NCBI GenBank assembly: GCA_002719395.1
Contig: PBHM01000028.1
Location: 1-42,262 of the forward strand
Direction: 5' to 3'
Length of the DNA: 42,262 bases
Source: Methanobacteriota archaeon
Lineage (GTDB): Archaea; Thermoplasmatota; Poseidoniia; Poseidoniales; Poseidoniaceae
The position numbers and the translations under genes were made by a program. The stretch's first letter is position 1. Each line of letters begins with the position of its first letter. Positions 1 to 42,262 of the stretch are shown piece by piece. Below the pieces are notes generated by a model that searched no databases, was not told where the DNA came from, and saw only the letters and a list, made by a program, of their open reading frames with translations.

Positions 1-10
1 AAATCGATGG

Positions 11-83
11 TGGACGTGCCGAGATTTGAACTCGGGGCCTCTACCATGCCAAGGTAGCGATCTTCCAACTGATCTACACGCCC
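11..83 (-). tRNA. tRNA-Ala (anticodon GGC)
   Basis: Read on the minus strand this folds as a complete 73-nt cloverleaf. The acceptor stem GGGCGTG/CACGTCC contains the G3:U70 pair that marks alanine tRNAs. The D stem is GATC/GATC, the anticodon stem CTACC/GGTAG with loop TTGGCAT (anticodon GGC), and the T arm CCGAG-TTCAAAT-CTCGG. The discriminator is A and CCA is not encoded. Confidence 0.95.
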
Positions 84-163
84 TAATTGGTGCAAAGCCA
101 GCGAATCACACGCACATCATAAGCATTGTCAAACTTCAAACACCCCTCCTCTTTGGCCTCTCC

Positions 164-652
164 ATGGAGCCAGATGAAGTCCTTGCTTCATTGTTGGATG
201 ATTTGCCAACGGCTGTTTTTTCTCCTTGGGTGGCTGAGCGTGTATCTCTGACTTGGTTAAGAGAAATAGATGACAGATTAGGCATGACTCGTTTTGAAGA
301 AGGGGCGGCGGAATTGGTTCGCAGGCGCCGATTACGCCTTGATCCCGGTCCGATTACTATCGGTCTACATCCTAGCCTCAAGGAAGAGCCTGCACTGATG
401 CGCCATACACTCGCTCATGAATTGCTTCACGCCATTGGTTTACTTGAACACAATGAAGTGCATGAGCACTGGGTCGAAAAAATGGCACCACTCCCGAAAC
501 TTAGCGATTCAGCATTATTGCAAAAAATTCAACAACGATATTTGGGCCAATCTTCACAGAAGGAATGGACATGTGGTCATTGTGCATTCAACTGGCCTCG
601 CAAAACGTTGCGAAAGCCAACACGCTGTCCAAAGTGTGCGAAGATACTGTAA
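164..652 (+). CDS. SprT-like zinc metalloprotease-family protein
   Basis: A 162-residue protein with the gluzincin motif HELLH near residue 89 and a downstream HNEVHEHWVEKM segment, which resembles the H-x-x-x-W-x-x-x-M part of the SprT/Spartan fold. It ends in a zinc ribbon (CGHC ... CPKC). SprT-like proteins are metal-dependent peptidases or DNA-associated proteins; in eukaryotes Spartan degrades DNA-protein crosslinks, and archaeal roles are largely inferred. The reading frame is open upstream to position 26, but that start lies inside tRNA-Ala. ATG 164 (MEPDEVLASL) is preferred because it gives a compact domain and leaves room for a promoter between the divergent tRNA and this gene. Family assignment is good; the cellular substrate is unknown. 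Confidence 0.8.
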   Translation: MEPDEVLASLLDDLPTAVFSPWVAERVSLTWLREIDDRLGMTRFEEGAAELVRRRRLRLDPGPITIGLHPSLKEEPALMRHTLAHELLHAIGLLEHNEVHEHWVEKMAPLPKLSDSALLQKIQQRYLGQSSQKEWTCGHCAFNWPRKTLRKPTRCPKCAKIL

Positions 653-687
653 GATTGATGAGGGGGAAGTTACCGACCTTAATCACC

Positions 688-763
688 GGGCGTATAGTGT
701 AGCTGGATATCACTTCGGCCTTCTAAGCCGACAACACGGGTTCGAATCCTGTTACGCCCGCCA
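688..763 (+). tRNA. tRNA-Arg (anticodon TCT), CCA encoded
   Basis: The acceptor stem is GGGCGTA/TACGCCC, the anticodon stem TCGGC/GCCGA with loop CTTCTAA (anticodon TCT, reading AGA), and the T arm ACGGG-TTCGAAT-CCTGT. The discriminator is G at 760, followed by a genomically encoded CCA at 761-763, unlike the other two tRNAs in the window. Confidence 0.95.
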
Positions 764-770
764 CGATTTC

Positions 771-1085
771 TTATTTTTTGCCAATGCGTTTTGCAAGCAT
801 TAAGCCGCCGAGCAATGCGCCTCCAAAAACACCCATCTCAATCAAACTTTCAAACATATCAGTGGTTTGATTGAGGACCAATTCTTGTTGGCCAATCAGT
901 CCATTTGTCAATCGATGCCAATCGACGATCAGAATGTTCCTTGCCTCTAACCATTTGATGACAATCAGTTGGAGGATGAGGAGATTGCGTATCGCCTTAG
1001 AAGCGATTTTGACGAGGATACCAATCAGAAAGCCGATGACAAAGCCAACGGTGATGTTTTCAGTAAGTATGGTTGTAACATCCAT
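771..1085 (-). CDS. FUN14 family small membrane protein
   Basis: A 104-residue protein with an N-terminal glycine-patterned helix (VGFVIGFLIGILVKIASK) and a C-terminal glycine-rich helix ending in basic residues (GGALLGGLMLAKRIGKK). The G-x-x-x-G spacing followed by lysines is characteristic of the FUN14 family. Eukaryotic FUNDC1 is a mitochondrial outer-membrane mitophagy receptor; the prokaryotic members have no settled function. The gene is convergent with tRNA-Arg, with 7 nt between the tRNA CCA and its stop codon. Confidence 0.75.
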   Translation of the reverse strand: MDVTTILTENITVGFVIGFLIGILVKIASKAIRNLLILQLIVIKWLEARNILIVDWHRLTNGLIGQQELVLNQTTDMFESLIEMGVFGGALLGGLMLAKRIGKK

Positions 1086-1189
1086 GACCTAACCACTCAC
1101 TTACAGCGTTTAGTTTTGTGGCTATTGGTTATTTCGTCCAAAGCAATCATAGCGCATTTGTCTTTCAATTAATGCATCAGGGCAGATAA

Positions 1190-1204
1190 CTCCTCTCAGA
1201 GGAG
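1190..1204. repeat. short perfect inverted repeat upstream of eL41
   Basis: CTCCTCT and AGAGGAG face each other across a single C, about 45 nt upstream of the eL41 start, in the otherwise featureless 1086-1247 gap. It could be a leader hairpin or an operator half-site pair. Function is not determinable from sequence. Confidence 0.4.
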
Positions 1205-1247
1205 ACGATGCTCTCATATAGGGAAGGCAATTCGGCGGTGTGTTACC

Positions 1248-1355
1248 ATGAAGCGAGGTTCACGAGCGTGGAAGAAAAGCGGTCAACAACGCTGGAAGTG
1301 GCGCAAGAAGAAACTGCGACGCCGAAAGCGAGCCCGCCGACAATCCAAGTCATGA
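1248..1355 (+). CDS. rpl41e: ribosomal protein eL41 (35 aa)
   Basis: A 35-residue, extremely basic peptide. The core KWRKKKLRRRKRARRQSKS matches the eL41 pattern (K-W-R-K-K-R-x-R-R-L-K-R...R-x-R-S-K), a single helix lying at the ribosomal subunit interface. The first 16 residues (MKRGSRAWKKSGQQRW) extend it relative to the roughly 25-residue eukaryotic protein. The gene begins ATG and ends TGA 14 nt before tRNA-Trp, so the two may share a transcript. Its size means ordinary gene callers will miss it. Confidence 0.75.
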   Translation: MKRGSRAWKKSGQQRWKWRKKKLRRRKRARRQSKS

Positions 1356-1369
1356 TGCTTTGTGGTCAA

Positions 1370-1547
1370 GGGAGTATAGTATAATCTGGTAGTACTGCGG
1401 GCTCCAGTTGCACGGGAATGACGACAGGTGGGTGACTGATGGTTGATGACCAACTGGAAAGCCGACCCGTGGTTCTCTCGAACATTCTCGCATGATGTGA
1501 GAAACAGAAGATACCCGTAAGTCGGGGTTCAAATCCCTGTGCTCCCA
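1370..1547 (+). tRNA. tRNA-Trp (anticodon CCA) with 105-nt intron
   Basis: The exons are 1370-1407 and 1513-1547. Acceptor stem GGGAGTA/TGCTCCC, D arm GTAT/GTAC, anticodon stem GCGGG/CCCGT, loop C-T-C-C-A-G-A after splicing (anticodon CCA at 1404-1406) and T arm CGGGG-TTCAAAT-CCCTG. The intron at 1408-1512 sits at the canonical 37/38 site. The predicted central helix of the bulge-helix-bulge, CTCC (1402-1405) against GAAG (1507-1510), has one C-A mismatch, so the exact splice points are inferred mainly from the cloverleaf. The discriminator is A73 at 1547. Confidence 0.93.
1411..1471 (+). ncRNA. box C/D 2'-O-methylation guide inside the tRNA-Trp intron
   Basis: A 6-bp terminal stem, CACGGG (1411-1416) with CCCGTG (1466-1471), brackets box C ATGACGA (1418-1424), box D' CTGA (1436-1439), box C' TTGATGA (1443-1449) and box D CCGA (1462-1465). 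The D guide CAACTGGA (1451-1458) pairs perfectly with TCCAGTTG (1403-1410), which spans the 5' splice junction. The fifth nucleotide upstream of box D, G1457, falls opposite C34 of the anticodon, so the prediction is Cm34. The D' guide pairs only weakly with the 3' exon near positions 38-43. Haloferax tRNA-Trp introns are known to act this way. Boxes C' and D each deviate by one base from consensus. Confidence 0.85.
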
Positions 1548-1549
1548 CC

Positions 1550-1556
1550 TTTTTTT
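1550..1556 (+). terminator. T-tract terminator after tRNA-Trp
   Basis: A run of seven T residues begins 3 nt after the tRNA discriminator base. Archaeal RNA polymerase terminates on oligo-T tracts without needing a hairpin, so this plausibly ends the eL41/tRNA-Trp transcript before the aminotransferase. Confidence 0.5.
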
Positions 1557-1584
1557 CTTGCTTTAGCGATAGGTGTGCAATTAA

Positions 1585-2757
1585 ATGCATGGAGTCTTTC
1601 GACCTTTTATGCGCGACTTCGCCCAGCGGGCTTTGGACATTCAACCCACAGGGGTTCGCAAAATGTTCGACATGGCTGGTGATGATGTTATTTCATTTGG
1701 CTTAGGAGAGCCCGATTTCCAACCGCCTGAAGTGGCCATTGAGGCTTTTGCCCAAGCCATGAGGGATGGTCACAATAAATACACCACCACCGCTGGTTTA
1801 CCGGCTCTTCGAAAGAAAATCGCCGAATCATGGGATGCGTTAGAGCCTGGTATGGATGAGCGAAACGTTTGCATGACGATGTCGGGAACCAATGCTCTGC
1901 TCAATGTGTTCTCAAGTTTGGTGGATCCGGGGAAAAATGTTCTCTTACCAGAGCCATATTTTCCACTTTACGGCCCTGATGTTGGATTAGTTGGAGGTGA
2001 GTCGAGGTACTATCCGTGTCTCTTCGAGCATGAATTTGTGCCACAAATTGCGGATTTAGAAGCCCTCGTCGATGAAAATACTGTGGCAATATTGTACAAT
2101 TTTCCTTCTAATCCCACCGGTGCAACCATCAATATCGAGCAAAGAGATGCCTTGCTGGCTTTTGCTCAGAAACACGATCTGTGGATTATTTCAGACGAAG
2201 TCTACGATCGGATTGTTTTCGATGGTGAACATGTAAGTTTTGTCGGTACTGATTCTGCTCGAGTCGTTTTGATCAATTCTTTTTCCAAGACTTTTGCGAT
2301 GACAGGATGGCGAATTGGATACATCATGAGTGCAAATCTTGAGGCCATGAAACAGTTTACCAAAATTCAGTATTACATCACTGCTTGTTCAAATGATGCC
2401 ATGCAGCATGCGGTATTGACGGCATTTGATGAGGCTTCAGATTATCCTTCAATCATGGCAGAGGAATTCAAAGCAAGATGTGACCTCATCGTGGATCGCC
2501 TGAATGAAATGCCAGGTGTCCAATGCCACAAACCAAAAGGTGCGTTCTATGTATTTCCAAAGGTAGAGGTTCCTGGAATGAACAGTGAGGAAATTGCCCT
2601 TGAACTACTCAAAGGTGGTGTTCTTTGCTCACCAGGTTCAGCCTTCGGAGCCAGTGGTGAGGGCCATCTACGGTTCGCCTATACTATCTCGAGAAAAGAT
2701 ATAGAACGTGGCATGGAGAAGACGGCAGCCACGCTTAAAGCCCTGAGGGGCGATTAG
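1585..2757 (+). CDS. class I/II PLP-dependent aminotransferase (aspartate-aminotransferase type)
   Basis: A 390-residue fold-type I aminotransferase. Visible landmarks are ISFGLGEPDFQPP (substrate loop), the NFPSNPTG motif, ISDEVYDRI (the Asp that binds the pyridine nitrogen) and SFSKTFAMTGWRIGY, in which Lys235 should form the Schiff base with PLP; the C-terminal FAYTISRKDIERG carries the residue R-F-(A) region that binds the substrate carboxylate. The family transfers amino groups between amino acids and 2-oxo acids, commonly aspartate or aromatic and alanine substrates; specificity cannot be read here. AGGTG lies 9 nt before ATG 1585, supporting that start; ATG 1609 (MRDFAQRA) is an alternative. 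The stop almost touches the next start. Confidence 0.9.
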   Translation: MHGVFRPFMRDFAQRALDIQPTGVRKMFDMAGDDVISFGLGEPDFQPPEVAIEAFAQAMRDGHNKYTTTAGLPALRKKIAESWDALEPGMDERNVCMTMSGTNALLNVFSSLVDPGKNVLLPEPYFPLYGPDVGLVGGESRYYPCLFEHEFVPQIADLEALVDENTVAILYNFPSNPTGATINIEQRDALLAFAQKHDLWIISDEVYDRIVFDGEHVSFVGTDSARVVLINSFSKTFAMTGWRIGYIMSANLEAMKQFTKIQYYITACSNDAMQHAVLTAFDEASDYPSIMAEEFKARCDLIVDRLNEMPGVQCHKPKGAFYVFPKVEVPGMNSEEIALELLKGGVLCSPGSAFGASGEGHLRFAYTISRKDIERGMEKTAATLKALRGD

Positions 2758-2758
2758 A

Positions 2759-3379
2759 ATGATCGGCACCATTGTGCTTTTTTTTGTTGGATTATTTTTT
2801 GGGCATTTCATTCCAAGAATCCCTTGGCTCATTCTGCCTCGATTCAAATCTTGGAACAGTCAATTCCCACAACATCCTCGTCCAATTCCTGTGGATGAAT
2901 TCTTGATTCAAAGAGTTCTCCATATGAGGCTCATGCATCGTTTGACATGGCTGTTTATTCTCATTCCGCTTTTGTTTGGATGGGCCAGCCTAAAGTATGG
3001 CATCGTGTCTATCGGTATGGGATTATGGTTGGCTTCTTGCTGGACTTTGGTCAACAAATTGGTATCTGAAATCGGTGGACATCCACTCTATCCGTATGCC
3101 TTGGCTGAAGAATTACAATTGATTCGAAATCAAAACCAAACAGATTCAGCTTGTTGTGATTTCCCGTTACCTGTGTGGCAAATAGAATCGGTAAAGTGTT
3201 CATCTTGTCAAACCGTTTTGATGGAAAGATATCGTCCTGATTTAGGCAGGCCAAGGTCAGATGGCCGCTTGAAGGGTCTGTTTCGACTTCTGTTGACTGA
3301 TGGATATCCGGTTATTGGAAGAACGCCTTATGTTCAATCAAACATTGAACCAAAACCAATGTCTTCTGAAGAAGAATAG
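2759..3379 (+). CDS. uncharacterised membrane protein with a CxxC segment
   Basis: A 206-residue protein that matches no family I recognise. It begins with a hydrophobic helix (IGTIVLFFVGLFFGHFIP). After a polar stretch come two more hydrophobic segments (LTWLFILIPLLFGWASL and IVSIGMGLWLASCWTLV), then a soluble tail containing CC and CSSC, which may bind a metal. The start ATG follows the aminotransferase stop by one base, so the two genes are probably co-transcribed. Its last 46 nt overlap the end of the convergent gene on the minus strand. The N-terminal layout vaguely recalls prepilin peptidase N-termini, but the catalytic aspartates are absent. Confidence 0.6.
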   Translation: MIGTIVLFFVGLFFGHFIPRIPWLILPRFKSWNSQFPQHPRPIPVDEFLIQRVLHMRLMHRLTWLFILIPLLFGWASLKYGIVSIGMGLWLASCWTLVNKLVSEIGGHPLYPYALAEELQLIRNQNQTDSACCDFPLPVWQIESVKCSSCQTVLMERYRPDLGRPRSDGRLKGLFRLLLTDGYPVIGRTPYVQSNIEPKPMSSEEE

Positions 3380-4437
3380 TCCTCAGTATCTTCTATCTCT
3401 GGTATTTCAGGCGGAACTGAATTACTTTCATCGATGAAACTTAGATCCATTTCAGCATCGTCATCCAATGCAATCGCGGCTTTTTCTTTGGTTTCTGTTG
3501 CTGTTTCGCTATTCTCTTGTTGGTCTATCATCCAATCAGGGGGATTTCCTGAGCCACCTCCCAACACGGACAAAGTAGTGAATGCGGCCAATGGCATAAC
3601 AGCCAACGCAGTGAGCAAATCGAGGAAGGAAGACTCAGGAATACTTTGGATGCCAAGCCAAGCCTCGAATACATTTTGTTCAATCTGGATCGAACCGATG
3701 ATGTCATCTCCCATCCAAGAAAGGGCCACAAGGCTTGCCATGCGTCCAAGTAGCCAAAGTACCAGTACTGGAGCCATCCACGAGAGTCTCGTCATCGAAA
3801 TCAACCATCTGCGAGTAAATGCAGCCAATGAAATAAATCGTTGACAGAATGAAGGGAATATGCGTAAGAAAACAATGAGCAGAATAAGATAAACTACCAA
3901 TGCGGATTCTAATCTTCGGTTTGGACGCATCAAACCATCTGGGGTAAACATCACGACGGAGAGCGGCAAGATAACCAGAATAAGTTGGAACGGAATTGCG
4001 AGTAAAATCAACCCACCATGCGTTGAGATCAAAGAGTAACCATCTTGCATTCTTTTGTGGACGATAAGCGTTAATCGTCCATGAGGTGATTGTTTGTATG
4101 CTGCTTTTGCTTGGCGGAGGGCCTTTGCATCTCTTGCAACTCTTGAAAATCCAAAAGCGGCTCTCCAACCTCCTTTTTCTGTGACCCAAACGGGAGTGAA
4201 ACCTCCCGTGATCAGGGCGAGCATTAATGCAATCATTCCATAGGTTATGGAGGCCGTTAAAATCCATGGAATCATTTCTTGTTCAAAGGATATGGTGAAA
4301 TTATCATTTTTACTGGTAAATCGAAACAAATATGTAATGGAAAAAGCGGCCATAGGCGTGAGAAATATTTGGCAAAAAACCACGGCTGTGAGCCATATTC
4401 TCGCGGCGAGCGTGCCTTTGGATTTTGACGCGCTCAT
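3334..4437 (-). CDS. uncharacterised multi-pass membrane protein with acidic tail
   Basis: A 367-residue protein with about six hydrophobic segments: residues near 12-37, 55-80, 135-165, 180-195, 220-245 and 265-290. A basic loop (ARDAKALRQAKAAYKQ) separates the second and third. After the membrane part comes a roughly 70-residue acidic, Ser/Glu/Asp-rich tail with no predicted structure. I do not recognise the family. It starts with ATG 4437, divergent from the large surface protein, with a 146-nt shared upstream region. Its 3' end overlaps the neighbouring convergent gene by 46 nt, so the tail sequence is constrained by both frames. Confidence 0.6.
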   Translation of the reverse strand: MSASKSKGTLAARIWLTAVVFCQIFLTPMAAFSITYLFRFTSKNDNFTISFEQEMIPWILTASITYGMIALMLALITGGFTPVWVTEKGGWRAAFGFSRVARDAKALRQAKAAYKQSPHGRLTLIVHKRMQDGYSLISTHGGLILLAIPFQLILVILPLSVVMFTPDGLMRPNRRLESALVVYLILLIVFLRIFPSFCQRFISLAAFTRRWLISMTRLSWMAPVLVLWLLGRMASLVALSWMGDDIIGSIQIEQNVFEAWLGIQSIPESSFLDLLTALAVMPLAAFTTLSVLGGGSGNPPDWMIDQQENSETATETKEKAAIALDDDAEMDLSFIDESNSVPPEIPEIEDTEDYSSSEDIGFGSMFD

Positions 4438-4583
4438 GCCTTGCCCTTGTCAATAGGGAAGTCAAAGGTTACGCTCGAATTGTAACACAAATATTCAATT
4501 CCCACAATGATTCTTATTTTCCGTCAAGAAAACATCAAACAACCATCTCTATATGCCGGTCATGATTGGGATTCTTGTTTGCT

Positions 4584-7500
4584 ATGAATAACAAGGCGTT
4601 AGCGATGGTTATTTGGCTTCTCGTAGCACACTCAATCGGCGCAATGGTAGAACCTGCCGAGGCAGCATCTGCTCGTGGAGGAGCAAGCGACGACTTTAGT
4701 ATTGAATCCATTTCGCTTGGAAATCAAACCGTGATGCCTTCCCAATGGACCAATCCTGATGGTGTGACCTTGGATTACGTCATCGCTGGAGAGTCAATTG
4801 AAATCTCAGTCGAGGTATCCAGAGGAGGATCTGGTTTCGTTGGAAATGATGGTATATCTCAACTCGACGTGATTCACCCAATTGGTTATGTCATGGAATC
4901 ATTTACTTGGATTACGGCAGATTTGTATCCTGGAAACAGTCAGACTCACAAGATAACATGGACGCCAGCGGTGGCTCACTCAATCCTCAATAATTCAACC
5001 AACGAGTTATCAGGTGGCATTATGCTCAAAGCGAGCGTCAATTATGCTCCAGATGACATCAATGGAAATGATGAAATGACAACGCAGGTACCAGTTGCCG
5101 TACTCAAGGACCCCATGGATGTACCCGCAAACACCCAAAACCAGGACCAATTCTTTGCAGGTCGTTATCCTTCAGAAGGAGGACAAGCATTTGCTACTGG
5201 TATATGGCAAGATGAAAACAGCGGTGGTGCTGTTGGTGATGGTCTGTGGCGTCATTCCAACCCGGGGGCAGATTATCCGGCAAATGCACATGACAGAGCC
5301 GTTTACGGATATTTTACGCAACAAACGAATCAGTGCGAGAGTGGATACAATATCGATTCTGGCTTAGCCGCAGTATATGGCGTGGTTGTCGTTTGCAAGC
5401 GAGCCTTAAATTCCTTTAATTTCGTGAGCCTTCAGTTACATGCACAAGCTTGGGGCGATATGGGTTCAGGAGATGATTACGCTGGAATCGAATTGTGGAG
5501 AGGAGCCGGGGGTCCCCAATTTTCCATGGTGCACCAATTTGAACTCAATGACCCTGCACCGGTCAATGTTGCCGGTTCATGGACCAATATTACATGGGAT
5601 CCAACGGAGGAACTTGGTGGTTACAATTGGAATCTAGGATTCCTTTTCCATTCCGATGGAGGAGGCGCAACATCTGGATTCCGTGTCGATGATTTTGTGG
5701 TCTTTGGAGTCGAAAAGGTTGATAATTTTACCATTGACGTTGATTGCATCAATCCTGAAAATGGTATCTTTCCCATCGACGGATATACAACTTATCCAAA
5801 TAACATCGTCTCACTCAAATGCATGGTTACCAATAACGGTTACCGCTCAGCATCCGTAAGGGTGCAATCCAATGTGACCAATACTGATTGGATGAATCAA
5901 TCATCCATTCGAATTGAAGTCGAAGGAGCATCAGGAACTGGAACCAGTGTGCTGATGCCACCACTAAAGCCAAGTGAGCCAATTGAAACTTGGGTTAACC
6001 TCACCATCCCACCCGGTTCCGATGTTCAACAACAATTGTGGAATGTTTGGTGGCAAGATGCAGGAGGCACTGCCTCTGGTATCAAAGCGTATTATGAAAT
6101 TGAACTTGAAGTAAAGCAACAGTTCAGTGTCTACATGACTACAGATACGCCCACTATCGCAGCATCGCTGGGCCCAGGAGAAACAGGATCGATGCCATTT
6201 ACGCTACAAAATTCGGGTAATCGTGATGCATCGTTCAAATTAACATCAAACTTCTTTGGGGGCGGGGATGGCTGGGATGCAAGTTTTGTCTTTGCTGATG
6301 GCGGAACATACAACCCACTAAGTCAAATTCCGATTACAAGAGGTGAATCTGTTGACATGTTCTTCAATTTCACGGCTCCGCTTCAAATCGCACCGGAGGA
6401 ATATCCATTCTCAATTAGTGCGACATGCCCAAGTTGTGGAGACACATTATTCGGCAATAAGGTCTTGAGCAAAAAAGTCAACATTCCAGTCTACAGGGAA
6501 GCGACTTTGACAACATTTACTGAAAGCATCATCGCTCCTGCTGACGGCATTCAAAAATCAATCAATCTCGAGTTACACAATCTTGGGAACGCTGAAGAAA
6601 CCTATCTCCTGAGTTTGACGCAATCTAATAACAATTTGCAGGCTTATCTCAACAAAGAAGTCTCTGCCTTGCTTGAACCATGGGACGTCGCTCCTGATTC
6701 GAATATCAAAGTATTATTGCCAATGCCTATCGGTTTGCAAACAGGATTCTATTTCGTGACCGTAACGGCCATCAACACCAATGATTCATCGGTAAGGGCT
6801 GTCATAAACCTTGAAATTGAGGTTGTGGACACTGCAGCAGTTCAAGTAAGAGACGAAATATCTCTGGATTCTTACACCCCAAATGGTCCCTCGGTAACCA
6901 TGCCGTTTAATGTGACAAATACCGGAAACAATCCGGATCGATTTGTAATGAGTATGGAAATTCCAGAGGGAATGTCAGCAAATTTTGAACAATTGGTTGA
7001 TAGTAAAACCAAGGTACTTAATCCAGGAGAATCGATGAATGTATTGGTTCGGTTTTCATTCTCATCCGAGGCTCAAGGAACGCTCAAACTCAAAGTTACA
7101 GCCACCAGTGAAAATGATCAAGATATCAGTTCCACTGGAAATTGTGAGTTCCTTGTGGGTTCACAAAATTGGTTACGAATTATCTCAATCGAGCGACCAA
7201 TTTACACCGAAGCAGGAGAATACGAGGTTGTCGTTACGGTCAGAAACCAGTATTCTGACAATCAATCGGTTGACATGAGTCTTGAGAAGGGCGATTCTCG
7301 AAACTATTTTTCTTCATCAATCGCCTCCAGGGATTTGAATTTCTTGCTTGCTGTCGGTGCTGAGAGAGACGTCACTATCACGCTTGATATTCCCGATTCA
7401 TCAATTGAGAACCTACTCAGCGATGAAATCACAGTGAACCTCACCATTTGGGCAACATCGGGTACGGTCTCAGAATCGGTACCGTTTGTGCTCGAGGTTT

Positions 7501-7988
7501 CGTTAGTGAAGACGGCCAAGGACCTCACAGCCGACCGTGTTGAATCTTCTACCTCGAACGTAGGTGCCATCGCAACATGGGCTGTAGGTGGTTTACTTAT
7601 CATCGGGCTAGCAGTTGTATTGATTCGCATACTCAATGCGACTGAAGAAGAAGATACAGGATGGACGGACCAAGAATATGAAGACCATCTTGCTGCAAAA
7701 TATGGCGCCGTTACTGCCGCTCCAACACTTGATGCGCCCACTTCATTTGCCAGCCAAACACCCGCGTATTCACCACCTTCTCTTTCAGACCCAGCTCCAG
7801 TGGCTGCATCGGTGCCAATACCTCAATCTCCTCCACCATCATCTCCCGCACCTATCGTTCAACCGACTCCCCCACCTGCAGCGGTTCCACAAGTACCTCC
7901 ACTTCCTCCAGAAGGTCTGCCTCCGGGCTGGACGATGGAGCAATGGGAAGCCTACGGGTCTCAATGGCTCGCCTCTCAGGGTCGCTAG
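4584..7988 (+). CDS. large secreted, C-terminally anchored surface protein with Ig-like repeats
   Basis: A 1,134-residue protein. The N-terminal signal peptide (MNNKALAMVIWLLVAHSIG...AEA) has a likely cleavage near AEA-AS. Roughly residues 180-380 look like a jelly-roll or MAM/concanavalin-type domain (aromatic-rich, ending GFRVDDFVVFG). From there to about 980 there are several NEW3/CARDB-type Ig-like modules, recognisable from repeats of the NTGNNPDRF / NLGNAEETY kind, with many N-x-S/T sequons. One transmembrane helix lies at about 992-1017. A cytoplasmic tail of about 117 residues follows: GWTDQEYEDHLAAKYG, a long Pro-rich linker, and the terminal GWTMEQWEAYGSQWL. The frame is open to TTG 4566, but ATG 4584 fits the signal peptide better. 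Its likely role is a cell-surface structural or binding protein. Confidence 0.8.
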   Translation: MNNKALAMVIWLLVAHSIGAMVEPAEAASARGGASDDFSIESISLGNQTVMPSQWTNPDGVTLDYVIAGESIEISVEVSRGGSGFVGNDGISQLDVIHPIGYVMESFTWITADLYPGNSQTHKITWTPAVAHSILNNSTNELSGGIMLKASVNYAPDDINGNDEMTTQVPVAVLKDPMDVPANTQNQDQFFAGRYPSEGGQAFATGIWQDENSGGAVGDGLWRHSNPGADYPANAHDRAVYGYFTQQTNQCESGYNIDSGLAAVYGVVVVCKRALNSFNFVSLQLHAQAWGDMGSGDDYAGIELWRGAGGPQFSMVHQFELNDPAPVNVAGSWTNITWDPTEELGGYNWNLGFLFHSDGGGATSGFRVDDFVVFGVEKVDNFTIDVDCINPENGIFPIDGYTTYPNNIVSLKCMVTNNGYRSASVRVQSNVTNTDWMNQSSIRIEVEGASGTGTSVLMPPLKPSEPIETWVNLTIPPGSDVQQQLWNVWWQDAGGTASGIKAYYEIELEVKQQFSVYMTTDTPTIAASLGPGETGSMPFTLQNSGNRDASFKLTSNFFGGGDGWDASFVFADGGTYNPLSQIPITRGESVDMFFNFTAPLQIAPEEYPFSISATCPSCGDTLFGNKVLSKKVNIPVYREATLTTFTESIIAPADGIQKSINLELHNLGNAEETYLLSLTQSNNNLQAYLNKEVSALLEPWDVAPDSNIKVLLPMPIGLQTGFYFVTVTAINTNDSSVRAVINLEIEVVDTAAVQVRDEISLDSYTPNGPSVTMPFNVTNTGNNPDRFVMSMEIPEGMSANFEQLVDSKTKVLNPGESMNVLVRFSFSSEAQGTLKLKVTATSENDQDISSTGNCEFLVGSQNWLRIISIERPIYTEAGEYEVVVTVRNQYSDNQSVDMSLEKGDSRNYFSSSIASRDLNFLLAVGAERDVTITLDIPDSSIENLLSDEITVNLTIWATSGTVSESVPFVLEVSLVKTAKDLTADRVESSTSNVGAIATWAVGGLLIIGLAVVLIRILNATEEEDTGWTDQEYEDHLAAKYGAVTAAPTLDAPTSFASQTPAYSPPSLSDPAPVAASVPIPQSPPPSSPAPIVQPTPPPAAVPQVPPLPPEGLPPGWTMEQWEAYGSQWLASQGR

Positions 7989-8045
7989 ACTCTGACGATG
8001 GATTCAAGACATGGTTGCCCTGCGATGTATTACTGAGGCCGGCAT

Positions 8046-9668
8046 ATGTACCAAAATGGACAAGCACCAATTTTTATTCTGAAAGAAGGCACAGAAAGAA
8101 CTCGTGGCAAGAGTGCTCAATCGAATAATATCGCAGCAGCGAAAGCCGTTGCCGATGCAGTTCGATCAACCCTCGGTCCAAAAGGTATGGACAAAATGCT
8201 GGTAGACAGCATGGGTGATGTTGTTATCACCAACGACGGGGCCACCATACTCAAAGAAATGGATATTGAACACCCTGCAGCTAAAATGATTATCGAAGTT
8301 GCCAAGACGCAAGAGCAACATTGTTTCGACGGTACGACCACTGCTGTCGTTCTCGCAGGAGAATTACTCAAGCGTTCCGAAGACCTTATCGAGCAAAATG
8401 TCCATCCAACCGTTATTTGTGAAGGATTCAGGATGGCTTGTGAGAAGGCTGTTGAAGGATTGGAGTCGCATGGCATCTCTACAGAAGGCAAAGATGCAGT
8501 TTTGATGGAAGTTGCAAAAACCAGCCTCACCGGTAAATCAGCTGGAGCCGTAAAGTCATTTTTAGCAGATATTTGTGTTCGTGCAGTGAATGCGGTCGGA
8601 CAAGTAGAAAATGACGAACGTATGGTCGATCTTGACGATATCAAAGTCGAAAAAAGACAAGGTGGTTCGATTAAGGACAGCACACTTGTTGATGGAATTA
8701 TTCTCGACAAAGAGAGAGTTCATGCAGGGATGCCTCGTTCGATATCCGATGCAAGCATTGCCCTCATCAACAGTGCTATTGAAGTCAAGAAAACTGAGGT
8801 TGATGCAAAAATTCAAATTACGGACCCAAACCAATTAGCCGCCTTTTTGGAGGAGGAAGAAGGTTACATTCGTCAGTTGGTTGAAACCATCAAAGCGAGC
8901 GGAGCCAACGTGGTTATTTGTCAGAAAGGCATTGATGATCTTGCACAGCATTACATGTCCAAATCAGGTATTTTTGCCATTCGCCGTGCCAAAAAGAGTG
9001 ACATGGAGGCATTGGCAAAGGCTACCAACGGTCGTGTCATTACCAACATCGATGACCTTTCCAAAGAAGATTTAGGAAAAGCCGCACGAGTAGAACAGAG
9101 AAAAATCGGAGATTCTGATATGACTTTCATCACAGGATGCGAAGAAGCCAAGTCGGTTTCCGTATTGCTGAGAGGAGGAACCGAACACGTTGTCGATGAG
9201 ATTCGCAGAGCCTTTGATGACGCTGTAGGTGTTGTTTCAGTCGCATGGGAAGACGGAGCCGTATTGACTGGAGGAGGTAGTGTTCTCGCTGCATTATCCA
9301 GAGATTTGAGAGCTTTTGCAGAATCCGTTGGAGGAAGGGAACAAATGGCTATTGAAGCATTTGCTACAGCCCTTGAGATCATTCCTAGAACACTTGCAGA
9401 AAATGCAGGGCTCGATCCGGTTACCACGATTATTGAATTGAGAAAAGCACATGCAGAAGGCGATTCAAAATCAGGAATCAACGTCTATGAAGGCGGTGTG
9501 ATGGATATGAAAGAAGCCAATGTTTTGGAACCTCTCAGAGTTGTTGAACAAGCCATCCTCTCCGCTACAGAAACGGCCACAATGATTCTTCGAATTGATG
9601 ATGTTATCTCCTCAAAGGGCATCTCCTCTATGGGTGATGAAATGGATAACATGGGCTTTGATATGTAA
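8046..9668 (+). CDS. thsA: thermosome subunit (group II chaperonin)
   Basis: A 540-residue CCT/TCP-1 family ATPase that forms the cytosolic double-ring folding chamber of archaea. Motifs in order are [12 protein letters not shown] (residues 43-54), ITNDGATIL (61-69), [14 protein letters not shown] from residue 95 with catalytic Asp95, and [11 protein letters not shown] near residue 415. The C-terminal tail ([11 protein letters not shown]) is Met/Gly/Asp-containing, as is usual. The nucleotide-binding element normally written GDGTT reads CFDGTT here, so the first glycine is Phe94. The start ATG 8046 follows a GAGG-containing leader. It is the only chaperonin gene in the window, and the symbol is generic. 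Confidence 0.95.
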
Positions 9669-9765
9669 GTTTGAACCCCTCACTCAATACTCACAAAAAC
9701 ATGAGAGAATTGCGAACCTTGAAAGACTACTGAGAGGTCGAACCGATTGTCGAGGGGGCAATGCC

Positions 9766-11739
9766 ATGACAATCGTCGCAAAAGTGTGGATTGAAGAAGA
9801 TTGCATTACTTGTGATGCTTGTGCCGACATTTGCCCTGAAGTGTTTGATATCACCGATGAATCCAGTTTTATCATTGCTGATGTGAGAGAAGATGGAGCC
9901 TTCAACAGAAACGAAACCAAATCTCCGTTGAAAGGGGACATAGGTGCTCAGTTAGGAGAAATTATCATCGAAGCTGCTGAAGCCTGTCCAGTTGAAGTCA
10001 TCCAATACGAGTTGGCCGATTCAGGACAAAGCGAGGCTATAGAGGAAGAAGCACCAGTCGCAGAAGTTGAAGTTGCTGCCGCTCCGGTTTCAGCAAGTGC
10101 ACCAGTCGTAGATGGAGCATTAGCAAGCGTAATGGAGGGAGAAAGAGAACTTGTGGTCATGTTTGGTTCTCAAACTGGCAATGCAGAAGGCCTTGCGGCT
10201 GCAACAGCCAAGAAAGCATCAGACTATGGATTGCAAGCCAAAGTCGTCGATATGGATGGATACGATCTCAAAAATCTTGCACAAGTTAAGCGCCTTTTGC
10301 TCATTACCTCAACATGGGGTGAAGGAGAAATGCCAGACAACGCCGAGGCACTTTGGCAATCAGCCCTTTCTGCATCTGGCATGAACCTTGCCAATACTCA
10401 CTTTTCTGTTTGTGCCATTGGCGATAGTTCCTATGACGAGTTTTGCAAAGCAGGGACGGACTGGGATGAAAAATTATCCGCTTTTGGAGGTCAGAGAATT
10501 CATGACATTCAGTTATGTGATGTCGATTATGAGCCACCTTACCTTCTTTGGGTCAATGAAGCCCTCAGCAGAATCGCATGTGTTGATGAGTCTGGAACAT
10601 TCCAAGTCGAACTTGTCGATTCCATGAAAGAATATGCATCAGGTTCTGCCGACGACGTGGCCGATGATGGCGATTTTGCACCTGGTCAAGTTCAACAAAG
10701 TGACATGGATATTTCCTTCAAGATATTCCGATACGATCCAGCAACTGCTTCAACCGGTTGGGATGAGTTCGCTTTTTCCATTCCCGGCCACGCAACCCTA
10801 CAGGATGCTTTACTGGCCATCAAAGGACAAATCGATGGTAGTCTTACCTTCAGAACCAGTCATGTCACTGGTACAAATCCGCTTACGGGAATTAAAGCAA
10901 ATGGCAGAATTGTCATGGCCGATACAGTGAGAGTTGTGGATTTGTGTACCCATGCTATGGAACTCAAACTCGAACCGATGCCAGGTCATGAAGTAATCAA
11001 AGATCTAATGGTTTCATATGATGAATGGCAGCAACATCGTCTCAAGTCGAAACCTTGGATGCAATCAGATCCAAGAATCGGAGACCGATTACCTAACGGA
11101 ATGCCAATGGGAGCAATTCCTGCTGCTGAAGCTACCGCACTTCACGCAATCAATGCGGTCATGAGTCACCAACTTATTCAAGGGATGAGTGATTGTTATG
11201 ACAGCGATTCAAAGTATCGTGGTCCGGGACTCAATCTTCTTGAATGGGCCAGAAGCCAAGACCCTCGAGTGGGTTCGAAGCAACGCAAAGCAATCATGGA
11301 GTCTTTGCAAACCCACGGCGGAGTGTGGGATGAAGCCGATCTCTCGTCTCTTTCCCGTCATGGCAAGTCAGGACAAATCGCAGCCGATTCTTTGTACGAT
11401 GCACGTTCTCGCCTATTGGCTGAGTTCAATTTCATAGGAAGACCAGGTCGATTGGCTAAGAATTATGCTCGTTCAGTGAAGTCAAGTGGAAATGTCAATG
11501 AAACCACGTTATATCGAACTGTTTTAGGTCCATTTGGCCTCGCTTCAAATATCATGAATGGTGTTTCGCTGAGAATGTTGCTCGGTTTTACTCGCAATGG
11601 AGGTCCAATCATGCGTGGTTTCCAAGGTATGCTCGTTCCGCCGGCTGGTATTGGAAAAATTCCAAACATGTTCAATGCAAGGATACAAAATCATCACGAA
11701 GTGGTCGCAATTTTCAACGAAGTTGATACAAGGTTCTAG
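9766..11739 (+). CDS. ferredoxin-flavodoxin-SdhB-like fusion protein, SdhB part lacking cluster cysteines
   Basis: A 657-residue multidomain protein. Residues about 1-82 are a ferredoxin with C13, C16, C19, C23 and a distal C74 (ACPVEVI), enough for one [4Fe-4S] cluster. After an Ala/Pro/Glu linker, about 128-270 is a flavodoxin domain of the CysJ/P450-reductase type: GSQTGNAE for FMN phosphate, TSTWGEGEMPDN and IGDSSYDEFCKAG. About 313-560 follows the SdhB/FrdB layout (FKIFRYDP, SLTFRTSH, PMPGHEVIKDLMV, YRGPGLNLLEWARSQDPR, GGVWD). However, the four [2Fe-2S] cysteines read H, N, T and D, and the C-terminal CxxCxxC/CP sets are also absent. A tail resembling HdrC ends the protein. GAGGGGG lies 7 nt before ATG 9766; the frame is open upstream but overlaps thermosome. 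The next gene is 8 nt away. Probably an electron-transfer adaptor; partner unknown. Confidence 0.8.
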   Translation: MTIVAKVWIEEDCITCDACADICPEVFDITDESSFIIADVREDGAFNRNETKSPLKGDIGAQLGEIIIEAAEACPVEVIQYELADSGQSEAIEEEAPVAEVEVAAAPVSASAPVVDGALASVMEGERELVVMFGSQTGNAEGLAAATAKKASDYGLQAKVVDMDGYDLKNLAQVKRLLLITSTWGEGEMPDNAEALWQSALSASGMNLANTHFSVCAIGDSSYDEFCKAGTDWDEKLSAFGGQRIHDIQLCDVDYEPPYLLWVNEALSRIACVDESGTFQVELVDSMKEYASGSADDVADDGDFAPGQVQQSDMDISFKIFRYDPATASTGWDEFAFSIPGHATLQDALLAIKGQIDGSLTFRTSHVTGTNPLTGIKANGRIVMADTVRVVDLCTHAMELKLEPMPGHEVIKDLMVSYDEWQQHRLKSKPWMQSDPRIGDRLPNGMPMGAIPAAEATALHAINAVMSHQLIQGMSDCYDSDSKYRGPGLNLLEWARSQDPRVGSKQRKAIMESLQTHGGVWDEADLSSLSRHGKSGQIAADSLYDARSRLLAEFNFIGRPGRLAKNYARSVKSSGNVNETTLYRTVLGPFGLASNIMNGVSLRMLLGFTRNGGPIMRGFQGMLVPPAGIGKIPNMFNARIQNHHEVVAIFNEVDTRF

Positions 11740-11747
11740 GTGTTCAT

Positions 11748-12605
11748 ATGGCTAAATATTCCTACTATCCTGGTAACGCCGCCAGACAAAGTTGTCTTGA
11801 AGTAGAAGACACCATTCAACCAATGTCATCATCTTTAGGCATCCAACTTATTGAAATGCCAGGCTACAGCAGTGATGGTGGAGATGTCATTAAGCAAAGC
11901 AACAAGTTTCTCCAACTTGTCTTGAACGCTCGGAATTTTGCGATTGCAGAAGAGAATGGTCATGACATCATTACTGCTTGTGCCTCAGCACACGGAAACA
12001 TGTCAGATGCGCTTCATAGACTTCAATCTGATGCCGGTCTCCTTGCAGAAGTAAATACCACCTTGGAAAAAACAACGGGTAAAATTTTCAGCGGCGAGAT
12101 ACAAACTCACCATCTCTTGCATATACTCGTGGAAGATATTGGATTGGATACAATCAGATCCAAGGTGACAAATCCTCTTGACATGAAAGTTGCAGGATAC
12201 TATGGTTCAATGATGCAGAGAGAAGGTTTTTGCGCCAAAGATGATCCATTCAATCCTTCATACTTTGAGCAATTAATTGAGGCTCTTGGAGGAACGCCAG
12301 TAGATTATCAATCGAAGACGGCAAGCGTTGGGGCACCAAGTTTACTCACACTCGATAAACCAGTCATGCAAATGACGGCAAAGGTTCTATCGCAAGCAAA
12401 AGCCGCTGGAGCACAATTACTTGTTTCCGCCTGCACACTATCTCATGCCAATCTTGATTCTTACCAAAATAAGGCTCGCAAGCACACCGGTAAAGATACT
12501 AATCTCCCCGTCATTCACCTTTCAGAATTGGTTGCATTTGCCTTAGGATATCACGTTGACCGATTCGCTCAACTTCGAACTAGAGCCTTGGTTATCGGTG
12601 GATGA
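11748..12605 (+). CDS. HdrB/CCG-domain-like protein with ablated cysteine motifs
   Basis: A 285-residue protein collinear with HdrB (heterodisulfide reductase B) and the CCG domains of TfrB, SdhE and GlpC. The scaffold is clear: YYPG at 6-9, LGIQLIEMPG at 30-39, LNARNFAIAEENG at 59-71, KVAGYYG at 147-153, DDPFNP at 165-170 and ALGGTPVDY at 179-187. Every signature cysteine cluster is altered: PGC is PGN10, the first CCG is SDGG at 42-45, the CxxC is CASAH at 78-82, YYGCH is YYGSM, the second CCG is ASVGA at 192-196 and CPLCH is CTLSH at 229-233. Noncubane [4Fe-4S] clusters of the HdrB kind therefore cannot form. It lies 8 nt after the SdhB-like fusion gene, so the pair mimics a split thiol:fumarate reductase TfrB. 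Its last 14 nt overlap the convergent nuclease frame. Confidence 0.8.
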   Translation: MAKYSYYPGNAARQSCLEVEDTIQPMSSSLGIQLIEMPGYSSDGGDVIKQSNKFLQLVLNARNFAIAEENGHDIITACASAHGNMSDALHRLQSDAGLLAEVNTTLEKTTGKIFSGEIQTHHLLHILVEDIGLDTIRSKVTNPLDMKVAGYYGSMMQREGFCAKDDPFNPSYFEQLIEALGGTPVDYQSKTASVGAPSLLTLDKPVMQMTAKVLSQAKAAGAQLLVSACTLSHANLDSYQNKARKHTGKDTNLPVIHLSELVAFALGYHVDRFAQLRTRALVIGG

Positions 12606-13281
12606 CGAACCCCATCGTTCTGTGAATTTGCCTTGCTTGTAACGCATTAAGGCCTTGAATATTTTTTAATTGATTTAGGTTCATGTTGGCCAATTGACCA
12701 ATGGAATGGTTTTGTAACAGTAGTTTTGCGGTCTTGTATCCTATTGATTGGATCGCTTGCAAAGTTTTCATTGCGAATTGGAATGTTTTCTTATCTTGAG
12801 CATGCATTTTGTTTCGATGTTTGTTCAATTTGGTATTTGGCATGTCGAAATCTGGAATCGTATCATTATTGGTCTCACTATATTCACTTTCTTTGACAAT
12901 TATTCTTGTGATAAACCGTGCAACATGCCAATAATTTGGTAGCATGATGACAGAAATATTTGTTTGAATCGCCAAGTATGCTAATGCTCCTTGAATGGCA
13001 TTTGGATGGATTGTTCTTTGTGTTCTGAAATCGTTTCCTTCAATAATCATGATTGGATGCATGCACGCATATACCAATCGGTTTGCTTGTTGAATAAATC
13101 GACCATCGATGATTGAATCAATTAGATCTCTGATGGTCTTTCTCTCGATGATTATTCTGTCACCGATTTGTAAATCACCTGTTTCCAAATTTTCTATAGA
13201 ATAATTAACTCCGAACCTTTTCAAAGCGACAGCAAAACTTGAGCGACACTCTCTATGGTCGAGTATAACTCCTAGGTTTGC
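12592..13281 (-). CDS. XPF/ERCC4-type nuclease and HhH module, the C-terminal half of Hef in the -1 frame
   Basis: A 229-residue open frame encoding the nuclease half of Hef. ILDHRE (Asp and Glu of the XPF active site) is followed by GDLQIGDRIIIERKTIRDLI, the G-D-x(n)-E-R-K-x3-D signature, and SIIDGRF. The C-terminal part is a tandem helix-hairpin-helix (SIGYKTAKLLL, NIQGLNALQARQI) that binds junction DNA. No ATG, GTG or TTG precedes ILDHRE in this frame. The first possible start, TTG at 13224, would cut off the catalytic Asp and Glu. The frame runs back to a TGA 5' of the A9 run, so translation must enter from the helicase frame. Hef processes stalled forks and branched DNA. Confidence 0.85.
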   Translation of the reverse strand, partial: ANLGVILDHRECRSSFAVALKRFGVNYSIENLETGDLQIGDRIIIERKTIRDLIDSIIDGRFIQQANRLVYACMHPIMIIEGNDFRTQRTIHPNAIQGALAYLAIQTNISVIMLPNYWHVARFITRIIVKESEYSETNNDTIPDFDMPNTKLNKHRNKMHAQDKKTFQFAMKTLQAIQSIGYKTAKLLLQNHSIGQLANMNLNQLKNIQGLNALQARQIHRTMGFVIHR

Positions 13282-15095
13282 TTTTTTTTTGGGTCAATAG
13301 ATTCAACTTCCTCTTGGGCTGATTCTAAGTGTGTTTCAATGGAATCTGGATCAATAAATTCCTCTAGACCTCTTTGTAAGGATGGCCTTTGAGGTAATTG
13401 AACTTCTTCTTGTTGAATGATTTTAGGCTGATCTGCTTCAATTTCTGCATTCTTAGGTTGAATAAGTCTTTCTTTTTCTGATTCGATGAATGCTTCTGCA
13501 CGAATAATTTGACCATCAGAAGTCTTCACAGAAAAGGCATCCAACATCCCAACAGAAGAAGGCATTTTTCGAGGGAGTCTGGCTTGGCGTCGTAAATTTT
13601 CTAGATTTGCAAACATTTTCTTTTCTTTGTTGTGGGACGCTAATTGTATGTATTCATCTCTGGTGTTTTCAGTGATAAATGCATGAACATCGCCATCACT
13701 CTTTCTTGCCGTTCTTCCTCTTCGCTGTATGGCCCTAATAGCGCTTGGAACCGGTTCATACATGATGACTCTCTCGGCTGCAGGAATGTCTAACCCCTCT
13801 TCTGCTACAGATGTGGCAACTAAGACATTGAAGGTACCATCGCGGAACTTTTGGAGAACTTCTCTTTGCTTTTTCTGATTCATACCCGCACTGTCTCCTT
13901 TACTTGCCTGTCCAATGAACGGCGTAACTCTCAAGCGAGTGTCTTCTTTGAGATATTCACACAATATGTCTACTGTGTCTCTGTACTCTGTGAAAATGAT
14001 GATTCTTCCCTCAGGGTGCCTTCTCATACCCTGAGTAACTGTTTTTTTTGTCAGTTTTAGTTTGGGGTGAAGTTCATCCATTAGACTGAGTCTTCGATAT
14101 GCATCGTGAACAGCAGGGAGTGAGAGAAACCTCGCAGATTTTCGATTTTTCTTTCTGCGTTCACTGTCAGACCTCTCGAGATAAGCCAATGCACATTTTA
14201 CACCCTGTGTTTCCACAAGGTCAATCAAACGAATGAGCCTGCGAATGTCACCGATTCTCCTTGCAGCATCGTAACCCCGTTTGTCATCTCTTTGAATGGC
14301 CGCACTGGCTCTTCGCTGTGCTTCATTGATGGCCCATGATGTCAACCTTCCTTGGGCTGATAAAAAACCGCCCCTCCTTAGATAATCACTTTCAACTGAA
14401 AGTTGATTATTCAGCGGAGAAATCAGTGCATTGATGCCTTCTGGCAACTGAATCCGATGATTTTCTATGTGCATTTCTGTAGCATAAGGCTTGAGCAAAT
14501 CATCATCTCTCTTAGCGAGATGCATTCTTTCGATTTGTAAGTGGTTTGCAACCTGCAAAATATCATCTCTTTTGGTACCAGGTGATGCCGTAGCGCCAAG
14601 CATCGCTCCTTGAGGGTTAGCTTGGAAATACAAATTGCCAATCTCTGCCATTGGCTCATTTCCTTTGGCATGATGAGCCTCATCAAAAACGATGAGACTC
14701 ACGTCTTTCAACTCGATTCCACCTGTTTGGGCATCATTACGCACCACGTGTGGTGTGGCTACAATCATTCGAGATTGATCCCAAATTGCAGGGCGGTCTT
14801 TTGGTGAGATGTTACCGGTTAGAATTGAAATTTCATGCTCAGAAATCTTCAAGATTTCTTTGGCCATTTCATAATGCTGGTCTACCAATCCAATCGATGG
14901 AGCAAGAATAATGATCATACCTTCTTTTTTGAGAAATTCAGCCATTACCAGCCACTGTACGGCGGTTTTTCCAAACCCAGTCGGCATGACGACGAGCGTA
15001 TTGCCGCTTAATGCGTCTTGTGTTGCAAGAAATTGGTATGCTCTTGCCTCGACTTCACCAGTAATGTTTGGGTGAATGACAAGCGCCATGGGCAT
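13272..15095 (-). CDS. hef: Hef-type SF2 helicase (N-terminal half of Hef)
   Basis: A 607-residue superfamily 2 helicase of the Hef/FANCM/MPH1 group. It shows Walker A PTGFGKT at 38-44, the DEAH box (VFDEAHHAKG), motif III GATASP, the helical insert typical of the group, and motif VI QRRGRTARK. A Glu/Gln-rich linker follows, ending ...ESIDPKKKQT at a TAG. In Euryarchaeota the helicase and the XPF-family nuclease are usually one polypeptide; here the nuclease continues in the -1 frame directly downstream. ATG 15095 (MPMALVIHPN) or ATG 15089 is the start. The upstream AT-rich region at 15137-15175 may hold its promoter. Full-length Hef by a -1 shift would be about 834 residues. Confidence 0.9.
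   Translation of the reverse strand: MPMALVIHPNITGEVEARAYQFLATQDALSGNTLVVMPTGFGKTAVQWLVMAEFLKKEGMIIILAPSIGLVDQHYEMAKEILKISEHEISILTGNISPKDRPAIWDQSRMIVATPHVVRNDAQTGGIELKDVSLIVFDEAHHAKGNEPMAEIGNLYFQANPQGAMLGATASPGTKRDDILQVANHLQIERMHLAKRDDDLLKPYATEMHIENHRIQLPEGINALISPLNNQLSVESDYLRRGGFLSAQGRLTSWAINEAQRRASAAIQRDDKRGYDAARRIGDIRRLIRLIDLVETQGVKCALAYLERSDSERRKKNRKSARFLSLPAVHDAYRRLSLMDELHPKLKLTKKTVTQGMRRHPEGRIIIFTEYRDTVDILCEYLKEDTRLRVTPFIGQASKGDSAGMNQKKQREVLQKFRDGTFNVLVATSVAEEGLDIPAAERVIMYEPVPSAIRAIQRRGRTARKSDGDVHAFITENTRDEYIQLASHNKEKKMFANLENLRRQARLPRKMPSSVGMLDAFSVKTSDGQIIRAEAFIESEKERLIQPKNAEIEADQPKIIQQEEVQLPQRPSLQRGLEEFIDPDSIETHLESAQEEVESIDPKKKQT
13281..13290 (-). other. candidate -1 frameshift site (A9G run) joining Hef helicase and nuclease
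   Basis: On the minus strand the helicase frame reads CCA AAA AAA AAG CAA ACC TAG. The heptamer A AAA AAG is a classical -1 slippery sequence. A slip there continues as GCA AAC CTA GGA GTT ATA CTC GAC, which is exactly the nuclease frame. A small hairpin GAGT-TAT-ACTC lies just beyond the stop codon. A homopolymer length error (true A10) would produce the same picture. Confidence 0.6.
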
Positions 15096-15393
15096 CGTCT
15101 AGAAATTTCAGGCTCAAGATTGTTATCCTCGCCCAAAGCAATAAATTAATACTAAAATAAATCTGTTTGGAAGTGACGTGCCTCGATTTTCACCGAACTA
15201 CTCATATATGGGTTGAAAGTCGCCGAAGGGCTCAGAAGGTGAGGAGCCAGACACAAAGGGCAATGCATAGCATCCCACCAACCCAAGCCACAATCGTTGG
15301 CATGGGACCTGTGTCACGGCTATTCCTTCGCCCGAAGAGCCTTCGTACGCCCTTGCTGGGGCCAATGCGTCGTACAAACATGGAGGCCGAAAT
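15096..15393. promoter_or_regulatory. 298-nt intergenic region between divergent hef and the ribosomal cluster
   Basis: The stretch 15137-15175 is strongly AT-rich (ATAAATTAATACTAAAATAA) and is the best candidate promoter area for both directions. A second TATA-like string, CATATATGG, lies at about 15202-15210. The last 90 nt before uL3 have no AT-rich element, so the ribosomal transcript probably has a leader of 150 nt or more. GGAGG lies just upstream of the uL3 ATG. The leader also contains the small minus-strand frame listed separately. Confidence 0.45.
15232..15381 (-). CDS. possible 49-aa tail-anchored membrane peptide
   Basis: A 49-residue frame: a basic N-terminal half (MFVRRIGPSKGVRRLFGRRN) followed by one uncharged hydrophobic segment (MPTIVAWVGGMLCIALCVW) running to the stop. 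The layout, with a soluble basic part and a C-terminal anchor, is like Sec61-beta, but I see no decisive signature. Against it, its start is only 12 bp from the divergent uL3 start, there is no ribosome-binding site on that strand, and any promoter would lie inside uL3. Low confidence. Confidence 0.3.
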   Translation of the reverse strand: MFVRRIGPSKGVRRLFGRRNSRDTGPMPTIVAWVGGMLCIALCVWLLTF

Positions 15394-16413
15394 ATGGCAA
15401 AGAGAAGTCACCCAAGACGAGGAAGCATGGCGTTTAGTCCGCGTAAGCGTTCGAGACGCCCGTTCGGGCACGTTAAATCGTGGCCAAAGAGCAATGAAAG
15501 CGAAGTACGAATACAAGGTTTTGCAGGTTGGAAAGCCGGAATGACCCACGTGTTGTCCCGAGATCTCAACCCAAAATCAACGAGCGCCGGTCAAGAAGTA
15601 CGTGTACCAGTCACCGTAGTCGAAGTTCCTCACATGCGCGTTCTCGGCGTTAGAGGATACCGGATGACTCCTTACGGAATGCAAGCTGCTGGTGAAGCAT
15701 GGTTGAGTGCCGACCAATTATCCGATTCTTTCCCGCACCTTGGACGCAGATTGCCAAAGCGTGATGGACACAACTCAGAAGATCATCTTGAGAAGTTATC
15801 AAACGATGATTTGGTGGAGGTACGTCTCATAGTAGCTACTCAGCCCCATGTCATATCCGGAACACCATCAAAAACTCCCGATGTCATGGAAGTTGGGTTG
15901 TCAGGAGGTTCAATCAGTGACCAACTCGATTGGGCAAAAGAAAACCTTGGTCAAGAGATTTCCATTAATGATGTGTACCAAGAAGGAACCATGGTTGATG
16001 CAGTAGGCGTCACCAAAGGATACGGTTGGCAAGGTGTCATCAGAAGATTTGGTGGAAAACTACAATCCCACAAGAATTCAAAGAAGCGAAGACAACATGG
16101 AAACATGGGTGATTTCGGAACTGGATATGTTCGAAAAACCATCAGACAAGGTGGCCAAACCGGATATCATCAAAGAACTGAGTTCAATAAAAGAATCCTT
16201 AAGATCAGTAATCCCGAAGATGCATCAATCACTCCAGATGGTGGATTCCTTCACTATGGAGAAGTCAAATCAGATTACGTGCTTGTGAAGGGAAGTCTTC
16301 CAGGCCCGGCTAAAAGAATGGTTCGATTTAGAGATGCGATCAGAGTTCAAGAGAGTAAATTGACTGATTACGAAATTACGTATGTCAGTACTTCAAGCAA
16401 GCAGGGGGTCTGA
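15394..16413 (+). CDS. rpl3: ribosomal protein uL3
   Basis: A 339-residue large-subunit protein that opens the ribosomal cluster. The archaeal/eukaryotic N-terminus (HPRRGSMAFSPRKR) and the segment GYGWQGVIRRFGGKLQ ... KKRRQHGNMGDF, which reaches toward the peptidyl-transferase centre, are intact. Length is normal for archaeal uL3. GGAGG precedes ATG 15394. The uL4 frame begins 2 nt after its stop. Confidence 0.97.
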   Translation: MAKRSHPRRGSMAFSPRKRSRRPFGHVKSWPKSNESEVRIQGFAGWKAGMTHVLSRDLNPKSTSAGQEVRVPVTVVEVPHMRVLGVRGYRMTPYGMQAAGEAWLSADQLSDSFPHLGRRLPKRDGHNSEDHLEKLSNDDLVEVRLIVATQPHVISGTPSKTPDVMEVGLSGGSISDQLDWAKENLGQEISINDVYQEGTMVDAVGVTKGYGWQGVIRRFGGKLQSHKNSKKRRQHGNMGDFGTGYVRKTIRQGGQTGYHQRTEFNKRILKISNPEDASITPDGGFLHYGEVKSDYVLVKGSLPGPAKRMVRFRDAIRVQESKLTDYEITYVSTSSKQGV

Positions 16414-16415
16414 AG

Positions 16416-17306
16416 TTGAAGGCACAAGTTATGAATATCGTTAACAACATTCAGCAGGATGAACTCGATGCTGGTAAACTTCAGGAAGTTTATGACATCG
16501 AGGTTGAACTTGGTAAGAAAATTACCCTGCCTGATTCCTTTGAAGCACCTCACCGACCAGATATGGTAAAAATGGCCGTTGCAAGTTCTCGTGCCAACCG
16601 AAGGCAAAGCTACGGTTCCAAACCTCACAACGGAAAGAAGAGACCAATGGCTGGTATGAAGCACTCCGTTGAATGGTGGGGTAAGGGACGAGGTGTATCA
16701 CGAATTATGCGTCGAACTGGTCAAAGAAGGGGTGCACAAAACCCGCATACTCTCGGTGGTCGCCGTGCACACGGTCCTAAAGTGGAGAAAGACTGGTCGA
16801 GAAAACTCAACATGCAAGAACGCCGATTGGCTCGTGATAGTGCTATTGCAGCAACAACATCGGTTCAAATGGTGAGAGATCGAGGACATCGCTTCGCAGA
16901 AGAAATCGAAAACCTCCCCATTATCCTTGGTGACTATGAAGAGGTACAAGGTAAGAAATCTGAATCAATCGATATCGAGATGTTCAACCTGAAGGGTGGT
17001 ACGAGAAAAGTTTCAGCAATCTTTGAAGCCCTAGGATTAGGCGATGACTTGCACAGAGCAAAGTCGGGAAGAACAATCCGTCCCGGAAAAGGAACCATGA
17101 GAAATCGTGTACGAAAGACGCCAAAGAGTGTTCTTCTTGTAGTTGCCAACAAAGATGGATTGGCGAAAGCAGCACGAAATCTTCCAGGTGTAAATGTTGT
17201 AGCTGCTCGTAATCTTTGCGCTGAAGATTTGGCACCAGGTGGCGACATGGGTCGCCTCACAGTGTTTACGAAAAACGCTATTGAAGCAATGAATAAGGAG
17301 GCCTGA
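16416..17306 (+). CDS. rpl4: ribosomal protein uL4
   Basis: A 296-residue protein. The long basic loop (RQSYGSKPHNGKKRPMAGMK, followed by GKGRGVSR) lines the nascent-chain exit tunnel, and NPHTLGGRRAHGP is characteristic of archaeal uL4. The start is taken as TTG 16416 (MKAQVMNI), because GGGGG lies just upstream and this leaves the smallest gap after uL3. ATG 16431 is the alternative. Confidence 0.95.
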   Translation: MKAQVMNIVNNIQQDELDAGKLQEVYDIEVELGKKITLPDSFEAPHRPDMVKMAVASSRANRRQSYGSKPHNGKKRPMAGMKHSVEWWGKGRGVSRIMRRTGQRRGAQNPHTLGGRRAHGPKVEKDWSRKLNMQERRLARDSAIAATTSVQMVRDRGHRFAEEIENLPIILGDYEEVQGKKSESIDIEMFNLKGGTRKVSAIFEALGLGDDLHRAKSGRTIRPGKGTMRNRVRKTPKSVLLVVANKDGLAKAARNLPGVNVVAARNLCAEDLAPGGDMGRLTVFTKNAIEAMNKEA

Positions 17307-17310
17307 AAAG

Positions 17311-17571
17311 ATGGTAAACCCATATGATATTATCCGAATGCCATGGATTACTGAAAAATCAATGGAAGCTCGTTCCAAAGAAAATAGAATGGAGTTTATT
17401 GTAAACTCAAAGGCTACGAAGCCACAAGTTGCTCAAGCAGTTGAAGCACTCTTCGATGCTGAAGTCGCTAAGGTCAACATCAGAATCACAAAACACGGTA
17501 AATTAGCATCTGTTAGATTAGCAGAGGGCTATGATGCAGAAGAAGCCGCAATGCGGTTGGGAGCATTCTGA
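17311..17571 (+). CDS. rpl23: ribosomal protein uL23
   Basis: An 86-residue protein with the typical opening (IIRMPWITEKSMEARSKENRMEFIV) and the beta-alpha-beta core (KPQVAQAVEALFDAEVAKVNIRIT). uL23 sits at the tunnel exit, where signal recognition particle and the Sec channel dock. AGGAGG precedes the ATG, overlapping the end of uL4. Confidence 0.96.
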   Translation: MVNPYDIIRMPWITEKSMEARSKENRMEFIVNSKATKPQVAQAVEALFDAEVAKVNIRITKHGKLASVRLAEGYDAEEAAMRLGAF

Positions 17572-17582
17572 GGTGATGAATC

Positions 17583-18308
17583 ATGGGTAAGCGAAACAGA
17601 GCACAACGTAAAGGATCATCGCCAAGATACAAGGTACCTTCACACCGATTCCCGGGTAAAAACAGGATGCCTCGTGTAAGCGATACTGTGGCAGAAGTAA
17701 CAGAACTTGTTCACAGCCCAGTTCACACAGCACCTCTTGCAAGGATTAAATTGCCATCAGGTGACTCGGAACTTGTCGTTGCCACGGAAGGAATTTCCGT
17801 TGGCAGCACAATCGCAATTGGTGATAATGTTTCACTCAGACCAGGTAATGTGACCAGTTTGGCAAACATTCCTGAGGGAACGGCCATCAACAATGTCGAA
17901 ATTCGTCCCGGAGACGGAGGTAAATTGAGCCGAACTGCAGGTAATGCTTGTATGGTTGAAGCACGCCTTGGTGACAAGGTTAGAATTCGACTTCCAAGCG
18001 GTAAATCCAAGGAACTGAATGGAAAGTGCCGAGCAACCATCGGTGTACTCGCAGGACATGGACGTCTCGAGATGCCATTACGTACAGCGGGTGCTGCACA
18101 TTACAAAGCCAAAGCTCGTGGTAAGTTGTATCCTCACGTAAGTGGTGTTGCAATGAACCCAGTCGATCACCCTCACGGTGGTGGAAACCATCAGGCTGTA
18201 CACGGACCAAACTCTGTTGCCAGAGGAACGCCTCCTGGTGCAAAGGTAGGACACATTGCTCCGCGAAGAACCGGCCGTGGTAGTGGAAAGAGAAAAGGAG
18301 TTGAGTAA
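17583..18308 (+). CDS. rpl2: ribosomal protein uL2
   Basis: A 241-residue protein of normal archaeal length. The near-universal NPVDHPHGGG loop, including the histidine implicated in peptidyl-transferase function, is present near residue 195, followed by the basic C-terminus (APRRTGRGSGKRK). GAGGTGATG lies just before ATG 17583. Confidence 0.97.
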   Translation: MGKRNRAQRKGSSPRYKVPSHRFPGKNRMPRVSDTVAEVTELVHSPVHTAPLARIKLPSGDSELVVATEGISVGSTIAIGDNVSLRPGNVTSLANIPEGTAINNVEIRPGDGGKLSRTAGNACMVEARLGDKVRIRLPSGKSKELNGKCRATIGVLAGHGRLEMPLRTAGAAHYKAKARGKLYPHVSGVAMNPVDHPHGGGNHQAVHGPNSVARGTPPGAKVGHIAPRRTGRGSGKRKGVE

Positions 18309-18310
18309 TC

Positions 18311-18802
18311 ATGGCAAGAAAGAAGAAATCATTTATGACTCCCAAAGCGAGTCGAAGAAAGTCAAGAAAGAAGCGCTCATCAGCAGCAGCACGCCGCAAG
18401 AAAGAGTACACCTATCGTGGCTTCAATCTCGAAGAACTTCGAGTCATGCCTATGTGGCCATCTGAAGAAGATCCTTCTGCACCTTCTATCATCACGCTTT
18501 TGCCTGCGAGAGCACGTCGCTCAATCGCAAGAGGATTGGCTCCTGAAACAGAAAAGGCTCTCGAGAAGATTCGAGCCACTGAGGGAGACTTGCGTACGCA
18601 TCGAAGAGATTTGCCAATTCTTCCAGAATTTGTTGGAAGAACCATCGGTATACATGATGGTCAATCCTTTGTTAACGTTGAAATCAAGCCCGAGATGATT
18701 GGGCATTACCTTGGAGAGTTCGCTCCTACCCGACGCAGTGTAACGCACAGCGGTCCTGGTGTGGGTGCGACTCGCTCTTCAACACACGTTGCATTGAAGT
18801 GA
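18311..18802 (+). CDS. rps19: ribosomal protein uS19
   Basis: A 163-residue small-subunit head protein. The conserved segment GRTIGIHDGQSFVNVEIKPEMIGHYLGEF and the end TRRSVTHSGPGVGAT identify it. A very basic 35-residue N-terminal extension (KKKSFMTPKASRRKSRKKR) precedes the archaeal FRGF-type motif, seen here as YRGFNLEEL. Confidence 0.96.
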   Translation: MARKKKSFMTPKASRRKSRKKRSSAAARRKKEYTYRGFNLEELRVMPMWPSEEDPSAPSIITLLPARARRSIARGLAPETEKALEKIRATEGDLRTHRRDLPILPEFVGRTIGIHDGQSFVNVEIKPEMIGHYLGEFAPTRRSVTHSGPGVGATRSSTHVALK

Positions 18803-18812
18803 GGCGGTTATC

Positions 18813-19412
18813 ATGGCAGGAAGAAAACATCAAATGGACCGACGCTCAAAGCGAAGGGAGTTGTCTCAAAAGGGATATACGCAACTTTTGCAAGGTAGCA
18901 GGTTAGCCTCAGCAAGGTCGAAAAATGTCGACATGCACGTAAAGCATTGTTTTGAGGTTGCTCGAGCAATCAAAAACAAAACCGCTGGAGAAGCCATCGA
19001 TTTCCTCAATGATGTATTGAAAATCGATAGCGATCGTGCTGATATTCGTCGAAAAGCCACTCCCGTCCCCTATCGCTTAGGAAGCGGAAACAAAAAACGC
19101 CGCAGAAGCGGTCCAAGTATGGTCGGACACCGCAGAGGTAAGGTTGGACCAGGTCGTTATCCGGTCAAAGCAAGCCGAGAATTTGTCAAACTCATCAAGA
19201 GTTGTATGGAAAACGCTCGTCACCAGTATGAAGATTTAGAGCCAGAAGACATGGTCATTACTCACGTAGCCGCTCACAGAGGCGAAATTAAGAGAGGATG
19301 GATTCCTCGAGCCAGAGGTCGTGCCTCACCATCAAATCACTATCGTGTGAATTTGGAAATCTTCCTTGAAGATTTCAGTGATTATGAAGATGAAGATGAG
19401 GATGAATTCTGA
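18813..19412 (+). CDS. rpl22: ribosomal protein uL22
   Basis: A 199-residue protein, longer than the usual archaeal uL22 of around 155. The core (HVKHCFEVARAIKNKTAGEAIDFLNDVL) and the tunnel beta-hairpin region (VAAHRGEIKRGWIPRARGRASP) are clear. It ends in an acidic tail (EDFSDYEDEDEDEF). GAGGCGG precedes ATG 18813. Confidence 0.96.
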   Translation: MAGRKHQMDRRSKRRELSQKGYTQLLQGSRLASARSKNVDMHVKHCFEVARAIKNKTAGEAIDFLNDVLKIDSDRADIRRKATPVPYRLGSGNKKRRRSGPSMVGHRRGKVGPGRYPVKASREFVKLIKSCMENARHQYEDLEPEDMVITHVAAHRGEIKRGWIPRARGRASPSNHYRVNLEIFLEDFSDYEDEDEDEF

Positions 19413-19422
19413 GGTGTTAACA

Positions 19423-20112
19423 ATGAACGAAAATAGCAGCACACTTCGAAAAATAATTAACAGAAATGTAGAGAGACATCTCGTCAGAGAATTCTTGATG
19501 CGTAATACCAAGAAAGCAGGATTTGGAGGCTTAGAAATAAAGCGAACACCTGCCGGTACGGAAGTAACCGTCAAGGCAGAGAGGCCAGGGATGGTCATTG
19601 GCCGTAAAGGAAAAATTATCAACGATCTCCAAAGAAGACTTAACGACGAATTTCAGATTGAGAACCCTCGATTGAAAGTTGATGAAGTCGAGAAGCCAGC
19701 GCTTAATGCTCAGGTTATGGCCGAGAAGATAGCAAGTGCAATGGAAAGAGGATGGTACTACAGAAGAGCAGGACATTCAGCAGCCTTGAACATCATGGAC
19801 GCAGGTGCTCGTGGTGTTTTGATTACCATTTCAGGTAAACTCACTGGTTCAAGAAACCGCACTCAGAAATTCATTCGTGGTCACGTCAAGTATTGCGGAG
19901 AAACGGCGAATCAATTCATGGACAGAGGCTATTCTGTTGCAGTCAAGAAATTAGGTACCATCGGTGTTACTGTTGAAATCATGCGTCAAGGAACCAAGTT
20001 ACCTCACGAAATCGTGATTTACTCTGAAGAAGAATTGCGACAAAGAGAATCTACTGAACAACCTCCTGAGGAAGAAGTAGAAGTCGAAGCCAATGCGGAG
20101 GGAACTGAATGA
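19423..20112 (+). CDS. rps3: ribosomal protein uS3
   Basis: A 229-residue protein. The KH domain with its GxxG loop (MVIGRKGKIINDLQRRL) is followed by the uS3 C-terminal domain and an acidic end (EEEVEVEANAEGTE). The frame is open to 19366 inside uL22, but GAGGTG at 19411-19416 selects ATG 19423 (MNENSSTLRK). The stop overlaps the uL29 start (ATGA). Confidence 0.96.
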   Translation: MNENSSTLRKIINRNVERHLVREFLMRNTKKAGFGGLEIKRTPAGTEVTVKAERPGMVIGRKGKIINDLQRRLNDEFQIENPRLKVDEVEKPALNAQVMAEKIASAMERGWYYRRAGHSAALNIMDAGARGVLITISGKLTGSRNRTQKFIRGHVKYCGETANQFMDRGYSVAVKKLGTIGVTVEIMRQGTKLPHEIVIYSEEELRQRESTEQPPEEEVEVEANAEGTE

Positions 20113-20306
20113 CCCATGTAGGCATGCGCGAATTATCGACCATGAGTCGAGAAGCATTGGAATCGAGGTTGGTAGAACTCCAGGAAGAAATGCTTCAGTT
20201 ACGTGCTGAGCAGTCCATGGGTGGAACTCCCTCAAATATGGGTGAATTCAAGGCAACGCGAAGAAGCATTGCCAGAATCAAAACAATATTGAACAATACA
20301 AATTGA
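20109..20306 (+). CDS. rpl29: ribosomal protein uL29
   Basis: A 65-residue two-helix protein at the tunnel exit (LESRLVELQEEMLQLRAEQ ... TRRSIARIKTIL). The start overlaps the uS3 stop by 4 nt. Confidence 0.95.
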   Translation: MTHVGMRELSTMSREALESRLVELQEEMLQLRAEQSMGGTPSNMGEFKATRRSIARIKTILNNTN

Positions 20307-20319
20307 AGGTGGAATTGAA

Positions 20320-20619
20320 ATGGCAGCTATTTGCAATGTTTGCGGACTCCCTGATGAGTTGTGCATTTGCGAAGAAATTGCCAAGGAACAGCAAAAAGCC
20401 ACCATTAGTATTGACCGCAGAAGGTATGGAAAAATTGTCACCAAGGTAGAGGGTATTATGGACTCAGCCATTGACATAAATGAGTTGGCTAAACTACTCA
20501 AAAACCGATGTGCAGCCGGCGGAACCGTCAAGGACAGAGTGATTGAACTTCAAGGAGACCACAAAAAGAAGGCCGCCGTCGTTCTTCGAAATAATGGATT
20601 TAATGTGGAGGTGCGATAA
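20320..20619 (+). CDS. sui1: translation initiation factor aIF1 (SUI1)
   Basis: A 99-residue SUI1-domain protein with the archaeal zinc-like N-terminus CNVCGLPDELCIC and the fold core (RRYGKIVTKVEGI ... LLKNRCAAGGTVKDRVIELQGDH). aIF1 checks start-codon selection on the 30S subunit. Placement between uL29 and Rnp1 is the standard archaeal order. Confidence 0.95.
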   Translation: MAAICNVCGLPDELCICEEIAKEQQKATISIDRRRYGKIVTKVEGIMDSAIDINELAKLLKNRCAAGGTVKDRVIELQGDHKKKAAVVLRNNGFNVEVR

Positions 20620-20880
20620 ATGGATATGAAACATCATTCATGGTTAGGTAGAACCATCAATGTCATTGATTCTAGCGATGTCTCACTCATTGGAATGAAA
20701 GGTTTGGTACTGGATGAGACCAGGGAAACCATCGTTATTTCACATGACGAACAAACGAAAACGCTTGGAAAACAAGCGATCAGATTCACAGTTGATGATT
20801 CGAAAGTCATCAATGGTTCGCTGGTACGGCAGCGAGCAGAAGACAGAATAAACCGTAATTACAAGGAGGATGCAGAATGA
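20620..20880 (+). CDS. rnp1: RNase P protein component 1 (Rpp29/Pop4 homologue)
   Basis: An 86-residue Sm-like beta-barrel protein (HSWLGRTINVIDSSD, GMKGLVLDETRETIVI, KTLGKQAIRFTVD). Archaeal Rnp1 binds the specificity domain of the RNase P RNA, which matures tRNA 5' ends. The ATG immediately follows the aIF1 TAA, and the stop overlaps the uS17 start (ATGA). Confidence 0.92.
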   Translation: MDMKHHSWLGRTINVIDSSDVSLIGMKGLVLDETRETIVISHDEQTKTLGKQAIRFTVDDSKVINGSLVRQRAEDRINRNYKEDAE

Positions 20881-21212
20881 GAGACATCGGAGTGGATGTA
20901 AAAATGCCATCAGGAGAATGGGATGGAGATGAAAATTGTCCATTTTTTGGAAGTTTAAGATTGAGGGGACAAGTCCTAGAAGGTATTGTTGCTAAATTGG
21001 GAATGCAAGGGACGATTATTATCGAAAGAAATAACGTTCGCTACATGAAAAAATATGAGCGATACGAAAAGAGGACTGGTACAGTAGCGGCACACCTGCC
21101 AAGTTGTATCGGAGAGGTTGCCCTTGGCGACCGAGTCAAGGTCATGGAATGTCGTCCATTGAGTAAGACTGTTTCGTTTTGTGTCATTGAGAATATCGGA
21201 GGTGTTGCTTGA
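20877..21212 (+). CDS. rps17: ribosomal protein uS17
   Basis: A 111-residue OB-fold protein. Conserved elements are CPFFGSLRLRGQVLEG, YMKKYERYEKRTGTVAAHLP and GDRVKVMECRPLSKTVSFCVI. GGAGG precedes its ATG inside rnp1, and its stop shares one base with the uL14 start. Confidence 0.95.
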   Translation: MRDIGVDVKMPSGEWDGDENCPFFGSLRLRGQVLEGIVAKLGMQGTIIIERNNVRYMKKYERYEKRTGTVAAHLPSCIGEVALGDRVKVMECRPLSKTVSFCVIENIGGVA

Positions 21213-21610
21213 TGAAAGGTATCGCTGGCCGCCAAACACGTGGACTTCCATCCATGGCTCGCTTACAAGTTGCTGATAACACTGGAGCAAAAATTGCACA
21301 GATCATCAACGTATTGAAGCTGGGTGGAACCATGCGTCGTTACCCTGCTGCGGGTGTTGGAGACCTGGTTAGAGTCAGTATCAAGCGAGGTACTCCTGAA
21401 ACTCGACGACAAATGTACGATGCAGTTGTGATCCGACAACGTCGACCATTCCGAAGAGTGGACGGTACTTGGGTTCAATTTGAAGATAATGCCGTCGTTA
21501 TCACCAATCGTAGAGGTGAAGTACAAGGTTCAGATATCAAAGGTCCTGTTTCAAGAGAGGCTGCAGAAAGGTGGCCTAGAATTGCTGCAACAGCAAAGCA
21601 GATTGTATGA
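21212..21610 (+). CDS. rpl14: ribosomal protein uL14
   Basis: A 132-residue protein. LQVADNTGAKIAQIINVL and the RPFRRVDGTWVQFEDNAVVI segment identify it. uL14 lies at the intersubunit face near the GTPase-factor site. The start is ATG 21212, sharing its A with the uS17 stop codon; GGAGGTG lies upstream. Confidence 0.96.
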   Translation: MKGIAGRQTRGLPSMARLQVADNTGAKIAQIINVLKLGGTMRRYPAAGVGDLVRVSIKRGTPETRRQMYDAVVIRQRRPFRRVDGTWVQFEDNAVVITNRRGEVQGSDIKGPVSREAAERWPRIAATAKQIV

Positions 21611-21619
21611 GGTGATGGG

Positions 21620-22030
21620 ATGGCAAAAAGTAGTAAATCAAGCAAACAGAGGAAATCTCAGTTTAATGCTCCAATGCATGTTCGAAGAAAGCGAATGTCG
21701 GCGAGACTTCAATTGGACAAACCAGATGAAAGACTTGCAGGAATTCGATCAGTGACCGTAAGAGTTGGTGACACTGTACGAGTTGTTCGTGGAGATCATG
21801 CACATGGTGGCAAGCGAGTAGGTGGAAAAAGAAATACAAATCCTTTGGTGGGTAAAGTTGTAAGTCTGAATATAGACACAGGTCGCTTGGTTATCGAAGG
21901 TGCAACTTCGGTTAAAGCCGACAACAAAGAAGAAGCCCTACCAATTCATTGCTCAAATGTCGTTGTGACAAGATTAGATGAAACCGACAAATTGCGAATG
22001 CAAAAGTTAACTGGAAGAGGAAGTGCATAA
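21620..22030 (+). CDS. rpl24: ribosomal protein uL24
   Basis: A 136-residue protein with a KOW motif (VRVVRGDHAHGGKRVGG) and the archaeal N-terminus (SAPMHVRR type, here FNAPMHVRRKRMSARL). It is an early 23S rRNA assembly protein. GAGGTGATGGG precedes the ATG. Confidence 0.95.
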   Translation: MAKSSKSSKQRKSQFNAPMHVRRKRMSARLQLDKPDERLAGIRSVTVRVGDTVRVVRGDHAHGGKRVGGKRNTNPLVGKVVSLNIDTGRLVIEGATSVKADNKEEALPIHCSNVVVTRLDETDKLRMQKLTGRGSA

Positions 22031-22031
22031 T

Positions 22032-22736
22032 ATGGGAAGTCCAAGTCATTTGAAAAGACTGGCCATGCCAAGAAGCTGGCCATTGCCAAGAAAAACCAAT
22101 ATTTGGGTTACACGAGCACGTTCAGGCGCTCATGCTCTCGAGAGATGCATGCCAATCAATGTCGTTCTTCGTGATGTTTTGGGTGTCGCCCGAAGCACCA
22201 GAGAAGTTCGCAGAATTTTACACGAGGGTCTTGTCAAAGTAGACGGCCGCGTTGTCAAAGATAACAAGCGTGGCGTTGGTCTCATGGATGTTTTGTCCGT
22301 TGGAGATGATGACTATCGACGCTGTGTTCTCGATACCAATGGAAAACTTAGGTTCCGCCGCATTTCTGCTGAAGAAGCAACCTACAAGGTTTGCCGAATC
22401 GAAAACAAAGTCACTGTTAAAGGTGGAAGAACACAACTCAATCTTCATGATGGTAGAAATATTCTCACAGATAGCGCATCCCAATACAAAACTGGTGACT
22501 CGCTCAAGATTTCACTCCCAGACCAGGAAATTATCGAGCACATTGTGTTCGGTGAAGGCACGAAATGCTACTTGGTTGGTGGTGTTCACATCGGCAGCAT
22601 GTCTTCTGTAACCTCTTACATTGTGAAGCGCTCAAGCATGCCCAATGAAGTAGAATTCGATGGGTTTGGAACAATTGCTCGCAACGTATTCGCTATTGGA
22701 GACAATGAATTGCCAGGCGTGGAGGTGAAGGCATGA
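22032..22736 (+). CDS. rps4e: ribosomal protein eS4
   Basis: A 234-residue protein with the archaeal/eukaryotic domain order. An N-terminal HLKRLAMPRSW segment is followed by an S4-type RNA-binding motif (EVRRILHEGLVKVDGRVV) and a central KOW-like region (GTKCYLVGGVHIG). ATG 22032 is chosen, 1 nt after the uL24 stop. The stop overlaps the uL5 start. Confidence 0.95.
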   Translation: MGSPSHLKRLAMPRSWPLPRKTNIWVTRARSGAHALERCMPINVVLRDVLGVARSTREVRRILHEGLVKVDGRVVKDNKRGVGLMDVLSVGDDDYRRCVLDTNGKLRFRRISAEEATYKVCRIENKVTVKGGRTQLNLHDGRNILTDSASQYKTGDSLKISLPDQEIIEHIVFGEGTKCYLVGGVHIGSMSSVTSYIVKRSSMPNEVEFDGFGTIARNVFAIGDNELPGVEVKA

Positions 22737-23260
22737 GTGAGATGTCAAATCCAATGCTCGCCCCACGAATCGTCAAGGTCACCGTAAATATCGGTGTCGG
22801 CGAAGGTGGTAATCGACTTTCTAATGCTGAGAAAGTTCTCGAATTGTTGGCGGGCGTGAAGCCAATTCGTACCCTCGGAAAACAACAAAACAGAGATCTC
22901 AAGGTACGTGTGGGTGCTCCTATTGGATGCAAAGCTACCATTCGAAATCCAGAGTCAATTAAGAAATTCTTGACCGACGCTTTTTGGGTTCGAGAGAACG
23001 TTATTCCAGCTTGGAATTTTGATGCTCAAGGAAACCTCTCCTTTGGAATTCGTGATTATACTGACTTCCCCGACCAAAAATACGATCCAGACATCGGAAT
23101 TTTTGGTATGGATATCAACGTAGTGATAGAGCGACCTGGTCATCGAGTTTCTCGTCGACGAAGAAGAAAGAGCAAAATCCCTACATCACACCACGTGACG
23201 CCTGATGAATCCCGTCACTGGATAAAAGAAGAATTTGGAATCACCATCATGGAGGAGTAA
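22733..23260 (+). CDS. rpl5: ribosomal protein uL5
   Basis: A 175-residue protein that holds 5S rRNA in the central protuberance and contacts the P-site t[29 protein letters not shown] and [26 protein letters not shown] are characteristic. The ATG overlaps the eS4 stop by 4 nt. Confidence 0.96.
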
Positions 23261-23262
23261 TC

Positions 23263-23415
23263 ATGGCCAGAGATCATGGAGAAGCAATTGGAAGAACGAT
23301 TGGATGCCGAAGATGCGGTAGAAAAAGAGGCATGATTCGAAGACATGGACTGAGGTTGTGTCGTCAGTGTTTCAGACACGTCGCCCCAGAAATTGGGTTC
23401 AAGAAGTTGAGTTGA
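23263..23415 (+). CDS. rps14: ribosomal protein uS14, zinc-binding short form
   Basis: A 50-residue protein with two CxxC pairs (CRRC at 20-23 and CRQC), forming the zinc knuckle of the archaeal short uS14. The rest ([28 protein letters not shown]) matches the family. GGAGGAG lies inside the end of uL5, and ATG 23263 starts 2 nt after the uL5 stop. Confidence 0.95.
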
Positions 23416-23428
23416 GGAGGGAAAAAGT

Positions 23429-23818
23429 ATGCAATTTGATCCGCTAAATGATGCTCTAGTAAAGATGTTTAACGCAGAACAGGCTGGAAAATATGAGGTA
23501 TCTCTTTTCCCAGCGAGTAAGCTGTTGGGAAGCGTATTGCAAATTATGCAATCACAAGGTTACGTTGGACAATTTGAGAGAGAAGAGAACGGACGAGGAG
23601 GTTCGTACAAAGTTGAACTCCTTGGTACCATTAACCAATGTGGTGTTGTAAAACCACGATACAGCGTCCGAAGAACAGATTTTGATAGATGGGAAGGAAG
23701 ATATCTTCCAGCCCAAGATTTTGGTTTATTGATTTTGACCACCAATAACGGTGTGATGAGTCACTATGATGCCAAACAGAACAGAATTGGTGGCCGGTTA
23801 TTGGCTTATGTGTATTGA
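23429..23818 (+). CDS. rps8: ribosomal protein uS8
   Basis: A 129-residue protein that nucleates the 30S central domain. FDPLNDALVKMFNAEQAGK at the N-terminus and LLILTTNNGVMSHYDAKQNRIGG at the C-terminus are typical of archaeal uS8. GGAGGG precedes the ATG. Confidence 0.96.
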   Translation: MQFDPLNDALVKMFNAEQAGKYEVSLFPASKLLGSVLQIMQSQGYVGQFEREENGRGGSYKVELLGTINQCGVVKPRYSVRRTDFDRWEGRYLPAQDFGLLILTTNNGVMSHYDAKQNRIGGRLLAYVY

Positions 23819-23827
23819 GGTATTTTC

Positions 23828-24370
23828 ATGGTTCAAATAGACAGAATCGAACATGTCGTTGACCTTCCTGAGGGGGTTAACGCAAGCCTAGATGAAGAGG
23901 GTAATCTCTCGGTCTCAGGTGAAAAAGGGTCTTTGAGTCGACAATTTGTCGATCCAAAATGCCAACTATTCCAAGAAGGGAACACAATAACGGTCAGAAT
24001 CGATATGCCACGCCGAAAGGAGAAAGCCCTGGCTGGTACATGGAAAGCGCACATTGCAAACATGGTCAAAGGCGTAACCTCCGGTTTCGAGTATCATCTC
24101 AAAGCCGTTTATTCTCACTTCCCAATGACACTTGCAGTCAAAGGAAATGAATTCGTTGTCAACAACTACTTTGGAGAGCGAGTACCCCGTCGTGCAGATA
24201 TTCTCGATGGTGTGAAAGTTGAGGTAAAAAACAAGGTTGAAGTGGTTGTTTCAGGAATCGACAAAGAAAAAGTCGGTCAAACATCTGCAAATATTGAGCG
24301 ATGTACCACCGTAAAGAATCGTGATAGAAGAGTCTTTCAAGATGGAATCTATCTATTGGAGAAAATGTGA
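23828..24370 (+). CDS. rpl6: ribosomal protein uL6
   Basis: A 180-residue protein with the duplicated uL6 fold near the factor-binding site. LSVSGEKGSLSRQF and MVKGVTSGFEYHLKAVYSHFPM mark the archaeal form. GAGG lies 8-11 nt before ATG 23828. Confidence 0.96.
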   Translation: MVQIDRIEHVVDLPEGVNASLDEEGNLSVSGEKGSLSRQFVDPKCQLFQEGNTITVRIDMPRRKEKALAGTWKAHIANMVKGVTSGFEYHLKAVYSHFPMTLAVKGNEFVVNNYFGERVPRRADILDGVKVEVKNKVEVVVSGIDKEKVGQTSANIERCTTVKNRDRRVFQDGIYLLEKM

Positions 24371-24381
24371 GGGGTGAAATC

Positions 24382-25014
24382 ATGACTGAAGAATATGAAA
24401 GCATGACCGTTGCTGAGTTAAAGGATTTGCTCCGAGAGCAAAATTTGCCAGTTTCGGGAAATAAGAAAGAACTCATCGCTCGATTACAAGAATCATCTTC
24501 TGCTGATGAAGAGGAAGAAGTTGAAGAAGAATCTGTCGAAGAGGAAGATGATTTCGATGACTTTGACGATGATTGGGATGAAGAAGAAGATGAATTCCAT
24601 GTTGCCCGTCAAAAACCAGTACTCGATGAGGAGACTCAAGAAGCACTCGCTTTGAGAGCCGCTCAGAAAAAGAAGACTCCTAAGTTCCAAAGAACAGAAT
24701 GGTTTCGATACAAGCGTCTATCACGTTCAGGTTGGAGAAAGCCAAAAGGAATGGATAACAAACAACGACGCAATTACCGATATCGAACCCCTCTGGTTCG
24801 AGTTGGTCACGGTAAGATTGCCTCGGCAAGAGGGCTCCATCCTTCTGGATTTGCAGAAGTAATGGTTCACAACACCATGGATCTAGAATCCATCGACCCA
24901 GAAACCCAAGCCGCAAGGGTTGGTCGAACGGTTGGTGGCAGAAAGCGTGAACAAATTCATGCCCGTGCTGATGAACTTGGCATTCGTATACTCAATCGCA
25001 GGAGGGATGTCTGA
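24382..25014 (+). CDS. rpl32e: ribosomal protein eL32 with N-terminal SAP domain and acidic linker
   Basis: A 210-residue fusion. Residues about 1-38 (MTVAELKDLLREQNLPVSGNKKELIARL) are a SAP helix-extended-loop-helix motif of the kind that binds DNA or RNA. About 39-70 is almost entirely Asp/Glu. The eL32 core follows (FQRTEWFRYKRLSRSGWRKPKGMDNKQRR, then RVGHGKIASARGLHPSGF). Some haloarchaeal eL32 proteins also carry an N-terminal extra domain, but of a different (helix-hairpin-helix) type as I recall. GTG 24367 would extend the frame over the uL6 stop; ATG 24382, after AGGGGTG, is better. The stop overlaps the eL19 start. Confidence 0.93.
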   Translation: MTEEYESMTVAELKDLLREQNLPVSGNKKELIARLQESSSADEEEEVEEESVEEEDDFDDFDDDWDEEEDEFHVARQKPVLDEETQEALALRAAQKKKTPKFQRTEWFRYKRLSRSGWRKPKGMDNKQRRNYRYRTPLVRVGHGKIASARGLHPSGFAEVMVHNTMDLESIDPETQAARVGRTVGGRKREQIHARADELGIRILNRRRDV

Positions 25015-25472
25015 TGCAAATTACTAATCAAAAACGCATGGCTGCTCAAATTCTAAAATGTGGAGTGAACCGTGTTTGGATTCATCCTTCATATGTAGAT
25101 CAGGTGTCGCAGTCCGTCCAGAAGGAAGATATTCGTGAAGCCATTGAAAGTGGCTGGATTAAGGCCAAAGCGGTTCAAGGAACATCAAGAGCCCGTGCTT
25201 TGAAGCGAAGGGCTCAGCGTGCAAAAGGGCGACAGAAAGGTCACGGAAAGCGGTCTGGAAGTTCCAACGCACGTCATCCAAGGAAGCAAAGATGGATGCA
25301 AACCATCCGTGCACAACGAAGAGTTCTCAAAGAATTGAGAGCTGATGAAACCATTACGCCGTCACAATATCGACATTATTACCTTAAGGCTAAAGGTGGA
25401 TCTTATCGTTCAATATCTCACATGAGGTCTCAAATGGAGACCGAAGGATTGGCATTAGGGGGTGCAGAGTGA
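25014..25472 (+). CDS. rpl19e: ribosomal protein eL19
   Basis: A 152-residue, mostly helical archaeal/eukaryotic protein (QKRMAAQILKCGVNRVWIHP, KGRQKGHGKRSGSSNARHPRK, RHYYLKAKGG). It forms an intersubunit bridge through its long C-terminal helix. The ATG overlaps the eL32 TGA by one base. Confidence 0.96.
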   Translation: MQITNQKRMAAQILKCGVNRVWIHPSYVDQVSQSVQKEDIREAIESGWIKAKAVQGTSRARALKRRAQRAKGRQKGHGKRSGSSNARHPRKQRWMQTIRAQRRVLKELRADETITPSQYRHYYLKAKGGSYRSISHMRSQMETEGLALGGAE

Positions 25473-25987
25473 TGGCAAAAGGACCAAGACAGAGAACATC
25501 TTTTAGACGCAGAGAAAGCGGTGAAACCGATTATCGACGCAGGCTCAAACTCCTTCGAAGTCGTGAAATGCGTGCAGTCGTACGTGTCTCCAACACGAGG
25601 GTTACCTGCCAACTTGTTGATTGGAAAAGTGACGGGGACCGAGTAATTCTCTCATGTACGGGTTCAGACCTTGTAAAGCGTCATGGTTGGCCAGAAAATA
25701 TGAGTCAGAAAAGCGTCCCTGCTTCTTATCTTACTGGATATGCTCTCGGAAAAGCAGCGGTAACAGCAGGACATGATTCGGCTGTACTCGATATCGGCCT
25801 GTCCGCAAGTACGTCCGGTTCCAGAGTTTTTGCAGCCCTGAAAGGAATGGTCGATGCTGGTATGGAAATTCCACATGGTGATGAGATATTCCCCTCCGAT
25901 GAGCGAATTGAAGGAAACCATATCGATGATAAAATCTCAAAGAGTGTTGAATCCACTCGCAAGAAAATAGAGGAGGCCTATCAATGA
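25472..25987 (+). CDS. rpl18: ribosomal protein uL18
   Basis: A 171-residue 5S rRNA-binding protein. Archaeal signatures are FRRRESGETDYRRRLKLLRS, YLTGYALGKAAV and VFAALKGMVDAGMEIPHGDEIFPSDERIEG. The start is ATG 25472, sharing A with the eL19 stop; a GTG one codon earlier is also possible. GGAGG at its end serves uS5. Confidence 0.96.
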   Translation: MAKGPRQRTSFRRRESGETDYRRRLKLLRSREMRAVVRVSNTRVTCQLVDWKSDGDRVILSCTGSDLVKRHGWPENMSQKSVPASYLTGYALGKAAVTAGHDSAVLDIGLSASTSGSRVFAALKGMVDAGMEIPHGDEIFPSDERIEGNHIDDKISKSVESTRKKIEEAYQ

Positions 25988-26757
25988 GCGAAGAAGAAAC
26001 GGAAGTTGAAGAAATTAACACAGCACCAGGATTGCTGCTTGCTTATGCTCCTGCAGAAGATGAATCTCCTTCAGATCGTAGAAGAAACAAACCCGATGAT
26101 TCCATCACTGGTTTGAGAAACTGGGTTCCAAAGACTCGACTTGGTCATGAAGTAATGGCTGGACGAATCATTACCTACGAGGACGCCATGAAAAGCGGTC
26201 TTCCAATCAGAGAGGTCGAAATCGTTGATGCTCTCATTCCAAACCTAGAAGATGACATTATCAAAGTGAACATGGTTCAAAGAATGACAGACAGTGGACG
26301 AAGAGTACGTTTCAATGTCATGGCTTGTGTTGGTAACCGTGATGGTTACGTTGGCTTGGCAATGGCAAAAGGGAAAGAGGTTTCACAAACCATTCGTAAG
26401 GCCATAACAGCAGCCAAACTCAACTTAATCCAAGTGCAAAGAGGCAATGGTTCCTGGGAATCCAGTATCGGACCCGGTACTAGTGTGCCTTTCAAGGTAC
26501 AAGGACAAGCAGGATCCACAAGAGTAACGCTCATGTCTGCACCTGCAGGAAAGGGCTTGGTGATTGGTGAAACTGGAAAGAGAGTGCTTCAAATGGCCGG
26601 TATCACCGATGTTCTATCCCGAACCAAAGGTCAAACACAAACCACCATCAATTATGCTGCTGCTACTTTCAATGCGCTGGCTCAAGTTAACCGAACTCGA
26701 GTTTCAGATGCGAGGAGAGAAGCATTATTCATCCATAAAGGGAGGATGCTTGAATGA
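25984..26757 (+). CDS. rps5: ribosomal protein uS5
   Basis: A 257-residue protein involved in decoding accuracy. RRVRFNVMACVGNRDGYVGLAMAKGKEV is the uS5 double-stranded-RNA-binding region, and APAGKGLVIGETGKRVLQMAGI lies in the C-terminal domain. An acidic leader of about 40 residues (SEEETEVEEINTAPG) precedes the core. The ATG overlaps the uL18 stop. Confidence 0.96.
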   Translation: MSEEETEVEEINTAPGLLLAYAPAEDESPSDRRRNKPDDSITGLRNWVPKTRLGHEVMAGRIITYEDAMKSGLPIREVEIVDALIPNLEDDIIKVNMVQRMTDSGRRVRFNVMACVGNRDGYVGLAMAKGKEVSQTIRKAITAAKLNLIQVQRGNGSWESSIGPGTSVPFKVQGQAGSTRVTLMSAPAGKGLVIGETGKRVLQMAGITDVLSRTKGQTQTTINYAAATFNALAQVNRTRVSDARREALFIHKGRMLE

Positions 26758-27224
26758 GTAAAATTGTCGTAAGAGTCCGCTCGGATGTTGGTGTTGAGCG
26801 CTCCATCAAGGAAACCTTGCACATGTTGAATTTGACAAAGGTCAATCACGCGGTCATCATTCCAGATAACCCACAATACAAAGGAATGTTGCAAAAAGCC
26901 AAGGACTACATCACTTGGGGTGATGCTTCAAGTTCAACCGTAGAATCCATGCTATCAAATCGTGGCAGAATGTCTGGTGACAAACCCCTTACCGATGATA
27001 TTGTAGCAGAATCAAGCGATTACAAGAATATCAAAGACCTTGCAAAGGCCATCACCGATGGGGATGCAACGGTCAAAGATGTACCAGGATTGAAGCGAGT
27101 TTTCAGACTTCATCCTCCTCGTGGCCCAAAAGGCTGGGGTGGAATCAAAAGGACCTTCACCATTGGTGGTGCCCTTGGTCCAAGAGGAACAGAGATTGAA
27201 GCGCTCATTGAAAGGATGATATGA
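26754..27224 (+). CDS. rpl30: ribosomal protein uL30
   Basis: A 156-residue protein of the longer archaeal uL30 type (VRVRSDVGVERSIKETLHMLNLTKVNHAVII; FRLHPPRGPKGWGGIKRTFTIGGALGPRG). It overlaps the uS5 stop by 4 nt. Confidence 0.96.
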   Translation: MSKIVVRVRSDVGVERSIKETLHMLNLTKVNHAVIIPDNPQYKGMLQKAKDYITWGDASSSTVESMLSNRGRMSGDKPLTDDIVAESSDYKNIKDLAKAITDGDATVKDVPGLKRVFRLHPPRGPKGWGGIKRTFTIGGALGPRGTEIEALIERMI

Positions 27225-27234
27225 GGTGGTAATG

Positions 27235-27657
27235 ATGGGAAGAGCAAACAAATTTAGAGGCCGATGCCGAACACATGGTCGAGGTCACAAGGCCGGTCGT
27301 GGTGCCGGAAAGCGTGGTGGTCGAGGACTTGCAGGAATCAACAAACATCGAGTTATGACTCGAATAAAGTACATGCCTAAACACTGGGGTATGCATGGTT
27401 TCAATCGAGATCCGAGTTTGAGAGTCGTTCATAATACTTGCAATGTGAGTGATTTGGAGCGATTAGCACAAGGTAGTGATGAAATTAATTTGACCGAAAT
27501 GGGAATCGACAAACTTCTTGGAAGTGGAAGAATTAACGCAGCCATCACCGTTACTGTTGAGAACTGGAGTGCTTCCGCACAATCCAAGGTCGAAGCTGCC
27601 GGCGGTTCAATCGTCGGTGACGATGACGAATGGGACGATGAAGAAGTCGAAGAATAA
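27235..27657 (+). CDS. rpl15: ribosomal protein uL15
   Basis: A protein of about 140 residues. The glycine/arginine-rich N-terminus (RGRCRTHGRGHKAGRGAGKRGGRGLAG) matches archaeal uL15, and an acidic end (GDDDEWDDEEVEE) closes it. GAGGTGG overlaps the uL30 stop; ATG 27235 gives normal spacing, and the adjacent ATG 27232 is nearly as good. Confidence 0.94.
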   Translation: MGRANKFRGRCRTHGRGHKAGRGAGKRGGRGLAGINKHRVMTRIKYMPKHWGMHGFNRDPSLRVVHNTCNVSDLERLAQGSDEINLTEMGIDKLLGSGRINAAITVTVENWSASAQSKVEAAGGSIVGDDDEWDDEEVEE

Positions 27658-27674
27658 ACAGGAGAGTGTAATCA

Positions 27675-29606
27675 ATGAGCAAACAACCAGTTCCGTGGGC
27701 AATAGCCTTGGTCAGCATCCTGTATTTCGGAATGCTGGTTTATTGGCAATCTGAAGCCCTCTTTGGCGATACAACGCTATATGACACAGATGCTGCTGTG
27801 TTTGGCCTTGGTTTATCCGTTGCTTATGTGGCGTACTTGATGTTTGGTTTTCTCAAGGATTTACCCCCTGCCCTCAAAGATCTTCCTGTGATTGGAAAGT
27901 TTGGCAAATTACTCGGATGGCTTGCCTTTGTAGGCGTTGCTGTTTGGTACGTAAGGCCGGGTGGAGAACACGTTGAAGCTGTAGGATTCCTGCTTGTTGG
28001 AGTGATTTTACTCGGATTCGCTTACACAGCAGCATTGGTCTCCCTCATGTATCGAGGAGACAAAAACAGCCGATTGTATGCACTCCATCGATTTGTGGAT
28101 GTGTATCCCTCGATTACCAAACCAGATCGCCACGTTCGTTTCAATGAAAAATTATGGACCACAACGCTTGTTCTGATTATTTATTTCGCTATGACTAACG
28201 TCATGCTATGGGGTCTTTCAGGTCAGGCTCTCGACTTGTTTTCCGGATTCCGTTCTATCATGGCAGGTGCGAGTGGTACAATCATGCACCTTGGTATCGG
28301 CCCTATTGTTACCGGTTCCATTATCATGCAATTGTTCGCAGGTGCGAAAATTATCCGCCTTGACTTGAGTAATTCAGAAGACAAGGCCATGTATCAAGGC
28401 GTTCAGAAACTCCTTGTTTTGATCATGATTCCAATTGAATCTATTCCTCAAACCTATGGTTTCTTAGACCCTACGCAGAGCCTTATCGAGAACTATGGTC
28501 TTGGATGGGCCAACGCCGTGATTGTCGCACAATTGTTCGCAGGTTCTTACTTGGTGTTTTTGCTTGACGAATTAGTGAGTAAGTGGGGTATTGGTTCAGG
28601 TATTTCTCTTTTCATCGCAGCTGGAGTTGCACAATCGACCTTCGTCGGAACCCTTTCACCACTACCGGTAACTAAGGGACTATCCTACAGCATTCAGAAT
28701 CCACCATCTGGAACTCTTCCGATGATTTTCTACATGTTACGTGAGGCAACGAATGGTCAGATGATATCTGAGAATGGTTTCGAAACCATTTTGTTAAGTC
28801 ACGTAAATCCAATCGTCGCATTATTTTCTTCTGTGGTCGTGTTCTTGGTGGTTGCTTATGCTGAAAGCAGTAAACTTGAGCTTCCCCTGACACACGGTAA
28901 AGTACGTGGTCATCGTGGAAAGTATCCAATTCGTCTGGTCTATGCTTCAAACATTCCAGTTATTTTGATGGCTGCATTACTTGCAAACATCAACATGTTC
29001 TCTCTCTTGTTTTGGAGCCATCCAACGATGTCTAAAACACCATTACTCGGAAAGAATGGTTGGGGTTCATTATCTGAATATATTGGAACATATGAGCCAG
29101 GGCAATCAGCAGCAAGTGGTGGATTTGCGTGGTATACCTCGATGGTCAATGGAGTCGGTGATTGGCTTATCCCTATTCTCAATCAGCAAGGAGATATCTA
29201 TGGCCATACCCTGTGGGAAATTGCTGGTCACGTCTTCTTCTATGTAGCCATCATGACGGTCGGTTCCATGGTATTCGCAAAGTTTTGGATTGATACTACC
29301 AACATGGGAAGTAAAGACGTTGCAAAGAAAATTGAGAATACTGGAATGCAAATTCCAGGTTTCAGAAAGAATCCGCTCGTACTCGAGAAGATCCTTGAGC
29401 GATACATTCCACCGGTAACCTACTTCTCTGGAGCATTCGTAGGATTGCTCGCCGCTTGTGCTGATTTGCTTGGAACGGTTGGAAATGCAACAGGAACAGG
29501 ATTGTTGCTTGCTGTTGGTATCATATTGAGAACGTATGAACAAATTCAGAAAGAACAAGCGATGGAAATGCATCCAATGCTTAGACAGTTCTTCGGCGCA
29601 GAGTAA
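27675..29606 (+). CDS. secY: protein translocase subunit SecY with four-helix N-terminal extension
   Basis: A 643-residue polytopic protein closing the ribosomal cluster. From about residue 125 it follows canonical archaeal SecY: YALHRFVDVYPSITKPDRHVRFNEKLWTTTL, the ten-helix core, GSGISLFIAAGV, and the cytosolic loop HGKVRGHRGKYPIRLVYASNIPVIL that contacts the ribosome. Before it lie about 125 extra residues with four hydrophobic segments at about 8-25, 41-61, 78-94 and 101-127. An in-frame ATG at 28047 would give an ordinary-sized SecY of 519 residues. However, it has no ribosome-binding site, whereas ATG 27675 is preceded by AGGAGAG and the frame is open throughout. SecY is the pore of the Sec translocon. 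Confidence 0.95.
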   Translation: MSKQPVPWAIALVSILYFGMLVYWQSEALFGDTTLYDTDAAVFGLGLSVAYVAYLMFGFLKDLPPALKDLPVIGKFGKLLGWLAFVGVAVWYVRPGGEHVEAVGFLLVGVILLGFAYTAALVSLMYRGDKNSRLYALHRFVDVYPSITKPDRHVRFNEKLWTTTLVLIIYFAMTNVMLWGLSGQALDLFSGFRSIMAGASGTIMHLGIGPIVTGSIIMQLFAGAKIIRLDLSNSEDKAMYQGVQKLLVLIMIPIESIPQTYGFLDPTQSLIENYGLGWANAVIVAQLFAGSYLVFLLDELVSKWGIGSGISLFIAAGVAQSTFVGTLSPLPVTKGLSYSIQNPPSGTLPMIFYMLREATNGQMISENGFETILLSHVNPIVALFSSVVVFLVVAYAESSKLELPLTHGKVRGHRGKYPIRLVYASNIPVILMAALLANINMFSLLFWSHPTMSKTPLLGKNGWGSLSEYIGTYEPGQSAASGGFAWYTSMVNGVGDWLIPILNQQGDIYGHTLWEIAGHVFFYVAIMTVGSMVFAKFWIDTTNMGSKDVAKKIENTGMQIPGFRKNPLVLEKILERYIPPVTYFSGAFVGLLAACADLLGTVGNATGTGLLLAVGIILRTYEQIQKEQAMEMHPMLRQFFGAE

Positions 29607-29691
29607 ATTTAATGATTGTACTTTGCGTGAAAGTGTTGTTGTCGTAATCGTACTTACAATCAAATTTATGAGTTTAGATTGTAAAATATCA

Positions 29692-29734
29692 AGAAAGGTA
29701 TAGCGTTAGTGGCGACCCACTGAATACCCTTTCT
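29692..29734. terminator. hairpin between convergent secY and the ABC operon
   Basis: The outer arms AGAAAGGTAT and ATACCCTTTCT pair with one bulged C, and an inner stem AGTGG/CCACT closes on a CGAC loop. It lies in the 170-nt gap where secY and the minus-strand permease gene converge, so a bidirectional terminator or transcript-end stabiliser is plausible. Nothing else is visible in the gap apart from AT-rich sequence. Confidence 0.45.
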
Positions 29735-29776
29735 AACTATAGATATATCTTTACAACAGAACAGAGATCTGAAACT

Positions 29777-30793
29777 TCATTCTTCTTCAGATGTTTCAGT
29801 AATCATAAACGCTGGCAAGAAAACAGTCCACCATGAGTGACGCTTGTTGTAGCCATCATCATTAAAGTATGAACGAATTTTAAGAGAAAGCATATCAAAA
29901 ATCAAAACGACAATTAAAATTATAATTACATATGCAAGTACCTTTTGGTATCTAAGGAAATCAAGATACAAATTAATGTAATATCCAATGCCTCCGGCAC
30001 CCACGATGCCTATGACTGTTCCATGCCTGAAATTATATTCAAACATGAAAATAGCTTGTGAAATGAGATTATTGGCCGTTTCCGGTAAGACTACTCCAAA
30101 AGAGCGTTCAAACCAACCATGACCCATTGCTCTTGATGCATCTAATTGCGGTTGAGCCACGCCTTCTATTGCCTCATACTGCAACTTGCCTAAGTATCCA
30201 ATTGTATACAATGTCATTGCCATAATGCCAGCCATGGGGCCAAGACCAACCATTATCACAAAGAATAATGCCCACAAAATACTTGGTAAGCTTCTTGATG
30301 CTGCTAATATAAATCTTGCAGGATAACTTAGCCAAGGAGGGCTTAGATTTTTTGCAGCGAATAGAGCTATTGGGAAAGAAAGCAGCATCCCAAAAATTGT
30401 AGCGACAAATGCTATTTTTATTGTTTCAACCACTCCTATCCATGCAGTTGAGCATGTAAATTCGAGATACTCTGGTTGTTGACACACTGGATAAGCCTGA
30501 GGTTGGATAACGCTCCAATCAGGAGGCCATAATGATTCTTTGAAAAAAGTCTGGATATTCCTTGGGCTGTTAAACAAACGATCCCAATTCCCTTCAATAG
30601 TAATGTGTGTGACCCAAATGGCCATGAAGAAAAGCAAAATGAAAGTTGAAGGCCATCTTAATCTTCTCCACATCATATAGACTGGATCATCAAAGGATTT
30701 TGGATCGTGTTTCATCGATTCGTCATCCATATTGGTTTCACTAGTGACCGAGGGATATTTCATCGCATTATCATCTAGTTGTTCCTCTGACAA
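29777..30793 (-). CDS. ABC transporter permease, PhnE-like
   Basis: A 338-residue inner-membrane subunit. The first 40 residues are acidic and cytosolic, followed by one helix, then an external loop of about 65 residues with two cysteines (PVCQQPEYLEFTC), and then the binding-protein-dependent permease domain. Typical PhnE features are SRSLPSILWALFFVIMVGLGP, the coupling loop ASRAMGHGWFERSFGVVLPE and NFRHGTVIGIVGAGGIG. The start is TTG 30793 with GAGGTG 5 nt upstream, 4 nt after the ATPase gene. By similarity it would be called a phosphonate/phosphate permease. The receptor encoded upstream points to Fe(III) instead; that substrate is inference. Confidence 0.85.
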   Translation of the reverse strand: MSEEQLDDNAMKYPSVTSETNMDDESMKHDPKSFDDPVYMMWRRLRWPSTFILLFFMAIWVTHITIEGNWDRLFNSPRNIQTFFKESLWPPDWSVIQPQAYPVCQQPEYLEFTCSTAWIGVVETIKIAFVATIFGMLLSFPIALFAAKNLSPPWLSYPARFILAASRSLPSILWALFFVIMVGLGPMAGIMAMTLYTIGYLGKLQYEAIEGVAQPQLDASRAMGHGWFERSFGVVLPETANNLISQAIFMFEYNFRHGTVIGIVGAGGIGYYINLYLDFLRYQKVLAYVIIILIVVLIFDMLSLKIRSYFNDDGYNKRHSWWTVFLPAFMITETSEEE

Positions 30794-30797
30794 TCTA

Positions 30798-31469
30798 TCA
30801 CCTCAATTCAGTTTCAAAGAGTGTCCCGTCTTCCGCTGTAAATATTCGATTTGCCATGATTTTTGCTCTCTCCAGATTATGCTCAACCAAAATCATAATT
30901 GCATTATTTTCTTTGACAAAATCTAAGACTACTCCCATTACTTTCGATAGTGTTTCATCATCTAATTCTGCTAAAAATTCATCTGCTAGGATCATTTTAG
31001 GATTTTGTACTAATGCTCTAGCAATCGCTACTCTCCTTTGTTGGCCCCCTGATAATTCACGTACTGGAGACCAAATTTTTTCACTGATTCCAACTAATTC
31101 TAATGATGATTTTATCATTAATTTAGAATTTGAAAAATATGGAAACCAAGGGTTGGTATGACCTGCAAGTACCCCGAGTAATACATTGTGATATACGCTT
31201 GAATGCCTTAATAATCCTAGTCTTTGAGGGATATATCCTACCGTTCCACGTCTAGGCTTTCGATTGCCAAATATACTTACCTCACCGTGTAGTGGTCTGA
31301 TTAGTCCAGCAAGAGTCCTAAGAAGTGTTGTTTTTCCAATTCCCGATGCCCCATTTATTGCGACAATATCTCCGGGATTTATATGGAAACTTTTTACAGC
31401 CAATATAGGCTTTTTTCGGTTATATCCAATTATAGCATTGGTAACAGAAATTCCGAGTTTGTCAACCAT
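30798..31469 (-). CDS. ABC transporter ATPase, PhnC-like
   Basis: A 223-residue nucleotide-binding subunit. It has Walker A GASGIGKTT, the Q-loop in GYIPQRLGLL, the signature LSGGQQRR, Walker B MILADE and the H-loop in VEHN. The order of receptor, ATPase and permease on one strand makes a complete importer. ATG 31469 follows the receptor stop by 59 nt. Confidence 0.9.
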   Translation of the reverse strand: MVDKLGISVTNAIIGYNRKKPILAVKSFHINPGDIVAINGASGIGKTTLLRTLAGLIRPLHGEVSIFGNRKPRRGTVGYIPQRLGLLRHSSVYHNVLLGVLAGHTNPWFPYFSNSKLMIKSSLELVGISEKIWSPVRELSGGQQRRVAIARALVQNPKMILADEFLAELDDETLSKVMGVVLDFVKENNAIMILVEHNLERAKIMANRIFTAEDGTLFETELR

Positions 31470-31528
31470 AGAATTCCCCTAGTACAAACCTTTCCATTTG
31501 TAAGCGATATTAAAATCGTTTTACAGAA

Positions 31529-33634
31529 TTAAAGGTTATACTTGTCATTGAAGTAGGCGGCGATTCCAGGCACATTTGATATTGAATCTGAGTAACTTCC
31601 CATATGCTCTTGTGTATTCACAGCGATAATTCCTCCAGTGTTCAAAACCTCTTCCAGTATAGAATCTCCACACATATTTTTGGTAATGTTGTTATCAACC
31701 TCTCTAGTATTTTGATTGTAACAATAACCGTCTCCTTCATCAAGCCATGTTTCATAATTCATTTCCATCAATGCATTCAGTAACGCAGCTCGAGTGTTCA
31801 TATCGATTAATTCAGGATTAAACATCACTGGATGGCTGGGTGCTTTACCAAACAGTGGTAGAGCCACATAACCTGATGAACCATCCTCATTCCTTAAACA
31901 CCAATTACGATTTCTTTCTTCACAATAAAAGTTGTGAGTTGAGTCTGCAATAAATGCGATATCTCCGCGCCCTTCTGACAAGCAACGTAGAGCTCCTTCA
32001 TAACTATAGTATAGATCTCCAGATTCTGGGATTGATGCCTCATCATTGAAGAAGTTGTATATTGTTGCTCTCAATGAAGCAACGTCATTTGGATCTCCGA
32101 TTACTTCAGCGTAACCATTTCCGATTAGGAAGCCCATCGGCAATAGCATCCCTGCAGATTTGAGCCAGCCTGTGTGGCATGATGTTTTTCCGCGAAATAA
32201 TTCAAATGGATCAGTACTGTCATCATCGTCTAGATAAGCGGCAGCTATGTCACTATCTGCTTTAACATATGCTTGGGCACCATACCAAGAACGGCCATCC
32301 GGTTTCAAGTCAGCGGCTAAAGCAGATAATCCATATTCTTTCCAACCAACCCAAGCGGCTCCTCCATCCATGAAGCCGATATCTGCATGACCAAATCTGA
32401 GTGCTTCTAGAATAGCACCCTCTGAACCAACATCATACAGCTGAACATCTACTCCTAATCTGATGGAGAGACGGTCTGCGAACAGTTGAGGATTAGCATC
32501 TATATTTTCGTATGTATCTCTGACCTCATACGCTATAATCAATGGATTCTTGGTTGCAGTCAGGGTTGCGTTTAGGTCGTAAATACCTCCGTAGTATGCT
32601 TGAATACCGGGAATGTTTCGAATTGCTGCAGAATATGTTCCAAGATGGTCCTCTGTTGTACCAACATCAACAATACCTCGGGGTGAATTAAGAACGTTGG
32701 ACAGAATCGCTTTTCCTTCATCATCATTTATCATTTGAACAAGAGCTTCACGTATGAGGGTTGCTTTTCCATCGCTGGTTTCTGCAGGGTTGTACATAAC
32801 AGGGTGCCCAGGAGCTCTACCGAACAAAGGAAGTTCCACATAATCATCATTTTCTAGACACCATGAATTGCTTGTGCCTTCCGCACAGTAGTAATTTTTT
32901 GTAGTATCAGCGACAAATGCAATATCACCACGATCTTCTGACAAACAACGTAAAGCTCCTTTATAGCTGTAGTATTCAGACCCAGATTCTGGAATCGAAG
33001 CGTTTTCATTAAAAAACGAAAATATAGTTTGTCTCATCGATTCAACTGTGTTTGGATCTCCAATCACATTGGCGTATCCGTTACCGATTAGATAGCCCAT
33101 CGGCAATAACATTCCAGCTGATTTAAGCCAACCTGTGTGGCATGAAGTCTTTCCTTGAAATAAAGCGAAGGGATCTGTATATGTACTGTTATCAAGATGA
33201 GCTTCCGCAATGTCGGTGCCCGATTTTACGATGGCTCTTGCGCCATACCAATGTCGTCCGTCGGGTTTGGTCTCTGAGGCTAATACTGCAAGATCATACT
33301 GCTGCCAACCAATCCACGCAGAACCTCCATCCATAAATGCGATATCTGCATGTCCGAAGCGAAGGGCTTCTATGGCAGCTCCCTCAGAATCGATAGGGTA
33401 GAGCGTAACTGGAGCACCTAACTTCTTTGCCATGTAATCAGCAAAGATTTGTGGGTTCTGTTCCATTGCTTCGTCTGTATAGTCATCACGAACCTCGTAT
33501 GCGATAACCAAAGAGTCGATAGTATCACTCAATTCAGAATTTTCATCATCGCCAAAACATCCAGACAATGAACTCAGGACCATAAATCCAACAATTAACA
33601 TAGCTTTTTTCACTTTACTCCAAGATTCAATCAT
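31529..33634 (-). CDS. bilobal transferrin-like ABC receptor lipoprotein (annotatable as tandem PhnD-type)
   Basis: A 701-residue lipoprotein (LSGC lipobox, Cys26) with two homologous lobes, about 40-345 and 364-701, each a type-II periplasmic-binding-protein fold. Both lobes carry transferrin landmarks. The Fe(III) ligands of human transferrin lobes (Asp63, Tyr95, Tyr188, His249) correspond to D102 (MDGG), Y130 (WYGA), Y224 (YSYKGALRCL) and H277 (APGHPV) in lobe 1, and to D423, Y451, Y545 and H601 in lobe 2. SCHTG-x-x-KSAG matches the carbonate-binding SCHTG-x-x-RSAG: Thr167/488 are kept and Arg124 is replaced by Lys171/492. The human disulfide Cys118-Cys194 has equivalents C165-C230 and C486-C550. 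GDIAFVAD matches transferrin GDVAFVKH. The frame is open to 33706; ATG 33634, after AGGTGAG, fits the signal peptide. Expected role: surface capture of ferric iron for the adjacent importer. Not experimentally known. Confidence 0.85.
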   Translation of the reverse strand: MIESWSKVKKAMLIVGFMVLSSLSGCFGDDENSELSDTIDSLVIAYEVRDDYTDEAMEQNPQIFADYMAKKLGAPVTLYPIDSEGAAIEALRFGHADIAFMDGGSAWIGWQQYDLAVLASETKPDGRHWYGARAIVKSGTDIAEAHLDNSTYTDPFALFQGKTSCHTGWLKSAGMLLPMGYLIGNGYANVIGDPNTVESMRQTIFSFFNENASIPESGSEYYSYKGALRCLSEDRGDIAFVADTTKNYYCAEGTSNSWCLENDDYVELPLFGRAPGHPVMYNPAETSDGKATLIREALVQMINDDEGKAILSNVLNSPRGIVDVGTTEDHLGTYSAAIRNIPGIQAYYGGIYDLNATLTATKNPLIIAYEVRDTYENIDANPQLFADRLSIRLGVDVQLYDVGSEGAILEALRFGHADIGFMDGGAAWVGWKEYGLSALAADLKPDGRSWYGAQAYVKADSDIAAAYLDDDDSTDPFELFRGKTSCHTGWLKSAGMLLPMGFLIGNGYAEVIGDPNDVASLRATIYNFFNDEASIPESGDLYYSYEGALRCLSEGRGDIAFIADSTHNFYCEERNRNWCLRNEDGSSGYVALPLFGKAPSHPVMFNPELIDMNTRAALLNALMEMNYETWLDEGDGYCYNQNTREVDNNITKNMCGDSILEEVLNTGGIIAVNTQEHMGSYSDSISNVPGIAAYFNDKYNL

Positions 33635-33742
33635 GGTCTCACCTGACCATGCGAAAGGCGGGACTAATATGAATGTTAGGGGGCCCGAAAAATTTGATAC
33701 TTTCACTAGAAATCATGTTAAATCGAGGCACAATCGGCCCAT

Positions 33743-34642
33743 ATGGATTGGAAGAGAATGGTAATTTTCTTCACCACATCTGTCGTTTTGATGCTTCTTT
33801 TTTCTCTTTTTGAGATTAAGGATTTCATTCAGTTGTCAAGAAATTTAGGATTTCTTGGCATTACTGCAATCATCTTTGTATCTTTTTTGAGACCAATCTT
33901 AGGCGGAATAAGATGCTCATTTGTTTATCGACCATTAGGACACATTAGCATTACAGATGCCTCGAAGGGATACATACTTTCTGCCTACGGTTCAATTTTC
34001 TTGCCATCCACAATAGGAGGAGATTTGCTGCGTATAGAGCACATGAAAAACTGTACTGGAGAAACGAGGAAAATTGCATTATCTGTTGCAGCCACTGAAC
34101 GAATTTTTGGTTTTTTCACATTACTTTTCCTAGCCTTATTAATTTCTTTTTTTGATGATTCAACATCCAAATATAATTCTACTCTCATTTACGTGTCTCT
34201 TCTGATATTACTCATTGTATCCTTATCTTGGCTTTATCTCACTAAATCAAAACCGGACTCACTGCTATACAGTACCTACATCTACATCAAAGGTTTATCT
34301 AAAAAATTGTCAATATTTGTAATATTTATTTTATCTTTAATTTTTCAGTGTGTTTCTCTATCTGTTCCAGTCATTGTTGCCTACATAATCGCAGATTATC
34401 AGACTGCATTGTATATTGCGCTAATGACACCTGTAATTGCCATATTTTCAACGATACCAATCACAGTAGGAGGCATTGGAATCAGAGAAGGTGGTTATCT
34501 AGGCCTCGGCGCAGTTGCGGGGATTGATTCTGAAGTCTCCTTACTTGCAGGATTAGCATTATCCGTTTCAATTGTTGTAAGTGGTCTTCCTGCCATCTTT
34601 TTCCAAAATGAAATCTTTTTGACAAAGCAAGAAACAGAATGA
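33743..34642 (+). CDS. flippase-like integral membrane protein (YbhN / LPG-synthase TM family)
   Basis: A 299-residue protein with about eight hydrophobic segments. Two signatures of this family are visible: FLPSTIGGDLLRIEHM after the third helix and IPITVGGIGIREGGYLGLGAVAG near the C-terminus. Members are often found beside glycosyltransferases and are thought to move or modify lipid-linked substrates. That fits here, because a GT2 gene follows 64 nt downstream on the same strand. It is divergent from the transferrin-like receptor gene with about 108 nt between starts. Confidence 0.8.
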   Translation: MDWKRMVIFFTTSVVLMLLFSLFEIKDFIQLSRNLGFLGITAIIFVSFLRPILGGIRCSFVYRPLGHISITDASKGYILSAYGSIFLPSTIGGDLLRIEHMKNCTGETRKIALSVAATERIFGFFTLLFLALLISFFDDSTSKYNSTLIYVSLLILLIVSLSWLYLTKSKPDSLLYSTYIYIKGLSKKLSIFVIFILSLIFQCVSLSVPVIVAYIIADYQTALYIALMTPVIAIFSTIPITVGGIGIREGGYLGLGAVAGIDSEVSLLAGLALSVSIVVSGLPAIFFQNEIFLTKQETE

Positions 34643-34706
34643 ATATTGAATCATATGTAAGGTGTAATACTTAATAGTAAGACCAAAGGGGAGGTTACAC
34701 GTTCAT

Positions 34707-35651
34707 ATGCGATCTAATTCCCTAGACATTGTAGTTCCACTCTACAACGACCAAGAAGTCTTACCCTCTCTTTGCACGGCTATTTTCTCTGAATTAAGTA
34801 ATATTTTCAAGTCTGTTAGATTGATTCTCGTGGATGATGGTTCTAGTGATCAAACCTACCAAATTGCATTAAACCAAAAAGATGAATATAAACAGATTGA
34901 GGTTGTGAAACTTGCAGGTAATTTTGGACAACATCGTGCTATTCTCGCAGGAATGAGGTCTTCATCTGCAGATATTCTTGCTGTAATGGATTCAGATTTA
35001 CAAGACCGCCCAGAATATATCCCAATGCTTGTTGGAAAAATGCTTTCCGAAAATACGTCAATGGCAATTGCAAGAAGGAAAAAAAGGTCTGATTCATTTA
35101 GAAAAAAAATTAGTAGCAGACTGTTTGCTGCAGCTTCAAATATTTTAGTTCCATTTAATGTAGATCCACATTTAGGTGCCTTTAGGGTGATAAAAAAGAG
35201 CGTAGTTGAACAAGTATGTGCTGTTAAGGAACACACTGGAACACCATTCTCAATGTTATATTCACTGCGAGTGCCTTATTCCGTTGTTGATATAGAGAGA
35301 GAACCTAGGCTTGCAGGAAAGACAGGATATAATCTAAAAAAATCATTTAAGCTTGCAAGCGACCGAATTATGACTTATTCTATTCAACCAATAAGGATGG
35401 CAATTCTTCTGGGAATTATCTGTGGTTTGGTTTCATTCATCATTGCGGGTTACACCTTGGTGAATTTCGTATTGCAAGACCGCGTTGCACCAGGATGGAC
35501 TTCACTTGCATTCATAACCTCATTTTTTGGGGGTCTAAATCTGCTTTTTTTGGGTATTTTAGGAGAGTATATTGGTAGAATATATATTGAATCACGAGGA
35601 ATCCCAAATTACATAATTCAAAGTTCAACCTTTGATACAGAGCAAGAATAG
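34707..35651 (+). CDS. GT2 polyprenyl-phosphate glycosyltransferase (GtrB/ArnC/DPM1-like)
   Basis: A 314-residue enzyme. The GT-A domain shows VVPLYNDQEVL, VDDGSSDQT, GNFGQHRAILAG and the metal-binding DSDLQDRPE. The C-terminal domain has two transmembrane helices (AILLGIICGLVSFIIAGYTL and SFFGGLNLLFLGILGEYIGR ending IYIESRGIPNYII), as in GtrB/ArnC. Such enzymes move a sugar from a nucleotide donor to a polyprenyl phosphate on the cytoplasmic face. GGGGAGG lies upstream of ATG 34707. It probably acts with the flippase-like gene before it. Confidence 0.88.
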   Translation: MRSNSLDIVVPLYNDQEVLPSLCTAIFSELSNIFKSVRLILVDDGSSDQTYQIALNQKDEYKQIEVVKLAGNFGQHRAILAGMRSSSADILAVMDSDLQDRPEYIPMLVGKMLSENTSMAIARRKKRSDSFRKKISSRLFAAASNILVPFNVDPHLGAFRVIKKSVVEQVCAVKEHTGTPFSMLYSLRVPYSVVDIEREPRLAGKTGYNLKKSFKLASDRIMTYSIQPIRMAILLGIICGLVSFIIAGYTLVNFVLQDRVAPGWTSLAFITSFFGGLNLLFLGILGEYIGRIYIESRGIPNYIIQSSTFDTEQE

Positions 35652-35655
35652 AGTG

Positions 35656-36336
35656 TTATTTTCCAATGATATGCTCTCTTGCAGAATTTCCAAGCATTGC
35701 AATTGTATCTACAATTGAAACATGATGAGAAAACTCATGATACCTCTGTGAATAAGTTTCATAGGGACCATATTCCATCCAACGGAGAGTTATTTCAATC
35801 TCATCAAATTCGTCATTGATATAATCTTTGGCGGCAGGTCCACTGAGATAGGTAGTAGCATCCACAGCATGACATAAATTGATTAATCTTGAAACTTTAT
35901 CGCCCAAGACATTGAAGTCTCTCGCATTATGAAAAATTGTATCTATACCTAAGTATCTAGATATTCTGATAATCAATTGTTGATTGAATTGTGATAACGT
36001 TTTGATGCTTTCATCGGCATAAATTGGAGATATTAATTCCAATAAATCCCCGATAAATGGAGCCTTTGAATAATTTCTACTTATTGTCTCCAAGTGATTT
36101 TTCCTCCATGATCCTTGGGGTAACATCACTTGTTCTATAGAATTGTTTCGGTTTTTCCCAACAGGAATAGTTATCCACTGCAAACCATGCGGAGTCATAA
36201 TTTTGTTTCTGTTCCGCCAATCACGTATGGTATAATTTACTGTATCATAGAAAATAAAAATATCTGCAGATGCAATTAGATGGAAATATCCTTTCCAAGG
36301 TATGTAATTAGATTGAGATATCGCACAAATAGTCAC
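35656..36336 (-). CDS. WbqC-like family protein
   Basis: A protein of about 226 residues. The N-terminus AISQSNYIPWKGYFHLIASADIFIFYDTVNYTIRDWRNRNKI and the later TWITIPV-type segment (QWITIPVGKNRN) are characteristic of the WbqC family. These proteins occur in polysaccharide and glycan gene clusters, and their chemistry is not well established. GTG 36336 is chosen because it lies just past the stop of the ATP-grasp gene (36341); ATG 36393 would extend the protein 19 residues into that gene. It converges with the GT2 gene, 4 nt between stops. Confidence 0.8.
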   Translation of the reverse strand: MTICAISQSNYIPWKGYFHLIASADIFIFYDTVNYTIRDWRNRNKIMTPHGLQWITIPVGKNRNNSIEQVMLPQGSWRKNHLETISRNYSKAPFIGDLLELISPIYADESIKTLSQFNQQLIIRISRYLGIDTIFHNARDFNVLGDKVSRLINLCHAVDATTYLSGPAAKDYINDEFDEIEITLRWMEYGPYETYSQRYHEFSHHVSIVDTIAMLGNSAREHIIGK

Positions 36337-36340
36337 TTCA

Positions 36341-37504
36341 TCATCTCTGCATAGTTGTAGTCTTGCAAAATATTTTTGCGGCTTTTTCAGCATCTAATAA
36401 TACATCTGTTGGATTAATTCCTTTTACTTGCACATATCCAATTTCTGCAAATCCCTGCTCATTACAAAAAACGGGTTGCTCAATATCAGATTCAATAACC
36501 CACTTGTAACCTTCATTCATTTCTCCAACTTTATTTATTAAACCGGATTCACGCACATGAAGGTTATGTGCTGCGTTAATCATCCCAAGAGGCTCTTTTG
36601 GTAAAAGTGGTTTAATCCCTAAAGCGATATTTAGGGCGATTTCATACATGTTGATGCCCCAATAATCACCGCATACTTCTGGTAATCTTGTACCCCCCAT
36701 TCTGCAAGTCATCTCAATAATCTTGGGACCTTCTTTTGTCATGATTAAGTCTATGTTACAAACAGAATTACTAAGCTCTAATGCCTGTATTGCCTTTGTG
36801 ATAATTTGAGAAACCTCAGGAAATATTTCAGATTCTTTAGGATGTGGGCACCCATGCCCAATTGGTATTTTGTTCGGAGGCGGAGTCGTGAGATCACTGT
36901 GGGGAATAATCAAACAGATCTCTTCAGAAAAAACAATTACTTGTGCGCCAAATTCTTCCCCTTCTAACCACTCCTCGATCATTATGCTTCCTGATTTACT
37001 GAAATTTTTGGCTGCTTTCAAAGCATCTTCAATCATTGGTGCATTATCTATCTTGGTAACACCTCTTGATCCTGATGAGTCAGTTGGTTTTATGACACAA
37101 GGCCCTGGTTGATTTTCAAAAAATTGAATCGCATCGGAGGCATCAAAAATCTCAGTATATTCTGCACTAGGTATCATATTTTTTCGGAACAAATCTTTCA
37201 TTATTTTTTTGTTTGAGCATGCTATGTGACCACTAAGCGAGGTGCCAGGAATCCCCAGCTCTTCGATTACTCGACCCATGCTTTCAAGCCCTACGTCAGT
37301 AGCTGTTGTGATTATTCCATCTACCTCTAGATTTCTCGCTAATTCTAATACATCAGATGAATTAGAAATATCAATATCATGATAAAATGGAGCAATTTGT
37401 ATTCCAGGGTAATTTCCCTTAATTGAGCAAACGTGAACCTCTAAGCCAATGTCAATAGCGACTTGGATAAGCGGTTTTTGGTAGCAACCTGCACCAAGAA
37501 TCAT
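36341..37504 (-). CDS. ATP-grasp ligase (CarB-like)
   Basis: A 387-residue enzyme. It has an N-terminal pre-ATP-grasp Rossmann half (MILGAGCYQKPLIQVAIDIG), the ATP-binding FVIKPTDSSGSRGV-type loop (CVIKPTDSSGSRGVTKI), IMIEEWLEGEEFGAQVIVF, and the metal site in CNIDLIMTKEGPKIIEMTCRMGG. Family members join a carboxylate to an amine or thiol by way of an acyl-phosphate. In a sugar locus with an aminotransferase it may attach an amino or hydroxy acid to an amino sugar; that substrate is inference. ATG 37504 is chosen; the frame is open to 37585 but that would overlap the divergent wecE-like start. Confidence 0.85.
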   Translation of the reverse strand: MILGAGCYQKPLIQVAIDIGLEVHVCSIKGNYPGIQIAPFYHDIDISNSSDVLELARNLEVDGIITTATDVGLESMGRVIEELGIPGTSLSGHIACSNKKIMKDLFRKNMIPSAEYTEIFDASDAIQFFENQPGPCVIKPTDSSGSRGVTKIDNAPMIEDALKAAKNFSKSGSIMIEEWLEGEEFGAQVIVFSEEICLIIPHSDLTTPPPNKIPIGHGCPHPKESEIFPEVSQIITKAIQALELSNSVCNIDLIMTKEGPKIIEMTCRMGGTRLPEVCGDYWGINMYEIALNIALGIKPLLPKEPLGMINAAHNLHVRESGLINKVGEMNEGYKWVIESDIEQPVFCNEQGFAEIGYVQVKGINPTDVLLDAEKAAKIFCKTTTMQR

Positions 37505-37576
37505 TATTTTTTTGCCCAGAAATTTCAACTTAACACTACCCCAAAAAATAAGATTCAAATTCAGTTGGCGTATTCT

Positions 37577-38704
37577 GTGTGGCAAATCCCATTCAACGTC
37601 CCTTTCCTAACGGGTAGCGAGCAAAAATACGTCAATGAAGTCTTCGATAATATGGAATTTTCTGGAAACGGACCATTCACAAATAAAGCGCAGAAAATCC
37701 TTGAAGAATATCTTGATGCTCCAAAAGTACTTTTGACACATAGCTGCACTGCTGCACTCGAGATGGCCGCCATGTTGGCTGAATTTGGACCAGGTGATGA
37801 AATCCTAATGCCGTCATTCACATTTGTCACAACTGCATCCTCGATATTAAGAACTGGAGCAGAAATTGTATTTTGTGAAATCGACCCGGAATCAATGCAA
37901 TTGGATTTGAATGATGTTAAGTCAAAGATTTCAAACAAAACCAAGGGCATAGTTGTGGTTGATTATGCTGGGTTTTGTGTCGATTTTCAAATATTGAGGG
38001 AAATATGTGATGAATATAACCTTTTTTGCATCGAAGATGCTGCACAAGGCTTGGGATCTTCGTGGAATGGTGCTCTGTTGGGAACTCAAACTAAACTTGG
38101 CGCTATTTCATTCCATCAAACAAAAAATCTTCACTCCGGATTAGGAGGTTGCTTGGTAATTAATGACAGGAAGATGGTTGAGAAAGCAGAAATCATATGG
38201 GAAAGAGGGACTAATAGAAGCGCGTTTTTCAAAGGTTTAGTTGACAAATATAGTTGGCAAGAAGTGGGCTCATCTTTCTATCCATCAGAGCTTCAGGCAG
38301 CATTCCTATGCGCCCAACTTGAGGCTATTGATGACAATCTTTTGGCAAGAAAACGAATATGGAAAGCATACCTTGAAGCATTGAAACCCTTGGAGGGTAA
38401 AGGCTTGTTCAGGATACTAAAACCAACTCAAGGGTGTAATCACAATGCCCACCTTATCGCTCTCTTATTTCCATCTCCTGAAGCCACTGATATCGCTCGT
38501 ATTCACTTAAACAATAACGGAGTTCAGGCTGTGATTCATTATGTTCCTCTTCACGCATCACCCATGGGAAGGCGGCTTGGCTATCTCCCTACAGACCTGC
38601 CAGAAACTCTCCATCACTCTAAGACACTATTGCGACTTCCCTTACATAATCAAGTCACTCAGAAAGATGTAGATTATATCGCTACTCTTCTTGATAATTT
38701 GTGA
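37577..38704 (+). CDS. wecE: dTDP-4-amino-4,6-dideoxygalactose-type transaminase (WecE/RffA family)
   Basis: A protein of about 375 residues that matches WecE/RffA along its whole length: IPFNVPFLTGSEQKYV, LTHSCTAALEMAA, EDAAQGLGSSWNG, SFHQTKN with the PLP lysine, ERGTNRSAFFKGLVDKYSW and FHYIPLH-type VIHYVPLHASPMG. WecE aminates dTDP-4-keto-6-deoxyglucose using glutamate, giving the 4-amino-4,6-dideoxy sugar. The substrate would be made by the RmlA and RmlB enzymes encoded nearby. The start is GTG 37577 or TTG 37565; the open frame extends to 37463 but runs over the divergent gene. Its last 23 nt overlap the convergent membrane gene. Confidence 0.9.
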   Translation: MWQIPFNVPFLTGSEQKYVNEVFDNMEFSGNGPFTNKAQKILEEYLDAPKVLLTHSCTAALEMAAMLAEFGPGDEILMPSFTFVTTASSILRTGAEIVFCEIDPESMQLDLNDVKSKISNKTKGIVVVDYAGFCVDFQILREICDEYNLFCIEDAAQGLGSSWNGALLGTQTKLGAISFHQTKNLHSGLGGCLVINDRKMVEKAEIIWERGTNRSAFFKGLVDKYSWQEVGSSFYPSELQAAFLCAQLEAIDDNLLARKRIWKAYLEALKPLEGKGLFRILKPTQGCNHNAHLIALLFPSPEATDIARIHLNNNGVQAVIHYVPLHASPMGRRLGYLPTDLPETLHHSKTLLRLPLHNQVTQKDVDYIATLLDNL

Positions 38705-39437
38705 GAACTGGCAACGTTTCATTTTCAATAATTCTGTTAGGGGTCAGATTTTGTTCGGAGTAAACCTTTTTTTCGCTTAGATGTGTGATTACACATTTCA
38801 GAAAATAAAAAACTAAAACACCTAGCAAAGGAGCAGTCAGATACTTAATCCAATTTTTTAGCAGAATATCCTCTGTTTGCGTAGTCCATCCTACCGCACG
38901 AATGCCTAGAAATAAGCCCAAAAGTATTGCAATGATTTCTTCATCTAAACTTAATTCAATCTGAAGTAAAACTTGTGCAGTGAATAAAAAGATAAGCAAA
39001 CTGTTTACACTGAAGCCAAAGAACAAACAAAAAAACAGCTCATATGTGCCGGTGAAGGTAATTGTTGAGAATAAAACCAGAGATAATGTGTGTAATTCAA
39101 AATAATTCCTCAGGTTTGAAAGTATGAAAACAAGCAGAACCAAATAGGTACCCAATGGCAATGTTTGGAATCCGAAAAACAGATTTATGGTGCAAAAAAC
39201 TGAGAATGATACTATCCAATTTCTAAGCATTTCCTTGGACTTGTACATGTTTCTGTTCTTATCTGTTACCATAAAAAACAACAAAAATAAAACCAAAGTC
39301 ACCTGTAAATGTGAAAATAACGCAAGCACCCATACCAAATAAGGTGATTTAGTAAACACTTTTTGATTAAAATCTTGTAGGGACGTGCTCCCACTACTAC
39401 TTTCTGTTGCCACGGTAGATGAGATCTGTTGTGGCAT
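38682..39437 (-). CDS. uncharacterised multi-pass membrane protein
   Basis: A 251-residue protein. A Ser/Thr-rich N-terminus of about 30 residues precedes about six hydrophobic segments, with the polar end ENETLPVLTNYQEE in the cytosol or outside. No family is recognised. It may be a subunit of the polysaccharide machinery, judged only by position between wecE and rmlA. The start is ATG 39437, divergent from rmlA with 68 nt of AT-rich sequence between. Confidence 0.55.
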   Translation of the reverse strand: MPQQISSTVATESSSGSTSLQDFNQKVFTKSPYLVWVLALFSHLQVTLVLFLLFFMVTDKNRNMYKSKEMLRNWIVSFSVFCTINLFFGFQTLPLGTYLVLLVFILSNLRNYFELHTLSLVLFSTITFTGTYELFFCLFFGFSVNSLLIFLFTAQVLLQIELSLDEEIIAILLGLFLGIRAVGWTTQTEDILLKNWIKYLTAPLLGVLVFYFLKCVITHLSEKKVYSEQNLTPNRIIENETLPVLTNYQEE

Positions 39438-39505
39438 AAGACGCCCTATGGCTATTATGTTTTAAATTTAGGCAACCCTAAAAACGCACCCTTATTCGCA
39501 TTGAT

Positions 39506-40285
39506 ATGACCAGAAGCGAGGTTGGAGGCCTATGCGGGGTCGTTCTTGCAGGTGGCTGGGGTACTCGTCTACATCCTTTGACAATTTCAACAAATAAACA
39601 TTTATTGCCTGTTTATGATGAACCTATGATCTGTAAGTCTATTGCAACTCTTGTCAGAATGGGAATTACAGAAATTATGGTTGTTCTTGGTGGTTATTCA
39701 GGTAACGCATTTTTCTCTTTGCTAGGGGATGGGCATCGTTATGGAATCAATCTTCAATACGCATATCAAGAAAAAGCAGGAGGTATTGCAGAAGCTTTAC
39801 GACTTACAAAAAACTTTGTTGGGCAGCGAAAATTTGCAGTAATTTTAGGAGACAATATTTTTGAAAAATCAATGATGGAATATGCTACTGAATTTTTGGA
39901 AGATGAGAAAAACGAATGCTACCTATTCCTCAAACCTGTAAAGAATCCAGAGTCATTTGGTATCGCTTGGATAAATAAAAGTGGTGAGATCGTCAATATG
40001 AAAGAGAAACCACTTCATCCTGATTCTAATCTCGCAATAACTGGATTATATCTCTACACACCTACTGTTTTTACACTCATTGATGAGATTATTGATACCA
40101 CCGGATATTCATCAAGGGGAGAACTAGAAATTACTGACATAAACAAACTATTCATGAAAAAGGGACTTGCGAAGGGCTGTTATTTTGAGTCACATTGGGC
40201 AGATTGTGGAACCATTAATTCTCTTATGGACACTTCAATTCTTATGCGTGAATGGAATTTAGGTAAATGGTTGGAAACCAGGTGA
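39506..40285 (+). CDS. rmlA: sugar-1-phosphate nucleotidyltransferase, RmlA-like (short form)
   Basis: A 259-residue enzyme. VVLAGGWGTRLHPLTISTNKHLLPVYDEPMI is the nucleotide-binding loop with catalytic Arg and Lys, and ILGDNIF holds the metal-binding Asp. EKAGGIAEAL, KNPESFGIAW and SRGELEITDIN are all RmlA-type. It couples glucose-1-phosphate with dTTP to form dTDP-glucose. It lacks roughly 30 C-terminal residues of bacterial RmlA, which usually carry an allosteric dimer interface. The end overlaps rmlB. Confidence 0.88.
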   Translation: MTRSEVGGLCGVVLAGGWGTRLHPLTISTNKHLLPVYDEPMICKSIATLVRMGITEIMVVLGGYSGNAFFSLLGDGHRYGINLQYAYQEKAGGIAEALRLTKNFVGQRKFAVILGDNIFEKSMMEYATEFLEDEKNECYLFLKPVKNPESFGIAWINKSGEIVNMKEKPLHPDSNLAITGLYLYTPTVFTLIDEIIDTTGYSSRGELEITDINKLFMKKGLAKGCYFESHWADCGTINSLMDTSILMREWNLGKWLETR

Positions 40286-41331
40286 CTAATTTGAGAGCAT
40301 TAGTAACTGGAGGTTGCGGTTTTATCGGTAGCCACCTGGTGAAAGCATTAGTTGCAGATTCAAACTTTCTAACTATCGTAAATGTTGATGCTCTAACTTA
40401 CTCGGGTCATCCTGAAAACTGCTCCGACATAGATAATGTGAGATACAAGTTCAAACATCAATCAATCAACGACAGACCATCTTTTGAGAATACATTACGT
40501 GAAGAAAACATCTCAATTATTTTTCATCTGGCCGCAGAAAGCCATGTTGATCGTTCAATTCATTCAATTAAACCATTTATTTCCACAAATGTTGATGGAA
40601 CTCGGGTTATTCTTGAATCAATCTTAGCATTAAGGAAGGAAGGTCAAGAAATCAGTTTGGTACATGTTTCAACAGATGAGGTATATGGCTCATTAGGCCC
40701 AAATGATCCCCCATTCACTGAATTGACACCTGTCAATCCACTTAATCCATACGCTGCAACAAAGGCAGCCTCCGATTTTTTAGTAAAATCATTTGTAAAT
40801 ACATTCAACATATCTGCAGTCATCACAAGATGTTCAAATAACTATGGCCCTAATCAATTTCCAGAAAAATTAGTTCCTCTTATGATTTTAAAAACTAGAT
40901 TAGGAGAAAAATTACCGATCTACGGTGATGGGAAAAATGTGAGAGATTGGATACACGTAACTGACCATGTAGGGGGAATAGTCTCTTCCGCAAATGCGTT
41001 AGTTTCTGGTAAATTAACTTCAGGCGAGGTCATTAATTTTGGAGGAGAAAACGAAAAAACAAATTTGGAGATTGTCAGAAATATTGTTGAGAAGATTGGT
41101 GCATCTGATAATTTAATTGAGTTTGTTCCTGATCGTCCCGGGCATGATAAAAGATATGCTATCGATATCAGCAAGGCAAAAAAGCTGTTGAAATGGTCTC
41201 CAAAGATGAATTGGGATAATGGTATCATTGAAACTATTCTTTGGTATAAGTCCAATGATAAATGGGTTGCTTCAATCACGAGTGGAGAGTACAAAAATTG
41301 GATTAGAAAACAATATGGTGATACAAAATGA
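40282..41331 (+). CDS. rmlB: dTDP-glucose 4,6-dehydratase
   Basis: A protein of about 349 residues, an extended short-chain dehydrogenase. GGCGFIGSHLV is the NAD-binding loop, STDEVYGSL the catalytic Asp-Glu region, and PYAATKAASD the Tyr-x3-Lys pair. YGPNQFPEKLVPLMI and RDWIHVTDH are typical RmlB. The product, dTDP-4-keto-6-deoxyglucose, is the substrate of the WecE-type enzyme encoded upstream. GTG 40282 overlaps the rmlA stop; ATG 40267 is the alternative. The stop overlaps the next ATG. Confidence 0.93.
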   Translation: MTNLRALVTGGCGFIGSHLVKALVADSNFLTIVNVDALTYSGHPENCSDIDNVRYKFKHQSINDRPSFENTLREENISIIFHLAAESHVDRSIHSIKPFISTNVDGTRVILESILALRKEGQEISLVHVSTDEVYGSLGPNDPPFTELTPVNPLNPYAATKAASDFLVKSFVNTFNISAVITRCSNNYGPNQFPEKLVPLMILKTRLGEKLPIYGDGKNVRDWIHVTDHVGGIVSSANALVSGKLTSGEVINFGGENEKTNLEIVRNIVEKIGASDNLIEFVPDRPGHDKRYAIDISKAKKLLKWSPKMNWDNGIIETILWYKSNDKWVASITSGEYKNWIRKQYGDTK

Positions 41332-42262
41332 GATCAAATCTTTTAGAAATTGTGATAGTTATACTGTTAATAAGTCCTTTTTTAATTTCTAGTGGAGTTT
41401 TGTCTTCATTTGAGTTTGCTGATACTAAGTTTTCAAACGCAAAAGATGACGATTACTGCGAAGATACTTATGACGATGAAGATGGATGTAATGCTGATAG
41501 TCAATGCGAGTGGGATGATGATGAATGCGATGAGATTGATGATGATTCTGATGATTCTGATGATTCTGATTCCGATGAGGATCAAAGTGATGTTGATAGT
41601 GATGGTGATGGAGTAACAGATGAACAGGATGATTTTCCCTACGACTCAACAGAAACTACGGACTCTGACGGAGATGGAGTTGGAGATAATGCTGATGAAT
41701 TTCCTTATGATCCCAATGAATCGAATGATTCAGATGGCGATGGAGTAGGAGATAATTCCGATGCCTTCCCTAATGATTCTAACGAAAGTAAAGACTCAGA
41801 TGGTGATGGAATCGGAGATAATGCTGATAATGATGATGATGATGATGGAATAGAAGATCACCAAGATGATAGCGATGGTGATGGAGTCTCTGACGAGCAG
41901 GATGATTTTCCAAATGACTCTAACGAAACCACGGATTCAGATGAAGATGGTGTAGGCGACAATACTGATGCTTTTCCTAATGACCCAAATGAGTCAAAGG
42001 ACTCGGATGGCGATGGCGTAGGCGACAATACTGATGCTTTTCCTAATGACCCTAATGAGTCACAGGACTCGGATGATGATGGCGTAGGTGACAATACTGA
42101 TGCTTTTCCTAATGACCCTAGTGAGTCACAGGACTCGGATGGCGACGGCATAGGAGATAATGCTGATACTGTTCATGGTGATTCTGGGAATTCAGATGCC
42201 AGCGATTCTAGTGACAGCAGCGACAGTAGTGATAGCAGCGATTCTAGTGACAGCAGCGACAG
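41328..42262 (+). CDS. secreted acidic repeat protein (TSP3-like Ca-binding repeats plus Ser-Asp stalk), 3' end outside window
   Basis: A partial frame of 311 residues that runs off the window. A signal peptide or anchor (LEIVIVILLISPFLISSGVLS) is followed by a short Cys-containing acidic part (CEDTYDDEDGC, CEWDDDEC). Then come about eight copies of a 22-residue repeat of the form DSDGDGVGDNxDAFPNDPNES, which is the thrombospondin type 3 pattern of calcium-coordinating Asp residues. From about 42194 it turns into a Ser-Asp-Ser repeat, a stalk-like region. Its ATG overlaps the rmlB TGA, so it is translationally coupled to the sugar genes and may be their glycosylation target. Confidence 0.85.
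   Translation, partial: MRSNLLEIVIVILLISPFLISSGVLSSFEFADTKFSNAKDDDYCEDTYDDEDGCNADSQCEWDDDECDEIDDDSDDSDDSDSDEDQSDVDSDGDGVTDEQDDFPYDSTETTDSDGDGVGDNADEFPYDPNESNDSDGDGVGDNSDAFPNDSNESKDSDGDGIGDNADNDDDDDGIEDHQDDSDGDGVSDEQDDFPNDSNETTDSDEDGVGDNTDAFPNDPNESKDSDGDGVGDNTDAFPNDPNESQDSDDDGVGDNTDAFPNDPSESQDSDGDGIGDNADTVHGDSGNSDASDSSDSSDSSDSSDSSDSSD
41947..42144 (+). repeat. three near-identical 66-bp direct repeats
   Basis: The phrase GTAGGCGACAATACTGATG recurs every 66 bp (from about 41952, 42018 and 42084) with only scattered substitutions, encoding the 22-residue Ca-binding unit. The upstream repeats are more diverged, so these three look like a recent tandem amplification. Confidence 0.85.

Follow-up and report, generated by a model that had tools for sequence, protein, structure and literature searches.

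The window analysed here, a stretch of 42,262 nucleotides that makes up contig 28 of an archaeal genome (1.74 Mb, 77% complete), carries on its minus strand a gene for a predicted two-lobed transferrin lipoprotein, followed by the genes of an ABC ATPase and an ABC permease. The open reading frame proposed from the sequence exists: it encodes 701 amino acids (31529..33634, minus strand, stop codon included), starts with an ATG at 33634 and ends with a stop codon at 31529-31531. A GTG at 33706 provides an alternative, longer start in the same frame; we favor the ATG because of the lipobox LSGC and of a regulatory box at 33676-33689. The lipobox, predicted from sequence and alignment, covers residues 23-26 (33557..33568, minus strand) and ends in a putatively lipidated Cys26; its G25 and C26 are invariant across 57 aligned sequences, the window's own among them. 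Lobe 1 comprises residues 37-352 (32579..33526, minus strand), as delimited by a single-lobe model and alignment, and lobe 2 residues 353-701 (31532..32578, minus strand), by alignment. The box, TTCGGGCCCCCTAA (33676..33689, minus strand), is of the IdeR/DtxR type and has one mismatch to the published consensus TTAGGNNNNCCTAA. The PhnC-like ATPase gene (30798..31469, minus strand; TIGR02315, 144.7 bits, under the cut-off of 266.1) comes 59 bp after the transferrin gene, and the PhnE-family permease gene (29777..30793, minus strand; TIGR01097, 240.8 bits, over the cut-off of 216.7) another 4 bp later. Among the 120 of 729 matches listed, one protein is 98% identical, and a group at 77-79% includes a Candidatus Poseidoniaceae (Marine Group II) protein.

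The sequence-only reading had described a series of transferrin ligand motifs in each lobe, and all of them were found there, in the claimed order, in the protein sequence and the alignment. Asp102/423, Tyr130/451, Cys165/486, Thr167/488, Lys171/492, Tyr224/545, Cys230/551 and His277/601 (lobe 1/lobe 2) align with Asp63, Tyr95, Cys118, Thr120, Arg124, Tyr188, Cys194 and His249 of human transferrin. The predicted metal and anion sites, each with its Cys pair (Cys165/Cys230 and Cys486/Cys551), extend over 32804..33331 in lobe 1 and 31832..32368 in lobe 2 (both minus strand). The expected carbonate site held only in part: the Thr120 equivalent is present in both lobes, but the Arg124 equivalent is Lys in both (SCHTGWLKSAG). 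This Lys keeps the charge and should still hold the anion, and it may tune affinity or release.

The same residues are kept by relatives. In a sample of 378 lobes from 241 proteins, 361 were complete at the eight columns (the 17 with a gap at one of them were left out of the count). The Tyr95, Tyr188 and both Cys equivalents occur in 361/361 of these, Thr and His in 360 each, Asp in 352, with Ser in the remaining 9, and Lys at the Arg124 position in 351; all four metal-ligand residues (Asp, Tyr, Tyr, His), placed by alignment, are kept in 351. An alignment of 82 lobes has 21 invariant columns, including Tyr95, Thr120, Tyr188, His249 and both Cys equivalents. Among the 27 archaeal rows of our first tree, G047, a relative additional to those counted above, has Gly for Lys and Asn at the Tyr188 position, and P0163 has Ser for Asp and Ala for Lys. 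The Lys in place of Arg124, the nine lobes with Ser for Asp and the lack of Tyr188 in G047 could be taken as signs of degenerate sites, with the fold retained for another role. Saxiphilin and the inhibitor of carbonic anhydrase, transferrin-family proteins with other roles, are both among the PDB matches of our archaeal profile. We find this reading scarcely credible, as loss of metal binding would not maintain four ligands in both window lobes and in 351 of 361 lobes overall, and the gene order with the importer is conserved.

Membership in the transferrin family was evaluated by profile, structure and phylogeny. The Transferrin profile PF00405 matches the protein in four stretches with 107.7 bits (cut-off 20.3). 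The suggested comparison with phosphonate binders was less one-sided: the transferrin match stood, but PF12974 (Phosphonate-bd) scores higher for the whole protein, at 127.2 bits (cut-off 27). That match is explained by the fold that PhnD-type proteins and transferrins have in common. When the single window sequence was searched against the PDB with phmmer, lactoferrins were best (E = 1e-23), and a profile built from eight single-lobe archaeal relatives gave 115 PDB matches with E-values of 10 or lower; every one of the top 60 belongs to the transferrin family, with melanotransferrin first (1.2e-51). The whole two-lobe structure model was weaker (pLDDT 76.9, pTM 0.52), so we modeled lobe 1 singly with a broader alignment; this model (pLDDT 95.9, pTM 0.90) has the transferrin lobe fold. 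In the fold comparison, PtxB and ArrX tie with the transferrins.

We built two trees, one from 27 archaeal lobes, 5 animal lobes and 9 PhnD-type proteins, the other from 28, 5 and 13, with the archaeal rows a hand-picked subset. Both separate archaeal and animal lobes from PhnD-type proteins by a 100/100 branch, support that calls for caution in the 13-protein tree, where long branches meet. Since sequence matches and trees agree, we rule out convergence with transferrin and accept homology; the proposal that the protein is a prokaryotic relative of transferrin is borne out by the lactoferrin match, the archaeal profile and the 100/100 branch.

It might still be argued that the protein serves a PhnCDE-type importer as a tandem receptor for phosphonate or phosphite, its transferrin likeness due to shared fold ancestry only. 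The PF12974 score, the PhnC/PhnE-like partner genes and the tie of PtxB and ArrX on fold all speak for it, as do the JGI-named relatives, which among the matches listed are mostly phosphate/phosphonate receptors. PhnD, PtxB, HtxB, ArrX and AioX (PF12974) also have the fold, the Tyr95 position and PhnC/PhnE-type partners in common with the archaeal transferrin. The likeness ends at the ligands. The near-invariant Asp, Lys and Cys pair are absent from 13/13 PhnD-type rows, which have Gly, Ser or Cys for Asp63, Ser for Lys/Arg and no Cys pair, and the Thr is absent from all but ArrX; at the Tyr188 position nine of these rows have His, and the other four have both Tyr188 and His249. The more specific profiles also fall short (PhnD TIGR03431, 51.1 bits, cut-off 261.1; TIGR01098, 86.1 bits, cut-off 112.05), and the trees place the protein with the transferrins at 100/100. 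A search of 145 phylum genomes for one phosphonate route, that of the C-P lyase PhnJ, found it in none, with the window's own genome 77% complete. The upstream box, finally, is of an iron-repressor type. We therefore consider a phosphonate receptor very unlikely.

The transferrin placement raises the question of how the two lobes arose. In the trees, a long branch carries the animal lobes, which fall either next to the archaeal lobes or within them; the archaeal lobes as one clade are not rejected (p-AU 0.32), with a branch support of 45/58 in the 13-protein tree. Both trees pair the window's two lobes as nearest neighbors (99/99 and 100/99) and unite the animal N- and C-lobes in a separate group (100/100 and 100/99). 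Because the window lobes pair together and the animal lobes group apart, we conclude from the sequences that lobe doubling happened twice, separately in archaea and in animals. A two-lobed common ancestor with animals was also considered; the corresponding tree, joining window lobe 1 with the animal N-lobes, was rejected (p-AU 2.4e-67, for a group named only after the first tree had been seen). One-, two- and three-lobed forms exist among the archaeal relatives. P0086 is a transferrin with three lobes and 1156 residues, and G215:C96 holds an open frame of 817 amino acids with several lobe matches; the two suggest that lobe number varies through repeated duplication.

Four PhnD-like proteins (L204 2911-3786, L205 908-1783, L174 and L175) have equivalents of Tyr95, Tyr188 and His249 and lack those of Asp63, Thr120 and the Cys pair. 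The L204 protein is encoded near mntR and the L174 protein near a DtxR-type gene; no such neighbor was seen for the L205 and L175 proteins. All four probably act as metal receptors and are candidates for intermediate steps on the way to transferrin. It is tempting to speculate that transferrin originated in prokaryotes as an iron-regulated receptor of an ABC importer, derived from a PhnD-like binding protein, with Tyr-Tyr-His-only proteins as surviving intermediates; that its home is in the archaea; that eukaryotes inherited it or took it over; and that archaea and animals doubled it separately. For this scenario as a whole we see an even chance.

The regulatory box offers a second line of evidence on function. 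The pattern TTAGGG....CCTAA was first noticed upstream of a relative's transferrin gene. Exact TTAGGNNNNCCTAA was present at 26 of the 36 loci of a first set, six of which are the window's own gene, and many of these loci have two boxes about 34-45 bp apart. For 81 transferrin genes at 80 loci of named genomes, the 260 bp before the profile match contained the exact box in 67 cases and a box within one mismatch in 78, and 20 control palindromes of the same letters reached at most 1 in the same upstream regions; these counts, like those for the operon, refer to the best 80 of 246 relatives. The window's box begins 130 bp before the lipobox Cys codon, a spacing repeated in six relatives (L013, L022, L025, L026, L033 and, with two mismatches, L028). 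An IdeR structural study proposes exactly TTAGGNNNNCCTAA as the 14-bp consensus for iron regulators of the IdeR/DtxR type and describes a site of this kind at a promoter of complex I (PMC8464063).

In the window's genome, exact TTAGGNNNNCCTAA occurs just twice, both times away from the transferrin gene. Across 13 genomes of the family there are 26 exact sites: eight lie at transferrin genes, four at flavodoxin genes (two of these between flavodoxin and a complex I gene), two at a Fea1 gene followed by a FecB/FecCD-type operon, and one at FTR1; for the other 11, gene order read by eye gave no tie to iron. Genome-wide, the exact sequence (26 sites) is no commoner than the reversed control (66 sites), so the weight of the box lies in its positions. 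At locus L072, the transferrin gene and a DtxR-family gene with an FeoA domain point away from each other, and the stretch that separates them contains three exact boxes. The repressor family PF02742 is found in 133/145 phylum genomes, the window's own included. As the transferrin gene has a DtxR/IdeR-type box in common with iron genes, the iron reading gains independent support.

Fea1 (PF07692) itself, known from algae and according to Pfam a low-iron-inducible periplasmic protein, occurs in 34/389 phylum genomes, 33 of them over the cut-off; homologues are present in the archaeal class that has the transferrin, and two archaeal Fea1 genes (L053 16715-18184 and L070 5771-7006) lie behind the same boxes. 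Fea1 was considered as a hidden relative of transferrin and dismissed: a profile comparison with two Fea1 sequences aligned the signal peptide only.

A transferrin-family receptor could also serve another metal, such as manganese(III) or a further trivalent ion, or act as a broad metal scavenger. A related bacterial binding protein is encoded near mntR, manganese regulators occur among DtxR-family repressors, and PDB titles record transferrin structures with Al, Cr, Ti, Yb, Bi and Ru. The box, however, is shared with FTR1, Fea1 with its following FecB/FecCD-type operon, flavodoxin and complex I, which points to iron, and the hard Asp-Tyr-Tyr-His-carbonate set is the textbook Fe(III) site. We see little room for another metal.

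We are thus highly confident that the gene encodes a two-lobed member of the transferrin family and a predicted lipoprotein, likely the ferric iron-(bi)carbonate receptor of the adjoining PhnC/PhnE-type ABC importer. What this interpretation draws from the sequence is family membership, the predicted ligand set of both lobes, the lipobox, the gene order and the IdeR/DtxR-type box upstream. By the biochemistry of transferrins and ABC importers, the likely course of binding, closing, docking and release would be as follows. The lipid anchor would keep the receptor outside the membrane. Each lobe would close around a single Fe(III), coordinated by Asp, Tyr, Tyr and His together with carbonate, itself seated on Thr and on the Lys that replaces Arg124; with two lobes, every anchor would carry two sites for catching iron. 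The closed lobe would then dock on the permease, and iron would be released and imported at the cost of ATP. At plentiful iron, an iron-loaded DtxR-family repressor would shut the gene via the TTAGGNNNNCCTAA box.

PF00405 is present in 113/389 phylum genomes and in 39/60 sampled genomes of the class Poseidoniia, and in 0/14 control genomes. FecCD exceeds its cut-off in 7 of the same 60, which makes transferrin the more widespread of the two in the class. Outside the class, it occurs in three other genomes of the phylum, and a Woesearchaeota genome (L102) has a transferrin gene with, by eye, matching gene order. PhnC/PhnE-type genes follow the transferrin gene in 66/80 loci; of the 14 loci without both, six offer less than 800 bases of sequence beyond the transferrin gene, and at L093 and L102 the script rules missed an ATPase gene that is visible by eye. 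The 15 listed of 42 matching records in a plasmid search comprised one transferrin-like gene (40.4% identity) and 14 binding proteins (25.6-27.4% identity). The former lies on plasmid 2 of a cultivated haloarchaeon, Natronococcus occultus SP4 (L203 4850-5860), flanked by a metal-dependent regulator on one side and an ATPase/PhnE pair on the other; it is frameshifted and unannotated, and its Lys and both Cys are replaced. One apparent bacterial carrier, 'Deltaproteobacteria' AH-558-G13 (contig L129), was left out of the bacterial count because the surroundings of its operon have Marine Group II gene order. Protein P0043, labelled Rhodobiaceae, resembles a Marine Group II sequence. Judged by gene order or identity, both are probably mislabelled Marine Group II sequence.

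Among known systems, the animal transferrins of PF00405 (lactoferrin, serum transferrin, ovotransferrin and melanotransferrin) are closest, with the same fold, motif order and two lobes, a significant sequence match and, by alignment, the same Asp-Tyr-Tyr-His, anion-site Thr and Cys118-Cys194 pair. The archaeal protein differs in being a predicted lipoprotein within an ABC operon, and in having Lys for Arg124; melanotransferrin is likewise membrane-anchored. Lobe 1 contains only four Cys, whereas animal lobes have more. FbpA and FutA are also periplasmic ferric receptors of ABC importers, sometimes with a synergistic anion; they belong to a different binding-protein family and have different partner genes. 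The algal phytotransferrin ISIP2a captures ferric iron at the cell surface in a carbonate-dependent manner, to which the archaeal receptor may be likened; uptake in that system is by endocytosis, according to the review PMC7676907, whereas the archaeal gene adjoins an ABC importer. The same review, drawing on McQuaid 2018, gives the claim that ISIP2a and transferrin arose from one origin among the phosphonate-binding proteins, so that an ancestry shared by transferrins, ISIP2a and phosphonate-type binding proteins is already in print.

A prokaryotic transferrin with full ligand set, operon and iron box was not found in the open-access papers searched. Nor did these papers contain transferrin, as a whole word, together with Thermoplasmatota, and the whole word is absent from the searched text of two Marine Group II papers (PMC6336850, PMC9723583). 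Some relatives, among the 120 of 729 and 120 of 284 matches listed, are named 'PhnD/SsuA/transferrin family' by NCBI. Four others (P0128, P0155, P0164 and P0171) bear the JGI name 'melanoma-associated antigen p97', that is, melanotransferrin, a hint that went unheeded.

Transferrin, which carries iron in the blood of animals, is commonly presented as a protein of animals that has analogues in algae; the Poseidoniia (Marine Group II and III) are plentiful in surface seawater. By all signs in the sequence, the Poseidoniia have a transferrin that would act as an iron-regulated ABC receptor. It suggests where, concretely, the transferrin family may have come from, and would probably explain how these uncultured archaea acquire iron. 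If carbonate is needed as in diatoms, archaeal iron supply would be linked to seawater carbonate and hence to acidification. Database entries named, for example, phosphate/phosphonate transport protein or melanoma-associated antigen p97 would be corrected by the assignment.

Elsewhere in the window, an exact TTAGGNNNNCCTAA (39468-39481) precedes an rfbA-like sugar nucleotide gene, and in G229 exact boxes precede rfbA-like and DegT-like aminotransferase genes (L053 8649 and 6752), all named by eye. It is possible that such boxed sugar genes form an iron-regulated surface sugar cluster adjoining the transferrin operon. At 41328-42260 begins a very acidic protein with DSDGDGVGD repeats, thrombospondin-type-3-like by eye, which continues beyond the window.
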